Below are positions 1-64,000 of a DNA stretch of 64,000 nt, piece after piece. Made by a program: the position numbers and the translations under genes. The notes beneath the pieces are model-generated. The model was not told where the DNA came from. It saw only the letters and a list, made by a program, of their open reading frames with translations, and made no database searches. The stretch spans positions 1,240,001 to 1,304,000 of the forward strand of contig NZ_JAIOAO010000002.1 in NCBI RefSeq assembly GCF_021190955.1, in the 5' to 3' direction. Each line of letters starts with the position of its first letter. Position 1 is the first letter of the stretch. This DNA is from Parachryseolinea silvisoli (lineage in GTDB: Bacteria > Bacteroidota > Bacteroidia > Cytophagales > Cyclobacteriaceae).

Positions 1-84
1 TTTAACATCGCCCGGAGAACGGTAACGAAGTATCGTGAGCATCTCCAAATCCCGGTAGCACAGATGCGTGCTTTCTGGGCTTGA
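1..84 (+). CDS. rpoN: RNA polymerase sigma-54 factor, C-terminal end (partial)
   Basis: The frame opens at base 1 and ends with TGA at 82-84. Its 27 residues contain ARRTVTKYRE, which matches the RpoN box (ARRTVAKYRE) at the very C-terminus of sigma-54, the part that reads the -24 promoter element. The following residues IPVAQMR also fit the usual end of the protein. Only the last 27 codons lie in the window; the rest is to the left. The next gene, 32 bases downstream on the same strand, is a sigma-54-dependent activator, so factor and activator are neighbours. Identification rests on the short but diagnostic RpoN box. Confidence 0.88.
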   Translation, partial: FNIARRTVTKYREHLQIPVAQMRAFWA

Positions 85-116
85 TTTTTTCGTCTTGAAA
101 AAGGTTACTAAAAGAT

Positions 117-1628
117 ATGGCAGAAAAAATTCTAATTATTGATGACGACAAGGACATGTGCCTTGTGCTAAAGCGCTTTTTATCGAAACATGGCTTTGAA
201 GCCGTGGAAGCCAACAGCGGTAAGAAAGCGCTGGAGGTGCTGGAAAACACAAGTCCCGATCTGATCTTGTGTGACTTCAAGCTCGAAGATATGGATGGCA
301 CAACTATCCTGAAGAACATCAAAGAACGGCTTCCGGCCGTACCTGTGATCATCATTACCGGTTATAGCAACATTAAGACAGCCGTGGAAGTCATGCGGCT
401 GGGCGCGATCGACTATGTCACCAAGCCCTTGCTGCCGGACGAGATTCTGCTGACCATCAAACGTGCGCTGGCCAACCCTTCAGGCCCCGTCGAGTCGATG
501 CCTTCCAACGAGTCAGCATCGGCCTCCTCTTATACGCCTAAGTCTCAAACGCAGTATGCCAAGAAAAGTGATCGTCAGCAGTATATCTTCGGCAACAGCC
601 CGGACTTTAAAAATATACTCAACCAAATTGACCTGGTAGGACCTACCAACTATAGCATCATCATTTATGGTGAGAGCGGTAGCGGTAAAGAAGCGATTGC
701 ACAGGAAATTCACAAGCGAAGCAAGCGCAGCGATAAACCTTTTATTGCCATAGACTGCGGTGCGCTTTCTAAAGAATTAGCCGGCAGTGAGCTGTTCGGT
801 CACGAGAAAGGCTCTTTTACCGGCGCCCTGAACCAAAAGATCGGCAGCTTCGAGCTTGCTAACGGTGGCACGATCCTGTTGGACGAAATCGCCAACCTTC
901 CGTATGATGTGCAGGTATCGCTACTGCGTGTAACGCAAGAGCGTAAAATGAAACGCGTCGGAGGCACAAAAGACATCGACCTCGATGTGCGTATCATCGT
1001 GGCGAGTAACGAAAAGCTCTGGGACGCTGCCCGTACCGGCCGCTTCCGCGAAGATTTATACCACCGTTTCAACGAATTCCAGATCAACGTACCGCCGCTG
1101 CGTGAACGCAAGAACGACATCATGACGTTTGCGATGCACTTCCTGACCATTACCAACCAGGAGCTCGGCAAGAACGTAAAAGGCTTCAGTGCCGAGGTAG
1201 AAAATATATTTAAGAACTACATATGGCACGGAAACCTGCGTGAGTTGAAGAACGTTGTGAAACGTGCAACACTGCTGAGTGACACCGATATTATTGAGAC
1301 GCGTACCATTCCATTTGAGGTATCCAACTACAGCAAGCTTCAGTTCGACGGAAACGGCGGAGATGCAACCCCGATGGGCAGCAGCTCGTCACCTGCCGAC
1401 CATGGACTGCCGTATCAGCCTACCCCTTCACGCCCTGTAATCAAAGAGTCCGGCTTGAAGGGCGCGGGCATTGACGCGGAGTATGAAATTATCCTCGAAG
1501 CCCTGAAGCGTGTAAATTTTAATAAAAGTAAGGCAGCCAAACTACTGAAAATCGATCGTAAGACGTTATACAATAAGATCAAGCAATATAAGGAGCTCAA
1601 TAATATTGAGTTTCAGCAGGAGGTATAA
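117..1628 (+). CDS. Sigma-54-dependent response regulator (NtrC family)
   Basis: 503 residues. An N-terminal receiver domain (about 1-120) has the acidic pair DDD near residue 10, phospho-acceptor Asp53 in LILCDFKLED and the conserved Lys in VTKP. The central AAA+ domain has Walker A GESGSGKE, the sigma-54 contact loop in the variant form GSFTGA (usual GAFTGA) and Walker B TILLDEI. The C-terminus is a Fis-type helix-turn-helix (NKSKAAKLLKIDRKTLYNKI). Phosphorylation should let it hydrolyse ATP to open sigma-54 promoters. It lies between rpoN and a histidine kinase whose start is 2 bases after its stop, so that kinase is a likely partner. Target genes are not known from the sequence. Confidence 0.95.
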   Translation: MAEKILIIDDDKDMCLVLKRFLSKHGFEAVEANSGKKALEVLENTSPDLILCDFKLEDMDGTTILKNIKERLPAVPVIIITGYSNIKTAVEVMRLGAIDYVTKPLLPDEILLTIKRALANPSGPVESMPSNESASASSYTPKSQTQYAKKSDRQQYIFGNSPDFKNILNQIDLVGPTNYSIIIYGESGSGKEAIAQEIHKRSKRSDKPFIAIDCGALSKELAGSELFGHEKGSFTGALNQKIGSFELANGGTILLDEIANLPYDVQVSLLRVTQERKMKRVGGTKDIDLDVRIIVASNEKLWDAARTGRFREDLYHRFNEFQINVPPLRERKNDIMTFAMHFLTITNQELGKNVKGFSAEVENIFKNYIWHGNLRELKNVVKRATLLSDTDIIETRTIPFEVSNYSKLQFDGNGGDATPMGSSSSPADHGLPYQPTPSRPVIKESGLKGAGIDAEYEIILEALKRVNFNKSKAAKLLKIDRKTLYNKIKQYKELNNIEFQQEV

Positions 1629-1630
1629 GC

Positions 1631-3196
1631 GTGGAGGGCATAAATTATCTGAGCGAAATATTCGACATGGAAGAAGGCAAAGACTCTTTTGATGGGAGAC
1701 TCGCTGATTTCTTTCCGGGGATAGTCTATGTCTACGACGTCGACCGCCGTTGCTTGAAGTATATAAACAAACGCGTCACAGATTTTCTGGGACTGCCGCT
1801 GGAAGATCTGAAAGACTGCTCACTCGATCAATTCATTTTTCCCGAAGACTTAGCGCAGGTACAACGCGAGCTGGAGAAATTCTACGATTTACAGGATAAT
1901 GCGTCGCATGCCTACAATAGCCGCATGACACACCGTCAGGGTGGCTGGCGTTACTTCCGCACCCAGGGCTCGGTGCTCCGGCGTAAGGCGGATGGCACGG
2001 CGTCGTCGCTACTGTTCATAGCGCAGGATATTACTGATCAGTGGAAAGGGCAGGAGGAAGTGCAGGCGTTACGTGAGCTGCTCCACGAAACGGAGGCACT
2101 GTTACAATTCGGCAGCTGGAATTGGGATGCTGCTACAGATACCACACAGTGGACACAAGGTCTGTATCAGCTATTTGAATACCTTCCCGAAGAAGTTGCG
2201 AGCATTACCCGCGAGTTCTTTTTTAAGCATCTGTCGCCGGAAGATGCCGCTAGCTTCCAATATCACGTGAAAGAAGCTATCGATACACAAACAGGTTTTG
2301 AGTGTGAGTATGGCATTACGACACGCGCCGGCGTACAGAAATTTGTTTCGACCAAAGGCAAAGTGATTCTGGGAGAAAAGAACGAAGTCGTAAAGATGAT
2401 CGGTATTACCCGTGACATTACACCCTTACGATATTTTGAGCGCGAACGTGAGCGCAGCATTCGCGAGCTAAACCGCTCTAACCGGGAACTGGAAGAATTC
2501 GCCTATGTGGCATCACATGACTTGCAGGAGCCGCTACGCAAGATATCGACGTTTAGTGAGCGATTGAAAGCGAAATTTATGACGCAGCTGGGCAGCGAAG
2601 GTTCGTTGTACGTAGAGCGTATTCTGGCGTCGACAGAAAACATGCGCATTCTCATCGACAACCTGCTCGAATTTTCGCGCATGGCCCGGAGTTCCTATGC
2701 ATTTTCGCGTACAGATCTTAAGAAAACTATACAGTCTGTTACGACCGACCTGGAGCTGAAGATTGAAGAGACCGGTGCTCAGATCATGATCGGTCCGCTG
2801 CCGGAAGTGGAAGTGGTCGAGGCGGAAATGAAGCAGCTGTTTAACAATCTGCTTGGTAACGCCATCAAGTTCCGCAGCGAAGGAAAGCTGCCAGTCATCA
2901 CGATCAGTAGCGACAAAGCTACGCGCCGCGACAAAGAAGACCAGCATTTGCCGGCGGACAAAGAATTTATCAAGATCACGATACAAGACAATGGTATCGG
3001 TTTTGAAGAAGAATATGCTGAAAAGATTTTTCAGATCTTCCAGCGGTTGCACGGCAAATCGGAATACCCAGGATCGGGCATCGGCCTGGCCATTTGTAAA
3101 AAAATCATGGACAACCACAACGGTGCGATCTATGCCGAAAGTACACCGGGCCACGGTGCCGCCTTTCATCTGCTCCTTCCCGAAAAACAATTCTGA
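1631..3196 (+). CDS. PAS-domain sensor histidine kinase
   Basis: 521 residues from a GTG start; an in-frame ATG at 1667 is the alternative. Two PAS domains (about 25-140 and 155-270; PAC-like ends FIAQDITD and IGITRDIT) precede a HisKA domain with the phospho-acceptor motif ASHDLQEPLRKIS and an HATPase_c domain with N box (LFNNLLGNAIKF), DNGIGFE and GSGIGLAICKKI. No membrane segment is apparent, so it should be cytoplasmic and sense an internal signal. The SHDLQEPLR form is typical of soluble PAS kinases. It is tightly linked to the sigma-54 activator upstream and a hybrid kinase downstream, suggesting one phosphorelay operon. Confidence 0.92.
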   Translation: MEGINYLSEIFDMEEGKDSFDGRLADFFPGIVYVYDVDRRCLKYINKRVTDFLGLPLEDLKDCSLDQFIFPEDLAQVQRELEKFYDLQDNASHAYNSRMTHRQGGWRYFRTQGSVLRRKADGTASSLLFIAQDITDQWKGQEEVQALRELLHETEALLQFGSWNWDAATDTTQWTQGLYQLFEYLPEEVASITREFFFKHLSPEDAASFQYHVKEAIDTQTGFECEYGITTRAGVQKFVSTKGKVILGEKNEVVKMIGITRDITPLRYFERERERSIRELNRSNRELEEFAYVASHDLQEPLRKISTFSERLKAKFMTQLGSEGSLYVERILASTENMRILIDNLLEFSRMARSSYAFSRTDLKKTIQSVTTDLELKIEETGAQIMIGPLPEVEVVEAEMKQLFNNLLGNAIKFRSEGKLPVITISSDKATRRDKEDQHLPADKEFIKITIQDNGIGFEEEYAEKIFQIFQRLHGKSEYPGSGIGLAICKKIMDNHNGAIYAESTPGHGAAFHLLLPEKQF

Positions 3197-3211
3197 CCGT
3201 ATATAGAGTAC

Positions 3212-4645
3212 ATGCAGCAGTCCAACGTTACACGAATTCTCATTGTAGACGACGATGAAGATGATTTCATCATAACCAGTGATTATATCCGCAGCATCGA
3301 GGGCGTGCGCTATGAAATCGATTGGTGTCCGACATATGCCCGGGCTGTGGAGCATATTCGTCAGCGTCAGTACCAATTATACCTGGTAGACTATCGCCTG
3401 GGCGCGAAAACGGGTCTGGACCTTTTGAAAGAGGCCGTTAAACTGAACTGTGAAGAACCTATCATTCTCCTGACAGGGAAAGGCAACAAAGCAGTCGATA
3501 ATGAGGCGATGGTGATCGGAGCCATGGACTATCTCATCAAGTCAGAGCTGAACACCGAGAAGCTTGAACGCAGCATTCGCTACTCGCTCGAACGTGCGGG
3601 GGCGTTGAAAGCATTGCGTTCGAACGAACGCAAATACCGCATCATTTTTGAGCGTTCTAAAGACGCCGTCTTTATTGCCGATGAAGGCCTGCGTTTTCGA
3701 GACATGAACAGTGCCACGTCGGAGTTGTTGGGCTATGCACAGGGAGACCTTTTAAACCTGTCGTTATACGACCTGATCCTGGAGGGCAAAGACAAGGTAT
3801 ATGACGGTTTGTCGCGTTCGAAGGAAATTGACGATGTCGAGATTACCCTGGCCGACCGGCAGGGTGAAAAAAAATACTGTATCATTTCGGCTTCGCTGGA
3901 AACCGGCAACGACGACAGTCCATACGTGCAAGGCATCATTCACGATATTACCAACTTGAAGAAAGCCGAGAAAGCTACGCTCCAGGCCGAAAAGCTGGCC
4001 GCGACAGGTCGATTGGTCCGCACATTGGCACACGAGGTGCGCAACCCGCTGAACAATATTCAGATGTCGGTCGAACAGTTGATCCCCGGTAACCAAAGTG
4101 ACGACGACACTCCTTTCTTAGAGATCATTCACCGTAACTCTAAACGCATTAACGACCTCATCACCGAGCTGCTGGATTCGTCGAGGCCGACGGAGATGAT
4201 CTTCAAACGCGTCATTCTACAGACGGTGCTGGACGAAAGTATCAGTGCGGCGCTGGATCGCATTACACTGCAGCGCATCAGCATGAAGGTAAGCTATCCG
4301 GATGTACCGTGCTATATTCAGGCCGACGCCGACAAACTGAAGGTCGCGTTCCTCAACATTATTATAAACGCGGTAGAAGCGATGCGCGACCGGCCGGGCG
4401 AGCTAAGCATTAAGGTGACACCGTCGGCGTCGCAATACGCGGTCGAGATTGCAGACAACGGATGTGGTATACCGCAAGAGAGTATCTCCAAACTTTTCGA
4501 GCCCTACTTCACGTCTAAACGCAACGGCATGGGCCTTGGCCTGGCGGCGACGCTGAATATTCTACAGACGCACAAAGCGCACATCGACGTACGTTCCAAA
4601 GAGAATGTAGGCACTACCTTTGTGATCGCTTTCCCGGTGCAATGA
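3212..4645 (+). CDS. Hybrid protein: receiver, PAS and histidine kinase
   Basis: 477 residues. The N-terminal receiver (about 1-125) has DDDEDD and a phospho-acceptor Asp in LYLVDYRLGAKTG. A PAS domain (about 135-250, ending GIIHDITNLKKAE) follows, then HisKA with HEVRNPLNNI and HATPase_c with NIIINAVEAM, DNGCGIP and GMGLGLA. A receiver placed before the kinase means the kinase output is probably tuned by phosphorylation from another protein, plausibly the kinase 15 bases upstream. No membrane segments. Its stop codon directly abuts the stop of the next, oppositely oriented gene. Confidence 0.92.
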   Translation: MQQSNVTRILIVDDDEDDFIITSDYIRSIEGVRYEIDWCPTYARAVEHIRQRQYQLYLVDYRLGAKTGLDLLKEAVKLNCEEPIILLTGKGNKAVDNEAMVIGAMDYLIKSELNTEKLERSIRYSLERAGALKALRSNERKYRIIFERSKDAVFIADEGLRFRDMNSATSELLGYAQGDLLNLSLYDLILEGKDKVYDGLSRSKEIDDVEITLADRQGEKKYCIISASLETGNDDSPYVQGIIHDITNLKKAEKATLQAEKLAATGRLVRTLAHEVRNPLNNIQMSVEQLIPGNQSDDDTPFLEIIHRNSKRINDLITELLDSSRPTEMIFKRVILQTVLDESISAALDRITLQRISMKVSYPDVPCYIQADADKLKVAFLNIIINAVEAMRDRPGELSIKVTPSASQYAVEIADNGCGIPQESISKLFEPYFTSKRNGMGLGLAATLNILQTHKAHIDVRSKENVGTTFVIAFPVQ

Positions 4646-5080
4646 TCAAATAAAAGCTACCATTTTGCTGAGCGTGCTTTCCCAATAGTGGGCCTCCTCA
4701 GGCACAACACGGATCAGGCATAATTTAGGATCATCCAACCCTAATGGGAACCATTCGGTAAGGGGCGGCACCCACAGCTCGTGTTCTTTTGCTTTGTCGC
4801 GTACGATGGTGCACGTACCGTTGATGTGTATATAGATATTTTTTGACGGCCGTGCATAGATAAGCGCGACAGCCGCGTGCTCACTGGCGTCTTGCACTTT
4901 GTCGGAGAGCTCATTGGTAAAAAACCAGACGCGCCCGTCGCGGTCGACGTCCAGGGTCATCATCGGGCGGCTGGTGGTTTTACCGCCGCTGTCGGTCGTC
5001 ATAAGCATGCATACTTCAACATCGTTGAGCAATTCCTTAAATTTTTGGATCGCGGGCGGATACGCAGGTGCGGTTTTCAT
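4646..5080 (-). CDS. Pyridoxamine 5'-phosphate oxidase-fold protein (general stress type)
   Basis: 144 residues from the ATG at 5080 (MKTAPAYPP); the frame stays open further upstream but lacks family similarity there. The pattern CMLMTTDSGGKTTSRPMMTLDVDRDGRVWFF matches, piecewise, the split-barrel flavin-binding fold of the general stress protein 26 group (key features: SRPM, then WFFTNELSDK, and ALIYARPS later). Such proteins bind FMN or F420-like cofactors; the substrate is unknown. It converges on the hybrid kinase gene with no bases between stops. Fold assignment is firm, biochemical role is not. Confidence 0.82.
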   Translation of the reverse strand: MKTAPAYPPAIQKFKELLNDVEVCMLMTTDSGGKTTSRPMMTLDVDRDGRVWFFTNELSDKVQDASEHAAVALIYARPSKNIYIHINGTCTIVRDKAKEHELWVPPLTEWFPLGLDDPKLCLIRVVPEEAHYWESTLSKMVAFI

Positions 5081-5158
5081 GGCGTTGGTGATACAAGGGT
5101 GGAGAATGCAGAGTGGGTGTGGCAAATAGGGTATTCTTATTCGCTTTCGCTCTCACAC

Positions 5159-5395
5159 TCACTCTGTTTTATCAGCGTCCCCGCGGTTGACGGCTTTTCG
5201 TTGCTCATCTTCGTTTACCCGTACATTGTCGGGGGTGCTATTTTGTACGGTAGGTTGCCGTGCGTGTTCAGCTTCCTCCTGCAGGCGTTCCTCTTGAGCC
5301 GTGGTTTTCTTTTTACGGCCAGGTTTAGCGGGTTTTTCTGTTGTTCCAGGTTTTCGGGAAGCGGGAGAGGCCGGAGTGGTATGTTGCGTTTTCAT
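5159..5395 (-). CDS. Small charged low-complexity protein, unknown
   Basis: 78 residues, rich in Lys, Glu, Pro, Thr and Gln (for example KPAKPGRKKKTTAQEERLQEE), with no hydrophobic segment and probably disordered. I do not recognise a family. Similar short charged proteins are often found among stress genes in Bacteroidota, but this is only an impression. It sits between the flavin-fold protein and a divergently read receiver protein, with the two start codons about 150 bases apart, giving room for divergent promoters. The frame could be a chance one; codon content looks protein-like. Confidence 0.5.
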   Translation of the reverse strand: MKTQHTTPASPASRKPGTTEKPAKPGRKKKTTAQEERLQEEAEHARQPTVQNSTPDNVRVNEDEQRKAVNRGDADKTE

Positions 5396-5517
5396 GATGT
5401 TTCATTTAAGTGAACAACTAAAAAACGAATGCCAACACGAGAGCTTTTTCGAAGATACCGGTTTTTTTTCAAAATACAGTGCAGGCGCGATATTGTATGC
5501 TTTCGCAAGTGAATCCG

Positions 5518-5525
5518 TATATTTG
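5518..5525 (+). promoter_or_regulatory. Bacteroidota-type -7 promoter element
   Basis: TATATTTG fits the -7 consensus TAnnTTTG and lies 17 bases before the ATG of the receiver gene at 5543. A TTG at 5493-5495 could act as the -33 element, but the 22-base spacing is slightly long. Confidence 0.5.
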
Positions 5526-5542
5526 GTTAATTTATTCACTTT

Positions 5543-5968
5543 ATGAGTAAGGCATTTATCCTGGTGGCTGAAGACGATGCCGACGACCGTTATCTCATGC
5601 AGACTGCGTTCCGCGAAAAAGGTTATTCAGACAGGATTGAATTTGTGGAAAACGGCGTAGAGCTGCTCCGTTTTCTGGAAATGGCAGAAAACACCCACGG
5701 CGGGCCGGAATTCCCGGGATTTATCCTACTCGACCTGAACATGCCAAAAAAAGACGGCCGTGAAGTACTGCGCGACCTGAAGCAGCATCCCGTATTTAAG
5801 CGTATCCCGGTCGTTGTATTCACCACGACAAAGAATGACTCCGAAATAAAGCGCTGTTATGAATTGGGTGCGAACAGCTATGTTGTAAAGCCCACCAGCT
5901 TTGAATCGCTATTAAGCGTTGTCGAAAATATTCGCAATTACTGGTTCCAGGTTGCGTCTACTCCATAG
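5543..5968 (+). CDS. Stand-alone response regulator receiver (Rcp1-like)
   Basis: 141 residues, a single receiver domain: acidic pocket EDDADD at the start, phospho-acceptor Asp in FILLDLNMPKKDG, Thr in VVFTTTKND and Lys in VVKPTSF. There is no output domain. The insertion around GGPEFPGF and the LNMPKKDG form are typical of the Rcp1 group, which pass phosphate between kinases or respond to phytochrome-like PAS kinases. Its 3' end overlaps the 3' end of the opposite-strand gene by 11 bases. It could take phosphate from either kinase at 1631 or 3212. Confidence 0.9.
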   Translation: MSKAFILVAEDDADDRYLMQTAFREKGYSDRIEFVENGVELLRFLEMAENTHGGPEFPGFILLDLNMPKKDGREVLRDLKQHPVFKRIPVVVFTTTKNDSEIKRCYELGANSYVVKPTSFESLLSVVENIRNYWFQVASTP

Positions 5969-6341
5969 CGGCTACACCATTCGGTTTTGCTTTCTTTTTA
6001 AAAAGCCTGCCCAGGAAAGGCGCCAGGTTGTTATAGATGACGTGCGACGATACATTTTTCAACATCGGTGGCAGGAACAGTCGTGTGAGTAAATTCCCCG
6101 ACAGAAATTTCTTTACAATCAGATCGATGGCCAGTGATGAGCCCGTCGTAACGAGCGCTTCGTTGCGGGTTTCCCGGTTGGTAAACTTGCCAATGACGCG
6201 AACCAGGCCCAGCACCGGTTTAAACTCTTCTTTGATCTCGAGCATGTCTTCGCGAATTTGTTCTTTTTGCACCTTCAGCTGTGACCGTAGGCGCTCTTGT
6301 TCAGCAAGCAGGTCATTATACGAGCGTATTGTGCTATTCAT
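5958..6341 (-). CDS. Unknown protein with N-terminal coiled coil
   Basis: 127 residues from the ATG at 6341. The first 40 residues (LLAEQERLRSQLKVQKEQ and on) look like a coiled coil. A middle part with VTTGSSLAIDLIVKKFL and a moderately hydrophobic stretch LLTRLFLPPMLKNV follow, and the end is basic (RLFKKKAKP). I do not recognise a named family. Its start overlaps the end of the upstream holin-like gene by 8 bases, so the two are translated together and probably work together at the membrane. It is the last gene of a leftward group with the YtxH-like gene. Confidence 0.75.
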   Translation of the reverse strand: MNSTIRSYNDLLAEQERLRSQLKVQKEQIREDMLEIKEEFKPVLGLVRVIGKFTNRETRNEALVTTGSSLAIDLIVKKFLSGNLLTRLFLPPMLKNVSSHVIYNNLAPFLGRLFKKKAKPNGVAAME

Positions 6342-6675
6342 AGATTTTTTGAATGATAAAATCGCGTATAAAAGGTGCAATGTATTTCTTCCGGAAAATG
6401 AAGATAACGCCGATGAAGAGCAAGTATATACCGGCCATGATAAAAAAGCCGCCAATCATGTTGTCGATCGCTTTGCCGATCCACCAGCTAAATCCAAAGC
6501 CGGAAAACAACAGGACAAACAATACCAGGAAGCCGATAAAGATGGCGGTGATGCTTACTGAGGCAATTCCTGCGGTTTTTTCGGTAGCGTTGAGAACGGT
6601 TAATTTATAATAGGTTTCCAGGTAATCACTTACATGGTCCGTCAGGTTTTCAGCCTTGTTTTTAAGCTCGTCCAT
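6334..6675 (-). CDS. Holin-superfamily III-like small membrane protein
   Basis: 113 residues from the ATG at 6675. An N-terminal amphipathic part (LKNKAENLTDHVSDYLETYYKL) is followed by two transmembrane segments (about 43-65 and 72-98), then a short basic tail. This layout is that of the phage holin superfamily III/DUF1469 proteins, which in bacteria are usually not lytic and occur with YtxH-like proteins in stress-induced clusters. Overlaps the following gene by 8 bases. The role is probably in the membrane under stress; this is inferred from neighbours only. Confidence 0.75.
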   Translation of the reverse strand: MDELKNKAENLTDHVSDYLETYYKLTVLNATEKTAGIASVSITAIFIGFLVLFVLLFSGFGFSWWIGKAIDNMIGGFFIMAGIYLLFIGVIFIFRKKYIAPFIRDFIIQKIYE

Positions 6676-6791
6676 GATACAGTTAGGTTTGGCGGTGGTT
6701 GACAAAAGGCATCGGAAGCACCCGTATTGACCGGCTGCTTCCGGCACCGTGTACACGTGCTCGACTTACGGAGCCATGTACGCTGTTTTTG

Positions 6792-7061
6792 TTAGGTTAG
6801 CGATTCCTTTACGCGGCTGTAACGGGCTGCAGCGTCGTGGCCCAGACCTCGCGCTTCTTTCAGGATCGTATCTTTTGCGTCGCTTGCCTGCTCGCGGCCG
6901 GAAATGATCGCTTTGGTCAGATCCTCCGCGAAGTCGGAAGCGGCTTTGGAGATTCTCTTGCGCATGTCGTTACCACTGTTGGGAGCAACCAACATACCGA
7001 TCACAGCACCGGCAGCTGCCGCGCCCAGGATCCCGAGGATTATTTTACTACTCTTATTCAT
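6792..7061 (-). CDS. YtxH-like stress protein
   Basis: 89 residues from the ATG at 7061. One N-terminal transmembrane segment rich in Gly/Ala (ILGILGAAAAGAVIGMLVAP) leads into a hydrophilic helical tail with NSGNDMRKRISKAASDF, the typical YtxH pattern in which a short helix is followed by LLxAP and a long charged helix. Family members are induced by general stress in Bacillus; in Bacteroidota they accompany small holin-like proteins, as here. First gene of the leftward trio 7061-5958. Confidence 0.85.
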   Translation of the reverse strand: MNKSSKIILGILGAAAAGAVIGMLVAPNSGNDMRKRISKAASDFAEDLTKAIISGREQASDAKDTILKEARGLGHDAAARYSRVKESLT

Positions 7062-7231
7062 ACCCTTATTTGGTTTGATTTGCAAGAAATAGGTAAAAAA
7101 TTGTTCCCCTCACGAAAGCATATGCACAAGGCCCGTCAGCTGGGTATGAATATCTACAGCAGCCAAAATGGGGTTTTACGGGATTCTTTTACGCATCTTT
7201 TGTATAGATTTTGTATCATTGGACTGAGTTG

Positions 7232-7567
7232 ATGAAGCGTATACTAATTATCGATGATGAAGAAGACCTATGTGTGCTGATGCGCGCATACCTTCAGCCC
7301 CTGCAGTTCGATGTACACCTGGCATTTACCCTACGGGATGGGTTGCAAAAAGCCCGGGAGTTGTCTCCGGATATATTGTTCCTGGACAATAACCTGCCCG
7401 ACGGCCTGGGCTGGGACACCGTAGGCCAATTGCGTACGCTTTTACCACAAAGTAAGATCAACCTGATGAGTGCCTTTACACATTTGCCCCAGGAGCTTGA
7501 AAATATACCGTTGGTAAGATTTCTGGAAAAACCGATCAGCCTCAGCACGCTGAAGAGCTTCCTCTGA
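7232..7567 (+). CDS. Stand-alone response regulator receiver
   Basis: 111 residues from the ATG at 7232 (MKRILIIDDEEDL). Acidic pocket DDEED, phospho-acceptor Asp in ILFLDNNLPDGLG and Lys in FLEKPIS identify a receiver domain without an output domain. Ser in LMSAF replaces the more usual Thr/Ser position and is acceptable. It ends one base before the convergent AsmA-like gene. Likely part of the phosphorelay of the adjacent kinases, or of chemotaxis-like control; no partner is fixed by the sequence. Confidence 0.88.
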   Translation: MKRILIIDDEEDLCVLMRAYLQPLQFDVHLAFTLRDGLQKARELSPDILFLDNNLPDGLGWDTVGQLRTLLPQSKINLMSAFTHLPQELENIPLVRFLEKPISLSTLKSFL

Positions 7568-7568
7568 T

Positions 7569-9176
7569 CTATTCTTTGTTGCGCTTTTTGCCACGCGCTT
7601 TGTCGTTTTCAATGTTGAACGACGACTTAATGCCGGAAAAGAGCGATTTCCACCAAAAATTAAAGATGGCCTTTTTACGGTCGCGGTAGAACAGCACGGT
7701 CCCCGTTTTCTTCTCTCCCGTAAAGAGTTTACCCGCGTCGTCCTGAATGAAAGTATTCAGCGCAAAGCTCAGGAACTCATTCTTGAGCGTACCGTCTTTG
7801 TCTTTATCGCGATCTTTCTTGCGATCCTTCTTTTTGGGTTTGCGCAGGCCGGCAACTTTCAGGTCATGATAGCTTAAGTCGACGGAGCCATCGGAGCGGA
7901 TGTCGTTGAACCGGAATTGGAACGCCAACCGGGTCATCACGCCGCTTTCAATCTTAATCTTGGCCTGAGGCTGTAATATATCATTCAGGCTGGGCAACGG
8001 AAACGCTAGCAGGGTGCCTTTGAGGAAAGCGGGTTTCTTTGTACGCGAAAAGGTGCACTGTATAGCCAGCTTCCCCTTGCCCATAAAGTTGGCCGCGGCA
8101 ATTAGTACCGGGGCCTCGGCCGTGCTGTCTTGTGTAATATGCGTGAGCGTGGCATTCAACTCGTCAAAGAAGACGGTGCCACTGGAGTCGGCTTTTTCGC
8201 CCACCTCTTCGTATGAAATAAAGCTCTTCACCAAATGCAAGGTATCGATGCGCAGGTAAAACGGTATACGCTTTATTGCGTCGATCGGCAAGGGTGTATA
8301 CGTCTTATTGGGAAAAGGGTAATGTTTATTGCGATAAATACGTAATGTGGTGCTCGTCTCCAGGCGGTCAGCGGTGAAAAATGTAGAGTCTCCCATACCC
8401 ACTTGAAAATTGCGCAGGCTGAGATAAGGAATGAGACCTTCAAAACGATCCACCTCTTGCCCCATGCGGCGGGCAAAGGCACGTTTGGAGTATCGCGGCT
8501 TAATCGTGATGGTGTCGGCCTCTAATTGTTGTAAGGTTTTGTTGATCGTCAGTTGGTGGATGCCAAAAGTATACAGGGCTGTGACGATCCGGGTGGAATC
8601 AAGACGGATGCCGCCGACGTCGAAGGCCTGTGGTAAACGCTTATCAAAGGTGAACGCCGCTGCGGCGAAGTGCAATGAAACAGATAACGTATCGTGTTGC
8701 ACGGTATCGGTTTGTACCAGGGTGAGACCAGGGATGTGCAGCGAATCTATTTCCAATACGAAGGACGATGTCTTTTGTTTTTTTGCTGTCGCCTCGTCCA
8801 CTTTTGCGCTGTCTTCTGCAGCAGGCTTTGTTAGCAGTAGCATAGGGTGGTCGATGTGGGCGCGAGCGATATGGAGGCGCTTGCGGAACAGTAATGGTAA
8901 AAGCTTGATGGAAGAAATTTCAATGCGGGAAGATCGCAGGCGCAGGTGTTGTGCAGGCACACTCAGTTCGAACGAGTCGACGACCACGTTCATGCCTGCG
9001 AGGTCGATGTGTAACGAATCGTAATGAATGTCGATACCTTGCTGCTTCAGGTCGGCTACGGCTATGCGGGCTTTTTGTTGTAAAAAGGCAGGCAGGCGGG
9101 TGTAGCCCACAAATGCCAACACTCCCAATACAAGGACGCCGGCGGCGAAGATTAACAGAATTTTTTTGCGTTTCAT
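7569..9176 (-). CDS. AsmA-like membrane-anchored periplasmic protein
   Basis: 535 residues. One N-terminal transmembrane anchor (ILLIFAAGVLVLGVLAFVGY) is followed by a long beta-rich region with repeated short strands (for example IDIHYDSLHIDLAGMNVVVD). This matches the AsmA/DUF748 type, whose larger relatives form bridges that carry phospholipids from inner to outer membrane. A Lys/Asp-rich stretch (KPKKKDRKKDRDKDKDG) near residue 450 is unusual and probably a loop. It is read leftwards, just after the terminator that closes the OmpA-like gene, so it needs its own promoter. Its nearness to mla-type genes fits an envelope-lipid role, but this is inference. Confidence 0.72.
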   Translation of the reverse strand: MKRKKILLIFAAGVLVLGVLAFVGYTRLPAFLQQKARIAVADLKQQGIDIHYDSLHIDLAGMNVVVDSFELSVPAQHLRLRSSRIEISSIKLLPLLFRKRLHIARAHIDHPMLLLTKPAAEDSAKVDEATAKKQKTSSFVLEIDSLHIPGLTLVQTDTVQHDTLSVSLHFAAAAFTFDKRLPQAFDVGGIRLDSTRIVTALYTFGIHQLTINKTLQQLEADTITIKPRYSKRAFARRMGQEVDRFEGLIPYLSLRNFQVGMGDSTFFTADRLETSTTLRIYRNKHYPFPNKTYTPLPIDAIKRIPFYLRIDTLHLVKSFISYEEVGEKADSSGTVFFDELNATLTHITQDSTAEAPVLIAAANFMGKGKLAIQCTFSRTKKPAFLKGTLLAFPLPSLNDILQPQAKIKIESGVMTRLAFQFRFNDIRSDGSVDLSYHDLKVAGLRKPKKKDRKKDRDKDKDGTLKNEFLSFALNTFIQDDAGKLFTGEKKTGTVLFYRDRKKAIFNFWWKSLFSGIKSSFNIENDKARGKKRNKE

Positions 9177-9201
9177 GATATCACCCCGGCGGGGCTTTCA
9201 G

Positions 9202-9239
9202 AAAAAAAATCCCTGAAGGAGTATAGCTCCTCCAGGGAT
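9202..9239 (-). terminator. Rho-independent terminator of the OmpA-like gene
   Basis: A 13-bp stem with one mismatch (ATCCCTGaAGGAG against CTCCTCCAGGGAT) with a TATAG loop at 9209-9239. On the minus strand it is followed by eight T (A run at 9202-9209). It lies 22 bases past the stop of the gene ending at 9262. Confidence 0.9.
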
Positions 9240-9261
9240 CCAGAGATAGCGGATGGTATCG

Positions 9262-9957
9262 CTACGAATTGCCAAGCTGATTTTTTTCAGCAAGCTTCTT
9301 CATTTTTTTGTTTGCGAAGATTGCTACTTCTACCCGACGATTTTGGTTGCGGCCCGCATCGCTGGCGTTGTCGGCAACCGGTTGGCTTTCGCCATAACCC
9401 ACTGTCGACAGCCGTGTATTTTTTACAGCCTGCGCAGTCAAATACGAAGCTACAGCCTTTGCACGCTGCTCTGACAGTGTTTGGTTTAGTTCGTCGCCGC
9501 CCGTGTTATCGGTGTGACCCTCGATGAGAATCTCAGTATCTTCGTACTTGTTCAGCGTGGCGGCCAGCTCGCGCAGGTTTTGCTGCGTGGTATTGTTAAG
9601 CTGTGACGAGTTCAGTGCGAAGAGTAATCCTGAATTGAAGGTGATCTTGATCCCTTCTCCTACGCGTTCTACTTGTGCCCCTTCGAGGTCGCGCTTAATT
9701 TCTTCTGCTTGTTTATCCATCTGACGGCCGATCAACGCGCCGGCCGCACCGCCTACCGTCGCACCGATGATGGCGCCGACGGCTGTGTTACCCGACTGGT
9801 GGCCGATTACGCCCCCGATAGCACCTCCGGCACCGGCGCCGATGGCACCACCCTTCATGGTATTATTTGCCTGGCAGCCGCCAAGCAAACCTGCTGTGAT
9901 GGCCGCTGTGGCCAACAGCAAGGTCGATCTTGAAATCAATTGCTGTACGGTTTTCAT
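9262..9957 (-). CDS. OmpA-family lipoprotein with glycine-zipper region
   Basis: 231 residues. A lipoprotein signal ends in LLGGC (Cys28). Residues 34-80 are a glycine-zipper (GGAIGAGAGGAIGGVIGHQ, later GAIIGATVGGAAGALIG) that probably inserts in a membrane. The C-terminal OmpA domain (about 105-220) has ILIEGHTDNTGG, LSEQRAKAV and NQNRRVEVAI, the residues that bind peptidoglycan diaminopimelate. It thus tethers the outer membrane to the cell wall. Relatives with the same two-part layout are the YiaD type. The gene is single, with a terminator downstream. Confidence 0.93.
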   Translation of the reverse strand: MKTVQQLISRSTLLLATAAITAGLLGGCQANNTMKGGAIGAGAGGAIGGVIGHQSGNTAVGAIIGATVGGAAGALIGRQMDKQAEEIKRDLEGAQVERVGEGIKITFNSGLLFALNSSQLNNTTQQNLRELAATLNKYEDTEILIEGHTDNTGGDELNQTLSEQRAKAVASYLTAQAVKNTRLSTVGYGESQPVADNASDAGRNQNRRVEVAIFANKKMKKLAEKNQLGNS

Positions 9958-9985
9958 ATCTTCATTAGTTTAGTTTATTTACTCG

Positions 9986-10017
9986 CTGCCCGCCAACGTT
10001 AAAACTTCGGCGGGCAG
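9986..10017. repeat. Hairpin between lmo0937-like and OmpA-like genes
   Basis: Perfect 9-bp arms CTGCCCGCC and GGCGGGCAG around a 14-base spacer. There is no T run on either side, so it may be a weak terminator of the small upstream gene or an mRNA 3' end stabiliser. Confidence 0.5.
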
Positions 10018-10028
10018 GCGATAGATTG

Positions 10029-10175
10029 TCACGCTCGTCGAATCACGCCCAGTAACAGCGAGACGATAGCCAATACGATAAGAACATGGATCAAGCCTGT
10101 AGCGCTATAATAGAATACGCCCAGCAGCCAGCCGATAATCAAGATGACCGCAATTAAATACAATAGTGATCTCAT
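10029..10175 (-). CDS. Tiny lmo0937/DUF5670-like membrane protein
   Basis: 48 residues: two transmembrane helices separated by a short turn (first helix LLYLIAVILIIGWLLGVFYY, then SATGLIHVLIVLAIVSLLLG), ending in RRA. The pattern xLLYxIAVILIIGWLLGFF...GxIHxLLVIAIIxLLLxxI is that of the lmo0937/DUF5670 family, common in Bacteroidota and Firmicutes next to stress genes; function unknown. ATG at 10175, TGA at 10029-10031. It was found by translating the minus strand directly because it is very short. The next gene downstream, 71 bases on, is the OmpA-like lipoprotein. Confidence 0.82.
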   Translation of the reverse strand: MRSLLYLIAVILIIGWLLGVFYYSATGLIHVLIVLAIVSLLLGVIRRA

Positions 10176-10416
10176 ATAGGGGTTTGTTAGTTGTTATTAA
10201 TATGGTTTCGGAGTATGGAATAAAAAAGCTTGCCATTGCAACACACGCAGGTGGTGCTCTATACACAATGCTTATTATACGCACCTGTAGGGGTCTGGGA
10301 AATAACGTTCGGTTATCGCTATTGGGTATTTTTTTGCACAGCGACCCGACGCATGGGCGATTGCGAGCGGGGTACAAGTTTTACACTGTACTGGCGAGAG
10401 CATAGTACTTTACCGC

Positions 10417-11172
10417 ATGAAAATCAGAAATTTCTTAATACGCATAGCTGATATATACCGATTTGTTGCCCGTGCGGTGCGTGAAACCATCCTTCCACCC
10501 TATGAATGGAAGGAAACGTTGCACCAATGTTTTGTCGTGGGCAACCGGTCCCTGTTCCTCATCGCCTTTACGTCCTTTTTAGCGGGTGTCGTATTTACGC
10601 GGCAATCGCGACCGTCACTTGCGTCGTTCGGTGCCGAGTCGTGGCTACCCTCGCTGGTATCACAAGCGGTAATACGTTCATTGGGGCCGTTGATCACAGG
10701 GCTGATCTGCGCAGGCAAGCTAGGCTCTAATATTGGTGCCGAGTTGGGCAGCATGCGTGTATCCGAGCAGATCGACGCCATGGAAGTGTCGGGCACGCGG
10801 CCGTTTTCGTACTTAGTAGTAAGCCGCGTTACGGCGACGACACTGATGCTACCGTTACTGGTAGTGTTCGCAGATGCCATGGCATTGCTGGGGTCTTATC
10901 TGACCGTGAACACGATCAACAGCACTGGCTTTATGCTATATTTTAACGACGTGTCCGTATCCGTCACGTATGTTGATATATTTTCATCGATCATCAAGGC
11001 CGGGTTCTTTGGCTTTGCCATCGGCATTGTAGGATGCTACGCCGGTTACCATGCTGAACGTGGCACGACAGGGGTTGGGCGCGCCGCCAATACCGCTGTC
11101 GTGGCATCGATGATCCTGATCTTTATCGTAGACTTGTTAAGCCTGCAATTCATTAATCTCTTCCGCCGATGA
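10417..11172 (+). CDS. mlaE: Mla-type lipid ABC transporter permease
   Basis: 251 residues with about five to six membrane segments. The motif region GPLITGLICAGKLGSNIGAELGSM followed by RVSEQIDAMEVSGTRPF (read in two parts) is the signature of MlaE permeases (AxxxGxxxAELGTMxVxEQIDALxxMG). It pairs with an ATPase whose start overlaps this stop (ATGA) and an MCE-domain protein. Together they move phospholipids between inner and outer membranes, keeping outer-leaflet asymmetry. No mlaB or mlaC gene follows, as is usual in Bacteroidota. Confidence 0.93.
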   Translation: MKIRNFLIRIADIYRFVARAVRETILPPYEWKETLHQCFVVGNRSLFLIAFTSFLAGVVFTRQSRPSLASFGAESWLPSLVSQAVIRSLGPLITGLICAGKLGSNIGAELGSMRVSEQIDAMEVSGTRPFSYLVVSRVTATTLMLPLLVVFADAMALLGSYLTVNTINSTGFMLYFNDVSVSVTYVDIFSSIIKAGFFGFAIGIVGCYAGYHAERGTTGVGRAANTAVVASMILIFIVDLLSLQFINLFRR

Positions 11173-11960
11173 TCACGCCTTTGCAAAATAACCGGCATAC
11201 CTCTGCCGCCGGAACACAGCAAGCTGACGACGCCGTAGTCGCCAGTGTACGCAACTTACAAAAGTCTTTCGGCGATGTAATCGTGTTGCGTGATGTAAAC
11301 CTGGACCTCTACGCTGGCGAGAACCTGGTCATCCTTGGACGTTCGGGTACTGGCAAATCGGTCCTGATCAAATGTATGGTGGGTTTAATTAAACCCGACG
11401 CTGGCTCGATCAACATTCTTGGCTACGATGTATTGAAACTAAATCAGGACGAACTAAACGAAATGCGCCTGCAAGTGGGATTTTCGTTTCAGGGTAGCGC
11501 CCTTTACGACTCCATGACGGTGCGCCAAAACCTGGAATTCCCGCTTCAACGCAATCTGGGCATTTTTGATCAGACAGAATTAAATGAGCGAGTGGTGAAT
11601 GCGTTGGAGGATGTGGGGTTGGAATCGGCCATTGATAAAATGCCGTCGGAGCTTTCGGGCGGTATGAAAAAGCGCGTAGGCATTGCCCGCACGTTGATTC
11701 TGAACCCCAAGATCATGCTGTACGATGAACCTACGGCCGGGCTGGATCCGATCACCTCGATCGAGATCAACGATCTGATTGTAAAGGTGCGCGACAAATA
11801 TAAAACAGCCTCCATCATCATTACGCACGATATCAGTAGTGCCCGCCATACAGCGGACCGCGTCATTGCGTTGGTGGGAGGATATAATAAACAGGAAGGA
11901 ACATTTGATGAGATCAAGCAAACTACGGATCCGGAACTCCAGCCCTTCTTTAACTATTGA
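11169..11960 (+). CDS. mlaF: Mla-type lipid ABC transporter ATPase
   Basis: 263 residues. Walker A GRSGTGKS, Q-loop FSFQGSALYDSMTV, ABC signature LSGGMKKRVGIAR, Walker B IMLYDEPTAGLDP and the switch His in IIITHD are all present. FQGSALYDSMTVRQNLEFPL is typical of MlaF. Start ATG overlaps the permease stop by four bases, so translation is coupled. A Thr/Ala-rich extension of about 25 residues precedes the ABC core. Drives lipid transfer through the MlaE permease and MCE protein. Confidence 0.94.
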   Translation: MITPLQNNRHTSAAGTQQADDAVVASVRNLQKSFGDVIVLRDVNLDLYAGENLVILGRSGTGKSVLIKCMVGLIKPDAGSINILGYDVLKLNQDELNEMRLQVGFSFQGSALYDSMTVRQNLEFPLQRNLGIFDQTELNERVVNALEDVGLESAIDKMPSELSGGMKKRVGIARTLILNPKIMLYDEPTAGLDPITSIEINDLIVKVRDKYKTASIIITHDISSARHTADRVIALVGGYNKQEGTFDEIKQTTDPELQPFFNY

Positions 11961-11994
11961 CAGTATTATCTGAAAACATTAAGTCTATACGATT

Positions 11995-12987
11995 ATGAAA
12001 ACAGCGGAAGTAAAACAGGACATAAAGCTCGGCATCTTTGTCGTAAGCGGAGTGCTGCTATTTGTCCTGGCGGCGTTCTTTATTGGTAGTGAGAACAATT
12101 TGTTCAGCCGCACCTTTACGGTGATGGCCGTTTTTAAAAACGTGGAGGGTCTCAAGCGCGGCGACAATGTGTGGTTGTCCGGTGTAAAAATCGGCACCGT
12201 ACGGGATGTAACGATCGCCGCCGAAGGCAAAGTATTGGTGACCATGTTGCTGAAGGAAAAACAGAATGAATTTATCCGGCGTGATGCTACAGCGTCGGTC
12301 GGCTCAGATGGACTGGTTGGTAACAAGATCGTGGTGATACGCCCGGGCGTTGCGCCCCAAAATATTGCTGATAACGACACGATCAATTCATTGTCGCCAA
12401 CAGACACGCAAGACCTCATCAACATCGCGAAAGATGTAGGAGAAAATACACGTTCACTGACGTTCAATTTGAAGGAAGTCGCACGCCGGGTGAGTGACGG
12501 GCAAGGCATCGTAGGGGACCTGATTACTGACAAGGGCTCGTTCTCACACGATCTGCGTGAGACCGCCACCAACCTGCGGCAAGTTGGCGCGAATATGAGC
12601 AAAGCATCGGCACAGTTGAATGACCTGGTGTATGAAATGAAAAACGGCCAGGGGGTAATTCACAAGCTGGTGTCGGACACGACGATGGCAGCCGTATTTG
12701 ACGACGCGTTAGCAAATGTCCAGAAGGTGTCGGCTAATTCGGCGAAGATCGCCAGCGAACTGGAAGAAGTAGTATCAAAAGTAAATAACAACGACAACGC
12801 CTTGGGTAAGCTGCTGGCCGATACAACCTTTGCAAACCGCATGGAAAAAACGATGGTCAATGCGCAGAGCGCCTCGGCAAAGCTGGATGAGAATATGGAA
12901 GCGATGCAGCACAACTTTCTGTTGCGAGGATATTTCCGCAAAAAAGAGAAGCGCGAACGCAAGGCGGCCGAAGCTGGGGATAAATAG
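11995..12987 (+). CDS. mlaD: MCE-domain substrate-binding protein of lipid transporter
   Basis: 330 residues. One N-terminal transmembrane segment (LGIFVVSGVLLFVLAAFFIG) is followed by an MCE domain (about 40-120) with FKNVEGLKRGDNVWLSGVKI, matching the GLxxGxxVxxxGVxVG pattern. A long helical region with repeated DLItDkgs/L(A)DtT-type units (GDLITDKGS, HKLVSDTT, GKLLADTT) follows and would form the needle that spans the periplasm. The C-terminus is basic. It completes the mlaEFD operon, 34 bases after mlaF. Confidence 0.92.
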   Translation: MKTAEVKQDIKLGIFVVSGVLLFVLAAFFIGSENNLFSRTFTVMAVFKNVEGLKRGDNVWLSGVKIGTVRDVTIAAEGKVLVTMLLKEKQNEFIRRDATASVGSDGLVGNKIVVIRPGVAPQNIADNDTINSLSPTDTQDLINIAKDVGENTRSLTFNLKEVARRVSDGQGIVGDLITDKGSFSHDLRETATNLRQVGANMSKASAQLNDLVYEMKNGQGVIHKLVSDTTMAAVFDDALANVQKVSANSAKIASELEEVVSKVNNNDNALGKLLADTTFANRMEKTMVNAQSASAKLDENMEAMQHNFLLRGYFRKKEKRERKAAEAGDK

Positions 12988-13114
12988 AGTCAGTGCGGAC
13001 AAATATGCCGCACGCGTAGATGTTCATCTACAGCGCCAGCGTCTACTGGCAAGGCATAACGGGTATACGATTTTTTACCGTTGCCTACAGCAACCCATTA
13101 AAATTCAGGATATC

Positions 13115-13654
13115 ATGGAAAAGACAACATCAAAATCAAAGAAGACCGCGTCAAAAGACGACGCGTCCTTATTAGAGAATTTCTTTGTAGAAGAGCTCAA
13201 AGACATCTATTGGGCTGAAAAACATCTGACGAAGGCTCTGCCGAAAATGCAGAAAGCCGCTACATCAGAAAGTCTTGCAACCGCATTTGCTGACCACCTG
13301 GTGGCAACCCAGGAACACATCTCACGCCTCGAGAGAGTATTTGAAATGCTGGACAAAAAGCCGCAGGCTAAAAAGTGCGACGCGATGGAAGGCATTCTCA
13401 AAGAGGGCGAGAGCATTATCTCAGAAACCGAAGCAGGATCGGCTACGCGCGATGTGGGCCTGATTCTGGCTGCGCAGAAAGCCGAGCACTACGAAATTGC
13501 TACCTATGGCGGTTTGGCCCAATTGGCCAAGACCATGGGCCGTGAAGACATCAAGAATTTGTTAGGCCAGACACTGGACGAAGAAAAAGAGTGCGATGAG
13601 CTGCTCACTTCGCTGGCCGAAGAGGATATCAACGAAACAGCTGACCAGGAGTAA
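13115..13654 (+). CDS. YciF/DUF892-family ferritin-like protein
   Basis: 179 residues from the ATG at 13115. After a Lys/Ser-rich lead, LENFFVEELKDIYWAEKHLT begins a four-helix bundle; the paired acidic/histidine positions (ELKDIYWAEKHL, ATQEHISRLE, AEHYEIATYGGL, DEEKECDELL) fit the DUF892 family of ferritin-like, probably di-iron proteins linked to stress. The frame is open for a further 285 bases upstream through the end of the MlaD gene, but similarity starts only at this ATG. A strong terminator follows at 13682, so it may be the last gene of the mla transcript or have its own promoter at 12988-13114. Confidence 0.9.
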   Translation: MEKTTSKSKKTASKDDASLLENFFVEELKDIYWAEKHLTKALPKMQKAATSESLATAFADHLVATQEHISRLERVFEMLDKKPQAKKCDAMEGILKEGESIISETEAGSATRDVGLILAAQKAEHYEIATYGGLAQLAKTMGREDIKNLLGQTLDEEKECDELLTSLAEEDINETADQE

Positions 13655-13681
13655 GGTTACAGCTTCCTGTCAGCTTTATAG

Positions 13682-13707
13682 GTCAGGGCATAGCCCTGAC
13701 TTTTTTT
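13682..13707 (+). terminator. Rho-independent terminator
   Basis: Perfect 8-bp stem GTCAGGGC / GCCCTGAC with ATA loop, then seven T, 27 bases after the DUF892-protein gene. It separates that gene from topoisomerase IB, whose ATG is 12 bases further on, so the topoisomerase must use a promoter overlapping this region or read-through. Confidence 0.93.
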
Positions 13708-13719
13708 CGATATACTGCT

Positions 13720-14805
13720 ATGGATATACCTGCTGTATCACTAACACACCGCGAGTTCCTTCGCATAGACCGCAATTACGCACAAGCGGCGAAGGCGGCA
13801 TCATTAAAATATATAACGGACACGTCACGTGGCATTACACGCCTGCGTAAAGGGAAAGGCTTTGCCTATATGCTGGAGCGAAAAGCAATACGTGATAAAG
13901 ATGAAATTCTGCGCATTCGCAAGCTGGCCATTCCGCCCGCGTGGACCGATGTATGGATCTGTGTTGACCCCATGGGGCATATACAAGCCACGGGCTTTGA
14001 CTTGCGTAAGCGCAAACAATATCGCTACCATCCGTTATGGTCGGCCTTGCGTAATGAAACCAAATTTCATCGGTTATATGAATTTGGTAAAGCATTGCCG
14101 GCGCTACGATTACAATTAGAGAAAGATTTGAGCCGGCAGGAGCTTCATGAAGAAAAAGTACTGGCTGCCGTGATTGCGCTCATGGAACGTACCTATATCC
14201 GCATTGGTAATGATGGATATGAAAAACTTTACGGCTCGTACGGATTGACCACATTAAAAGACAAGCACGTCTCCATTGAGGGCAGTAACCTTCAGTTCTC
14301 CTTTAAAGGCAAGAAAGGCATCTTTCACAATGTGTCACTGCGTAACAAGCGGTTGGCGTGTATTGTAAAGGAGTGCCGGGAGATTCCGGGCAAGGAGTTA
14401 TTTCAATACTATGACCGCGCCGGCGTGCGCCACCCGATCGATTCGGGCATGGTCAATGGCTATATCCAGCATGTTACAGGATTTGAATTTACGGCGAAGG
14501 ACTTTCGTACGTGGGCCGGATCGCTGCACTTTTTGCGCGAGATAAAGACGATGGGTGAGGTGGAGCGGGCGGCCGAAGTGAAGCGTAATATACTCCGTGC
14601 GCTTGACGCGGTAAGTAAGAAGCTGGGGAATACGCGAACGGTGTGTCGTAAGTATTATGTACACCCGTCGTTGGTTCGCCTCTACGAAGAGAACAACCTG
14701 CAACGTTACTTCAAGGAGCTGGACGCGATCGAAGTAAACGACGGACAGGCTGATCTCACCGCAGAGGAAAAAGTATTGATGAAAATTCTAAAGGCCATGC
14801 ACTAG
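13720..14805 (+). CDS. DNA topoisomerase IB (poxvirus-type)
   Basis: 361 residues. An N-terminal domain (about 1-80, with GKGFAYM and RKLAIPPAWTDVWIC) precedes a catalytic domain with LMERTYIRIGNDGYEKLYGSYG (first catalytic Arg in TYIRIGN), a KGKKG loop carrying the catalytic Lys, and KYYVHPSLVRLY at the C-terminus, which holds the active tyrosine. It relaxes supercoils of either sign by single-strand cleavage through a 3'-phosphotyrosine link. Bacterial members of this viral-like group average about 340 residues. It sits alone between a terminator and a convergent sugar permease gene. Confidence 0.92.
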   Translation: MDIPAVSLTHREFLRIDRNYAQAAKAASLKYITDTSRGITRLRKGKGFAYMLERKAIRDKDEILRIRKLAIPPAWTDVWICVDPMGHIQATGFDLRKRKQYRYHPLWSALRNETKFHRLYEFGKALPALRLQLEKDLSRQELHEEKVLAAVIALMERTYIRIGNDGYEKLYGSYGLTTLKDKHVSIEGSNLQFSFKGKKGIFHNVSLRNKRLACIVKECREIPGKELFQYYDRAGVRHPIDSGMVNGYIQHVTGFEFTAKDFRTWAGSLHFLREIKTMGEVERAAEVKRNILRALDAVSKKLGNTRTVCRKYYVHPSLVRLYEENNLQRYFKELDAIEVNDGQADLTAEEKVLMKILKAMH

Positions 14806-14813
14806 GGCGGTGC

Positions 14814-16079
14814 TTATTTCTTCCGGCCGACCAGGTATCCTTTGGTACCGAAATACAAGATATACAGATAGCAAGGCAGCATAATCCAGTAAGCCGATTG
14901 CGCATTGTGCAGTTTATCCGACAGCGAGCCGTAGATCAGCGGAAGAATAGCACCACCGGCAATGGCCATGACCAGCAGACCCGAGGCTTGCTTCGTAAAT
15001 TTACCGAGGCCGTCCAGTGCCAATGGCCATACAGCGGGCCAGATAAGCGAGTTGGACAGACCGAGCAGCGCGATGAAGAGCACCGACGTAGCACCGGAAG
15101 TCAGCACGGCCAATACCGTAAAGATGGCTCCTGAGATAGCACAGATCTTCATGGCGAGCTCTTGTGAGAGTATCCGGGGAATGGTAAAGATACCGGTGAT
15201 ATATCCCACCAGCATAAAGGCCAGCGTAGCTTGCGAGAAGTAGCGGGCCGTAGACATCTCAATATTTAAGTATTTACCATAGCTGATGATGGTATCGGCG
15301 GCCATTACCTCCACACCTACATAGACGAACAGTGCCAGTGCACCGAGAAACAGGTGCGGGAACTGGAAGATGCTGGTTTTGCCGGGGACGGATGCGTCAT
15401 TGCTTTCCTCGGAATCTTCTTCGTTGATCTCCGGTAATGACGACAGGATAACGGCGACAGCCAGGACCACGAGGACTGCTGTGATAATAATATAAGGAAC
15501 GATTACGCGTGAAGCGAGCTCTGCCAGTTGCGCTTCTTTCGCCGCAGCATCCATGACCTTCAGGGCGGCCGTCAATTGATCTGCGTCTTTCAGCGCAATA
15601 TAACCGAAGACAATACCCGCCAGGATACCGGCTACTTTGTTACATACCCCCATAATGCTGATACGCTGCGCGGCACTTTCGATCGGGCCGAGAATGGTAA
15701 CGTACGGGTTAGATGCCGTTTGCAACAAGGCAAGGCCAGTACCAATAATAAAGAGGCCGGTCAGGAACAGGTTGTAGTTACGGGATTGTGCTGCCGGTAT
15801 AAAGATCGCGGCACCCACGGCCATCACAAGCAAGCCAAGTGCCATCCCCTTTTTATACCCGGTAAGGTTCAATACATACGAAGAAGGTATACCCATCACA
15901 CCGTAGGCAATAAAGAAAGCAGTGGTTACAAGATAAGCCTGGAAGTCACTCTCCAGCTGACAGGCTATTTTCAGGTACGGTATCAGCGTACCGTTGACCC
16001 AGGTAACAAAGCCGAAAATGAAGAAGAGTGTTCCGATGATGATCATCGGCACCAGGTAGCCTTTCCTTTCGTTGGTCAT
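14814..16079 (-). CDS. Sugar:proton symporter of the FucP/GluP family (MFS)
   Basis: 421 residues with about twelve membrane segments. MIIIGTLFFIFGFVTWVNGTL and IIGTGLALLQTASNPYVTILG (each in part) are hallmarks of the FucP/glucose-galactose permease group; GVCNKVAGILAG is also characteristic. It imports a hexose (fucose, glucose, galactose or N-acetylglucosamine) with protons. The exact sugar cannot be read from sequence. It is read divergently from the nucleotidyltransferase at 16333 across a 253-base AT-rich region. Confidence 0.92.
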   Translation of the reverse strand: MTNERKGYLVPMIIIGTLFFIFGFVTWVNGTLIPYLKIACQLESDFQAYLVTTAFFIAYGVMGIPSSYVLNLTGYKKGMALGLLVMAVGAAIFIPAAQSRNYNLFLTGLFIIGTGLALLQTASNPYVTILGPIESAAQRISIMGVCNKVAGILAGIVFGYIALKDADQLTAALKVMDAAAKEAQLAELASRVIVPYIIITAVLVVLAVAVILSSLPEINEEDSEESNDASVPGKTSIFQFPHLFLGALALFVYVGVEVMAADTIISYGKYLNIEMSTARYFSQATLAFMLVGYITGIFTIPRILSQELAMKICAISGAIFTVLAVLTSGATSVLFIALLGLSNSLIWPAVWPLALDGLGKFTKQASGLLVMAIAGGAILPLIYGSLSDKLHNAQSAYWIMLPCYLYILYFGTKGYLVGRKK

Positions 16080-16332
16080 ACAGGTGGTGTTTTTTAGGTT
16101 TTAGGTTAGGTAAATAGGTTATTATTGTTCGTGTGTTCTATGCACACATGTCTTAAAACTTCTATTTTTGGGGCCTTATTACTTTTTAAAGCGCGAGGCC
16201 TTGAGTATTATTTTTTTGAATTTATCAGGAGGAAATTTTGTAAAACTTCCCATAAGCCCGTCAAAATCCTCCTAAAATCAAAATGTTCGCGCAAACACTT
16301 CGTTTTATCGATCTGAAATAAACTAAAACCCC
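16080..16332. promoter_or_regulatory. AT-rich divergent intergenic region
   Basis: Holds no gene. Near its left end are four TAGGT units at 16096-16130 with spacings of 7, 5 and 9. A -7-like TATTTTTG lies at 16163-16170 on the plus strand. A large imperfect hairpin sits at 16227-16273. It must contain promoters for the sugar permease (minus) and the nucleotidyltransferase (plus). Confidence 0.5.
16227..16273. repeat. Long imperfect hairpin ahead of nucleotidyltransferase
   Basis: Arms AGGAGGAaaTTTTG at 16227-16240 and CAAAATCCTCCT at 16262-16273 pair over 12 bp with a two-base bulge, with a 21-base loop. It lies 60 bases before the ATG at 16333, so would be in the 5' leader if transcription starts at the -7-like element at 16163. 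Confidence 0.5.
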
Positions 16333-17250
16333 ATGGACACACCAAATCGCACGCAAAAAAAAGTCACCCTTTTAGTTATGGCCGCCGGCATGGGAAGCCG
16401 TTACGGAGGCATTAAACAGATCGATGGTTTTGGTCCCAGCGGCGAGACCATCATGGATTATTCCCTTTTTGACGCAGTGCGTGCGGGTTTTACAAAGGTC
16501 GTCTTTATTGTGCGTGATGAAATCCTTGAGACGGTAAAAGAAAAATTCCTGCCAAGGCTGCAAGGCAAAGTAGAGGTTGAATTTGTCGTGCAGTCCATTG
16601 ATAAGCTGATCCCTTCCTCCTATAACATCACCGAGCGCACCAAGCCCTGGGGTACAGGCCATGCGTTGCTGTGCGCCAAAGACGTCATTCAAGAGCCGTT
16701 TGTGGCCATCAATGCCGACGACTTTTACGGCAAAGATGCATTCGCGTCGGTAGCAAATTATTTCAAGAACGATACGACGGGTGCTCACGCCATGGTTGGC
16801 TTTACGTTGAGCAACGTGCTGTCGGAACATGGCAGCGTATCGCGCGGTGTAGGCGAGCAGGATGCCGAAGGTTATTTGCAATCCGTCGTTGAGCGCACGA
16901 CCATCGTACAGGAGAATGGCAAAGTCATTTCGAAAGAAGCTGCCGGCGACCGTGTGCTGGATCCATCGGCGCCCACGTCGATGAACTTCTGGGGGTTCCA
17001 TCCTTCCGTGTTTGCACTGGCCTCGTCGATGTTCGACGACTTCCTGAAAGAAAATAATCAGAACCTTAAGTCGGAGTTTTATATACCCCTGATCGTAAAC
17101 GAGCTGATCCACCGCGGCCAGGGCAAGGTGAAAGTGCTGGGCGGCGGCAACATATGGTTTGGCGTTACCTATAAAGAAGACAAAGAAGAAGTGTCATCTA
17201 AAATCCGGGCGTTGATCGAGAAGGGCGAATACCCTTCAAAGCTCTGGTAA
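16333..17250 (+). CDS. Nucleotidyltransferase (NDP-sugar pyrophosphorylase-like)
   Basis: 305 residues. The N-terminus LLVMAAGMGSRYGGIKQ is the nucleotide-binding G-loop of sugar-phosphate nucleotidyltransferases; INADDFYG holds the metal-binding acidic pair and KPWGTGHALL the base-contacting loop. It activates a sugar 1-phosphate with an NTP, but the sugar and base are not clear: it resembles UTP-glucose-1-phosphate enzymes and a broad Bacteroidota group with unknown substrate. It may supply the glycan cluster at 41853-61658, along with manC, with which it converges (3 bases between stops). Confidence 0.83.
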   Translation: MDTPNRTQKKVTLLVMAAGMGSRYGGIKQIDGFGPSGETIMDYSLFDAVRAGFTKVVFIVRDEILETVKEKFLPRLQGKVEVEFVVQSIDKLIPSSYNITERTKPWGTGHALLCAKDVIQEPFVAINADDFYGKDAFASVANYFKNDTTGAHAMVGFTLSNVLSEHGSVSRGVGEQDAEGYLQSVVERTTIVQENGKVISKEAAGDRVLDPSAPTSMNFWGFHPSVFALASSMFDDFLKENNQNLKSEFYIPLIVNELIHRGQGKVKVLGGGNIWFGVTYKEDKEEVSSKIRALIEKGEYPSKLW

Positions 17251-17253
17251 GAA

Positions 17254-18333
17254 TTATAAGAAGTCGTTGGAGTTCGGGCGGGCTTTCAGGTCATTGACAA
17301 ACCGCCTGAACTGCTCTTCCTTATCTTTTTCACAAACGATCACCACGTTGCCGAATTCCCCGACGAGGTAGCCGTTCAATCCCTGTACAACGATAAGCTT
17401 ATCCGGCGAGCCCTTGACAATGCAGTTGCGGGAGTCGTATAGCTGTGCGTTGGCGCTGATCACGTTGTTATTCTCGTCTTTGGGAGAAATGTCGTGTATG
17501 GATCCCCACGAGCCCAGGTCGCTCCAGGTAAAGTTGCCCAGGCACACATACACGTTAGTGGCTTTTTCCATGACACCGTAGTCGATGGAGATGCTCTTGC
17601 ATTGCGAGTAGGCGCTGAGAATGGCTTCCTTCTCGCCGGGCGTATCGAGGCGGGGCTTTACGCCCTCATCAAACACTTCTGACATTTCGGGCAGGTGTTC
17701 GTGAAAAGCTTTTAAGATGGCCTGTACACCCCAGATAAAGATGCCGGAGTTCCACACGAAGTCACCACTCTCGATGAACTTCTTGGCGAGCGATAGCTCA
17801 GGCTTTTCAGTAAAGGTCTTCACCTTTTTTGCAAAAGCCTTTTCGGTGTGGTATTGAATATAGCCATAGCCCGTCTCGGGACGGGTGGGAGTGATGCCAA
17901 GGGTAATGAGCTTGTCCTGCGCGCGGCCCTGATCAGCGGCCTTGCGAATCACGTCCTGGAACTCCTGTTCTTTCAGGATGAGGTGGTCGGACGGTGTCAC
18001 GACGATCACGCCTTCACTATTCCGTTTTGCGATCTTATAGCTGGCGTATGCGATGCAGCAGGCGGTGTTCTTCCGCATGGGCTCGGCCAGAATCTGGTCT
18101 TCATGCAGGGTTGGCAGCTGTTGGCGTACGAGACCGGCGTGCTCTTCATGCGTGACGACAAATATGTTCTCCTGGGGGCAGATCGGAAGGAAACGCTCAA
18201 ACGTGGATTGGAGTAAGGTTTTTCCTGTACCGAGAACGTCTAAGAATTGCTTGGGTTTAGAATTACGGCTATATGGCCAAAAGCGCACGCCCACGCCACC
18301 GGCCATGAGGACAACATACAGATTTTGATTCAT
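17254..18333 (-). CDS. manC: Mannose-1-phosphate guanylyltransferase
   Basis: 359 residues, the short form without an isomerase domain. VVLMAGGVGVRFWPYSRNSK with PKQFLD is the GTP-binding start; VVTPSDHLI, ETGYGYIQY, FTEKPE (catalytic Lys) and WNSGIFIW are the family's conserved segments. It makes GDP-mannose from mannose 1-phosphate and GTP, a precursor for mannose, fucose and perosamine units in surface glycans and for protein O-mannosylation. Upstream lies KdsD on the same strand, 74 bases away, with three short repeats between. Confidence 0.95.
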   Translation of the reverse strand: MNQNLYVVLMAGGVGVRFWPYSRNSKPKQFLDVLGTGKTLLQSTFERFLPICPQENIFVVTHEEHAGLVRQQLPTLHEDQILAEPMRKNTACCIAYASYKIAKRNSEGVIVVTPSDHLILKEQEFQDVIRKAADQGRAQDKLITLGITPTRPETGYGYIQYHTEKAFAKKVKTFTEKPELSLAKKFIESGDFVWNSGIFIWGVQAILKAFHEHLPEMSEVFDEGVKPRLDTPGEKEAILSAYSQCKSISIDYGVMEKATNVYVCLGNFTWSDLGSWGSIHDISPKDENNNVISANAQLYDSRNCIVKGSPDKLIVVQGLNGYLVGEFGNVVIVCEKDKEEQFRRFVNDLKARPNSNDFL

Positions 18334-18350
18334 TTAAGTGTTTTGTCGAT

Positions 18351-18400
18351 AAGACGTTTTACAAAAGACGTTTAATGCAGAATTTTATAAAAGACTTTTC
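18351..18400. repeat. Three short direct repeats upstream of manC
   Basis: AAGACGTTT at 18351-18359 and 18365-18373, with a related AAGACTTTT at 18391-18399, spaced 14 and 26 bases. They lie within 70 bases of the manC start and could be operator half-sites; the region is AT-rich, so chance is possible. Confidence 0.35.
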
Positions 18401-18407
18401 TGTTTTT

Positions 18408-19418
18408 TTAAACGATTCCTTCCTTTAGCAGGTCGTGCAGGTGAATAAAGCCGGCTACTTTGGTGCCTTCCAGCACAACTAATTGGGTGATATTGTTGGC
18501 CTGCATCTCATGTAAGGCTTTGACTGCAAATTCATCTTTTTCGATCCTTTTGGGATTGGGGCTCATAATACTGGCAGCTTTAAGGTGAGCGAGTTGGGTG
18601 AGGTCGCTGCTCTTCTCGAGCATGCGTCGCAAGTCGCCGTCGGTAATGATACCCAGGAGGTTACGATCGCTGTCAACGACAGCCGTACAACCTAACCTTT
18701 TCGATGAGATTTCCATGATAACATCCTTCAACGGCGATTCAGGGCTTACCAGCGGTAGCTGGTTATTGATATAGATGTCGGAGACCTTTAGGTATAATTG
18801 TTTGCCCAGGGAGCCACCAGGATGGAACTCGGCAAAGTCTTTGCTACTAAAATTGCGAAGCTCGAGCAAGCATACTGCCAGGGCATCGCCTATAGCCATA
18901 TGGGCCGTGGTACTGGTGGTCGGTGCAAGGTTGTTGGGGCACGCTTCCTCCGCAATCGTTGCATTGAGTATAAAATCGGCCTGCTGTGCTAAATATGAAT
19001 TTGTATTGCTCACAAGGGCAACAAGCTTGGAGCCTCTACGTTTCAATAACGGAATTAGTACTTTGACTTCCGGGGTGTTACCACTTTTGGAAATACAAAT
19101 GACAATGTCCTGTTTTTGGATCATGCCCAGATCGCCATGTATAGCATCGGCAGCGTGCATAAACAGCGCCGGGGTTCCGGTAGAGTTCAACGTGGCAACA
19201 ATTTTATTGGCAATGATGGCACTTTTGCCAACGCCTGTAATGACAACTCGCCCGCTTGCAGAATAAATTTCGTTCACGCAGGCTTCGAAGCTATCGTCAA
19301 TAAAATTGGTGAGATTCTGAATTGCTAAGGATTCGTTTATTAATACCTCCTGTGCAATTTTTTTGATATTTTTTCCTAAATTCAATGCCTTTTCAAAATT
19401 ATCTTTGTCTGTTGACAA
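18408..19418 (-). CDS. kdsD: Arabinose-5-phosphate isomerase (KpsF/GutQ family)
   Basis: Up to 336 residues. A SIS domain (about 40-175: VVITGVGKSAIIANKI, STGTPALFMHAADAIHGDLGM, ISKSGNTPE) is followed by two CBS domains (about 205-330: VVDSDRNLLGIITDGDLRRM). It converts ribulose 5-phosphate to arabinose 5-phosphate for Kdo in lipopolysaccharide. No ATG is available at the N-terminus: the frame begins with TTG at 19418 or TTG at 19385. The second fits better, because the likely -7 element for this gene overlaps the first (see 19401-19422). Length against E. coli KdsD (328) also fits the shorter form. Confidence 0.9.
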   Translation of the reverse strand: MSTDKDNFEKALNLGKNIKKIAQEVLINESLAIQNLTNFIDDSFEACVNEIYSASGRVVITGVGKSAIIANKIVATLNSTGTPALFMHAADAIHGDLGMIQKQDIVICISKSGNTPEVKVLIPLLKRRGSKLVALVSNTNSYLAQQADFILNATIAEEACPNNLAPTTSTTAHMAIGDALAVCLLELRNFSSKDFAEFHPGGSLGKQLYLKVSDIYINNQLPLVSPESPLKDVIMEISSKRLGCTAVVDSDRNLLGIITDGDLRRMLEKSSDLTQLAHLKAASIMSPNPKRIEKDEFAVKALHEMQANNITQLVVLEGTKVAGFIHLHDLLKEGIV

Positions 19419-19422
19419 AGAT
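19401..19422. promoter_or_regulatory. Inverted repeat formed by two facing -7 elements
   Basis: Arms ATCTTTGTC and GACAAAGAT, perfect over 9 bp, around TGTT. Each arm is part of TATCTTTG, a match to the Bacteroidota -7 element TAnnTTTG: plus strand 19400-19407 (towards recQ) and minus strand 19423-19416 (towards kdsD). No good -33 element is evident for either. Confidence 0.6.
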
Positions 19423-19441
19423 ATATAACTTATCAGACGAA

Positions 19442-21634
19442 ATGATGTTGGTAGAAGAGAAAGATGCGCTAAAAGAAAGACTTAAAGAAGTATTCGGTTA
19501 CAGCCAGTTTAGAGGTAATCAAGAGACGATTATCCGCAATCTACTGGATGGTAGAAATACATTTGTCATCATGCCGACGGGCGCTGGTAAGTCATTATGC
19601 TATCAGCTGCCGGCGATGATGAAAGACGGCCTTGCGATCGTTATATCACCGCTCATCGCACTCATGAAGAACCAGGTGGATCAAATGAATGCCTACGGTG
19701 TAAACGCACGCTTCTTAAACTCTACCCTGAGCAAGAGTGAGATCACGCGGCTGAAGAAAGATTGTATGAATGGCAACGTAAAGCTTTTATACGTTGCACC
19801 GGAGTCGCTGAACAAAGAAGAGACAATAGAGTTCCTCAAGAAAGTGAATGTAGCCTTCGTTGCCATTGACGAAGCGCACTGTATATCAGAATGGGGCCAT
19901 GACTTCCGTCCGGAATACCGCCGTATTAAGAATATGATTCAGAACCTGGGCGATATGCCGGTGATCGCGTTGACCGCCACCGCCACGCCCAAGGTACAGA
20001 TCGATATTCAGAAGAACTTGCAGATGGAAGAGGCCGATGTATTTATCTCTTCCTTCAACCGTAAGAATCTGTACTACGAGGTTCGTCCTAAAAAAGAGAC
20101 GAAGAAACAGCTGATTAAATTCCTGAAAGAACATAAAGGCAAGTCGGGTGTGATCTATTGCCTCAGCCGTAAGAAGGTGGAGGAGATCGCCCAGCTGCTG
20201 AACGTAAACGGCTTTAAAGCCGCTCCGTACCACGCCGGGCTTGATCCGGATGTGCGGATGAAGAACCAGGACGATTTCCTCAACGAAGAAGTAGACATCA
20301 TCGTGGCAACCATCGCCTTTGGGATGGGTATCGACAAGCCCGATGTGCGCTTTGTGGTACACTACGATGTGCCCAAGTCGCTGGAGGGGTATTACCAGGA
20401 GACCGGCCGCGGTGGTCGTGATGGACTGGAAGGGCTCTGCCTGATGTTCTATAGTCATAACGACCTGAGCAAGCTCGAGAAGTTTAATAAAGATAAGCCG
20501 GTGCAGGAGCGCGAGAATTCGCGCATCCTGCTACAGGAAATGGAATACTATGCAGAGTCGCCGGTATGTCGCCGTCGCCAGCTGCTGCATTACTTCGGTG
20601 AAGAGTATACACAAGAGAACTGCGGTATGTGCGACAACTGCGTACATCCGCGCGAGCGCTTTGACGGCACGGAAGCCGTGAAACTGGTGATACAAGCCGT
20701 AAAACAAACCAACGAGCGCTTTGGTCTGAACCACCTCGTGAACGTTATCCGTGGCACAGAAGATGAATATGTGAAAAGCTACGGCCACTTCGACCTCGCC
20801 GTATATGGCAAGGGTGGTGACGAGGACGTCGACTACTGGAAATCGGTCATTCGCCAGACGCTGATCTATCAATTCCTGGAAAAAGACATTGACAATATCG
20901 GCGCGCTGAAGGTCTCACAAAGAGGTGAGGACTTCCTGCGGAAGCCGCACGCAGTAGAGCTGGCACGCGATCACGACTTTACCACGGAGATTGACGAAGA
21001 AGAAGAGTCAGCCGAACGCATGCCGGTCAACACTAAATCGTACGACGTGAAGTTGTTCGAGATGCTGAAAGCCCTGCGTAAGAAGATTGCCAAGGATAAG
21101 AATCTGCCGCCGTATGTGATCTTCCAGGATCCGTCGCTGGAAGAAATGGCAACGACCTATCCAACCACCAAGGACGAGCTGGCCCAGGTGAACGGTGTGG
21201 GCATGGGCAAGGTGAACAAGTTTGGTGATGAATTCCTGACACTTATTCAGCAGTTCGTAGACGAGCACGACATCGAAACCGCCAATGACGTGGTGGTGAA
21301 GTCGTCGGTAAACAAGTCGAAGACGAAGATCCTGATCATTCAGCAGGTTGATCGTAAGGTGGACCTGGAAGAAATTGCCGAAACGGTGAAGCTGTCGTTT
21401 AGCGACATGCTGACGGAGATCGAAAACATCTGCTACTCGGGCACAAAACTGAACCTGAACTACTACATCGATCAGGTTCTGGACGAGCATAAGCAGGACG
21501 ATATACACGATTACTTCATGAACGCCGATACAGACAGCATGGAGGCCGCCCTGAACGACGATTCCATCGCCGACTATTCAGAGGAGGAAATCCGCCTGAT
21601 GCGTATCAAATTCATGTCTGAATACGCGAACTAA
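19442..21634 (+). CDS. recQ: ATP-dependent DNA helicase RecQ
   Basis: 730 residues from ATG 19442 (an adjacent ATG is at 19445). Helicase motifs: MPTGAGKSLCYQLPA (Walker A), AIDEAHCISEWGHDF (DEAH and RecQ aromatic loop), ALTATATP, ETGRGGRDG. Zinc-binding Cys lie in the segment around CRRRQLLHYFGE and CGMCDNCVHP. A winged-helix region and an HRDC domain (NLPPYVIFQDPSLEEMAT) follow, then about 110 further residues (ILIIQQVDRKVDLEEIAE onward) not present in the 609-residue E. coli protein but usual in Bacteroidota. It unwinds DNA 3' to 5' in repair and fork restart. A hairpin terminator follows. Confidence 0.96.
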   Translation: MMLVEEKDALKERLKEVFGYSQFRGNQETIIRNLLDGRNTFVIMPTGAGKSLCYQLPAMMKDGLAIVISPLIALMKNQVDQMNAYGVNARFLNSTLSKSEITRLKKDCMNGNVKLLYVAPESLNKEETIEFLKKVNVAFVAIDEAHCISEWGHDFRPEYRRIKNMIQNLGDMPVIALTATATPKVQIDIQKNLQMEEADVFISSFNRKNLYYEVRPKKETKKQLIKFLKEHKGKSGVIYCLSRKKVEEIAQLLNVNGFKAAPYHAGLDPDVRMKNQDDFLNEEVDIIVATIAFGMGIDKPDVRFVVHYDVPKSLEGYYQETGRGGRDGLEGLCLMFYSHNDLSKLEKFNKDKPVQERENSRILLQEMEYYAESPVCRRRQLLHYFGEEYTQENCGMCDNCVHPRERFDGTEAVKLVIQAVKQTNERFGLNHLVNVIRGTEDEYVKSYGHFDLAVYGKGGDEDVDYWKSVIRQTLIYQFLEKDIDNIGALKVSQRGEDFLRKPHAVELARDHDFTTEIDEEEESAERMPVNTKSYDVKLFEMLKALRKKIAKDKNLPPYVIFQDPSLEEMATTYPTTKDELAQVNGVGMGKVNKFGDEFLTLIQQFVDEHDIETANDVVVKSSVNKSKTKILIIQQVDRKVDLEEIAETVKLSFSDMLTEIENICYSGTKLNLNYYIDQVLDEHKQDDIHDYFMNADTDSMEAALNDDSIADYSEEEIRLMRIKFMSEYAN

Positions 21635-21640
21635 GAAATC

Positions 21641-21704
21641 CAATCTGCCGGCTGGCGGTGGCGCACCTTTTCAGAGGAGTGCCACCGCCGGCCAGATTGT
21701 TTTT
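21641..21704 (+). terminator. Terminator of recQ
   Basis: A long GC-rich hairpin: CAATCTG...GGTGGC pairs with GCCACC...CAGATTG with a small bulge (21641-21699), followed by five T (21700-21704). It begins 7 bases after the recQ stop. Confidence 0.88.
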
Positions 21705-21722
21705 ATTACCGGATTTCGCGTC

Positions 21723-21730
21723 TATCTTTG
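21723..21730 (+). promoter_or_regulatory. Bacteroidota-type -7 promoter element for purD
   Basis: TATCTTTG, 22 bases before the purD ATG and 18 bases after the recQ terminator. No clear -33 TTTG at the expected 19-21 base distance. Confidence 0.55.
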
Positions 21731-21752
21731 AGGTTCAACGAGATTTGAACCC

Positions 21753-23039
21753 ATGAATATCCTCATAATTGGTAACGGCGGCAGGGAGCATGCTTTGGCC
21801 TGGAAGATTCGTCAGAGTCCCCGGTGCAGCAAGCTGTTTGTGGCCCCCGGCAACCCGGGCACGGCCCAGGTAGCGGAGAATGTGCCCATTGCAACCGACG
21901 ACTTTTCCAGCCTGGGCGAATTTTGTCTTGCCCAATCCATCAGCCTGCTGGTGGTCGGCCCTGAGGCGCCGCTGGTAAAAGGCATCCGCGACTATTTCGA
22001 ACAAGACCCCAAGCTTCAACATATTCTAATCGTAGGGCCCGGCAAAGTGGGTGCTCAGCTGGAAGGAAGCAAGGATTTCTCCAAGCAGTTTATGGTGCGC
22101 AATGGCATTCCCACCGCCAAAGCCCGCACCTTTATGGCCGCCGAGTTGGACCAGGCCATGGATTATATCAGCACGTGTAAGCCCCCGATCGTATTGAAGG
22201 CCGACGGCCTCGCCGCTGGCAAAGGCGTGATCATCAGCCTGAGCCAGACAGAGGCCAAAGCCGTGATCAAAGACATGCTGGTGAACAAGAAGTTTGGTGA
22301 AGCCAGCGCTAAAGTGCTGATCGAAGAATTTCTGAACGGCATCGAAGTGTCGGTGTTTGTACTGACCGACGGTAAAGATTATGTCATTCTGCCTGAAGCA
22401 AAAGACTATAAACGCATTGGCGATGGTGATACCGGTCCGAATACGGGCGGTATGGGCGCAGTGTCGCCCGTGGTGTTTGCTACCCCGGCTTTTATGAAGC
22501 GGGTAGAAGACGAAGTAGTAAAACCTACGATTGCGGGCCTCCAAAAGGACGGTATTGACTATAAAGGATTTATATTCGTAGGAATTATGAACGTGGGTGG
22601 CACCCCTTATGTAATCGAGTACAACGCCCGCATGGGCGACCCCGAGACACAGGCGGTAATGCCCCGTATTAAAAGTGACCTGGTCGATCTGCTGGAAGCT
22701 GTGGGCAAAGGTGCCCTGCAAGGCAAGACCATCGAGATCGATCCGGACCATTCCGTAACGATCGCGCTGGTATCCGGCGGCTACCCGGGTGAATATGAAA
22801 AAGGCAAGGCGATTGATGGCCTGGGCAACTATGAGCCTACGCTGGTCTTCCATGCCGGCACCAAGCAGCAACAGGACAAGGTTGTGACCGAAGGTGGGCG
22901 TGTGCTGGCCGTGTCGGGTAAAGGATCGTCGCTGGAAGATGCTCGTGCAAAGGCCTACGCAGTGGCCGATCAGATTCAATGGGATGGCCTGTACTTCCGG
23001 AAGGATATCGGCCAGGATTTGTTGAACTTTAAAATATAA
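21753..23039 (+). CDS. purD: Phosphoribosylamine-glycine ligase
   Basis: 428 residues. The N-terminus NILIIGNGGREHALAWKI is the GARS N domain; the ATP-grasp core has KADGLAAGKGV, IEEFLNGIEVSVF and NTGGMGAVSP; YNARMGDPETQAVMPR holds metal- and ATP-contacting residues. It joins 5-phosphoribosylamine and glycine in the second step of purine synthesis. The PSP1 gene follows after 5 bases and gldH overlaps that, so the three probably form one transcript. Confidence 0.97.
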   Translation: MNILIIGNGGREHALAWKIRQSPRCSKLFVAPGNPGTAQVAENVPIATDDFSSLGEFCLAQSISLLVVGPEAPLVKGIRDYFEQDPKLQHILIVGPGKVGAQLEGSKDFSKQFMVRNGIPTAKARTFMAAELDQAMDYISTCKPPIVLKADGLAAGKGVIISLSQTEAKAVIKDMLVNKKFGEASAKVLIEEFLNGIEVSVFVLTDGKDYVILPEAKDYKRIGDGDTGPNTGGMGAVSPVVFATPAFMKRVEDEVVKPTIAGLQKDGIDYKGFIFVGIMNVGGTPYVIEYNARMGDPETQAVMPRIKSDLVDLLEAVGKGALQGKTIEIDPDHSVTIALVSGGYPGEYEKGKAIDGLGNYEPTLVFHAGTKQQQDKVVTEGGRVLAVSGKGSSLEDARAKAYAVADQIQWDGLYFRKDIGQDLLNFKI

Positions 23040-23044
23040 CCACT

Positions 23045-24520
23045 ATGGGATGTTCCTGTGGAACGAAAAGTAAAGACGGTAAAGTCGCCGGCTGCCAGAA
23101 CAACGGCGCGTGTGAGACCGGCGGCTGTAATAAGATGAATGTATTCGACTGGCTGTCGAACATGGATGTGCCGGTAGAAGATAAATTTAATATCGTAGAA
23201 GTGCGCTTTAAGAATGGCCGCAAGGAGTTCTTTCGCAACGTCGATAGGCTGGGACTAACCACGGGCGATGCCGTGGTGGTAGAAGTTCCCAACGGTCATC
23301 ACATCGGCCACGTATCGCTGCAGGGCGAGCTGGTGCGGTTGCAGATGCAAAAGAAGAAGATCGCCAACGACGGCGAGATCAAAAAGATATACCGCCTGGC
23401 GCACCAGAAAGACCTCGAGAAATTTGAAGAGGTAAAGAAACGAGAGCTGCCTACGCTATACCGCACGCGCGAGATTGTCCGTGATCTGAAACTCGAAATG
23501 AAGCTGTCGGATATCGAATACCAGGCCGACAATATCAAAGCAACATTCTTTTATTCGGCCGACGACCGGGTAGACTTCCGCGAGCTGATCAAGCTCCTGG
23601 CAGGCGAGTTTAAGATTCGCGTAGAGATGCGGCAAATCAGTCTGCGCCAGGAAGCAGGCCGCCTCGGTGGCATCGGTGTCTGTGGCCGTGAGCTGTGCTG
23701 CTCCACCTGGCTAACCGATTTTAAGAACGTGGCAACGAGCGCGGCGCGCTACCAAAACCTGTCGTTGAACCCCAGCAAACTGTCGGGCCAATGTGGACGC
23801 CTGAAGTGCTGTCTGAATTACGAGCTGGAAACCTATATGGACGCGCTGGAGGATATACCGAAGATCGAAGCGCCGTTGCAGACCGAAAAAGGTGAAGCAA
23901 CGCTGCAGAAGACCGATATCTTCCGCAAGATCATGTGGTTTGGCTTCAAAGAAGAAAACACCTGGTACCCGCTCAACATCGAGCGCGTGAACCACATCTT
24001 ACGCATGAACCGCGAGGGCAAACGCCCGGCGACACTGGATATCGACATTGTAGAAGAGAAAGTCATGGGCGGCCCGCTGAACAGCGATCTGGACCAGATG
24101 GACAAGAAGTTCAAGAACAAGTCGCGCACCAAGAAGAAAAAGAAAAAGGGCCCCGAGAGTGGTCAGGGACGTGGCAATACCAACGCTCAGGCCGCTGGTG
24201 CAGAAGGTGCCGCGCCAACAAAAGACACACACAATGCTGCGGGCGACCAGGTGCAAAGTGGCGGCGGCCGGCAGCAACAGCGAAATTCGGGCGGCAACAA
24301 CCCGCAGCAAAAAAATAACCCGCAGAACCGCCAGGGACAAGGCCAGGGAAATCCTCGTGGCAACCGCGAACAACGCGGCGGTGGTGGCAGTGAAGGGGGT
24401 GGCGGTAACCGCGAAGGGCGGAGCCGTAACCGTAACCGTGGGAATCGCGGCGGCGGACAAGGCCGGGAGAACCGCGGTGGAGGAGAAGGTCAAACGCCCA
24501 AACCCGATAACCCGCAATGA
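23045..24520 (+). CDS. PSP1-domain protein (RicT/YaaT-like) with RGG-type tail
   Basis: 491 residues. A cysteine-rich start (GCSCGTK, GCQNNGACETGGCNK: five Cys by residue 28) could hold a metal or Fe-S cluster. The PSP1 core (about 40-300) has RLGGIGVCGRELCCSTWL and GQCGRLKCCLNYE. From about residue 360 the protein becomes a Lys-rich patch and then a long Gly/Asn/Gln/Arg tail with RGG-like units (NREQRGGGG, RNRNRGNRGGG), probably disordered and RNA-binding. RicT in Bacillus works with RNase Y in mRNA processing; the Bacteroidota role is less known. Sits between purD and gldH. Confidence 0.9.
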   Translation: MGCSCGTKSKDGKVAGCQNNGACETGGCNKMNVFDWLSNMDVPVEDKFNIVEVRFKNGRKEFFRNVDRLGLTTGDAVVVEVPNGHHIGHVSLQGELVRLQMQKKKIANDGEIKKIYRLAHQKDLEKFEEVKKRELPTLYRTREIVRDLKLEMKLSDIEYQADNIKATFFYSADDRVDFRELIKLLAGEFKIRVEMRQISLRQEAGRLGGIGVCGRELCCSTWLTDFKNVATSAARYQNLSLNPSKLSGQCGRLKCCLNYELETYMDALEDIPKIEAPLQTEKGEATLQKTDIFRKIMWFGFKEENTWYPLNIERVNHILRMNREGKRPATLDIDIVEEKVMGGPLNSDLDQMDKKFKNKSRTKKKKKKGPESGQGRGNTNAQAAGAEGAAPTKDTHNAAGDQVQSGGGRQQQRNSGGNNPQQKNNPQNRQGQGQGNPRGNREQRGGGGSEGGGGNREGRSRNRNRGNRGGGQGRENRGGGEGQTPKPDNPQ

Positions 24521-24996
24521 GCGTGAGAGCCGTATGGATGATCGTCGCAGGACTGCTGGTAGCGGCCTGCGGTGACGACAACCGTGTGTACGAGAAGTAT
24601 ATAGACTTTGAAGACCGCCATTGGTTGGTATCCGAAAAGCCCGAGTTCGAATTCGACATACAGGATACACAAGCGCGGTATGACATTATCGGGAACATCA
24701 GAAACGAAGTGTCCTATCCGTGGTCAAGAATTTTTATTACCTATTATCTGAATGACTCGACCGGCAAGCAGCTGCATAAAAACCTGCTCGGCAATTACCT
24801 GTTTGACGCCAAGTCAGGTAAGCCGCTAGGCACGAGCGGGCTGGGCGATATATATGATCACCAGCTGGTATTGTTAAGTAACTATCAGTTCTCCAAGCCG
24901 GGGAAGTATACTGTAAAGCTGGAGCAGTTTATGCGGAAGGATACGCTCGATGGCGTGTTGGCCGTGGGCCTGCGGGTGGAGAAGATTGTGCCGTAA
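24517..24996 (+). CDS. gldH: Gliding motility lipoprotein GldH
   Basis: 159 residues. A lipoprotein signal ends at Cys18 (LLVAACGDD). The body matches GldH: RVYEKYIDFEDRHW, GNIRNEVSYPWSRIF, LFDAKSGKPLGTSGLGDIYD, and QFMRKDTLDGVLAVGLRVE near the end. GldH is needed for gliding in Flavobacterium johnsoniae and is tied to the type IX secretion/gliding machinery. Start overlaps the PSP1 stop (ATGA). No other gld or spr gene is in the window. A perfect two-way terminator follows. Confidence 0.92.
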   Translation: MSVRAVWMIVAGLLVAACGDDNRVYEKYIDFEDRHWLVSEKPEFEFDIQDTQARYDIIGNIRNEVSYPWSRIFITYYLNDSTGKQLHKNLLGNYLFDAKSGKPLGTSGLGDIYDHQLVLLSNYQFSKPGKYTVKLEQFMRKDTLDGVLAVGLRVEKIVP

Positions 24997-25012
24997 AGTA
25001 AGTAAAAGCCAT

Positions 25013-25052
25013 AAAAAAGAAGGGCGGGATATACATCCCGCCCTTCTTTTTT
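25013..25052. terminator. Bidirectional terminator between gldH and hom
   Basis: An 18-bp perfect stem (AAAAAAGAAGGGCGGGAT and its complement) with a 4-base loop; T tracts arise on both strands. It serves gldH from the left and the methionine operon, which ends at 25066, from the right. Confidence 0.95.
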
Positions 25053-25065
25053 ATTACGCCTTTAT

Positions 25066-26295
25066 TTAAGCCACAACTTGTTCTTTCTTTACAGTGCTGG
25101 CGATCGGTGTAAAAGTAGCACCCTGCGCCAGGATAATACCCACACCATCCTGCTGAGACCACTCGCGCAGCTTAGACAGGCGCACTTGCCCAACCATATA
25201 CTGTTTGCCGCTCGCAGCATAACCCGACTGGAACTGCTCAAAATCCTGAATCGAAATTTTGATCGTGTCATCGAAGCTGACGTGTGCATCTACAATGAGG
25301 TCGTTCGAGAACTCGAAGCGATCAGCCTGGTGGAATTTTTTATACTCATAGGCATAGTCATACGACAGCGCGGAGATGTCAGACAATACCGCCGATCCGG
25401 TAGGGTAACTACCAGCGCCCTTGCCGATAAACAATTGTTTTTCAGCGAAGGCACCTTGCACTTGTACGGCATTATACTCGTTGCGTACGGAGGCGAGCGG
25501 GTTAGTGGCTTCTATGAACTGCGGTGCCACGAAACCATATACCTTGTTCTGAATGCGGAACGAACGTGCGATCAATTTGATGAAGTAGCCGTTGTCACGG
25601 GCGAACTTCAGGTCCTGGTCGGAGATCTTATCGATGCCGATGTTGATGATGTCTTCAGGTTTGAGAAACAGGCCAAAGGTGTGGGCAATGGCAATGACCA
25701 GTTTATACTTGGGGTCGTAGCCTTTCACGTCGAGGCTCGGGTCGCTTTCGGCAAAGCCCAGCTCTTGCGCTTTCTTTAGCGCATCGGCGTAGGTCTTCTT
25801 TTCTTCGAAAACTTTCGTGAGGATATAGTTGGTGGAACCGTTGAAGATACCTTCGATGCTGTTCAGCAGATCGTTGTCATAATACTCTTCCAGGTTGCGC
25901 AGGATGGGAATGCTACCGCAGACGGCTCCTTCGTAAAGCACTGGAAGGCCGGTTTGCTTTTGCAGGTTGTAGATTTCCTGCAGGTGTTCGGCCAGCATCT
26001 TTTTGTTGGCAGTGATTACAGCTTTGCCGTTGAGGAGGGCGGTCTTTACTATTTCAAAAGCAGCACGGGCGTCGTCGATGAGCTCGACAACAACATCAAT
26101 CTCGGGATTGTTAAGAATCTCTTCTTTGTCGAAGGTAAAGAAGTCATCGTTTACGGGACGTTCTTTGGTTTTATTTTTAACGCAGACCTTTTTGATCTCG
26201 GCCTCTACACTGCCATGTGTTTCGTTCAGTACGTGATAGAGTCCTTGTCCCACACATCCGAATCCAAACAAACCTAACTTTAGTTTCTTTCTCAT
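25066..26295 (-). CDS. hom: Homoserine dehydrogenase
   Basis: 409 residues. The N-terminal NAD(P)-binding segment LGLFGFGCVGQGLYHVL is a Rossmann GxGxxG variant. VITANKKMLAEH, LYEGAVCGSIPIL, GIFNGSTNYIL and GFAESDPSLDVKGYDPKYK (partly) are the conserved catalytic and homoserine-binding segments. It reduces aspartate semialdehyde to homoserine. It is the monofunctional form, without an aspartokinase domain. Start overlaps the metX stop by four bases (ATGA); it is the last gene of the metY-metX-hom unit, so it gives substrate to the two genes before it. Confidence 0.96.
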   Translation of the reverse strand: MRKKLKLGLFGFGCVGQGLYHVLNETHGSVEAEIKKVCVKNKTKERPVNDDFFTFDKEEILNNPEIDVVVELIDDARAAFEIVKTALLNGKAVITANKKMLAEHLQEIYNLQKQTGLPVLYEGAVCGSIPILRNLEEYYDNDLLNSIEGIFNGSTNYILTKVFEEKKTYADALKKAQELGFAESDPSLDVKGYDPKYKLVIAIAHTFGLFLKPEDIINIGIDKISDQDLKFARDNGYFIKLIARSFRIQNKVYGFVAPQFIEATNPLASVRNEYNAVQVQGAFAEKQLFIGKGAGSYPTGSAVLSDISALSYDYAYEYKKFHQADRFEFSNDLIVDAHVSFDDTIKISIQDFEQFQSGYAASGKQYMVGQVRLSKLREWSQQDGVGIILAQGATFTPIASTVKKEQVVA

Positions 26296-27338
26296 GATAA
26301 TACCGTGCTTAATTGCTTTTGCTGATAAAAGTGTTTTATGACTGAATCCAATTGTTCGAACTCCACCAGGAAGCCGTCGTGTCCATAGAGCGAAGTAAGC
26401 TCAATGTACGTGGCCCCCGGAATGTTAGCGGCCAGGAATTTTTGCTCGTGTACCGGAAAGAGTATATCGGTGTCGATGCCGACTATAAGAGTCCTGGCCT
26501 GGACAGTCTGCAGCGCTGCTTCGATGCTTTCGCGCGTACGGCCTACATTGTGGCTGTCCATCATTTTAGAAAGTGTATAGTACGAAAAGGCATCGAAGCG
26601 ATTCACGAGCTTCTCGCCCTGGTATCGTTGGTACGTGGAGGCGCGAAAGTCGTCGAGCTTATCGTGGTCCTTTTCGATCTGTGTCTGGTTGAATGTTTCG
26701 TAGTAACGATAAGAAAGCATACCGATAGCACGGGCAGCCTTGAGGCCCTGGGCACCGGCGCGTGGATCGTTTTCTTTCCACGTAGGATCGGCTTCGATCG
26801 ACAGGCGCTGTGCTTCGTTAAAGGCAATGCCCCACGGTGAGTGCGCAGCGTTTGTCGCGAGGGCAATAAGATGTTTGAAGACACCGGGTTGCTGAATGGC
26901 CCATTCCAACGCTTGTTGTCCACCGAGAGAGCCGCCGAGCAATGTATGGATACTATCGATCTGTAATTCCCGACGCAGCAGGTCGAAGGCACGCACCGAA
27001 TCGCGGTTCGTCAACGTCGGAAACGCGTGATAAAACGGCTTGCCGGTTTCGGGATTGATCGAAAGTGGGCCGGTAGAGCCATAGCAGCCGCCGAGCATGT
27101 TCGCGCAGATGATGAAATAATGTTTGGGATCGAACGCGCTGCCCTCACGGAACAGGTCGCCCCACCAATCGGTGAAATCAGAACTGCCCGTCAGTGCGTG
27201 ACAAACCCAGACGATGTTGGAACGATCGTGGTTGAGCTTCCCTAATGTGGTATATCGCAGTTGAAAACCTGGCAATACGCCGCCGGCTTCGAGCGGAAAG
27301 GGATGCTGGTGGTGGAATGTATGATCGTGCTTTTGCAT
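26292..27338 (-). CDS. metX: Homoserine O-acetyltransferase
   Basis: 348 residues, alpha/beta-hydrolase fold. VWVCHALTGSSDFTDWW, CANMLGGCYGSTGP and the nucleophile motif GGSLGGQQALEW are typical of MetX; the catalytic Asp and His lie in DTDILFPVHEQ and YGHDGFLVE. It acetylates homoserine for direct sulfhydrylation by MetY. Some family members use succinyl-CoA; the sequence alone does not settle that. Lies 79 bases after metY, with a hairpin between. Confidence 0.95.
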   Translation of the reverse strand: MQKHDHTFHHQHPFPLEAGGVLPGFQLRYTTLGKLNHDRSNIVWVCHALTGSSDFTDWWGDLFREGSAFDPKHYFIICANMLGGCYGSTGPLSINPETGKPFYHAFPTLTNRDSVRAFDLLRRELQIDSIHTLLGGSLGGQQALEWAIQQPGVFKHLIALATNAAHSPWGIAFNEAQRLSIEADPTWKENDPRAGAQGLKAARAIGMLSYRYYETFNQTQIEKDHDKLDDFRASTYQRYQGEKLVNRFDAFSYYTLSKMMDSHNVGRTRESIEAALQTVQARTLIVGIDTDILFPVHEQKFLAANIPGATYIELTSLYGHDGFLVEFEQLDSVIKHFYQQKQLSTVLS

Positions 27339-27363
27339 GCTTCACTTACTCTCCCCGAAGTCG

Positions 27364-27386
27364 CCTTTCCGGGTTTACCGGAAAGG
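27364..27386 (-). repeat. Intercistronic hairpin between metY and metX
   Basis: Perfect 9-bp stem CCTTTCCGG / CCGGAAAGG with a 5-base loop. No T run follows on the minus strand. It may protect a processed mRNA end or act as a partial terminator that lowers metX-hom relative to metY. Confidence 0.6.
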
Positions 27387-27417
27387 GACGTTCAGGTACT
27401 CTATAAACTACTTTAAC

Positions 27418-28752
<1,335 letters not shown>

Positions 28753-28840
28753 TTATTCAGTGAATGATTTGTTGTAGAAGTTGCGCGACGTGGACGTAGC
28801 CGTAATCGTACCTGTCACCGGGTAGATCGTACGCTAGTGT

Positions 28841-28907
28841 GTTGCTAATGGCGGTGCGCTGCTAGCAACGACACATACAACAACAGGCGTTGTTGCACAT
28901 ACAACAA
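28841..28907 (-). promoter_or_regulatory. Competing hairpins (attenuator-like) at end of leader ORF
   Basis: On the minus strand, TTGTTG (28907-28902), CAACAA (28895-28890) and TTGTTG (28883-28878) allow two mutually exclusive 6-bp hairpins. GTTGCTA (28869-28863, covering the last codons and stop of the leader) pairs perfectly with TAGCAAC (28847-28841). The position of a ribosome on the Cys codons would decide which forms. No T-rich terminator follows, so the output would be translational or Rho-linked. Confidence 0.5.
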
Positions 28908-29002
28908 ATAATAGAGCTGAATAAAGCAGAGACGTAAGCACGCGGACCCTGAAGAAGGGCCGATCCGGGAAAGATGGTGTTGATGATGCTTTTCATTTTC
29001 AT
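28862..29002 (-). CDS. Cys/Met-rich leader peptide of methionine operon
   Basis: 46 codons, ATG at 29002, TAG at 28864-28862. After MKMKSIINTIFPGSA and a neutral middle it ends in CCMCNNACCCMCRC: eight Cys and two Met in the last 14 residues. Its ATG directly follows the 3' strand of the P1 stem of the SAM-I aptamer, so SAM binding would cover the A-rich bases before the start. A frame this rich in Cys and Met codons just ahead of a sulfur-amino-acid gene is what a ribosome-sensing leader looks like. I do not know a described family; whether it is translated is inferred. Confidence 0.62.
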   Translation of the reverse strand: MKMKSIINTIFPGSALLQGPRAYVSALFSSIICCMCNNACCCMCRC

Positions 29003-29122
29003 CGTTTTATATTTCCCGGCCTGGACCATCCAAGCCGGAGTCAGGATTTAGCACCTTTTCCCTATTGGGAGTGGTTGCTAGCGCTTCTTAGAGCCTGTCT
29101 CTCCGCGCTTCTTTATAAATCG
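29003..29122 (-). promoter_or_regulatory. SAM-I (S-box) riboswitch aptamer
   Basis: The minus strand has the S-box core: GGAGAGAC, AAGAAGC, AGCAACC and GGTGCTAAATCC in order and spacing. P1 is UUUAUA with UAUAAA (plus a flanking CG/CG pair); P2 has AGCGC/GCGCU; P3 is UCCC/GGGA; P4 is a 10-bp stem with one wobble (CCGGCUUGGA with UCCAGGCCGG, loop UGG). Binding S-adenosylmethionine should close P1, which abuts the AUG of the leader peptide, so the switch likely works on translation start. metY lies downstream, as expected. Confidence 0.9.
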
Positions 29123-29156
29123 ATTGGCAAGATGTGCCTATTCGACTTTGATACTA

Positions 29157-29188
29157 CAAACCTAGAGCCTGAAAAGCTGCTTTCCAAA
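29157..29188 (-). promoter_or_regulatory. Promoter of the methionine operon
   Basis: TTTG (29188-29185), a 20-base spacer, then TAGGTTTG (29164-29157): both the -33 and the -7 element of the Bacteroidota housekeeping promoter at the right distance. Start of transcription would be near 29150, about 28 bases before the SAM-I aptamer. Confidence 0.82.
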
Positions 29189-29300
29189 CGCTGTCAGAAA
29201 AAAATTATGGCAAAACACCGTACGAGTGTTCGGAGAATTGCGTAAAAACCGCACTGGAAATGTCGTGAAGGCGCTTTTGAACCGCGCCGGATGGAATCTG

Positions 29301-29338
29301 AAAAAGACCCGCCACACCTGGTTGACAGCGTGTGGCGG
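29301..29338 (-). terminator. Terminator of fabG
   Basis: Perfect 9-bp stem CCGCCACAC / GTGTGGCGG (29309-29338) followed on the minus strand by a short spacer and five T (A run 29301-29305), 16 bases past the fabG stop. Confidence 0.85.
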
Positions 29339-29354
29339 ATGAATTTTGAATATC

Positions 29355-30101
29355 TTAGGTCAGCATGCCGCCGTCAACCTGCAGCACCTGGCCGGAGATG
29401 TACGTGGACATATCCGAACCCAGGAACACACACGCATCGGCGACGTCTTCGGGACGGCCGCCGCGCTTCAGCGGAATGGCGTCGCGCCAGGTTTGCACGA
29501 CTTTCTGATCGAGCACGGCCGTCATTTCGGTCTCAATAAAACCGGGCGCCACGGCATTTGAGCGGATGCCACGTGAGCCAAGCTCCAGGGCAACCGACTT
29601 CGTAAAGCCAATGATGCCGGCTTTTGATGCCGCATAGTTAGCCTGACCGGCGTTGCCCTTCAGACCTACCACCGACGTCATGTTGATGATCGAGCCGCCT
29701 TTCTGTTTCATCATTTGTTTGGTGACAGCCTTTACCGTATTGAAGCAAGACTTCAGGTTGACATTGATGACCTTGTCCCACATCTCTTCCGTCATGCGCA
29801 GCAGGAGTGTATCGGCTGTGATGCCGGCATTGTTTACGAGGATGTCCAGCGAGCCAAAGTCGGCGATCACATCGTTGATCAGCTTCTCCGCTTGCGCGTA
29901 GTCGGATGCATCCGAACGGTAACCTTTCGCCTTCACACCTTTAGCGGAGAGCTCCGCCTCGAGGGCTTGTCCCTGCTCTACGCTGGACAAATACGTGAAG
30001 GCTACTTGTGCGCCTTGCTCGGCATACTTCAAGGCAATAGACCTTCCGATGCCTTTTGATGCGCCTGTGACAAGCGCTGTTTTTCCTTGTAATAGTTTCA
30101 T
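29355..30101 (-). CDS. fabG: 3-oxoacyl-[acyl-carrier-protein] reductase
   Basis: 248 residues from the ATG at 30101; an open stretch upstream has no family similarity. TGASKGIGRSIA is the cofactor-binding loop, NNAGI the structural motif, and Ser in NMTSVVG with YAASKAG form the catalytic Ser-Tyr-Lys set. VAPGFIETEMT and the end SGQVLQVDGGM are typical FabG. It reduces 3-ketoacyl-ACP in fatty acid elongation with NADPH. It stands alone with its own terminator and is divergent from lpd. Confidence 0.94.
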   Translation of the reverse strand: MKLLQGKTALVTGASKGIGRSIALKYAEQGAQVAFTYLSSVEQGQALEAELSAKGVKAKGYRSDASDYAQAEKLINDVIADFGSLDILVNNAGITADTLLLRMTEEMWDKVINVNLKSCFNTVKAVTKQMMKQKGGSIINMTSVVGLKGNAGQANYAASKAGIIGFTKSVALELGSRGIRSNAVAPGFIETEMTAVLDQKVVQTWRDAIPLKRGGRPEDVADACVFLGSDMSTYISGQVLQVDGGMLT

Positions 30102-30181
30102 ACCAAAAAGTTCAAATTCCGGTGTTAAAATTAAATGTTGCACCCTCCGGTTTTGCCGGAAGGATTGCTGCCAAAAAGTGC

Positions 30182-30189
30182 CAAAAATA
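30182..30189 (-). promoter_or_regulatory. Bacteroidota-type -7 element for fabG
   Basis: TATTTTTG on the minus strand, 80 bases before the fabG ATG. No well-spaced -33 element was seen. Confidence 0.4.
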
Positions 30190-30245
30190 GTCAATTCCTG
30201 CAAAAACACGAGAAAAGGGCGCCGGGAGCATTCCTTATTTCAAAC

Positions 30246-30278
30246 GTTGCGTAAATGTAGTGGCACCGCGTATATTTG
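30246..30278 (+). promoter_or_regulatory. Promoter of lpd
   Basis: TTG (30247-30249), a 21-base spacer and TATATTTG (30271-30278) match the Bacteroidota -33/-7 pair. The ATG of lpd follows 24 bases later. Confidence 0.6.
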
Positions 30279-30302
30279 GCAGCGAATTATAAATCCTATA
30301 CT

Positions 30303-31694
30303 ATGTCAAAATATGATCTGATTGTGATCGGGAGTGGTCCCGGGGGGTACGTGGCAGCCATCCGTGCCTCTCAACTGGGAATGAAGGTAGGGGTAGTGGA
30401 GAAGGCCGAAATAGGTGGTATCTGCCTCAACTGGGGCTGTATCCCCACCAAAGCATTGTTGAAAAGCGCAAACGTTTTTGAATACATCAAGCACGCCAAA
30501 GATTACGGTGTAGAAGTAAAAGACTTCAAAGCCGATTTTACAGGTATAGTAAAGCGCAGTCGTGACGTGGCTGCCAGCAACAGTAAAGGTGTACAATTCC
30601 TGTTCAAGAAAAATAAGATCGACCTTCTCGAAGGGTTCGGTAAACTGAAGAAAGGCGGCAAAGTGGAAGTGACCGATGCTGCCGGTAAGAAGACCGATTA
30701 CGAAGCGAAACATACGATCGTGGCAACCGGAGGTCGCTCACGCGAGCTGCCTGCCATGAAGATCGACGGCAAGAAGATCATCGGCTACCGCGAGGCCATG
30801 GTGCTGCCGGAGCAACCCAAGAAAATGCTGGTCGTAGGCTCCGGCGCTATCGGCATCGAGTTTGCGTACTTCTATAACGCACTGGGCACGGAAGTGACTG
30901 TCATCGAATTCCTGCCACGCATTCTACCGGTTGAAGACGAAGAAGTGTCCAAAACACTTGATAAGATCTTTAAGAAGGATGGCATGAAGATCTATGTCAA
31001 CTCGGAAGTAACGAAAGTTGACACCTCCGGCAAAGGCTGTGTGGCCACCGTAAAAACGCCCGATGGCGAGATCAAACTGGAAGCAGACATCGTACTGTCG
31101 GCCGTAGGTGTAGCAACAAACCTCGAAGGTATAGGCCTGGAAGATGTGGGTGTGAAGACCGAGAAAGGAAAAGTGTTAGTAGATGATTTCTACCAAACCA
31201 ACGTGCCCGGCGTATATGCCATCGGTGATATTGTAAAAGGCCAGGCCCTGGCACACGTAGCGTCTGCCGAAGGTATCATTTGCGTAGAAAAGATCGCGGG
31301 TCAGAACCCTGAACCGTTGAACTATAACAACATTCCAGGCTGTACCTATTGCACACCAGAAGTTGCTTCGGTAGGGTATACCGAAGAAGGCGCGAAGAAA
31401 GCCGGCTATGAGATCAAAGTGGGCAAGTTTCCGTTCTCCGCTTCAGGCAAAGCAAAAGCTGCCGGCGCCACCGACGGCTTTGTGAAAGTGATCTTCGATG
31501 CGAAATATGGCGAATGGCTAGGTGCGCACTTCGTCGGTGCGAACGTAACGGAGATGATTGCCGAAGTTGTAGCCGCGCGTAAGCTGGAAACAACAGGCCA
31601 CGAGATCATCAAGTCCGTGCACCCGCACCCGACAATGAGCGAAGCGATTATGGAAGCAGCGGCGGCTGCTTATGGTGAGGTGATTCACTTGTAA
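30303..31694 (+). CDS. lpd: Dihydrolipoyl dehydrogenase
   Basis: 463 residues from ATG 30303. FAD-binding VIGSGPGGYVAAI, the redox disulfide in GGICLNWGCIPTKAL, NAD-binding VVGSGAIGIEFAYF, second FAD segment VYAIGDIV and the C-terminal active-site VHPHPTMSE (His with Glu) are all in place. It re-oxidises dihydrolipoamide in pyruvate or 2-oxoglutarate dehydrogenase or the glycine cleavage system. No partner E1/E2 genes are here, so it may serve several complexes. Confidence 0.96.
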   Translation: MSKYDLIVIGSGPGGYVAAIRASQLGMKVGVVEKAEIGGICLNWGCIPTKALLKSANVFEYIKHAKDYGVEVKDFKADFTGIVKRSRDVAASNSKGVQFLFKKNKIDLLEGFGKLKKGGKVEVTDAAGKKTDYEAKHTIVATGGRSRELPAMKIDGKKIIGYREAMVLPEQPKKMLVVGSGAIGIEFAYFYNALGTEVTVIEFLPRILPVEDEEVSKTLDKIFKKDGMKIYVNSEVTKVDTSGKGCVATVKTPDGEIKLEADIVLSAVGVATNLEGIGLEDVGVKTEKGKVLVDDFYQTNVPGVYAIGDIVKGQALAHVASAEGIICVEKIAGQNPEPLNYNNIPGCTYCTPEVASVGYTEEGAKKAGYEIKVGKFPFSASGKAKAAGATDGFVKVIFDAKYGEWLGAHFVGANVTEMIAEVVAARKLETTGHEIIKSVHPHPTMSEAIMEAAAAAYGEVIHL

Positions 31695-31721
31695 GTCGCC
31701 TTACTGAAAAGATAATATAAG

Positions 31722-31752
31722 AGCGGCTGCCCAAAAGGTAGCCGCTTTTTTT
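31722..31752 (+). terminator. Terminator of lpd
   Basis: Stem AGCGGCTGCC with GGTAGCCGCT (one G-T wobble), loop of five bases, followed by seven T at 31746-31752. Confidence 0.92.
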
Positions 31753-31787
31753 GACGGTCGTATAACAACGAGAGGCATTAAGAATAA

Positions 31788-32162
31788 ATGACAATGAAAA
31801 AGAATCTGATTTTGTGTATCTGTTTTCTGCTCGTGCTCGCGGGATGCAGCAAACCAGAGCTGTTTAAGGCAAATCAAATCGAAGAAATCAGAATTGAAGA
31901 AAATACTTCCTCCCTGGATGCTGCCAAAATCGTCACCGATCGTGAAGTTGTAAAGCAGTTTATTGAAGCAATAAATAACGCCGAGCCAGATTCAATAAAG
32001 TTCTCTCCAAAATGGCGGATATTAATGACCGACGAAAAAGGAAATGTACACATGGTTTTCTGCACGAAGCACAACTTCAAGTACAAAGGGAAGTTCTACA
32101 AATCGGAAGAAGACATGGAGCAGATTCTTATGCGTGAAGATCGCGAAGGGAAAAGAAAATGA
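31788..32162 (+). CDS. Small lipoprotein, unknown
   Basis: 124 residues; start ATG 31788 or the ATG two codons on. A lipoprotein signal (LILCICFLLVLAGC, Cys20) is followed by about 100 residues with no recognised domain (NQIEEIRIEENTSSLD, later MVFCTKHNFKYKGKFY). The latter part, with alternating strands and a KGKFYKS segment, hints at a small beta fold. The base composition is clearly more AT-rich than that of lpd upstream. It follows the lpd terminator, so has its own promoter. Confidence 0.78.
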   Translation: MTMKKNLILCICFLLVLAGCSKPELFKANQIEEIRIEENTSSLDAAKIVTDREVVKQFIEAINNAEPDSIKFSPKWRILMTDEKGNVHMVFCTKHNFKYKGKFYKSEEDMEQILMREDREGKRK

Positions 32163-32216
32163 AATAAGATCACCCACCTCATCCCGTCGCTCACACACGC
32201 AAGCGATTATTTTGGA

Positions 32217-32591
32217 TTAAATAAGATGCTTGATCGAGGCAAAAATTTCGTCGTGCACGATGGTGAGACAGTACTCCATCGCTGCCTCGTGATCCGGATC
32301 TTCTTGTAACGTTAGCATGATCGGACTGTAGTGAACCCAATTGACAGGTGCTATCTGCAACTCCTTCAGGGATTTCCACATGAAGGTTGTTTTTACTTTC
32401 GATAGATTTTCAATCTGATACCGTTCTGAGAGATAAGCCCTTAGACTTGCTTCGCTAAGGATTTTCTTGATTTCATAATTTCGAAGTTGCTTTACAAACG
32501 AGGTGGCATCGTTGATGTTGAATACCTGATCTTTAATCTTCTGCATACGGTTAAAGGCCAAATATAATTCATCGCGATAAATTAGACACAT
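32217..32591 (-). CDS. Unrecognised 124-residue protein
   Basis: Starts MCLIYRDELYLAFNRMQKIK; ATG at 32591, with a second possible start at residue 16. Helical, charged N-terminus and a segment ELQIAPVNWVHYSPIMLTLQ in the C-terminal half. No signal, no membrane segment, no motif I can name. AT-rich like the lipoprotein gene before it, with which it converges. It could be a transferred gene; the coding call rests on length and sensible residue content. Confidence 0.6.
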   Translation of the reverse strand: MCLIYRDELYLAFNRMQKIKDQVFNINDATSFVKQLRNYEIKKILSEASLRAYLSERYQIENLSKVKTTFMWKSLKELQIAPVNWVHYSPIMLTLQEDPDHEAAMEYCLTIVHDEIFASIKHLI

Positions 32592-32676
32592 AAATTTTCA
32601 AACAACGCGAAAATCATCAGCGTCCGGCCATAGAATGCCTAGGGGCCACGTTGTTTCCAATGCGTGGAACCGCGGG

Positions 32677-32707
32677 TCTGGCGCGAGCGGTAAACACTCG
32701 CGCCAGA
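32677..32707. terminator. Hairpin after the 33531-32713 gene
   Basis: Perfect 11-bp stem TCTGGCGCGAG / CTCGCGCCAGA with a 9-base loop, 6 bases past the stop at 32713. No clear T tract on the minus strand, so termination would be weak or the hairpin protects the mRNA end. Confidence 0.55.
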
Positions 32708-32712
32708 ATATA

Positions 32713-33531
32713 TTATGCGCCTGCAGCGCCGAGGATCTTCGCGGCGCCGGCGTATTTCACTTCTTTGACGATGCTATCGCCGTATAGCGCTCCGAAGCGG
32801 ATGCCGATTGTAAGTACCAGCGTATAGGCTTCGTCTTCTGGTATCCGGTCCAGCGCTATTTCCAATGTGGAGGATGGGCAGCCTTGCTTAGCGGGATACC
32901 AGGGTGTTTCTGAATTAACCGTACCCGTACCGTTAGTGAGGCCTCCATACCATTTCGGAGGCAGAAGCTCTTTGCGGTCGAGGTCATAGAGGAAGTCGGG
33001 GGCCATGCCCAGCGAGATCTCGAAGCGAAACAGCGCGTGATCGTCTTGTGGAAGAAAATTGATCCCTCGCATCAGTGCTGGGATCTCTACACGGGCTGTG
33101 AGGGTGGCGCGGTCCAGGGACCACTCCAGTGTGGTCCGGACGATCGTATCGAACAGATTGATTTTATTGAGTGGGAACCCTCGCAGTACATCGGGATATC
33201 GGGAGAGAACAATGTTACGTGTGCCCCATTCGCTCAGGCCATCTTGCTTTTGTACGAGCCTGATTAGCGCGTTGATGGGCCCGGTGAAGTTGAATCCGCC
33301 AGACAAGTCCCGAAGGGTGTGAAAGGTCCACCGCACATGCTGTGCAGCCAGCGTAACAGCCGTAAACTCTCGGTGATGCCGTCGTGTGTTGGAAAAGTTT
33401 TCGCCATGCAGCACGTCTTTGCGGTCAGGGCCGCCTTTCTGCCGAACAATTTTTTTGTCTACACCACGCATCTCGTAGATGCTGAAATCTCCTAATGGCC
33501 CGGTTATATCGAGCCCTTTTAATGTTGCCAT
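32713..33531 (-). CDS. Unrecognised 272-residue protein downstream of repeat array
   Basis: Begins MATLKGLDITGPLGDFSIYEM from ATG 33531; upstream in-frame codons reach into a hairpin and are left out. Notable segments are KKIVRQKGGPDRKDV, RRHHREFTAVTLAAQ, ALIRLVQKQDGLSEWGTRNI and the C-terminal LVLTIGIRFGALYGDSIVKE. No membrane segment or export signal. Similar proteins with a GPLGxxSxYxMRGxDKxIxRxKGG start seem widespread in Bacteroidota without a known role; I recall the pattern, not a name. The 469-base region upstream holds two phased repeat arrays that may control it. Confidence 0.72.
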   Translation of the reverse strand: MATLKGLDITGPLGDFSIYEMRGVDKKIVRQKGGPDRKDVLHGENFSNTRRHHREFTAVTLAAQHVRWTFHTLRDLSGGFNFTGPINALIRLVQKQDGLSEWGTRNIVLSRYPDVLRGFPLNKINLFDTIVRTTLEWSLDRATLTARVEIPALMRGINFLPQDDHALFRFEISLGMAPDFLYDLDRKELLPPKWYGGLTNGTGTVNSETPWYPAKQGCPSSTLEIALDRIPEDEAYTLVLTIGIRFGALYGDSIVKEVKYAGAAKILGAAGA

Positions 33532-33662
33532 ACGTATATAATTGGTTAATTGATTACAATAACATCCCAGGGTAACCTCCAAAGAGGTCACCGTAAGTCA
33601 GCAAAATCTATTCATAATATCGATATACCCGTGTCTGTCGCGAGGGGCGAGCGACTATTGTG

Positions 33663-33725
33663 CTAGTCCTTTCTGTACTAGCTTATCTCTAGCATAAGTC
33701 TAGCTTGACTCTAGCTCAAGACTAG
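33663..33725. repeat. Phased CTAG array with two covarying palindromes
   Basis: CTAG occurs at 33663, 33678, 33689, 33700, 33711 and 33722: the last five are exactly 11 bases apart. Inside are two palindromes with the same centre CTCTAGC and different but complementary arms: CTTAT/ATAAG (33682-33698) and CTTGA/TCAAG (33704-33720), 22 bases apart. This suggests cooperative binding sites on one helix face, or RNA hairpins. Confidence 0.75.
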
Positions 33726-33860
33726 GTCATCCCCCCTCTATCCCGCCTCCGTAAAACAATTTTTGGGAAGCCGTGATATCTTTTTTTATACTGCTCTAAA
33801 AAACACGATCGCGGTGATCTTTGCAAATGCAGGGATGCGTGGACTGCCGGATATGGCCGT

Positions 33861-33900
33861 TTTGTCCTATAATGTCCTAAAATGTCCTATTATTTCCGCG
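33861..33900. repeat. 10-bp-phased TGTCCTA array
   Basis: TGTCCTA starts at 33863, 33873 and 33883, each separated by AT-rich triplets, with a degenerate TTTCC at 33893. One repeat per helical turn suggests direct-repeat operator half-sites (TAGGACA on the minus strand). Confidence 0.7.
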
Positions 33901-34000
33901 TACGATTGCGGTATGGAATTGAATGCTCCTGCTAACGCTCGCCGTCATACTCGGCACAAGTGCCGCATCGCTGATGCGAACACTTGCGCAGAGGGTAGAC

Positions 34001-36265
34001 TTAGAAGAAAAAAGAAAGGCCCGTCTTAAAGAAGAAAGGCGTGCCGGGTGTGAAGTGTATTTCGGAAACCGGGTCGATCTCGTTTTGAAGTCTTGACTCG
34101 GTGTCGAACTGGGCTTCGTTCCATGCGTCATTGAGCAGGTTCTCGGCTACAAAGCTTAACTCGAACCTGGAGCGTGTATACTTCAACACGGCGTCGGCCA
34201 GAAAGTATCCTTTTGCTTCGACGGAATTGTCTTCGTTGGCCGCGCGATCGCCCATGTAACGGTAGCGGAGGCTGCCGTTGATGCCATTCTTTAACCGGAA
34301 CGAAAGACCGCCGATGCTGGTAAACGTTGGTGCCAGCGGAATGTAATCTTCGCCTTCGGGGGCATCTTCTACTTTGGGATTTGTCAGGTTTACGTCGCCG
34401 TCGAGGTAGAGCCAGGGCATGATCTGATAACGTAAGGAAAGGTCAAGGCCCTGGCGCAAGGTCTTTCCACCGGGTTCGACGACGCCTTCATCACCGACGT
34501 AGACAAATTCCTGATCCAGGCGCAGTGTCCAGGCGGCGGCGGTCAGCAGCAGCTTGTTGCTTATCTTCACCGTTGCGCCGACATCCACGCCGTAAGCCTT
34601 CGGGAGGATGTCTTCGCCGCGTTGGGCTACGACTACGCGCGTATCATTAGAGTGAAAGCCGATGCCGCTTTTTACAAACAGGTTTAGCGTGCGCGTCGCA
34701 TTATAGCTGACATTAAGCTTGGGGCTGACAGTGGCTTTGCTGACACTTTGCCGATCGTACTCGGGCGTAAGCGCATCGATATAATTGAAGGTGAAATGGT
34801 CGAGGCGTACGGCGGCGTTTACCGAGAGCTTCTGCGAGAGGCGCAATGTTTCCTGCACGTAGGCATACAGGTTTGTCTCGTCGATGTCGCCGCGTGCGAT
34901 GTCGTTTAGAAATATCTTGCGCGACCGGGTATGGTACAGGTGTAGATCGTTGATGTCATCGTATCGGAAACCTGCTCCGACTTCGCTTTGCACGGGCCGG
35001 CTGGCGAGCGCAAGATCCTGCGTGTAGCTACCGCGATAACCATAGATGTTGCGGGTTTCGCTTTGAGTGATCTGGTCGCCGTTGACTGGGTCGTTCAGGA
35101 AGAACGTGAAATTCGAGATGAGGTTAAAATCGTACCGGCTGTAATATAGCTGGTTTTCGATCATGGCCCCGTTGTCGAGCGTCTTCAGGTGTTTGATCCA
35201 GGCATTCGAACGTGATGTCTCGCCGCCTTCCGTGGGGTCGATCGAGCCAAAACGGGTGATGGCGCCGTTGGCGACGGCGCGCTCAGGTACCTGCCCCGAG
35301 GCATCCCAATGGCTGTTGAACGTCGACAGCCCTGCCGTGACGAACTGACTGCTGTCGAGATAAGCAGTATACTTGCCCATCAGATTCAGCCGGTTGAAGT
35401 TTTGGTTTGCGTCGAAGAACCCGTCGGTGCGGAAGTATTCGGAAGCGATGTAGGCGTTGCTGCGCCGGTCATCGTGCTGCTTGTCGAACAAGGTAATGGC
35501 ATTCACGTTGCGGAAGGTGCCAAAGCGGCCGCCTTCGATCTTGATCATATCCTGGTCGAGGGCATCGCGGGTGTGGAATGCGGCGTAGCCAGCCGTGGTC
35601 ATGTTTCCCTTGGCGGCATAGTAGGGGCCTTTGTTAAAATCTACGGTGCCGACGATCTCAGGAATAAGAAAGTGCAGGTCAGAGTAGCCCTGGCCGTGCG
35701 CGTGTGACACCATGTTGACGGGCATGCCGTCTACTTCCAGGTTGATGTCGGTGCCGTGGTCGATGTCGAATCCGCGCAGGAAGATTTGCTCGGCTTTACC
35801 CCCACCGGCGTGCTGCGCGATAAAGAGGCCGGGAACCATGCGCAGAATATCTTGCGACGTGTTGATCAGACGCAAGCGGATGTCTACCTGCGAGAGTGTG
35901 TTTGTCTCCCGTACCCGTTGATCCTGTACGACGACGTCTTCCAGTAGTAAGTCGCCGGGCTTGAGCATGGCGTTGAAGACGGCTGTTTCGCCGGATTGGA
36001 TCATGACGGGTTGTTGCACGGCGGCGTAACCGACGAATGTTATCTGTATATCATATTGGCCGGCGGGTAGGCCGGTGACCCTGAAGTGGCCGAGTTTGTC
36101 TGTGGAGGTGCCGCGGTTCAATGACGGCAGGTAGACGTTTACGTCTGGCAAGGGGACCTTGCCCTCTTGCGTGATGGTGCCAGTTAGCGTGCCCGTGTTT
36201 TGTGCAAACAAGAGGGTAGGAGCTAACAGTACTATGTATAGTATTGATAGTATACTTTGTTTCAT
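34001..36265 (-). CDS. TonB-dependent receptor
   Basis: 754 residues from ATG 36265. A signal peptide (SILSILYIVLLAPTLLFAQ) is followed by a carboxypeptidase-regulatory-like domain (about 23-110, GTLTGTITQEGKVPLPDVNV), a plug domain (about 115-240) and a 22-strand barrel ending in FFFKTGLSFFF. The plug has NMVSHAHGQGYSDLHFL, with two His, and many His/Asp around it, which suits a metal substrate. Imports something across the outer membrane with TonB energy. A His-rich membrane protein lies just upstream on the same strand, so a zinc, nickel, cobalt or copper complex is the best guess. Confidence 0.92.
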   Translation of the reverse strand: MKQSILSILYIVLLAPTLLFAQNTGTLTGTITQEGKVPLPDVNVYLPSLNRGTSTDKLGHFRVTGLPAGQYDIQITFVGYAAVQQPVMIQSGETAVFNAMLKPGDLLLEDVVVQDQRVRETNTLSQVDIRLRLINTSQDILRMVPGLFIAQHAGGGKAEQIFLRGFDIDHGTDINLEVDGMPVNMVSHAHGQGYSDLHFLIPEIVGTVDFNKGPYYAAKGNMTTAGYAAFHTRDALDQDMIKIEGGRFGTFRNVNAITLFDKQHDDRRSNAYIASEYFRTDGFFDANQNFNRLNLMGKYTAYLDSSQFVTAGLSTFNSHWDASGQVPERAVANGAITRFGSIDPTEGGETSRSNAWIKHLKTLDNGAMIENQLYYSRYDFNLISNFTFFLNDPVNGDQITQSETRNIYGYRGSYTQDLALASRPVQSEVGAGFRYDDINDLHLYHTRSRKIFLNDIARGDIDETNLYAYVQETLRLSQKLSVNAAVRLDHFTFNYIDALTPEYDRQSVSKATVSPKLNVSYNATRTLNLFVKSGIGFHSNDTRVVVAQRGEDILPKAYGVDVGATVKISNKLLLTAAAWTLRLDQEFVYVGDEGVVEPGGKTLRQGLDLSLRYQIMPWLYLDGDVNLTNPKVEDAPEGEDYIPLAPTFTSIGGLSFRLKNGINGSLRYRYMGDRAANEDNSVEAKGYFLADAVLKYTRSRFELSFVAENLLNDAWNEAQFDTESRLQNEIDPVSEIHFTPGTPFFFKTGLSFFF

Positions 36266-36364
36266 AGAAGAAATGGTGAAAAAATAATTGGGGTTCAGGC
36301 ATGCCATGTATCGGCGATCGGCGCAAGTATTCGTGCCATTGCGTCTATCGTTGGCATTCTCCAC

Positions 36365-36455
36365 GCCAGTCTGAAGACTGGCACCATGGTAGGCACTCCC
36401 GATAGCTATCGGGATCTCCGCCCCGAGACGGGGCTAAGACTTGCGCCAGATGCGC
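36365..36455. repeat. Cluster of short perfect palindromes
   Basis: GCCAGTCT/AGACTGGC (36365-36382), the 18-base palindrome TCCCGATAGCTATCGGGA (36397-36414), GCCCCG/CGGGGC (36420-36434) and GCGC/GCGC (36443-36455) lie within 91 bases, between the receptor and the His-rich gene. Looks like a REP-type mosaic element. Confidence 0.65.
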
Positions 36456-36482
36456 GTTTTTATACACGGGATTAATGAACCT

Positions 36483-36875
36483 CTAAATGTTAATGGACGT
36501 GCGGTTAATCCGAGGAGGTGGAGTCACAGGAGAACGGTATGAGGAAAGAGGTACGTTTGTCCTGCTCGGTGGTATGCGGTTCAGGAGTTGACGTATGAAG
36601 AGAATGTCTGTGATGGATTGTGTATATAAAAATAGGCTTACCAATGACGGCAGCTCCGCACTAGCCGGCTCCGGCGCGTGGGTATGGACTTCGTTAGATG
36701 CGTGATGATGGTGGTGATCGTCGAAGGAGTGGTCATGCCCATGATCGTGGTGATGGATGTGAATATGGCTGTGGGCGTCGAGGTAGTGCAGGAGGTCGTG
36801 CCCCATTTCCAGTGCGCCGTAGCTGAGCATGGTCATGGCGTATACGATCAGTATCAGGGTGCTTCCGCGGGTCAC
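36483..36875 (-). CDS. Histidine-rich small membrane protein, probably metal-related
   Basis: 130 residues if GTG 36875 is the start, 117 if ATG 36836. The first choice gives a full hydrophobic segment (LILIVYAMTMLSYGALEMG). Next comes a His/Asp-rich region (AHSHIHIHHHDHGHDHSFDD, then five His and VHTHAPEP), a second hydrophobic stretch (LPSLVSLFLYTQSITDILF) and a Pro/Arg tail. Such His tracts bind Zn, Cu, Ni or Co. It is 217 bases upstream of the TonB receptor on the same strand. A -7 element at 36887-36880 would place the transcript start at about the GTG, which favours the ATG or a leaderless mRNA. Confidence 0.72.
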   Translation of the reverse strand: MTRGSTLILIVYAMTMLSYGALEMGHDLLHYLDAHSHIHIHHHDHGHDHSFDDHHHHHASNEVHTHAPEPASAELPSLVSLFLYTQSITDILFIRQLLNRIPPSRTNVPLSSYRSPVTPPPRINRTSINI

Positions 36876-36879
36876 ACAG

Positions 36880-36887
36880 CAAAAGTA
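36880..36887 (-). promoter_or_regulatory. Bacteroidota-type -7 element for His-rich gene
   Basis: TACTTTTG on the minus strand, between the terminator of the DUF2723 gene and the His-rich gene. No TTTG at the usual -33 distance. Confidence 0.45.
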
Positions 36888-36910
36888 GGAAAATGGGTGG
36901 GCTATAAAAG

Positions 36911-36942
36911 AAAAAGAGGTTGCCGGATGGCAACCTCTTTTT
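36911..36942. terminator. Terminator of the DUF2723 gene
   Basis: Perfect 14-bp stem AAAAAGAGGTTGCC and complement with GGAT loop, giving T tracts on both strands; 21 bases past the stop at 36964. Confidence 0.94.
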
Positions 36943-36963
36943 GGTATTGGGTGATGTTTTTGA

Positions 36964-39936
36964 TTAGAAGTTCGAGCGGTCGAGCTGTAGGGCGGCGCCG
37001 TGCTTTGAGTACGCATTCTCGACCTTCTCGGCCAGCTCTTTCTCGCCGTATTGTGCCAATACGCGTTGCAGCTCGCCGAGGATGATGACGTTTACCTGCA
37101 GGTCGCGGCCGTAGTCGCGCGTGCGGATGTAGTAGTCGGCCAGGGCGTCGGCGCGGGGCCACATGATATTCGCAATCTCGATGGCTTTTGCTTTTTCGCC
37201 CACTTCGAAGAGTAAGGCGACAGCTTGCGCCGACGTATAGTCATACGGGATCGACGTGTCGGGCATGTGCGAGAGGCTAAACAGCAATACTTCGCGGGCT
37301 TTGGCGGTTTCACCTTTGTTGACGAGTGCCTGAGCCAGGGAATTGAAGCTGCTGCGGTGGTTGAGCACGAAATTACGATAGTCCTGTGTATAGTATACGT
37401 TTGGATCGTCCAGGTTACGGAACTGGAATTTCTTCAACATATTCTCCGTGCTCACTTTGGTGTTGACCAATTCAGATTGGTTGAACGAGTTGGGGTTAAA
37501 CACCGGCAGGATACGATAGGCATTGCCTTCCTGTACTACGTAGCGGCTCAAGTCTACATTGAATTGCGCCAGTGACGTGTTGTTGACATAGAGCGGACGC
37601 TCCCAGTTGGCGGAGGCCAGCATATCGAGCATCGCGAGGTCTTTTCTTTCCAGGGCGTTGCCTTTTACGCGCAGGTGCATTTCGGGTACCACGAGGCTGT
37701 CCATGCCTTCGGGGATGATGCCCAGGCTACGCACTTTGTCGACGTCTACTTTCAACACGATGTCCTTGGTGGGCAACATATAGCGCTCGCCGCGGTATTC
37801 GGGGTGCAGCAGGCTCTTGTTGTTGTCGCGTAGCAGCTCCAGGTATTTTTTCAGGTCCATCTGTTTGATGCCTGCATTGTAGTACGGAATGTACTGTGTC
37901 TTATCGTCGCGGTAGTTTTCTACCGTAAGGGTGTATGGGAATGGCTTCGATTCATACGCAGCGCGTGTAGTCTGCTCGATGTACCAGTCGGTGTTGTAAT
38001 AGCTCAACACGATTACGCGTACGTCGGTGCGCACACCCTCCACGTCCTGTGCATACCAGAGGGGGAAGGTATCGTTATCTCCGCCGGTGAACAGCACGGC
38101 TTCCGGCGCGCAGGATTGTAAATAGTTTACCGCTGAGTCTACGGAGAAGTAACGGTTTGCACGGTTGTGATCATTCCAGCCTTGTTGTGCCATGAGCACG
38201 GGCGCCGAAAAGCAAACCAGTGTAGCGATGATGGCCGCGGTCTTTAGGTTGCCCATTATTTTACCTAACCACTCTGCGATGGCAATGACGGCAAAACCGA
38301 TCCAGAAACAGAAAGCATAATATGAGCCTGTATAGATATAGTCACGTTCGCGCGGCTCGGTAGGCGGCGAGTTGAGGTATACCACCAGTGCTACACCCGT
38401 GAGGATGAAGAGCAGGGCTACCACCACGAAGTTGCGCGTGTTGTGTACCGATTGCCAGAACATGCCGATGAGGCCAAGCACGAACGGGATCATGAAGAAG
38501 TTGTTACGGCCGGCATTTTCGGCCAGCTCCGTTGGCAGCTTGTCGAACCAGTGCAGCGGACTGAGCCAGTCGGCGCCCTGAATGTCGCTCTCGCGGCCGG
38601 CAAAGTTGAACATGAAATAACGCATGTACATGTTGCCGATCTGGTGGTCGAACATGAAGTACAGGTTGTCGGAAAAGAACTTCGGCTTTTCGCCTTCTTG
38701 CAGGCCCAGCTCGGAGCGGTAAATGCGTGCGTGTTCCGGGTCGCTGCTATAGATCCGTGGCAGAAAGGTTTGCTGACCGGGGTCGTACTCGTATTCGAAT
38801 TTGTGGTCTTTGATCTCGTATTTGTCTTTGCCTTTTTTGTAGATGGCGGCGCCTTCTTTAATGCCGGTTACCTGGGCGGTGAAGTACGGGCCATACAGTA
38901 ACGGGCGGCTACCGTACTGCTCACGCTTGAGGTAGCTTACGAAGCTCATTACATCTGACGGGTCGTTTTCGTCAATCGGTGGGTTGTCGTTCGAGCGGAT
39001 CACGACCAGGGCGTACGATGCGTAGCCGATGAGGATGAAAGCCACTGCGTTGAGGAACGTGTTGAGCACGACGCGCTGCCGCTTTTGTGAGAACACGATG
39101 CCCCACACCAGTGCGGAAACCAGAATGATTGTAAAGACCAACGCGCCGGTGTTAAACGGCAGGCCGAGGGTGTTGACAAAGAACACTTCGAAGTGGCCCG
39201 CGAACGTCGGCAGACCAGGGATGATGATCTCGTTGATAAAGAAGATGATCAGGAGGCTGATCAACATCGAGGCGATCACCCCCCACATGGTCGGTGTATA
39301 TTTTTTGAAGTAATACACCAACGCCAGTGCAGGGATCGTTACAAGGTTCAACAAGTGGACGCCGATGGAGAGGCCCATCATGTAAAAAATCAGGAGCAAC
39401 CAGCGGTTGGCTTTGGATTCGTCTTCAATAACATCCCACTTCATCATGGCCCACACCACAAAGGCGGTGAAGAATGACGACATGGCGTACACTTCCGCTT
39501 CTACGGCTGAGAACCAGGCGGAGTCGGAGAAGGTGTAAGCCAGTGACCCCACGAGGCCGGCGCCGAGCAGCACCCAAATTTTGTCGGACGGGATTTCCTC
39601 CGAGGCGCCGATTTTCATCAGCTTGCGGCCGAACAGGGTAATGGACCAGAACAGGAACAGCACGGTAAACGCGCTGGCGAGTACGCTGCTGAAGTTAATC
39701 CAGTATGCAACTTTCGTAACATCGCCCATGGCGAGGAAAGAGAACATGCGCCCGATGAGGAGGAATAACGGAGCTCCCGGAGGGTGGGGTACCTGCAGCT
39801 TGTAGGAAACGGAAATGAACTCACCGCAGTCCCAATAGCTGGCTGTTTCTTCCATGGTAAGCCAGTAGCTTATGAGCGCAATCGCGAAGACGCCCCAGCC
39901 AACGATGTTGTTGAATTTCTGAAAAGTTGAATTCAT
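36964..39936 (-). CDS. DUF2723 polytopic membrane protein
   Basis: 990 residues. The N-terminal half has about twelve membrane segments and the DUF2723 start pattern ISYWLTMEETASYWDCGEF, KLQVPHPPGAPLFLLIGRM. Asp/Glu in the first outside loop (DCGEF) resembles the catalytic acidic site of GT-C enzymes (protein O-mannosyltransferase-like, TMEM260 relatives). The soluble C-terminal half (from about 620) has GGDNDTFPLWYAQDVEGVR and helical repeat-like parts near the end (TAKAREVLLFSLSHMPDTS). Found throughout Bacteroidota; a role in protein O-glycosylation is plausible but unproven. Confidence 0.88.
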   Translation of the reverse strand: MNSTFQKFNNIVGWGVFAIALISYWLTMEETASYWDCGEFISVSYKLQVPHPPGAPLFLLIGRMFSFLAMGDVTKVAYWINFSSVLASAFTVLFLFWSITLFGRKLMKIGASEEIPSDKIWVLLGAGLVGSLAYTFSDSAWFSAVEAEVYAMSSFFTAFVVWAMMKWDVIEDESKANRWLLLIFYMMGLSIGVHLLNLVTIPALALVYYFKKYTPTMWGVIASMLISLLIIFFINEIIIPGLPTFAGHFEVFFVNTLGLPFNTGALVFTIILVSALVWGIVFSQKRQRVVLNTFLNAVAFILIGYASYALVVIRSNDNPPIDENDPSDVMSFVSYLKREQYGSRPLLYGPYFTAQVTGIKEGAAIYKKGKDKYEIKDHKFEYEYDPGQQTFLPRIYSSDPEHARIYRSELGLQEGEKPKFFSDNLYFMFDHQIGNMYMRYFMFNFAGRESDIQGADWLSPLHWFDKLPTELAENAGRNNFFMIPFVLGLIGMFWQSVHNTRNFVVVALLFILTGVALVVYLNSPPTEPRERDYIYTGSYYAFCFWIGFAVIAIAEWLGKIMGNLKTAAIIATLVCFSAPVLMAQQGWNDHNRANRYFSVDSAVNYLQSCAPEAVLFTGGDNDTFPLWYAQDVEGVRTDVRVIVLSYYNTDWYIEQTTRAAYESKPFPYTLTVENYRDDKTQYIPYYNAGIKQMDLKKYLELLRDNNKSLLHPEYRGERYMLPTKDIVLKVDVDKVRSLGIIPEGMDSLVVPEMHLRVKGNALERKDLAMLDMLASANWERPLYVNNTSLAQFNVDLSRYVVQEGNAYRILPVFNPNSFNQSELVNTKVSTENMLKKFQFRNLDDPNVYYTQDYRNFVLNHRSSFNSLAQALVNKGETAKAREVLLFSLSHMPDTSIPYDYTSAQAVALLFEVGEKAKAIEIANIMWPRADALADYYIRTRDYGRDLQVNVIILGELQRVLAQYGEKELAEKVENAYSKHGAALQLDRSNF

Positions 39937-39998
39937 GAGGTTTTAAAGACTTAGGGGGCGAAAATAAGTAAATAATGCCTAAAAACGGTGTCCCAGGG

Positions 39999-40622
39999 TT
40001 ATTTGTAGACGATCACATAAAACACCAGCCAGAGTAGGAAAATAAGCACATACGAGCACAATACGATGGTCCAGACGTACCGCCGGTCTTTTTGTGCATA
40101 GTGGTGGATGCCGGCGACCAGGGCGAAGCAATAGGCGATCTCAAATACGTTGAGGGCTCGCAGAGGGTAGGCCCAGCGTTTGTCGAGGGTGTTGTAATCA
40201 AAAAAATGTATCAGGGATAACGGGTAAAACCCACGTATGTCGTTATAAGTAGGGTCGGTCTCGATAACCATGAACCAGGCGATTTTCAAGACCTCGGGAA
40301 GGAGGAAGATAAATTCGGCGCCGATGACAACCCCGAAGCATTGGCTGTAGGTGACGCGGTAGCCAAACATGAAACATCCCACCCAGATGACAAAGGCGAT
40401 GACGACGAATTTCCAGGCGTAGATAAAGGGGATGGAAAAGTATTTAAGGGCGTTGATGATCTGCAGGATGCCGCCCTGGGGGCGATCTTGCAGGAATTCG
40501 AACGCGGCGGTCTCGTTTTCAATAAATGCAATTTTGATGTATAACAACAACAGGGAGGCCATACACAACAGGATAAAAAGCAGCTTTTTGTCGGCAGCAA
40601 AGAAAGATTTAGTTTCGTGCAT
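39999..40622 (-). CDS. Polytopic membrane protein, unknown
   Basis: 207 residues from ATG 40622. About five membrane segments (LLFILLCMASLLLLYIKIAF, FVVIAFVIWVGCFMFGY, ALVAGIHHY and others). I see resemblance to small Bacteroidota integral proteins of unknown role, nothing firmer. Its start codon overlaps by two bases the ATG of the opposite-strand TPR gene (sequence CATG at 40620-40623). A longer version from 40739 would run through that gene's signal peptide and is unlikely. Confidence 0.75.
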   Translation of the reverse strand: MHETKSFFAADKKLLFILLCMASLLLLYIKIAFIENETAAFEFLQDRPQGGILQIINALKYFSIPFIYAWKFVVIAFVIWVGCFMFGYRVTYSQCFGVVIGAEFIFLLPEVLKIAWFMVIETDPTYNDIRGFYPLSLIHFFDYNTLDKRWAYPLRALNVFEIAYCFALVAGIHHYAQKDRRYVWTIVLCSYVLIFLLWLVFYVIVYK

Positions 40623-41829
40623 GGAGTGTTCTGTATTCAAGATTTTCCTTCTCGTGGTGGTTCTCCTGCTGGTTGCCGACATCCCGGGCCAGGCGCAGCC
40701 GAGCACCCGAAAAGATACGACCATCATTTTGCTTTCCAATGTGGGGGTCCAGTTGGAGTGTACTCAGGCGTTGAACGATCTGTATAATTTTAAGTTTCCC
40801 CAGGCGGAGTTCCAGTTTCAATACCTGCGGGCCCGCTACCGGTGGCACCCGCTGCCGTATTTCCTGATGGGACTGATCGAGTGGTGGAAGATCATGCCGA
40901 ATACCAAGGACACCTCGCACGACGAGAAGTTCCTGGCGTATATGGACTCAACCATCGAGGTGGGCGAGAAACTGTATGACGATTACCCGGCCTACAAAAC
41001 GGAAGCAGCCTTTTTTCTGGCGGCGGCCTATGGTTTCAAGGGCCGCCTGTATTCGGATGAAGAGCGTAAGAACTGGCGCAAGGCTGCCTCGGCCGGGAAA
41101 AGCGCGCTGAACTATCTCGAGGAAGGCAAGGAGCAAGAAAATCTGAGCCCCGAATTACTCTTTGGCGATGCGCTGTATAATTATTTTTCGGTGTGGGTGC
41201 CCGAGAACTATCCCGCCTTGCGACCGGTGCTTTGGTTCTTCCGGAAGGGTGACAAGGCCTTGGGGCTAAAGCAGCTGAAAGAGGTGTCGTACAACGCCTT
41301 TTATACACGCACGGAGGCCATGGTCTGGCTGATGCGTATTTTGAACAGCTACGAGAAAGACCAGCAGCAAGCCTTTCAAATCAGTGAATATCTTTTCCAA
41401 ACCTATCCGGATAATCCCTATTTTCATCGGTATTATGCCCGGATGTTGTATTCGCTGGGCCGGTATATGGAAGCAGAGCCGGTTTGCAAGAACATCCTGG
41501 CGAAGATCGACAGTGGTCAGGTAGGCTATGAAGCCACCAGCGGCCGATACGCGTCCTTCTTCCTGGGGCAAATCTACGAGGCGCGGCGTAAGCTCGACGA
41601 TGCCAAGAAGCAGTACGAGCTATGCATGAAGTTTGCCGAGCAGATCGGCGCGACGGAATCGGGTTATTACCTCTACTCCATGATTGCCCTGGGCGAGATT
41701 GCTGAAAAACAAGGACATAAGGCGGAGGCCAAGACCTGGTTTAAGGCGGTGCAGAAGAAAGCAGGGCGTAAGGACGAGGCCTACAAAGATGCCAAGTGGA
41801 GGCTAAAACGATTAGAGAAAGGGGACTAG
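40621..41829 (+). CDS. Exported tetratricopeptide-repeat protein
   Basis: 402 residues from ATG 40621. A signal peptide (CSVFKIFLLVVVLLLVADIPGQA) precedes an all-helical protein with TPR-like pairs, for example YPDNPYFHRYYARMLYSLGRY and ATSGRYASFFLGQIYEARRK, and C-terminal YSMIALGEIAEKQGHKAEA. Probably periplasmic; TPRs bind partner proteins, here unknown. An earlier in-frame ATG (40432) would read through the divergent membrane gene and give no signal peptide at the start. The glycan cluster begins 23 bases after its stop. Confidence 0.82.
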   Translation: MECSVFKIFLLVVVLLLVADIPGQAQPSTRKDTTIILLSNVGVQLECTQALNDLYNFKFPQAEFQFQYLRARYRWHPLPYFLMGLIEWWKIMPNTKDTSHDEKFLAYMDSTIEVGEKLYDDYPAYKTEAAFFLAAAYGFKGRLYSDEERKNWRKAASAGKSALNYLEEGKEQENLSPELLFGDALYNYFSVWVPENYPALRPVLWFFRKGDKALGLKQLKEVSYNAFYTRTEAMVWLMRILNSYEKDQQQAFQISEYLFQTYPDNPYFHRYYARMLYSLGRYMEAEPVCKNILAKIDSGQVGYEATSGRYASFFLGQIYEARRKLDDAKKQYELCMKFAEQIGATESGYYLYSMIALGEIAEKQGHKAEAKTWFKAVQKKAGRKDEAYKDAKWRLKRLEKGD

Positions 41830-41852
41830 TGAATCCCACTAAAAAACAATAA

Positions 41853-43181
41853 GTGGAGCTCAGGGATCTTATCGTTACACCGTTTTTGATTGTGCTGGTG
41901 TATGTCGGCGCGTATCTGGTTTACCTACGGGTAACAGATGACTGGACGCGTCGCTATTTTTTTCCGGCGCTGACAGCGAAGATCGTGGGGGCGCTGGCAC
42001 TGGGGTTTGTATATCAATTTTATTACAACGGCGGAGATACCTATAATTTTCATACACACGGCAGCCGGCACATTTGGAGGGCCTTTATGGACAACCCGGA
42101 GACGGGATTCAAGTTGTTGTTTTCAAACGGAAAAATGCACAGCGATGTGTACGAGTACGCAAGCCGTATCGCCTTTTTTCGGGATGCTCAATCGTACGTT
42201 GTCATCCGCATTGCTGCGGTGTTTGACCTGATCACATTTTCATCGTATTCGGCCACGGCGGTATTATTCTCGGTCGTGAGCTTTATCGGTTTATGGATGC
42301 TCTTTCGTTCATTTTACGAACTTGCGCCCGAGCAACACAAATGGATCGCCCTGGCAACGCTGTTTATTCCGTCGGTTGTTTTTTGGGGGTCGGGGTTGCT
42401 CAAGGATACCATTACGCTGGCAGGCCTGGGTGTCGCAACGTTTTGCGTCAAACGCATTTTTCTGGATAGGCAATTCAGCATATCGCGGTTGATCACGCTA
42501 ATCATATCCTTCTATTTGATTTTTCTGATCAAGAAGTATATCCTTTTATGTTATCTGCCGGCCGTCATGGTATGGGTATATGCCGTCAACCTGACATATA
42601 TACGCTCGGCGATGTTGAAAATGCTGATGTTTCCGGTCATTACCATGCTCGTGGCAATACTGGGATACTATGCAGTAGCACAGGTGGGGAAGGATGATCC
42701 GCGGTATGCGCTTGAGAAGCTGGGAAGCACGGCAAAGCTTACGGCGTATGATATTGCGTATCAAACGGGCCGCGATGCCGGCAGTACCTATTCGCTGGGA
42801 GAGCTTGATGGATCTTTCGGCGGCATGATGAAGCTCGCCCCGCAGGCAGTGAACGTATCATTGTTCCGGCCCTACCTCTGGGAGGTTCGTAATCCGTTGA
42901 TGCTGATGTCGGCGCTCGAGTCGACGGCATTGTTGGTATTGACACTTTATGTACTGGTGGCGAGACGGCGTATGATCACGCGTTCGCTGGCAAACCCGCA
43001 CGTCATTTTTTGCCTGGTATTCAGCATTACCTTTGCTTTTGCCGTGGGCGTGTCGTCGTTTAACTTCGGCACCCTAAGTCGGTATAAGATTCCGTTGCTG
43101 CCATTTTACACCCTGATGTTAATTCAGTTGTATTTTGTGAACAGACCGAGTACCGTAGATGCGTTGGAGCGTACGGAGTAG
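41853..43181 (+). CDS. Polytopic membrane protein, possible GT-C glycosyltransferase
   Basis: 442 residues from GTG 41853; no ATG is near. About ten membrane segments. An outside loop with YYNGGDTYNFHTHGSRHI holds acidic and His residues, and PSVVFWGSGLLKDTITLAGL is a conserved-looking cytoplasmic turn. It resembles Bacteroidota membrane proteins found in exopolysaccharide clusters; a GT-C enzyme or polymerase are both possible. It marks the left end of the glycan cluster, and its last 58 bases overlap the tail of the next, opposite gene. Confidence 0.75.
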   Translation: MELRDLIVTPFLIVLVYVGAYLVYLRVTDDWTRRYFFPALTAKIVGALALGFVYQFYYNGGDTYNFHTHGSRHIWRAFMDNPETGFKLLFSNGKMHSDVYEYASRIAFFRDAQSYVVIRIAAVFDLITFSSYSATAVLFSVVSFIGLWMLFRSFYELAPEQHKWIALATLFIPSVVFWGSGLLKDTITLAGLGVATFCVKRIFLDRQFSISRLITLIISFYLIFLIKKYILLCYLPAVMVWVYAVNLTYIRSAMLKMLMFPVITMLVAILGYYAVAQVGKDDPRYALEKLGSTAKLTAYDIAYQTGRDAGSTYSLGELDGSFGGMMKLAPQAVNVSLFRPYLWEVRNPLMLMSALESTALLVLTLYVLVARRRMITRSLANPHVIFCLVFSITFAFAVGVSSFNFGTLSRYKIPLLPFYTLMLIQLYFVNRPSTVDALERTE

Positions 43182-44212
43182 GCACGGAGGATCTTTTCCC
43201 GTCCCTTTTCGCCCATGCGGCGGCGCCGGTCTTTGTGTTTAATCAACACTTCCAATGCGTCTAGCCATTCCGGTGGGGTGCTGCATAAGAACCCGTTTTC
43301 CCCCGGGTCAACGATCTCCGTATTAACGCCAACCGGCGCGACGACGGCGGGTATCTCCAGCGCCATGTATTGCAGAGCTTTGAAGCCGCATTTGCCTTTG
43401 GCCCAGATGTCGTCGGTCAGGGGCATGATGCCGATGTCGATCTGTAAAAGATCCTGTGCCTCTTGCTCTTTGCGCCACGGCACAAAACGAAAGTGTTTGA
43501 GCGCCAGCGTCGGAGCCTTGTCGGCAATGACGACGAACTCGATGCTATTGCCGTGCCGTGCTTCCAATGTTTGAAGCACAGGGACAATGTCGTCGAGATA
43601 CTTGAGTGTAGAGTGCGAGCCCGTCCAGCCGATGGTGGTGACAGTCCGGGGAGGTTGCGGTGGATAGAGGGTTGGATTGTGAAGGTGGTCGGTGTCGATG
43701 GTGGTCGGGTTGATCACGACATGTGGTGTAAACTGCCGGGCGTAATCGGCTAAGTAAGCATTGCCGCAACTAACCTTATAGCTCCACCGGCAAATGGCGG
43801 CCACCTTGCTGTGCCATTTGATACGTGCCGCGATGCTGTTGGCATCAGACGTATTGGGAAGCCAGATTGCGTCGTCGAAATCATAGATGATCTTTTTACG
43901 CAATACCCTGGCAATGAACCACTCCAATACCGGCGGACCTACGGGCAACGCTTCGCGGTGAATGAAGACCATGTCGTAGGAGAGTATCAGGAACGGTGCG
44001 AACATTCTGCGCAGCACGCCGCGCACAAAGCCCATGACTTTCTGAACAGCGTGACCTTTTTTATACAGGATTCTCCATGCCCTGATATCCCAAAAGGATT
44101 GGTATCGATAGGTGATACCGGCTGTTGTCAGTAAGGGAAAATACTGTTCAAAGCGAAAGCGCTGGGACGGCGATTCTTTTACCGGGTACGGTATGAGCAA
44201 AAATAATTTCAT
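43124..44212 (-). CDS. Glycosyltransferase, GT4-like
   Basis: 362 residues, GT-B fold. The N-terminal half has VFIHREALPVGPP and KKIIYDFDDAIWL, usual in this group; the C-terminal half has TIGWTGSHSTLKYLDDI (nucleotide-sugar loop) and GKCGFKALQYMALEIPAVV, with the Lys and Ala/Glu area of family 4, then GVNTEIVDPGENGFLC. It transfers a sugar from a nucleotide donor to a growing glycan in the cytoplasm; sugars unknown. It is the only gene of the cluster on the minus strand. Confidence 0.88.
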   Translation of the reverse strand: MKLFLLIPYPVKESPSQRFRFEQYFPLLTTAGITYRYQSFWDIRAWRILYKKGHAVQKVMGFVRGVLRRMFAPFLILSYDMVFIHREALPVGPPVLEWFIARVLRKKIIYDFDDAIWLPNTSDANSIAARIKWHSKVAAICRWSYKVSCGNAYLADYARQFTPHVVINPTTIDTDHLHNPTLYPPQPPRTVTTIGWTGSHSTLKYLDDIVPVLQTLEARHGNSIEFVVIADKAPTLALKHFRFVPWRKEQEAQDLLQIDIGIMPLTDDIWAKGKCGFKALQYMALEIPAVVAPVGVNTEIVDPGENGFLCSTPPEWLDALEVLIKHKDRRRRMGEKGREKILRAYSVRSNASTVLGLFTKYN

Positions 44213-44280
44213 TGTAAATTCACCTAAAAATCGGGAATTAGAGAGAATTTAGCGTCCTTCTATCACAGGAACTTTTCTGA

Positions 44281-45228
44281 ATGACTCCACAGATATCCTT
44301 CATTATTCCGCTGTACAACGAGGCACTGGTGTTTCAAAAGCTCATTCAACGGATCGATGCGTTGGCGGAACGTGTGGAGCAGACACTGGAAGTAATTCTC
44401 ATTGACGATGGGAGCCGGGACGAGACCCCATACCTGATGCGGCAGGTAGCCCTGAACAATCCTCGGTATCATTGCATTTTTCTTTCGCGCAACTTTGGTC
44501 ACCAATATGCGCTTAGCGCAGGCCTGCGGTATGCACGCGCGACGGAAGCTGTCATGATTCTGGATGGCGACCTGCAAGACCCTCCGGAATTGTTTTTTGA
44601 ATTCTATCAATGTTACCTCGAAGGTTTTGACGTCATTTATGGCGTGCGGAAAAAGCGGAAGGAAGGAGCGTTTAAGAGAGTGAGCTATTTTTTGTTCTAC
44701 CGCTTGCTCCAACGTATTTCCAATACACCCGTGTTTCTGGATTCGGGTGACTTTTCGATGATCAGCAGACGGGTGACCAATATCATCAACAGCATGCCCG
44801 AGGACAACCGCTTCCTGCGCGGACTGCGCAGTTGGATAGGCTTCAACCAGAAGGGAGTTCCGTATGAGCGGGATGCGCGGGCAGGCGGCGAGCCGAAATA
44901 CACACTGGCGCGGTTGATGAAGCTGGCCTATGAAGGCGTATTTAATTTCAGCGTTTTCCCCATCAAGTTTCTGACCTTTTCCGGGGCATGTTGCCTGATT
45001 CTTGCCGTGGGCTACTTTGTTATCACCCTTGTGCGCAAACTGGTGTGGGGCGATGTGCCGGTGGGATTCACGGCGCTGCTGTTTATGGTCATCTTATTCG
45101 GCGGCATTCAGCTTGTTTCGATCGGTATCATCGGCGAGTACGTGTCGCGTACGTTTTTGCAGGTAAAGAACAGGCCATTGTTTATTGTCAAAGAGCGAAT
45201 TACTGAAGGACAAATTATTCATGACTAG
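44281..45228 (+). CDS. GT2 glycosyltransferase, polyprenyl-phosphate type
   Basis: 315 residues. ISFIIPLYNEALVFQKLI and EVILIDDGSRDETP start the GT2 domain; MILDGDLQDPPELF carries the DxD metal site, and LDSGDFSMISRRV follows. Two membrane segments near the C-terminus (FSGACCLILAVGYFVITLV, LLFMVILFGGIQLVSIGII) and GEYVSRTFLQVKNRPLFI are typical of the DPM1/ArnC/GtrB group. These put a sugar on undecaprenyl phosphate for use by GT-C enzymes across the membrane, fitting the polytopic proteins nearby at 46000 and 48033. Confidence 0.92.
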   Translation: MTPQISFIIPLYNEALVFQKLIQRIDALAERVEQTLEVILIDDGSRDETPYLMRQVALNNPRYHCIFLSRNFGHQYALSAGLRYARATEAVMILDGDLQDPPELFFEFYQCYLEGFDVIYGVRKKRKEGAFKRVSYFLFYRLLQRISNTPVFLDSGDFSMISRRVTNIINSMPEDNRFLRGLRSWIGFNQKGVPYERDARAGGEPKYTLARLMKLAYEGVFNFSVFPIKFLTFSGACCLILAVGYFVITLVRKLVWGDVPVGFTALLFMVILFGGIQLVSIGIIGEYVSRTFLQVKNRPLFIVKERITEGQIIHD

Positions 45229-46003
45229 AGAAGTGATCATGTTATCACCGGCGGCCCCGGTGAGTATGGCAGATGAGTGGTACGCGATTGCCTCACCCGA
45301 CCATTTTTGGATGGAGTGGCGCTTTCGTGCGATTATACATAACCTGCATAAAGCCGGTAAATTGACACCGGGAACCGGCGGACGTTTTCTTGAGATCGGT
45401 TGTGGACATGGCGCCTTCATTCAACAGCTCGAGCGCGACCCCACCATCGTTACCGATGGGTGCGATCTGAACCTATATGCATTGCAACAGATCCCTCCCG
45501 TGAAAGGCAATATTTACGTATACGATATATATAAGCAACAGTCAGAGATGCTCGGCAAGTATGCCGGTGTATTTCTGCTGGATGTGATCGAGCATATCGA
45601 CGACGACCGCAGTTTTTTAAAGGCGGCGCATGACCACGTGCAACCCGGTGGCCTGGTGGTCGTAAATGTTCCGGCCTTGCAGACGCTTTTTAGCAAGTAT
45701 GATACAGCGGCGGGTCACAAACGGCGGTATACACGGCAAAGCCTGCGCGCCGCGTTGGAAGCCAGTGGCCTGGAACCGCTGCATGTTGGCTATTGGGGAC
45801 TGTCGCTGATACCTATAGCTGTTTTGCGCAAGCTATACCTGGCGTTTGTGTCACCAGACAAAGTCATCGAACGCGGATTTAAACCACCTGCTCCGGTGGT
45901 GAATATGTTGTTTAAAGTGTTGATGAAGTTGGAGATGGCTATCTTCAAAGCACCCCTACTCGGTACGTCTGTATTGGCCGTAGCCCGAAAGCAAGCAAAA
46001 TGA
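45221..46003 (+). CDS. SAM-dependent methyltransferase
   Basis: 260 residues from ATG 45221, which overlaps the GT2 stop by 8 bases; ATG 45239 is the alternative. Motif I is FLEIGCGHGAF, followed by DGCDLNLYAL and VFLLDVIEHIDDDRSFL, VQPGGLVVVNVPA: a class I methyltransferase of the type found with polyprenyl-linked glycans. A hydrophobic C-terminal part (WGLSLIPIAVLRKLYLAFV) may hold it at the membrane. It may methylate a sugar or a lipid carrier. Confidence 0.88.
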   Translation: MTREVIMLSPAAPVSMADEWYAIASPDHFWMEWRFRAIIHNLHKAGKLTPGTGGRFLEIGCGHGAFIQQLERDPTIVTDGCDLNLYALQQIPPVKGNIYVYDIYKQQSEMLGKYAGVFLLDVIEHIDDDRSFLKAAHDHVQPGGLVVVNVPALQTLFSKYDTAAGHKRRYTRQSLRAALEASGLEPLHVGYWGLSLIPIAVLRKLYLAFVSPDKVIERGFKPPAPVVNMLFKVLMKLEMAIFKAPLLGTSVLAVARKQAK

Positions 46004-47973
46004 CCGAAGCGCGCTTCCTGTTTGTTCAATATGGTGTGGTGCTCCTGCTGACGGCGGGAGTGCTTTGTCTGTTGGGAAGCATCGGGCAGCGTATTGTCGG
46101 ATGGCGCATAGGCAATCCGTATGCGTCGTGGCTGGCCCGGGGATTTGTGGGGTACCTGTTGGTCCTGATCGTCTATGCGGTGGTATGTACAGGAGGTGTA
46201 ACGGTAAATCTTGTTTTTGTCCCGATACTGGCGTTGGCATTCTGGGAAGTTCGGAAAAACCGGGCAACGATCGCGCCTGTCGTGCGGCCTGCCCGGTCCG
46301 TTGTAGGATCTGCGCTGGCGGCACTGGTGCTGCTGTTCGCGTGGAGTTGGTGGACGTTGTATACCGATCTGCACGACATCATGGCCGACTATGGATACGC
46401 AGATTATGTGCTGTATAGTCGAATATCTCATATGATTGGTGTCGCCGGATATGAGAACGGATTTAATTTTCTGAATACCTATGATGCGACGTATCACGGT
46501 GCGGAACCCTATCATTATTTTGATCTGTGGGGTGGCTCGGTGGTGGCGACGATATTCTCTTTGAATCATTACCTCACACTAAAGTTGGTGGTATACCCGC
46601 TCTTTTTCTGGTTTATATTTTTGGGATATGGCGCGCAGGTTCACCGGCCTGATACGCCCTGGCGTTCGTTTTTTGTGTTGATTCTGCTGTTGTTTATCAG
46701 CGGAGTATACTTTCATTTTTATCGATACCATCCTTTTCTGCAATCCCTGGCAAGCTTGCAATTCAATGTGCTGACGCCGACGATCAACAAGCTGTCCTAT
46801 TTTTATGTTTTTCTGTTGTCGGCTTTGTTGTTGTATCGACACGGGCAAACGAATCTGGCGTTGCTTTGCCTGTGTAGTCTACCCGTGGCAAACATTGTTT
46901 CGTTTCCGGTTTGGTGCGCTGCCGGTGGTGTTGTCGTCGTGGCGTATTTGAGGAAGGCTGTACCGGCAAACATGTTCTGGCAGCAAGTTCTTTGTATCGC
47001 AGTGCCGGTGTGTGGTGTTTTTATCTTTTATGCGATCTTCAAACAAAATGAGCTGGGATTGGGAGGGGCGGAAATTGCCGCGCCCGCAAAATTGTTGGTG
47101 CAGGCAGCGGACGGCTTTCAGTGGCGCACGCGGTTTAATATTGTGGTGGGGAGTGTGCTGCACTTATTTATTTTATATGCGCCTATTGTATTGCCGCTGC
47201 TGATCTTTTTTGTTGTGAATAAGATATGGCCGACAAAGCGTTATTTCTTGCCGGCAGGTGTTGTTGCACTGTGCATCCTGGGTGGTATCGGCGCCTGGGC
47301 TTTGTTATACCAGGAACTGAATTCCTTTCAGGTGTTTAGCAATATCAGCATTGTGTTGTTAAACATCCTCGTGGCAGTCGGTGTTATATACGTGTATAAC
47401 CGGCTTCCGAGTCGGTCGGTAAAGTATAGCATAGTATGTTTAACGCTGATGATGGCCCTGTTGCTTGTGCAGGGAGCCCAGGCATTTTCACGGCTGCATG
47501 CGCCGGACGTGCATTCGTCCGAATATCTGGGCGCGGTGCAACGGGCTGTGGCGCAATACCGTCTTCGGGCCGGTGTTTCGATTAAGGACGCCAGGGCCTT
47601 GCAGGATATTTTCTCGAAATATAACGCGGCGTATCCCATGGGAGATTATTTGGTCGTCATGCGGGATGGTCTTTCGGTTGTGAATATCGGCGACTTCAAC
47701 ACACCCATAGACTCGTCGTCGGTATTAAACCAATACCGGTCGGTGAAAGCTATTCAAAACGGATTGTTTTATAAGCAGGTAATGCAGGCGCACAAAAACG
47801 AGGTTCCGTCCGGGGACGTTATCGAACGTGAGCAGGTGGCGTTTATTCGCCGCCATCGCATGCAGTTTGTGATCCTGTCGGCCAACGCAGCCTTGCCGGA
47901 AGCATTGGCAGCGGAGGTGGTGCACGAAATAACGGATTCAAAATCAGGTGAGCGCTTTTTGATCTTAAAGTAA
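46000..47973 (+). CDS. Large polytopic membrane protein, GT-C-like
   Basis: 657 residues with about twelve to thirteen membrane segments and a soluble C-terminal part from about 500. An outer loop has TYDATYHGAEPYHYFDLWGG, with acidic and His residues such as are seen in GT-C enzymes. I do not recognise a named family. Start overlaps the methyltransferase stop (ATGA). It could use the sugar-phosphate lipid made by the protein at 44281. Confidence 0.75.
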   Translation: MTEARFLFVQYGVVLLLTAGVLCLLGSIGQRIVGWRIGNPYASWLARGFVGYLLVLIVYAVVCTGGVTVNLVFVPILALAFWEVRKNRATIAPVVRPARSVVGSALAALVLLFAWSWWTLYTDLHDIMADYGYADYVLYSRISHMIGVAGYENGFNFLNTYDATYHGAEPYHYFDLWGGSVVATIFSLNHYLTLKLVVYPLFFWFIFLGYGAQVHRPDTPWRSFFVLILLLFISGVYFHFYRYHPFLQSLASLQFNVLTPTINKLSYFYVFLLSALLLYRHGQTNLALLCLCSLPVANIVSFPVWCAAGGVVVVAYLRKAVPANMFWQQVLCIAVPVCGVFIFYAIFKQNELGLGGAEIAAPAKLLVQAADGFQWRTRFNIVVGSVLHLFILYAPIVLPLLIFFVVNKIWPTKRYFLPAGVVALCILGGIGAWALLYQELNSFQVFSNISIVLLNILVAVGVIYVYNRLPSRSVKYSIVCLTLMMALLLVQGAQAFSRLHAPDVHSSEYLGAVQRAVAQYRLRAGVSIKDARALQDIFSKYNAAYPMGDYLVVMRDGLSVVNIGDFNTPIDSSSVLNQYRSVKAIQNGLFYKQVMQAHKNEVPSGDVIEREQVAFIRRHRMQFVILSANAALPEALAAEVVHEITDSKSGERFLILK

Positions 47974-48032
47974 GGGAATGACGCAATACACAAGGAGATC
48001 ATTGACCATAGCCCGAAAGCGGTAAAATTGAG

Positions 48033-49220
48033 ATGGAACTGAACAGAACAGATATGCATCTGGGACACATTCTGGTGCGCTGCGCGGACGGGATCATCGG
48101 CGCGACCGCTGCGCTGGTAAAGAAGCGATACGCGATGGTGGTCATACCGTTCTTCGCGGCAGTACTTTCGTTATTTTTTGCATTTCCATCGTACGATGTT
48201 GCCAGTAAGCCCGAAATGGCCCACAGTTGGGATGCGGTATTGTTACAATCTCACAATGTTCTGAATGCAGTTGAGTACGATCCTGCCAGCCATGCCGCAA
48301 ATATCGCTTTTCGGTTTACTCCCACGTTGTTGGGCGGTTTGTTGGGGATTCACACGCTGAAGGCTTTTCTCGTGTTTCAGGGTGTGGCCCTGATTATCCT
48401 GTTTGTGCTGATTGGCCGATTGTTTCAGCGGCTCGTTACTGATAATGTGGTGGCCTGTTTGCTTACGCTGGCCACGGCATTTGTGTTTATCGGCAACGTG
48501 CTGTGCTCGGATTATCGCGGATTCTTCGACGTATTTGCTTTTCTTTTCCTGGTAGCCGGTATGCTTGCCGGACCCTCCATCCTGACATTTCTTTTTTTAC
48601 TGCTGGCATATTTCACCGATGAACGCGCGTTGATTGCCTCTAGTCTGGTATACCTGCTCTTTGTGTTTGCCAATCTGCGCGACCTGACGGACTTGAAATT
48701 TAAGCATCTGTTTTTTTTTAACAAGCAGATGGTGGCCGTACTGGCGTCGTGGGTTGTTTATTTTGGGATTCGATCCTATCTGTCGCATGTATTCGGTTTT
48801 CGGACCAACGCGACGGGCCTGACAGATTACCTGGCATTAACCCAGGGGAGACAGATCAACCTGGCGCCGTTTGCTATGTGGACGGGGCTGGAAGGTTTTT
48901 GGATCCTGGTGATAGTTGCTCTTTTTGTATTGGTCTACGCACGTAAGTATTCCTTTGCTTTCTTATACATCCTGGGTATGGGCGTGATTATCTTTGTGGC
49001 TGTCTGTGTGTTCGACATGACGCGAAGCATGGCCTATCTGCTGCCTGCGATATTTGCGAGCCTGGTGGTGCTGCAGAAAACACAGACAGAACGCACGCTG
49101 CGTTACATCGCCCTGGGCGTATTGGTGGTTTGCTTGTTTCCAACCTACTATGCCGGCGGAACAAGCGATATCAGCGTCTTTTATCCGATGCCCATGCAGG
49201 TGTTCAGGATGATGCGGTAA
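48033..49220 (+). CDS. Polytopic membrane protein of glycan cluster
   Basis: 395 residues, about nine membrane segments. Loop sequence MAHSWDAVLLQSHNVLNAVEYD and SDYRGFFDVFAFLFLVAG are the most polar conserved-looking parts. No named family. Likely a GT-C-type transferase or a transport/ligase component. It is followed after 5 bases by the ABC exporter permease. Confidence 0.72.
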   Translation: MELNRTDMHLGHILVRCADGIIGATAALVKKRYAMVVIPFFAAVLSLFFAFPSYDVASKPEMAHSWDAVLLQSHNVLNAVEYDPASHAANIAFRFTPTLLGGLLGIHTLKAFLVFQGVALIILFVLIGRLFQRLVTDNVVACLLTLATAFVFIGNVLCSDYRGFFDVFAFLFLVAGMLAGPSILTFLFLLLAYFTDERALIASSLVYLLFVFANLRDLTDLKFKHLFFFNKQMVAVLASWVVYFGIRSYLSHVFGFRTNATGLTDYLALTQGRQINLAPFAMWTGLEGFWILVIVALFVLVYARKYSFAFLYILGMGVIIFVAVCVFDMTRSMAYLLPAIFASLVVLQKTQTERTLRYIALGVLVVCLFPTYYAGGTSDISVFYPMPMQVFRMMR

Positions 49221-49225
49221 CGGGG

Positions 49226-50086
49226 ATGGATGCCATGGAAAATAGTCGTACTATGAAGAATCTCGAAGATGTATTAGTTATAGAGCCCCCGCGTAAGTTC
49301 TCCCTGAACCTTACCGAAGTCTGGCAATACCGGGAGCTGTTCTATTTTTTCACCTGGCGCGATGTCAAGGTCAAATACAAACAAACTGCCCTGGGTGTGA
49401 TCTGGGTCGTCATGCAACCTTTGCTGATGGTGCTTATTTTCACCTTGTTCTTCGGCCGTGCGCTGAATATCAAGACCGATCCGCTGCCATACCCCTTGTT
49501 TGTTTTTTCCGGCTTGCTGCTGTGGAATTTTTTCTCCTCCAGTATCATTACGGCGGGCAACAGCATGCTGAACAATGCACCCATCATCAAGAAGATCTAT
49601 TTCCCGCGGATCATCATTCCGACATCGTCGCTACTGGTATCCTTTATTGATCTGGCCATTGCCTTTGTGGTATTTGTCGCCATGCTGGTGTACTATGCCG
49701 TAGACGTGGAGTTGCTGTCGATCCTGCTCTTCTGGCCGCTCGGGTTACTGATTACCCTTGTCGGCGCATTGGGCATCGGCAGCCTGCTGTCGGCGCTGAC
49801 CGTGAAGTATCGGGACTTTCGCTACGTTGTGCCTTTTGGCCTGCAGCTGGCGCTGTTTGTAAGCCCGGTGATCTATCCCACCACCGTCACAGGCCATGCC
49901 TGGATTGGCTACTGTCTGGCTATCAACCCCATGTACGCGGCCATAACATTGTTCCGTGCCGGGTTGATGCATATGACCTTCGACCTGCCCCTGCTGTACA
50001 TAAGTACGGTATCGACAGTTATTTTTCTGGTACTGGGATTGTATTATTTTAGAAGAACGGAAGCATACTTTGCTGACATTGCGTGA
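49226..50086 (+). CDS. wzm: Polysaccharide ABC exporter permease (Wzm/TagG type)
   Basis: 286 residues from ATG 49226 (ATGs at 49235 and 49253 are also possible). The N-terminal amphipathic part with YRELFYFFTWRDVKVKYKQT and LGVIWVVMQPLLMVLIFTLF is the ABC-2 polysaccharide export signature. Six membrane segments. GALGIGSLLSALTVKYRDFR and SPVIYPTTV are also characteristic. With the ATPase downstream (overlap of four bases) it moves a finished lipid-linked glycan across the inner membrane. Confidence 0.94.
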   Translation: MDAMENSRTMKNLEDVLVIEPPRKFSLNLTEVWQYRELFYFFTWRDVKVKYKQTALGVIWVVMQPLLMVLIFTLFFGRALNIKTDPLPYPLFVFSGLLLWNFFSSSIITAGNSMLNNAPIIKKIYFPRIIIPTSSLLVSFIDLAIAFVVFVAMLVYYAVDVELLSILLFWPLGLLITLVGALGIGSLLSALTVKYRDFRYVVPFGLQLALFVSPVIYPTTVTGHAWIGYCLAINPMYAAITLFRAGLMHMTFDLPLLYISTVSTVIFLVLGLYYFRRTEAYFADIA

Positions 50087-51240
50087 AATCCATCCTCGAC
50101 ATTGAGCATATCTCCAAGCTCTTTCTGATCAGTCATCAAGGGCTGCCTTATTTAAGTCTGCGTGAGCGTCTGACGGGTCTTTTCCGTGGCCGTGAAAAAC
50201 AAGAGCCCTTCTGGGCTTTGCAAGATGTTTCATTTTCCGTGACACCTGGCGAGTCGCTGGGGATTATTGGTAAGAATGGTGCCGGCAAGTCTACCTTGTT
50301 GAAGATTCTCTCCCGTATTACGCCGCCCACGAGCGGCCGGATCGTAAGCCGGGGCCGCATTGCCAGCTTGCTGGAAGTGGGAACGGGCTTTCACCAGGAG
50401 CTTACCGGTCGGGAGAACATTTTTATGAACGGCTCGATCCTCGGCATGCGCCGGTCGGAGATCACGGCGAGCTTTGACCAGATAGTGGACTTTAGTGGCG
50501 TAGAGAATTTTCTCGATACACCCATCAAGCATTATTCCAGCGGAATGCAGTTACGCCTGGCGTTTGCTGTGGCGGCACACCTGGAGCCGGAGATATTGAT
50601 CGTAGACGAAGTATTGGCCGTGGGCGATGCCGAGTTTCAAAAGAAGTGCTTGAAAAAAATGGAAGACGTGGCCGGCCAGGGGCGGACAATTTTATTTGTC
50701 AGTCACAATATGGACGCCGTGACAGCCCTGTGCAAAAAGGGTGTCTTTTTGAAGCAAGGTCAGGTAGAAGGTTATGGTGACATTCACGAGATCGTGCGCA
50801 GCTACCACGACGAGACGCACCATAACAGCATGACACTCGAGAAAGGTTCGGTTCGCTCGGTAGAGATCCAACAACAAGGCGAGACGCTTGTGCTGACTGT
50901 AAGCTACCAGCACGACGCGGTGATTGATTATCCCAACCTCGGCTTTTCTATACGCGATATGTTTGGCCATCCGCTGGCGGGTACAAACCCGATGAAGTCA
51001 CAAGTAAATATGTATCCCTACAAACCTTCGCGCGAGGGACGCATCGAGGTAACGATATCGTCGCCGAAGTTCATGGAGGGCACCTATCAGCTATACGTAT
51101 GGTTTGGCGATAGCCGGCGCAACTTTTTCGAGACAAAGGACCCCATCCTGTTTCAGGTAACAAAGATGAGCCCTGAACAAGGCCGCAATGCAAAATTTGA
51201 CGGCTATATAATTCCTGAGTGCCAGTGGAATTTTTTCTAA
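50083..51240 (+). CDS. wzt: Polysaccharide ABC exporter ATPase with glycan-binding domain (Wzt type)
   Basis: 385 residues from GTG 50083, overlapping the permease stop. Walker A IIGKNGAGKST, signature YSSGMQLRLAFAVA, Walker B ILIVDEVLAVGD and switch FVSHNM. The N-terminal insert (LSLRERLTGLFRGREKQEPFWAL, in part) is typical of this subgroup. Residues from about 255 form the beta-sandwich Wzt_C domain (SVRSVEIQQQGETLVLTVSY), which in E. coli O8/O9a recognises the modified end of the glycan before export. So the glycan is probably capped, perhaps by one of the cluster's methyltransferases. Confidence 0.94.
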   Translation: MKSILDIEHISKLFLISHQGLPYLSLRERLTGLFRGREKQEPFWALQDVSFSVTPGESLGIIGKNGAGKSTLLKILSRITPPTSGRIVSRGRIASLLEVGTGFHQELTGRENIFMNGSILGMRRSEITASFDQIVDFSGVENFLDTPIKHYSSGMQLRLAFAVAAHLEPEILIVDEVLAVGDAEFQKKCLKKMEDVAGQGRTILFVSHNMDAVTALCKKGVFLKQGQVEGYGDIHEIVRSYHDETHHNSMTLEKGSVRSVEIQQQGETLVLTVSYQHDAVIDYPNLGFSIRDMFGHPLAGTNPMKSQVNMYPYKPSREGRIEVTISSPKFMEGTYQLYVWFGDSRRNFFETKDPILFQVTKMSPEQGRNAKFDGYIIPECQWNFF

Positions 51241-51249
51241 CGACATGCT

Positions 51250-51963
51250 ATGCTTGAACCATTGAAAAAGGTATACCGGAAGATCAAGTACGGTTTTTTT
51301 ACGACACCGCAGAAAGAATATATCAATTTTCATAAACGGCGGCAGCAGACGCTGTTGGACGCATATCGGAAAACGAATGTCGTTCGAAAGCTTCAGATCG
51401 GTGCGCAAAGCAACTCGATCGAAGGGTGGCTGAACGTAGATATTTTGCCGAAGGCCAACACCGTGGCCTATATGGATGCCACCGAGACCTTTCCTTTTGA
51501 GAGCAATTCATTGGATTATGTTTTTAGCGAGCACATGATCGAGCATGTGAGCTATGAAGGCGGGCGAAAGATGTTGCAGGAGTGCTATCGGACTTTGAAG
51601 CCGGGCGGCAAGATACGGATCGCTACACCCGACTTGCAGACGGTTGTACGTGTGCTGACCAATAGCCAGGACCCGGACGTGCAGCGGTACATCCGGTTTT
51701 ATGTTGACCGGTTTGTCGGTCCCACCGTGCCCTATGACCCGGCGCAGATGGTGAACACACTGTTCTATCAATTTGGGCATCAGTTTATTTACAATGAGTC
51801 GTCGCTGTCGCATGCTTTACGGCAAGCGGGGTTTACCCAGGTGCGGCGTTGTGCTGTGGGGGTGAGCGACGACCCCATGTTGCGGAATGTAGAGCAACAC
51901 ATGGTGGAGATGGGTGAGGCGAACAACGCCCTGGAGACGATGATCTTAGAAGCAACGAAGTAA
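51250..51963 (+). CDS. Class I methyltransferase
   Basis: 237 residues. VRKLQIGAQSNSIEGWLNVD is a variant motif I (IGAQSN in place of the usual glycine-rich loop), then YVFSEHMIEHVSYEGG and LKPGGKIRIATPDL are clear. This group is common in surface-glycan clusters. Next to the Wzt-type ATPase, a role as chain-capping methyltransferase is attractive but unproven. Confidence 0.85.
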   Translation: MLEPLKKVYRKIKYGFFTTPQKEYINFHKRRQQTLLDAYRKTNVVRKLQIGAQSNSIEGWLNVDILPKANTVAYMDATETFPFESNSLDYVFSEHMIEHVSYEGGRKMLQECYRTLKPGGKIRIATPDLQTVVRVLTNSQDPDVQRYIRFYVDRFVGPTVPYDPAQMVNTLFYQFGHQFIYNESSLSHALRQAGFTQVRRCAVGVSDDPMLRNVEQHMVEMGEANNALETMILEATK

Positions 51964-52937
51964 TGGCCGCTGTATCTGTTCTGATACCTGCTTACAACAC
52001 GGAGAAGTATATCGCGGAGACGATCCGGTCGGTGATGGCCCAAACCTTTACGGACTGGGAGCTGATCGTCGTAGACGATCGTTCGACCGATGGTACCGCA
52101 GACATTGTTGCCGGCTTTGCTGCCGCGGATGCCCGGATCAAACTGATTCGAAATCAGGAGAACCTGGGGATGATGGGCAACTGGAATTACGGATTATCGC
52201 TTTGTACGGCACGGTATTTTGTCAAACTCGATTGTGATGACGTATGGGCACCCGAGATGCTACAGGCATGTTATACTATCCTGGAACAGGATCCGTCGGT
52301 GGGCATGGTGTTTTCACAGTACCGGCTGATTGACGACAATAACCAGCCCCTGCCCAGCATTGGTGGAGACCTGCCGGCCTATGCGCGGAATGCGGCGTTT
52401 ACAGGAACTTCGCTGGTAAAGCGCGGCACGTATGGCATGTTGATGGACAACGTATTGAAGCAGGGCATCGGCTTGATCCGGCGACGCATCTTTGAAGAGA
52501 TCGGTCCTTTCTCTCTGCACGATTCCGGGGATACGGAAATGTGGTATCGCATTGGGGCGCACTATCGCATCTACGGGATCAACCAGATATATTATTCTTA
52601 CCGGGTACGGCCCGACAATTTTACCCGTACACAAATACTAAAGCTGAGCAAGCGGGAAAGGAACCTGTATGACGTGCGGCGCATGATTATAACCTATTAT
52701 TATCAACAGGGGCAGCTCACGGCGTCGGAATACCACGCATTTATGCGTGACAACCAATTCGAGTACGACAAGAGCGCCCTGTATGCCTATCGCGTGCAAG
52801 GTAAGTGGGGCAAAGCTCTCCAACTATTGGCAGGCACCTTGCTGCGACATCCACTTAGAATGACGCGTTTTTATTTCGGACGGCTTGCGGACCGCTTCAC
52901 ACGAAAGGAATCGTCTACTCAAACAACAACGGTATGA
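51963..52937 (+). CDS. Glycosyltransferase family 2
   Basis: 324 residues, GT-A fold. VSVLIPAYNTEKYIAETIRS, ELIVVDDRSTDGT, and FVKLDCDDVWAPEM with the DxD-like metal site; DTEMWYRIG later holds the usual acidic catalytic residue. No membrane segments. Its ATG shares one base with the preceding stop (TAATG). Transfers an unknown sugar. Confidence 0.92.
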   Translation: MAAVSVLIPAYNTEKYIAETIRSVMAQTFTDWELIVVDDRSTDGTADIVAGFAAADARIKLIRNQENLGMMGNWNYGLSLCTARYFVKLDCDDVWAPEMLQACYTILEQDPSVGMVFSQYRLIDDNNQPLPSIGGDLPAYARNAAFTGTSLVKRGTYGMLMDNVLKQGIGLIRRRIFEEIGPFSLHDSGDTEMWYRIGAHYRIYGINQIYYSYRVRPDNFTRTQILKLSKRERNLYDVRRMIITYYYQQGQLTASEYHAFMRDNQFEYDKSALYAYRVQGKWGKALQLLAGTLLRHPLRMTRFYFGRLADRFTRKESSTQTTTV

Positions 52938-53836
52938 TCAAGGTTGGTTTTTGTGTTTCATACGATTGGGAGATGTTGAAGCGGTCGTTGCCGCGGGTAT
53001 ATGCGTATGCGGATAAGATCTGTTTTTCACTCGATAAAAATCGTACGAGCTGGAATCGTCAACACTATACATTTGATGAAGTAGCCTTTGCTACCTGGCT
53101 GGCGCAGGCGGATCCGGACAAAAAGATCGACCTGTACGAAGACGATTTTTCCATCGATGGGCTCTCTCCTATGCAAAACGACAGCCGGCAGCGCATGCTG
53201 ATGGCCCAGCGGTTGGGAGAAGGGGGTTGGCACGTGCAGGTAGACAGCGACGAATATTTTCTGGACTTTGGAGGCTTTACCCGGCAACTTAAAAAGATTA
53301 ACCCGGCTCCTACGGGCAAGGAGAAGCCGGTAAATGTTTGTGTTTGTTGGGTTCCGTTGATCCGACGCGTACCCAATGGGTATATCTATGTCGACTTTAA
53401 AGATCAGGTGCCGGAAGTGGTACCGGTGGCCACGACCTTGCCGCACTATGAACGTGCGCGGCACAGCGGGCATTTTAATATCCTGACGTCGCACTATGTG
53501 ATTCATGAAACCTGGGCGCGGTCGGAAGACGAGCTTTGGTTTAAGATGAATAACTGGGGACATGTGGGTGATGAATTGGTGGAGCGGAACACCCGGCAGA
53601 GCTATTACAATCTCTGGAAAGTATTGGATGAGTATAATTATCAATACTTGTCGAATTTTCACCCGGCGCAAGCGGCCGTGTGGCCCACGTTAGGATTCTG
53701 CCCGGGCAAGTCCGTGGAAGAGTTTATGCAAAACTATAAGCCTCCCGTTTTTCCGCTTTCGCCGCTCCGCCTGGCGATGCGGAATAATCGGAACGTAGCG
53801 CGGATCAAGGCGTTGTATACTAAATTGTTTTCATGA
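52934..53836 (+). CDS. Putative glycosyltransferase, distant GT2-like
   Basis: 300 residues. It begins IKVGFCVSYDWEMLKRSLP and has WHVQVDSDEYFLDFGGF, an acidic site like the DxD of GT-A enzymes; HETWARSEDELWFKMNNWGHV later is notable. The usual GT2 opening (PxYNxxxxL) is missing, so it is a divergent member. Overlaps of four bases with both neighbours show it belongs to the same translational unit. Confidence 0.7.
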   Translation: MIKVGFCVSYDWEMLKRSLPRVYAYADKICFSLDKNRTSWNRQHYTFDEVAFATWLAQADPDKKIDLYEDDFSIDGLSPMQNDSRQRMLMAQRLGEGGWHVQVDSDEYFLDFGGFTRQLKKINPAPTGKEKPVNVCVCWVPLIRRVPNGYIYVDFKDQVPEVVPVATTLPHYERARHSGHFNILTSHYVIHETWARSEDELWFKMNNWGHVGDELVERNTRQSYYNLWKVLDEYNYQYLSNFHPAQAAVWPTLGFCPGKSVEEFMQNYKPPVFPLSPLRLAMRNNRNVARIKALYTKLFS

Positions 53837-54645
53837 TCGAGCTGTCCATCGTCATCATCAACTACAATACGTTTGGTCTTACCTGCCAGTGTATTGATAG
53901 TATTGTCGAACAGACGCAGGACGTGCGGTATGAGATCATTGTCGTGGATAATGCTTCGCGCGAACGTGACCCGCAGGATTTCGCTGCGCGCTATCCGTTT
54001 ATCAAGCTTGTGAAGAGCGAAAAGAACGTGGGCTTTGCCGGCGGAAACAACCTCGGCATCGCGGTGGCCGAAGGACAATACATTGTCTTGCTGAACAGCG
54101 ATACGGTGTTGCAGAACAACGTGATGCATATTTGCCTGGACTACTTGCGCACACACCCACGTGTGGCGGTGGTCGGGCCGGCGCTGTTCTTTGACGATGG
54201 CACGCGGCAGCATAATTGTCAGCGGTTCCCTTCGATACGGTATAAGCTCTTTGAGCTGTTCCGGCTGCAAAAGTTCCTTCCCCGTCGTACCGGTGGAAAA
54301 ATACTGTTGGGCTATTTCTTTGATCACACCGAACCGGTGGAGACGGACTGGATTTGGGGCACGTGCTTTATGTTTGAGAAGAAACTGCTGCTCGAACTAA
54401 AAGATAGCAAGCTGGCGGAGACTTTCTTTATGTATGGTGAGGATATGCAGTGGTGTCTGGAGTTTAAGAAGCTGGGCTATCATATTGCCTACGATCCGGC
54501 GGCCAGGGTGTTGCACCTGATGGGTAAGAGCGGCGGAGCGAAATCGGATCTGATCGAAAAGAATGCCGCTATCTTTATGAATATGTATTACTCGCCGGCA
54601 GAGCGATTTGTGATCCGGCAGTTAGACCGTTTACTAATGCCATGA
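53833..54645 (+). CDS. Glycosyltransferase family 2 (rhamnosyltransferase-like)
   Basis: 270 residues. LSIVIINYNTFGLTCQCIDS, EIIVVDNASRERD, KNVGFAGGNNLGI and VLLNSDTVLQNNV are hallmarks of the WbbL-like group, often rhamnosyltransferases. DWIWGTCFMFEK and FFMYGEDMQWCLEF carry later conserved residues. Sugar specificity is a guess from the group. Confidence 0.92.
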   Translation: MIELSIVIINYNTFGLTCQCIDSIVEQTQDVRYEIIVVDNASRERDPQDFAARYPFIKLVKSEKNVGFAGGNNLGIAVAEGQYIVLLNSDTVLQNNVMHICLDYLRTHPRVAVVGPALFFDDGTRQHNCQRFPSIRYKLFELFRLQKFLPRRTGGKILLGYFFDHTEPVETDWIWGTCFMFEKKLLLELKDSKLAETFFMYGEDMQWCLEFKKLGYHIAYDPAARVLHLMGKSGGAKSDLIEKNAAIFMNMYYSPAERFVIRQLDRLLMP

Positions 54646-55553
54646 CAGCGACCGTAGAAAATAGTGAGGTAAAGCTTTCGGTGGTGATTCCCACGTATCA
54701 GGGAGCACTGCGCATCTTGACAGTACTACGCTCGTTGGAGCAACAATCGTTTCGGGACTTTGAGGTGATTGTCGTGATTGATGGAAGCACGGACAACACC
54801 GAGGCCGTGGTGCAAGGGGCGGATGTCAACTTCCTGCTTCGCGTGGTAGTACAACAGAACAAGGGGCGGGCAGGTGCGCGGAATGCCGGCGTACAAGTGG
54901 CAAGTACAGACGCCGTTGTATTTTTTGATGACGATGTGATCGTTGCGACAGATGTACTGGCATGTTACTATCAATATCACCAACGAGGAGAGGCTCTGGT
55001 GGTCGGGGGGCTTTATTCCGTACAAGAAAGCCAGAACGAGTTCTTTCACTATTTTGAATATCTCAATATGAAGTGGAGCGCCAACCTGAACGGAAACACG
55101 GCAGGGTATATGAAGGCACCGTATATGTCGGCGGCGAATGCCTGCGTGCAAAAAAAGATCTTTTACGAAGTGGGTGGTTTCGATGAAGGCTTGCGTGATG
55201 CCGAGGATTTTGATTTGGCGATAAAGTTGTTCGAGAGGGGATATAAGCTGTATTTTGATCCGGCATTGCGTGCCGGCCATCATCTGCAACAGAGCATGCA
55301 GGTATATGTGCAGCGCTTGAATCAATATAAAGATGCCCGTCGAGCGCTACGCGAACGCAATCCGGCCGTAAAGAAGTATACCGCGGAAACGCCCTGGCAA
55401 GGAAATCTATTGAAGAAAATGATTTATCATTTCTTTGCATTCCCTTTTTATATCCGGTGGGCGGATGCGGGTGTATTTACCTTTCTGCCGGTAAAGATTC
55501 GCTACCGGTTTTATGATGTGATCGTCACGGCAAACTCCACGAACTTCGTATGA
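54642..55553 (+). CDS. Glycosyltransferase family 2
   Basis: 303 residues. LSVVIPTYQGALRILTVLRS, EVIVVIDGSTDNTE, GRAGARNAGV and VFFDDDVIVATDV (metal site) define GT2; AANACVQKKIFYEVGGFDEG and DAEDFDLAIKLFERG are the acceptor-side motifs. A hydrophobic patch near the C-terminus (FFAFPFYIRWADAGVFTFL) may touch the membrane. Start overlaps the previous stop by four bases. Confidence 0.92.
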   Translation: MTATVENSEVKLSVVIPTYQGALRILTVLRSLEQQSFRDFEVIVVIDGSTDNTEAVVQGADVNFLLRVVVQQNKGRAGARNAGVQVASTDAVVFFDDDVIVATDVLACYYQYHQRGEALVVGGLYSVQESQNEFFHYFEYLNMKWSANLNGNTAGYMKAPYMSAANACVQKKIFYEVGGFDEGLRDAEDFDLAIKLFERGYKLYFDPALRAGHHLQQSMQVYVQRLNQYKDARRALRERNPAVKKYTAETPWQGNLLKKMIYHFFAFPFYIRWADAGVFTFLPVKIRYRFYDVIVTANSTNFV

Positions 55554-56683
55554 AAAAGAAGCTGGTGTACATTCTGTCTTTTGTGGAAAAGTCGTTGCCC
55601 GTCGAGTGGGTGATTGAAAACCTGGACCGCACAAAATATGACTTGTCCTTTATCATGATGGGAAGAGACAACACACCCTTTACCCAATTTCTGCAGCAGC
55701 AAAATGTGCCATACGACGTTGTGCCGTATGACGGCAAGGGCGACCTGCTGCCAACCTTTTATAAGATTTTCAGGATTCTGCGTCGTACGAGGCCACACGT
55801 GGTGCATGTACACTTATTTTACGCTGGCATTATCGCACTGCCGGCGGCCTGGCTGGCCGGTGTACGAAGTCGGATCTATACACGACACTATAGCAGCTAT
55901 CACCACGACTATTTTAAGAAGGGCGTCGTTCTCGACAGGGTTATCAATTTCTTTTCGACCCGGTTGGTCGCTATCAGCCAGGTGGTGGAGAATGTGCTGG
56001 TAACGCGGGAACACGTGGCGCCGAAAAAGATCACACGGATTCCGCACGGATTTGATTTTTCTTACTTTGTGCGCCGGTCGGAAGAGATCGAAGCGGTGCG
56101 AATCAAACACGGCATTCCCGCCGGGAAACATCCGGTGATTGGGGTCATTTCCCGCTATACGCATCTTAAAGGTATTCAATACACGATTGAGGCATTTGCT
56201 GCATTGCGCCAACATTACCCGCAGGCACACCTTGTCCTGAGCAATGCCAACGGTAACTACAAGGCGGTGCTGTCCGCGAAACTGAACGCATTGCCACCGG
56301 GCTCTTTTACGGAGATTTTGTTTGAGGAGGACGTCCGCGCGCTGTATGCGTTGTTTGATGTCTTTGTGCATGTGCCAATCGCGCCTGATTGTGAGGCGTT
56401 TGGGCAGACGTACGTGGAAGCGCTGGCGATGCGGGTGCCTTCGGTCTTTACGTTGTCGGGCATTGCCCGGGAGTTTGTGGAAGATGGCGTGAACGCCCGG
56501 GTGGTTCCCTACCACGATGCTGCCGCGATAGCGCACGCGATCCAGGAACTGCTACAAAACGTGACGCTGCGCGAGCGTGTTACTACCCAGGGATACGAGG
56601 CGGTGACCCAACGGTTTGGTATGCCCGTAATGATCGAACGCCTGGATGCTGCGTACCAGGCGTCTTCAAAAACACGCATCTGA
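55550..56683 (+). CDS. Glycosyltransferase family 4
   Basis: 377 residues, GT-B fold. N-terminal KKLVYILSFVEKSLPVEW and PHVVHVHLFYAG; linker KITRIPHGFDFSYF; C-terminal VIGVISRYTHLKGIQYTIEA and EAFGQTYVEALAMRVPSVF with the EX7E pair typical of family 4 retaining enzymes. Overlaps previous stop by four bases. Confidence 0.93.
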   Translation: MKKKLVYILSFVEKSLPVEWVIENLDRTKYDLSFIMMGRDNTPFTQFLQQQNVPYDVVPYDGKGDLLPTFYKIFRILRRTRPHVVHVHLFYAGIIALPAAWLAGVRSRIYTRHYSSYHHDYFKKGVVLDRVINFFSTRLVAISQVVENVLVTREHVAPKKITRIPHGFDFSYFVRRSEEIEAVRIKHGIPAGKHPVIGVISRYTHLKGIQYTIEAFAALRQHYPQAHLVLSNANGNYKAVLSAKLNALPPGSFTEILFEEDVRALYALFDVFVHVPIAPDCEAFGQTYVEALAMRVPSVFTLSGIAREFVEDGVNARVVPYHDAAAIAHAIQELLQNVTLRERVTTQGYEAVTQRFGMPVMIERLDAAYQASSKTRI

Positions 56684-56770
56684 CGGAAAAACACACCTGC
56701 TTAAGGTTTCCTCTGGCGGTCTGCTTAATTTTGCTCAAAAGGTCTTTATCATTCCTTGTCGTAAAATCAG

Positions 56771-57649
56771 ATGTTCCTCTCCATCATCATTCCCACCTAT
56801 AACCGTGCCGGTTTTATCGGTAAGACCTTAGCGTCATTGCTGGTCCAGGATGCATCCGCATCCGATTTTGAAATCATTGTGATTGATGATGGAAGTACTG
56901 ACAACACCCGGGAGATGATGGAATCCTTTGATCGCACGCGCGTGCGCTACTTTCGTAAAGAGAATGGTGAACGGTCGGCGGCACGGAACTATGGCGCCCG
57001 CCTGGCGAAAGGTGATTACATTAACTTTTTTGACTCGGACGATCTGGCCTATCCGCATCACGTACGCACGGCGCTGGAAACGGTGCAGCGATTACAGTCG
57101 CCCGAAGTTTTTCACCTCGGCTATGATGTGAAAGACGATAAGAACCGGCTGACGCGGACGATGTGTGATTTGCCGACGAAGGTAAACGGCCGGCTGATCG
57201 ACGGCAATCACCTGAGTTGCAACGGTGTATTTATCCGCGCCGACGTTTGCGGGCAATATCCATTTCTCGAAAATCTGCATGTCTCGGAAGACTACCAGTT
57301 GTGGCTGCGCCTGGCGGCAAGATTCGATTTTCATGCCATCAAAACAGTGACGTCTACGGTGGTCGATCATCAGGCGCGTAGTGTGTTTAAGATCCATGAA
57401 GAGAAGTTTCTGAAGCGCATGGCGCTGTTACAAACGTCACTGGAAGCGGACGAACGCTTTATGCAGGTATACGGCGGCCAGCTCGGAACCTTTCGGGCTT
57501 ACCTTTTTATTCATACGGCCTTACACTTCGCGATGGCGGGGCTGTCGTCGGCCAAAGTATTTCGCTACCTTTTGGCGGCCGTCAAAAATAAGCCGACGGT
57601 GCTTTTCTCACGGCGGTTTGCGGCCGTCCTCAAAAATACGATCCTATAG
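56771..57649 (+). CDS. Glycosyltransferase family 2
   Basis: 292 residues. LSIIIPTYNRAGFIGKTLAS, EIIVIDDGSTDNTR, GERSAARNYGARLA and INFFDSDDLAYPHHV (metal site) are standard GT2. VSEDYQLWLRLA holds the catalytic-base region. A gap of 87 bases before it breaks the run of overlapping genes, so it may begin a second sub-operon. Confidence 0.93.
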   Translation: MFLSIIIPTYNRAGFIGKTLASLLVQDASASDFEIIVIDDGSTDNTREMMESFDRTRVRYFRKENGERSAARNYGARLAKGDYINFFDSDDLAYPHHVRTALETVQRLQSPEVFHLGYDVKDDKNRLTRTMCDLPTKVNGRLIDGNHLSCNGVFIRADVCGQYPFLENLHVSEDYQLWLRLAARFDFHAIKTVTSTVVDHQARSVFKIHEEKFLKRMALLQTSLEADERFMQVYGGQLGTFRAYLFIHTALHFAMAGLSSAKVFRYLLAAVKNKPTVLFSRRFAAVLKNTIL

Positions 57650-57661
57650 CACTTGAATGAT

Positions 57662-58627
57662 ATGACCCCTCAACTGATCAATCCGAACATGGGTGCTCCG
57701 CTTACGCAGCGGGGAGATCTGCTGATCGATAGCCAGGGGGTTACGTTTCCCCGGGTGAACGGTGCCTGGCGTTTTGTGAAGAGCGATAATTATACGGGGA
57801 GCTTCGGGTTTCAATGGAACCGTTTTGAGCGAACCCAGGTGGATCGCTTTCAGCGGCATTCGTCGCAGAGCTACGATCGGTTCTTCGCCGTCACGCGCTG
57901 GAACGAACAGGATTTGTCGGCACAAAACATTTTAGAAGTGGGCTCGGGCGCGGGCCGGTTCTCACAGGTTGTTTTACAGCATACACAGGCTACGTTGTAT
58001 AGCGTGGATTATTCCGATGCCGTAGAAGCAAACTATCGCAACAACGGCAGCGATGATCGTCTGAATCTTTTCCAGGCGAGTGTCTATGAGTTGCCGTTTG
58101 CTCCCGGGCAATTCGATAAGGTGTTTTGTTTTGGTGTGCTGCAGCATACCCCAGACGTTAAACGCTCGGTAGCGAGCCTGATCCGGATGGTAAAACCGGG
58201 TGGTGAGCTGATCGTGGATTTTTATCCGGTAAAAGGATGGTATACGAAGATCCATGCGAAATATCTGCTGCGCCCGTTTACGCGCCGGATGGATCACCTC
58301 CGGTTGTTGAATCTTATTGAGAAACATGCAGACAGGCTTATCCGTGCGTATCGTTTTTTTGATCGCCTGGGGCTGGGCCGGATCGTAAACCGGTTTCTAC
58401 CGGTCTGCGACATTCGCCGCACACTGCCGACGAATCTGTCGGAGGCGGAACTGCGTGAATGGGTGATATTGGATACCTTTGATATGTTCTCACCGCAATA
58501 CGACCAGCCGCAGCGCCTGGAGACCGTTGCCAACTGGTTTGCGGAAGCGGGCATGCGCGAGGTGATTCCCTCGGTTGTGCGGTACGGCGATGGCAACGAA
58601 ATCTATACAGTAAAAGGCATACGATAG
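57662..58627 (+). CDS. SAM-dependent methyltransferase with Trm112-like N-terminus
   Basis: 321 residues from ATG 57662 (a TTG at 57653 is also in frame). The first 40 residues (PLTQRGDLLIDSQGVTFPRV) look like a Trm112/UbiE-associated short domain that has lost cysteines. Motif I NILEVGSGAGRFSQVVL, then FCFGVLQHTPDVKRSV and MVKPGGELIVDFYP. Likely modifies a sugar or lipid in the glycan pathway. Four bases lie between it and the asparagine-synthetase-like gene. Confidence 0.87.
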   Translation: MTPQLINPNMGAPLTQRGDLLIDSQGVTFPRVNGAWRFVKSDNYTGSFGFQWNRFERTQVDRFQRHSSQSYDRFFAVTRWNEQDLSAQNILEVGSGAGRFSQVVLQHTQATLYSVDYSDAVEANYRNNGSDDRLNLFQASVYELPFAPGQFDKVFCFGVLQHTPDVKRSVASLIRMVKPGGELIVDFYPVKGWYTKIHAKYLLRPFTRRMDHLRLLNLIEKHADRLIRAYRFFDRLGLGRIVNRFLPVCDIRRTLPTNLSEAELREWVILDTFDMFSPQYDQPQRLETVANWFAEAGMREVIPSVVRYGDGNEIYTVKGIR

Positions 58628-58630
58628 CTT

Positions 58631-60484
58631 ATGTGCGGCATTTCAGGTATTCTCTCGCCAGCGGGTGTAACGCGTGAGCGGATTGGGCAGATGACCACGG
58701 CCCTGGCGCATCGCGGCCCCGACGCACACGGCGTATGGGTAAATTCGGCTGCAACCATCGGCCTGGGGCACACACGGCTCAGTATCATCGACCTGAGCAT
58801 TGGCGCGAATCAGCCTTTTTACTCGCGAGACAACCGGTATGTGGTGGTCTTCAATGGCGAAATCTACAACTTCCAGGCACTGCGCAACGAGCTCAACGAA
58901 CGTCATGGCATAACGTTCCGCACGACGAGCGATACCGAGGTATTGGTCGAAGCGTTTGCCGTGTGGGGCAAAGGCGCTGCCGCCCGGCTCGAAGGCATGT
59001 TTGCGGCCATTATTGCCGACCAGCAAACTGGCAAGGTATACCTGTTGCGCGACCGCGCAGGTAAGAAACCCCTGTTCTATTTTCAGTCTGGAACGACACT
59101 GGCGTTTGCCTCTGAGATGAAGGCGTTGTTGCGCGACCCCGAGATACGACAGGCGGCGAAGATCAATCGCGACGTTTTTACAACTTTTCTGCACCTGGGC
59201 TATATACCCGGCCCGGCGACGATTTACGAAAATATTTTCAAGTTCCCGGCAGGGCATATCGGCGAATGCGATGCCTCACTGCGGATCTACGCCCGGCCCT
59301 ATTGGCAGTTACAAGATCACTTATCGGATGTGATCCTGACGGATGCGGCGCAGGCGAAAGATACCTTGCGTACGCTGTTGCACGATGCCGTGGCGAAGCG
59401 CATGATTAGTGACGTACCGCTGGGCGCATTTCTCAGTGGCGGCACCGATTCGTCGCTGGTGACGGCTGTCGCGGCGGCACAACGGAGCACGCCCCTGAAG
59501 ACCTTTAGCATTGGCTTTGAAGAAAGCAAGTTTGACGAAAGCCGGTATGCACGCGCGGTGGCCGAACACCTGGGCACAGACCACACAACTTATACGCTGT
59601 CTGAGAAGGAAGCGCTGGGTATAGTGGAAACCTATCTGCAACATTTTGACGAACCTTTTGCGGATACCTCAGCCATCCCCACCATGCTGGTGTCGCGCCT
59701 GGCGCGGCAGCAGGTAAAGGTGGTGCTGACGGGTGATGGTGGGGATGAGCTTTTTCAAGGGTATGGCGCATACACCTGGGCCAACCGCCTGGACCGGACT
59801 GGCATGGGACTGTTGCGTGTACCCTTCAGGGGAGTATTGAAGGCTGCCGGCACAAGCCGCCTGGAGCGCATTGGGCACCTGCTGGCGTCTCCCCTGGGAA
59901 ATGAACGAAGTCATATCTTTTCACAAGAGCAATATTTCTTTTCACAGCAAGAACTGGATACGTATGCCAACGGGTTTACGCCCTTTCGCTATCAGGATGC
60001 CACGGATAGTAAACAGCGCTTTACAGCGGGCGAACGACAGGCGCTGTTTGACCTGGAGTATTACCTGTGTGACGACCTGTTGGTGAAGATAGACCGGGCA
60101 TCGATGTATTATGCGTTGGAGTGCCGTTCGCCTCTGCTGGACCATCGCCTCGTCGAGTTTGCTTTCTCACTGGATGCTTCGCTGAAAGTCCGTGATGGAC
60201 GCGCCAAGTGGCTCTTGAAAGAGCTGCTACGGGAATATATTCCGTCGGAATTGATAGACCGGCCCAAGTGGGGTTTTAGCGTGCCGCTGGCCACGTGGTT
60301 GAAAGGTGATTTGCGTTACCTGGTGGAACGTTACCTGAGCCCGGAGGCAGTAGCCGCCGCGGGGGTTTTGGATGCCGGTTATGTCAAGCAGTTGGTGAAT
60401 GGCTTCTTTGGTGGGAAGGATTATCTCTATAATCGCCTGTGGGTATTGATTGTTCTGCACAAGTGGCTACACGATAACGGATAA
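58631..60484 (+). CDS. asnB: Asparagine synthetase (glutamine-hydrolysing) type
   Basis: 617 residues. MCGISGI gives the N-terminal nucleophile Cys2 of the class II glutaminase; HRGPDAHGVW, RLSIIDLS and FNGEIYNFQ follow. The synthetase half has the PP-loop FLSGGTDSSLV and LTGDGGDELFQGY, DRPKWGFSVP. It can make asparagine from aspartate and glutamine, but copies inside surface-glycan clusters often amidate uronic acids or related sugars. Here the context favours the latter; the sequence does not decide. Confidence 0.92.
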   Translation: MCGISGILSPAGVTRERIGQMTTALAHRGPDAHGVWVNSAATIGLGHTRLSIIDLSIGANQPFYSRDNRYVVVFNGEIYNFQALRNELNERHGITFRTTSDTEVLVEAFAVWGKGAAARLEGMFAAIIADQQTGKVYLLRDRAGKKPLFYFQSGTTLAFASEMKALLRDPEIRQAAKINRDVFTTFLHLGYIPGPATIYENIFKFPAGHIGECDASLRIYARPYWQLQDHLSDVILTDAAQAKDTLRTLLHDAVAKRMISDVPLGAFLSGGTDSSLVTAVAAAQRSTPLKTFSIGFEESKFDESRYARAVAEHLGTDHTTYTLSEKEALGIVETYLQHFDEPFADTSAIPTMLVSRLARQQVKVVLTGDGGDELFQGYGAYTWANRLDRTGMGLLRVPFRGVLKAAGTSRLERIGHLLASPLGNERSHIFSQEQYFFSQQELDTYANGFTPFRYQDATDSKQRFTAGERQALFDLEYYLCDDLLVKIDRASMYYALECRSPLLDHRLVEFAFSLDASLKVRDGRAKWLLKELLREYIPSELIDRPKWGFSVPLATWLKGDLRYLVERYLSPEAVAAAGVLDAGYVKQLVNGFFGGKDYLYNRLWVLIVLHKWLHDNG

Positions 60485-60488
60485 GGCG

Positions 60489-61658
60489 ATGGCCGAAAAT
60501 GTATTATACCTTTCGTATGACGGCCTGACCGATCCGCTGGGACAATCACAGATATTACCGTACCTCGCGGGGCTGGCCGGGCTGGGGCATCGTATTTCCA
60601 TCATTAGCTTTGAGAAAGACGATATGCTGGAAGCCGGTGGTGAACAGATACATCAGTTTTGCCGGAAGAATAATCTGACATGGTACCCCCTGCGGTATCA
60701 TAAACAGCCGCCGGTATTTTCTACAGTGTACGACGTTTGGCGTATGCGGCAGCTGGCACACACATTGCACGCGCAAACGCCGTTTACGATTGTGCATTGC
60801 CGAAGCTATATCACGGCGCTGGTAGGGCGCTGGTTGAAGAATAAGCATGGCATACGGTTCATCTTTGATATGCGCGGGTTCTGGGCGGACGAGCGTGTAG
60901 AAGGAGGGCTTTGGAACCTAAGTAACCCATTGTACCGCCGTGTATATAATTTCTTTAAAAGACAAGAGCGCAAGTTTCTGCAAGATGCCGATGCGGTGAT
61001 TGTGCTGACCATGGCCGCACGGGTGGAGATCCTTTCGTGGGGCGTGGACGATAAGATTACGGTTATACCCTGTTGTGTCGACTTGCAACTTTTTGATCGC
61101 GGGGCGGTGGCAACCTCGGATACCGACGCGTGGCGCACACAATTGGGTATACCACCCGGGGCCTATGTGCTGCTGTACCTGGGTTCCATCGGAACCTGGT
61201 ACCTGTGGAACGAAATGGTTTTGTTCTTTAAACACCTTCAAAGAGAACATGCAAATGCTAAATTTCTTGTCCTCACGCCCGATGCCGACAAAATTATACC
61301 CCATGCTGATTTTATTGTCCGGACGGTGAGCCGGCAGGAGGTACCTGTCCTGATCAGTTTGGCAGATGCCTCCATCTGTTTTATCAAGCCATCGTTTTCG
61401 AAGAAGGGCTCGTCGGCGACGAAAATGGCCGAGGTGCTGGCGATGGGGGTACCTGTTATTACCAACCCTGGGTGGGGCGATGTGGCCTTTCTGGCAGATA
61501 AGCTTGATAGCCTGCTGGTGGTGGACCCGCACGCACAACAAACCCCTATTATTCCGGTATCATCCGGTCCGGTATCGCGTGCATTCTTTGATGACTTTTT
61601 CTCATTGGCCGAGGGGGTAAAGCGGTATAACGCGGTATATCGTGGGCTCGGCCACTAG
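60489..61658 (+). CDS. Glycosyltransferase family 4
   Basis: 389 residues from ATG 60489. NVLYLSYDGLTDPLGQSQIL at the N-terminus and VHCRSYITALVGR, FIFDMRGFWADERVEGG are usual for a GT4 group in Bacteroidota. The C-terminal half has VLLYLGSIGTWYLWNEMV and KGSSATKMAEVLAMGVPVIT with the Lys and Glu that hold the nucleotide sugar. Last gene of the glycan cluster; no terminator hairpin is evident after it. Confidence 0.92.
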   Translation: MAENVLYLSYDGLTDPLGQSQILPYLAGLAGLGHRISIISFEKDDMLEAGGEQIHQFCRKNNLTWYPLRYHKQPPVFSTVYDVWRMRQLAHTLHAQTPFTIVHCRSYITALVGRWLKNKHGIRFIFDMRGFWADERVEGGLWNLSNPLYRRVYNFFKRQERKFLQDADAVIVLTMAARVEILSWGVDDKITVIPCCVDLQLFDRGAVATSDTDAWRTQLGIPPGAYVLLYLGSIGTWYLWNEMVLFFKHLQREHANAKFLVLTPDADKIIPHADFIVRTVSRQEVPVLISLADASICFIKPSFSKKGSSATKMAEVLAMGVPVITNPGWGDVAFLADKLDSLLVVDPHAQQTPIIPVSSGPVSRAFFDDFFSLAEGVKRYNAVYRGLGH

Positions 61659-61743
61659 CCGATCTTCTCTTGTACTTCACCTGCGTTTTATTCCTCTTAA
61701 ATTATTATTAACAGCCGTTAGCCATAGAATTGCATTTTTCCCT

Positions 61744-61751
61744 TATTTTTG
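61744..61751 (+). promoter_or_regulatory. Bacteroidota-type -7 element for lrp-like gene
   Basis: TATTTTTG, 39 bases before the ATG at 61791; no good -33 element at the usual distance. Confidence 0.4.
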
Positions 61752-61790
61752 GCCAAATTTTATTTGGAAAACGAACCCTCGCTTATATTT

Positions 61791-62267
61791 ATGATTAAGA
61801 ACATCAAACTAGACGGTACGGATCGTAAGATCCTGGAAATCCTCCAACGTAATTCGAATATTACGAATGCACAGTTAGCCAAGGAGATCGGTCTGTCGCC
61901 AGCACCGACACTGGAGCGTGTGAATAAGCTGGAGACTTCCGGGGTGATCAGAAGTTATCATGCCGTGATCGACCCGGCCGCCGTAGGCTTAGGTGTAAGC
62001 ACATTTGTGATGGCTTCGTTGAAGGGTCACAATAAAGAAAACATCAACAAGTTTATAACCGCTATCAAAGCAGTAGACGAAGTGGTGGAATGTCATCACA
62101 TCACAGGCTCGGGCGACTTCATTCTGAAGATTGTGTGTGCCGACATTGCGGCGTACCAACAATTGATGTTGGACAAGGTATCGAATATTGAAGTGGTTGA
62201 CAGCCTGCAGTCGATGGTGATCCTCTCTACCTTCAAAGACAGTAAATCGCTTCCAATACCGGGATAA
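61791..62267 (+). CDS. Lrp/AsnC-family transcriptional regulator
   Basis: 158 residues from ATG 61791. A helix-turn-helix domain (LDGTDRKILEILQRNSNITN, then QLAKEIGLSPAPTLERVNKL) is followed by a RAM effector domain (VMASLKGHNKENINKFI, VVECHHITGSGDFILKI). These regulators sense amino acids such as leucine or branched-chain precursors and control amino-acid metabolism. Its target is unknown; neighbouring genes concern nucleotide salvage and pantothenate. Confidence 0.94.
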   Translation: MIKNIKLDGTDRKILEILQRNSNITNAQLAKEIGLSPAPTLERVNKLETSGVIRSYHAVIDPAAVGLGVSTFVMASLKGHNKENINKFITAIKAVDEVVECHHITGSGDFILKIVCADIAAYQQLMLDKVSNIEVVDSLQSMVILSTFKDSKSLPIPG

Positions 62268-62279
62268 CAAGGAAGAAAT

Positions 62280-62786
62280 ATGCTTGCTGAAAAAAGTTTT
62301 ATTCTCGATGCCGACCAGGTAAAGCAGAAGATTCGGCGCATGGCATTTGAGATCTATGAGCACAACTTCAAAGAAAAGAATGTCGTGCTTGCGGGAATCG
62401 AAGGGCAGGGATATGTACTGGCGAAATTGCTGGCGAAGCAGCTGGAAAGTATCTCGCCCCTGGAGGTCAAGCTAGTGAAGATCAGCATCGATAAAACGGC
62501 GCCGCAGCAAAGCGAGATCACGCTGGATTGCGACCTGAAGGATATACGTAAACGCAGTATTATTATGGTAGACGATGTGCTGAATACGGGGCGCACGTTT
62601 ACATACGGTATGAAGCCGTTCCTGAGCATTGAAGTAAAAAAGATCGAGACGGCAGTATTGATCAACCGTAGCCATCCGCTTTTCCCTGTTCACGCCCAAT
62701 ATGTGGGGTATGAGCTCTCCACCACGATAAAAGATCACGTCGAAGTAGACCTGACAAAGGATACTATGGCGGTGTACTTACACTAG
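62280..62786 (+). CDS. Phosphoribosyltransferase-family protein (PyrR-like)
   Basis: 168 residues. [20 protein letters not shown] is the PRPP-binding motif, and [20 protein letters not shown] the pyrophosphate-loop region of type I phosphoribosyltransferases. [17 protein letters not shown] fits the PyrR/uracil group. It may attach phosphoribose to a base or sense nucleotides; the substrate is not clear. Begins 12 bases after the Lrp-like gene. Confidence 0.88.
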
Positions 62787-62809
62787 GCTTTTCTATTATT
62801 ACTACCATC

Positions 62810-63628
62810 ATGTCTGTTCACAAACAAGATATCAAGCGCATTACCACGCACCAGTTACAAGAAATGAAAAACCGGGGCGAGAAGATCGCGATGCTGACGG
62901 CCTATGATTACAGCATGGCCCAGCTGATCGATGGCGCTGGTATCGACGTCGTCCTGGTGGGTGACTCGGCCTCAAACGTAATGGCGGGCCATGAAACAAC
63001 CTTGCCGATCACGTTGGACCAGATGATCTACCACGCTGCCTCGGTAGTGCGCGCCGTGAAGCGTGCGCTGGTGGTGGTCGACCTGCCGTTTGGTTCATAC
63101 CAGGGCAGCTCGAGCGAGGCGCTTCGCTCGTCGATTCGCATCATGAAAGAAGCCGGCGCCCATGCTGTGAAGCTGGAGGGTGGCCATGAAATAAAAGAAT
63201 CTGTTCAACGCATTCTCAGTGCAGGCATTCCCGTGATGGGCCACCTCGGCCTGACACCGCAATCCATCTATAAATTCGGAACGTATTCCGTACGCGCGAA
63301 GGAAGAAGCCGAGGCGCAGACGCTGCTGGAAGACGCCAAACTGCTGGAAGAATGCGGGTGCTTTGGTATCGTGCTGGAAAAGATCCCGGCAGTGCTGGCT
63401 GGAAAGGTGTCGTCGTCATTGCATATACCCCTTATCGGCATTGGTGCCGGGCCCGATGTAGACGGGCAGGTGTTGGTGATGCAGGACATGTTGGGCATTA
63501 CGCAAGAGTTCAAGCCGCGATTCCTGCGACGGTATGCAGACCTCAGCAGCATCATTACCGGTGCTGTGGGAAAGTACGTCTCTGATGTAAAGTCCAAAAG
63601 CTTTCCGAACGCAGACGAGAAATATTAG
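62810..63628 (+). CDS. panB: 3-methyl-2-oxobutanoate hydroxymethyltransferase
   Basis: 272 residues. [62 protein letters not shown] and [13 protein letters not shown] are PanB segments with metal-binding Asp/Glu and catalytic Glu area; [18 protein letters not shown] follows. It adds a hydroxymethyl group from methylene-tetrahydrofolate to 2-oxoisovalerate, the first step to pantothenate and CoA. The stop lies 1 base before the stop of the convergent Ada-like gene. Confidence 0.97.
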
Positions 63629-63629
63629 G

Positions 63630-64000
63630 CTATAGTCCCTGTCGTGCCATCTCCCAGCCGAGCATACTTTTCTTGCGGGTAGGCTCCCAACGATATTCTC
63701 CCAATATACCGTCTTTGCGGATGACGCGATGACATGGTATCAGGTATGCCACATGATTGGATCCTACCGCAGAGCCTACGGCCTGCAGGGCCCGTGCGTT
63801 TTCAATCGACGACGCGATCTGTTGATACGTGGTGACATGTCCTTCGGGAATGCGCAGGAGGGCCTCCCATACTTTTATCTGAAAATTAGTACCCTTGACA
63901 AAGACATGTAGCTTCTTTTGCTGCGGCTGATCCTTTGCCGGAAAGATCTGTCCGATGAATGCCTGAGTAAGCTCCTGGTCCTGGTGGAACACTGAGTTAT
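63630..64000 (-). CDS. Methylated-DNA-protein-cysteine methyltransferase, Ada-like (partial)
   Basis: The last 123 codons or so; the frame stays open to the right edge. The active-site PCHRV lies in AVGSNHVAYLIPCHRVI, and GTNFQIKVWEALLRIPEGHV is the DNA-reading helix-turn-helix. A GTG at 63992 could be a start, but the preceding ELTQAFIGQIFPAKDQ is mid-protein sequence in longer relatives, in which an AraC-type domain comes first. Repairs O6-methylguanine by taking the methyl group on its own cysteine. Confidence 0.9.
   Translation of the reverse strand, partial: NSVFHQDQELTQAFIGQIFPAKDQPQQKKLHVFVKGTNFQIKVWEALLRIPEGHVTTYQQIASSIENARALQAVGSAVGSNHVAYLIPCHRVIRKDGILGEYRWEPTRKKSMLGWEMARQGL

Follow-up and report, generated by a model that had tools for sequence, protein, structure and literature searches.

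SAM-I (S-box) riboswitches usually act through an expression platform, which is either a terminator or the regulated gene's ribosome-binding site. Ahead of metY in Parachryseolinea silvisoli, within a stretch of 64,000 nucleotides that was analysed as a whole (contig NZ_JAIOAO010000002.1, positions 1,240,001 to 1,304,000; hereafter the window), lies an element that is like other RF00162 members in matching the whole model above the gathering threshold and in preceding methionine and sulfur genes. It departs from the usual members in what its P1 stem adjoins, namely the start of a leader peptide and neither of these two platforms. This arrangement raises the question of whether the short frame is a genuine leader, what it would sense, and how the aptamer and the frame could act together on the genes downstream. 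The elements of the locus, in window coordinates, are as follows.

29004..29121, minus strand: SAM-I (S-box) aptamer (RF00162, 72.4 bits, whole model 1-108)
29114..29121, minus strand: 5' arm of P1, GATTTATA, TTATA type (cmscan alignment and sequence)
29004..29011, minus strand: 3' arm of P1, TATAAAAC, A-rich, about 8-15 nt 5' of the likely leader start at 28996 (cmscan alignment)
28862..28996, minus strand: leader reading frame MKSIINTIFPGSALLQGPRAYVSALFSSIICCMCNNACCCMCRC, 44 codons plus stop (same-position Cys-tailed frames behind 56 of 81 aptamers)
28865..28906, minus strand: putative regulatory tail, 14 codons abutting the stop, of which 8 encode Cys and 2 Met (sequence; Cys excess in relatives)
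28841..28847, minus strand: TAGCAAC, complementary to GTTGCTA (last Cys codon plus stop), 7 bp possible (sequence and alignment)
28797..28836, minus strand: conserved hairpin in the leader-metY interval, loop GTGACA (21-sequence alignment)
27418..28740, minus strand: metY, O-acetylhomoserine/O-acetylserine sulfhydrylase family (TIGR01326, 670 bits, cut-off 495; PF01053)
26292..27338, minus strand: metX, homoserine O-acetyltransferase (NF001209, 332.5, cut-off 331; TIGR01392, 352 where 500 is required)
25066..26295, minus strand: hom, homoserine dehydrogenase (NF004976, 332, cut-off 205; PF00742)

Aptamer and leader frame at the metY locus

The Rfam cmscan of the window gave an RF00162 match at 29121..29004 on the minus strand, complete over model positions 1-108 and scoring 72.4 bits against a gathering threshold of 44.4, and this match supplies the S-box core in both sequence and structure. 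The aptamer, which the preliminary description had called from the sequence alone, was thereby confirmed with a covariance search of the Infernal type, and its end was corrected by one base, from 29003 to 29004. No gathering-level Rfam match other than SAM-I was found within the 64-kb window, and with this single match a second aptamer, as a tandem riboswitch would have, is absent. In a single-sequence fold of positions 29000-29125, P1 was lengthened by ATCG/CGAT, which would bring it into contact with the ATG at 29002.

The short frame had been described as 46 codons starting at that ATG and ending in a Cys/Met-rich tail. The frame, with its stop codon at 28864-28862 (minus strand), was upheld, as was the tail, whose final 14 codons contain 8 Cys and 2 Met and end with CCMCNNACCCMCRC. 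The start was revised: a second in-frame ATG at 28996 stands 7 nt past P1 and, judged by the place of the start at other loci, is more likely the leader start, giving 44 codons, since the first ATGs of relatives sit mostly 7-11 nt past P1. As had been proposed, metY follows the leader (TIGR01326 match at 28740-27418), and then metX and hom.

In the closest pair of leaders, that of the window and that of locus L038 (genome G002), 11 of 45 codons differ; seven changes are synonymous in sense codons, one exchanges a stop for a stop, and three are replacements, none of which falls within the last 17 codons, the changes in the tail being synonymous only. Thus, the equal synonymous and non-synonymous change named beforehand as the outcome that would speak against a leader peptide was not seen, with seven synonymous changes to three replacements. 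The tails of two genomes of the same genus (G003 and G005, at L043 and L052) read CCCYRAVAANL, and because the last Cys codons are gone there, this loss was counted against a Cys-sensing role of the leader. A search of the own genome for four Cys codons followed by a stop returned 20 matches, none of them leader-like; this pattern is a weak test, as it misses the leader of the window itself and any interrupted tail.

Cys-tailed frames behind the aptamers of relatives

All 129 listed SAM-I aptamers of 59 genomes (the own genome and 58 relatives, 52 of the 59 having at least one) were surveyed, a list from which strict filters may have dropped weak aptamers. They were sorted by the 5' arm of P1 into 81 of TTATA type, 42 of TTATC type and 6 of neither, and for each one the first ATG past P1 opening at least 15 codons was chosen blind to content and called Cys-tailed when at least 3 Cys stood among the last 14 codons. 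Such frames followed 56 of the 81 TTATA-type aptamers, none of the 42 of TTATC type and one of the remaining six; for the TTATA type, the count in 100 dinucleotide shuffles of the DNA past P1 averaged 0.51 and never exceeded 2. The frames of at most 75 codons numbered 71, and 56 of these passed the test for Cys, as compared with seven for Ser, the next residue. Furthermore, an ATG was located 6-12 nt past P1 in 72/81 TTATA-type and 0/42 TTATC-type aptamers, and the start sites carry a signature of A-rich bases at -12 to -14 together with an A-rich second codon. On these comparisons of sequence, we regard it as nearly certain that the leader is a reading frame under selection, with a Cys tail and a link to the TTATA-type P1. 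The comparison likewise backs translation of the leader, selection on its Cys codons (and, more weakly, its Met codons) and a tie between its start and P1, and in this respect the earlier interpretation.

The composition of the leaders was assessed on 105 non-redundant ones, chosen for Cys and not for Met, so that only the Met figure is unselected; three rows of this set (L102, L117 and L128) carry a wrong frame. Cys makes up 40.5% of the tail and 1.7% of the body in these Cys-chosen leaders, and Met 7.6% and 1.5%, respectively; by position, the Cys excess spans the last 7-8 codons in relatives. One hallmark of an attenuator, a short leader with the relevant codons near its end, is therefore present, its translation being indicated by selection. 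The conserved frame and its synonymous change would equally suit a functional small Cys-rich protein, a reading to which we give very little credit, as the body of the peptide is unconserved between groups, leaders range between 15 and 66 codons in length, and at all loci seen the frame accompanies an RNA switch or a sulfur gene. Another possibility is that the tails, nearly pure in Cys and abutting the stop, belong to an arrest or sensor peptide that responds to redox state, sulfide or a metal instead of reporting tRNA charging. We consider this improbable: tail length and residue order are variable, with other residues interspersed, Met is also enriched and has no relation to such thiol chemistry, and the targets are sulfur-assimilation genes. 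That the leader senses the charging of tRNA-Cys is, in our assessment, highly probable.

The Cys tail was missing behind 25 of the 81 TTATA-type aptamers, and because in 16 of these 25 a frame persists, either short and in the customary position or longer, SAM-gated leader translation may serve another use there. In Algoriphagus, Aquiflexum and Belliella, the aptamer is retained, as is a frame at 8-9 nt from P1, and the Cys run is absent; as Algoriphagus-like loci keep the frame and not the run, a SAM-gated leader may work in them without Cys sensing. These Algoriphagus-like loci, in which the short frame stands at the same 8-9 nt from P1, were L078, L080, L085, L090, L095, L099, L105, L107, L112 and L114. 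At L198 (G035), the tail of the first frame past P1 is rich in Met instead of Cys (SMRMSMFS).

A second sample consisted of the 80 loci nearest to the MetY of the window. A leader adjoining P1 was recognized by script at 42 of them, the aptamer was parsed without such a leader at 18, and 20 were unparsed; with six further loci having an adjoining leader (L055, L056, L067, L073, L096 and L111), the count reaches at least 48/80. Cys-rich frames between S-box aptamers and metY, which the preliminary description had suggested looking for in relatives, are thus found. According to the titles of the locus records, the fused leader occurs in Chryseolinea, Chryseosolibacter, Cesiribacter, Pontibacter, Hymenobacter, Marivirga, Mucilaginibacter, Pedobacter, Solitalea and Phaeodactylibacter. 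Among the best-scoring 30 loci of a 118-genome sample of the phylum, no Cys leader adjoining P1 was found; this list is headed by high-scoring aptamers from other groups, and some places of P1 were set by a rough rule, with those of L238, L244, L247, L252, L255 and L258 looking misplaced, so that what can be concluded from this sample is limited to the fused form not being universal.

Terminators, pairing and serial arrangements ahead of metY

No terminator-like site was detected between positions 28600 and 29300 of the window, and intrinsic termination at this metY was rejected on that ground. As a general rule, it was rejected as well, a hairpin followed by TTTT being present after 27 of 105 Cys leaders as compared with 20, 10 and 11 in three shuffles. 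The other hallmark of an attenuator, an intrinsic terminator between leader and gene, is thus absent from the window; clear intrinsic terminators stand behind the Cys leaders of L117, L128, L183 and L192. A hairpin with TTTT within 110 nt past P1 was observed for 4/81 TTATA-type and 5/42 TTATC-type aptamers, and because the TTATC type seldom has one, the missing terminator is not peculiar to the fused form.

Two other elements between the leader and metY were examined. The first, the complement of the last Cys codon and stop at 28841-28847, corresponds to a GCAACA-type segment that is kept in the alignment across the Chryseolinea-like group. Complements of this type follow the Cys codons at 27 of 105 loci, the mean of the shuffles being 9 and their maximum 13, and the energies of duplexes between Cys codons and downstream sequence are slightly better than shuffled ones (mean z -0.56, 101 loci). 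As a switch, this pairing is possible but gained no support, for it displays no covariation and 2530 of 5000 partner swaps do as well. The excess of complements would also be expected if the TGTTGT-rich stretch were an untranslated RNA structure with the Cys codons as a by-product; against this stand the lack of covariation, the free variation of stop codons and third codon positions among leaders, and the finding of the Cys frame at the first usable ATG past P1 in 56/81 cases against 0.51 expected, so that among the readings considered we give this one the least weight.

The second element is the hairpin at 28797-28836, which is not a terminator and whose loop contains a GTGAC that is invariant in the window and 20 Chryseolinea-like relatives. 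In these 21 sequences, 3 of 7 predicted pairs changed on both sides, a count that is too low for the outer stem, as MAFFT put some 3' ends wrongly in the alignment. Its own strands pair better than swapped ones, with 41 of 5000 shuffles equalling it, and the alignment suggests a modest covariation.

Outside the fused form, the same components are found in other arrangements. TTATC-type aptamers with a clear terminator of their own were identified at L076, L077, L081, L083, L086, L093, L125 and L131, and in four of these (L077, L083, L086 and L093) a separate Cys leader lies 275-359 nt after the aptamer and its terminator; at this distance, both inputs are in series yet unfused. These four loci favour an account in which the aptamer and the leader are two independent controls placed side by side, the aptamer acting by its own route and the Cys leader as a separate ribosome-mediated attenuator, with the contact between P1 and the start codon reflecting mere compactness. 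For the fused loci we find this account unlikely, as the spacing between P1 and the ATG is nearly fixed (within 6-12 nt in 72/81) even where the Cys tail is missing, and no other platform is visible, the hairpin with TTTT within 110 nt of P1 being limited to 4/81. The alternative that we prefer, that SAM acts by gating the start of the leader, appears probable.

SAM-I was found by Rfam at 9 of 13 rescanned loci and at none of L082, L102, L117 and L128, the upstream stretch being short in the last. Locus L117 has a Cys leader alone, with a strong terminator, ahead of metY. At L128, positions 537-822 ahead of metY contain two Cys/Met-rich leaders, each with an intrinsic terminator, and the short upstream stretch has no SAM-I match. 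At L192 (G013), upstream of a NIR_SIR gene (719-2167), two Cys leaders, MKFTSRTFSNPLRESLHHISCLCCCCCM and MISYIPEIYGLKNAHCCMCCVCCCML, are placed in series and followed by a strong terminator-like hairpin. These combinations of leader and terminator at L117, L128 and L192 argue that the leaders act by attenuation. Another observation concerns the Cys leaders 5' of metY at L077, L082, L083, L086 and L093, which end in Met-Pro-stop, with the stop inside a hairpin ATGCC-GTAA-GGCAT.

Proposed two-input control and the sulfur regulon

In the mechanism that we propose, bound SAM would keep P1 closed; the A-rich 3' arm of P1, which sits where a Bacteroidota ribosome would bind for initiation on the leader, should then be hidden, and the leader would remain untranslated. 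At low SAM, the leader would be translated, and the speed of the ribosome over the Cys codons of the tail would report the charging of tRNA-Cys, the Met codons probably reporting that of tRNA-Met likewise. A stalled ribosome would alter events in the stretch of about 120 nt between the leader and metY, so that metY-metX-hom would be expressed; with the leader untranslated, or translated freely, their expression would be low. High output would therefore require low SAM together with scarce Cys (or Met). We infer SAM binding, blocked initiation, stalling and the direction of the response, as well as a rise in the expression of metY upon stalling on Cys or Met codons. For the last step at metY, the candidates are Rho-dependent termination, some other form of termination, and translation. 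The full chain, from a SAM-gated leader through the readout of tRNA charging to the control of metY-metX-hom, strikes us as reasonably likely.

The description of a single locus held for that locus and is here widened: the fused module marks a sulfur-acquisition regulon of Bacteroidota, of which the metY locus is one member. In the own genome, three of four SAM-I aptamers have a Cys leader, and these precede metY, an exported-looking protein followed by SusC, SusD and a sulfatase, and a PhyH-type dioxygenase; the fourth, before a homocysteine S-methyltransferase, has none. The operons behind the own-genome leaders include two proteins without a Pfam match, at L260:5276-6256 and L260:3859-4788. 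Targets of Cys leaders in relatives are of the sulfite/nitrite reductase type (L183 and L192) and of the antiporter type (L168), and at L031 a protein with a Pfam OsmC match lies between the Cys leader and metY. OsmC-like genes were placed in this position at L031, L060, L062, L067 and L074, the assignment being Pfam-tested for L031 only. Of the 42 TTATC-type aptamers, 31 stand ahead of metH, as judged by motif. A cystathionine beta-synthase-like protein of the own genome scores just below the family cut-off (506.5 against 510.25 bits), and because of its presence we suggest that homocysteine made by MetY could also feed cysteine. We lean slightly towards a general reading in which a terminator-less SAM-I, having the start codon of a Cys/Met leader as its expression platform, is a fused riboswitch-attenuator that would form an AND gate, requiring both low SAM and little charged tRNA-Cys, over the sulfur-acquisition regulon of Cytophagales, Sphingobacteriales and some Saprospiraceae, with metH under SAM alone.

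Each of the two sensors has known counterparts. Cysteine leader peptides were described in Actinobacteria, where short frames upstream of cys genes have Cys-codon runs close to their stop (Seliverstov et al., 2005; PMC1262725), and the leaders of Mycobacterium smegmatis are said to start leaderless (Canestrari et al., 2020, via PMC9031893; cited in PMC13236596). The leader of the window resembles them in the Cys-codon run near its stop, and the mycobacterial loci likewise have no conserved terminator. It differs from the M. smegmatis leaders, which are described without mention of an aptamer, in sitting behind an aptamer of about 118 nt; as these 118 nt precede the frame, it cannot lie at the 5' end of an RNA that includes the aptamer. 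Another short frame with conserved Cys codons is the uORFC-8-2 motif upstream of cysS in Rhodobacterales, which has been interpreted as ribosome-mediated attenuation (PMC8632094); in the account of this motif, unlike in the leader of the window, two Cys codons lie in the middle of the peptide, an intrinsic terminator follows and no aptamer is mentioned. Attenuation by a leader peptide has also been suspected in Flavobacterium (PMC9723704).

Regarding the combination of inputs, the SAM-I of Xanthomonas campestris is reported to sense uncharged initiator tRNA as well (PMC7270179), so that, as proposed for the present case, a tRNA-related signal forms the second input of a SAM-I element. There, the platform binds tRNA-fMet and frees the Shine-Dalgarno sequence, and the description of this mechanism names no leader peptide, unlike the arrangement proposed here. 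Contiguous or tandem riboswitches, for instance SAM with T-box or cobalamin (PMC12452182), similarly place two-input logic in one mRNA leader; as outlined in that source they consist of two aptamers, whereas here one aptamer is joined to one translated leader. Full-text searches of an open-access portion of PubMed Central, which lacks most subscription papers, gave no description of a SAM riboswitch linked with a Cys leader, and we therefore regard the arrangement as apparently new, a fusion of two sensor types that are each known.

If the proposed control is true, the riboswitch would not act on a gene but would decide whether a second sensor, the translated leader, is made. It would constitute a compact joining of a metabolite signal with a tRNA-charging signal, recurrent before the sulfur genes of a large and little-studied phylum. 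Within one genome, the sulfur-supply genes would be placed under both inputs and the homocysteine methyltransferase under SAM only, a split that suggests a logic in which genes feeding both cysteine and methionine heed both inputs. The type of P1, together with its spacing to the ATG, would then offer a simple predictor of the genes that belong to the sulfur-starvation regulon of Bacteroidota.
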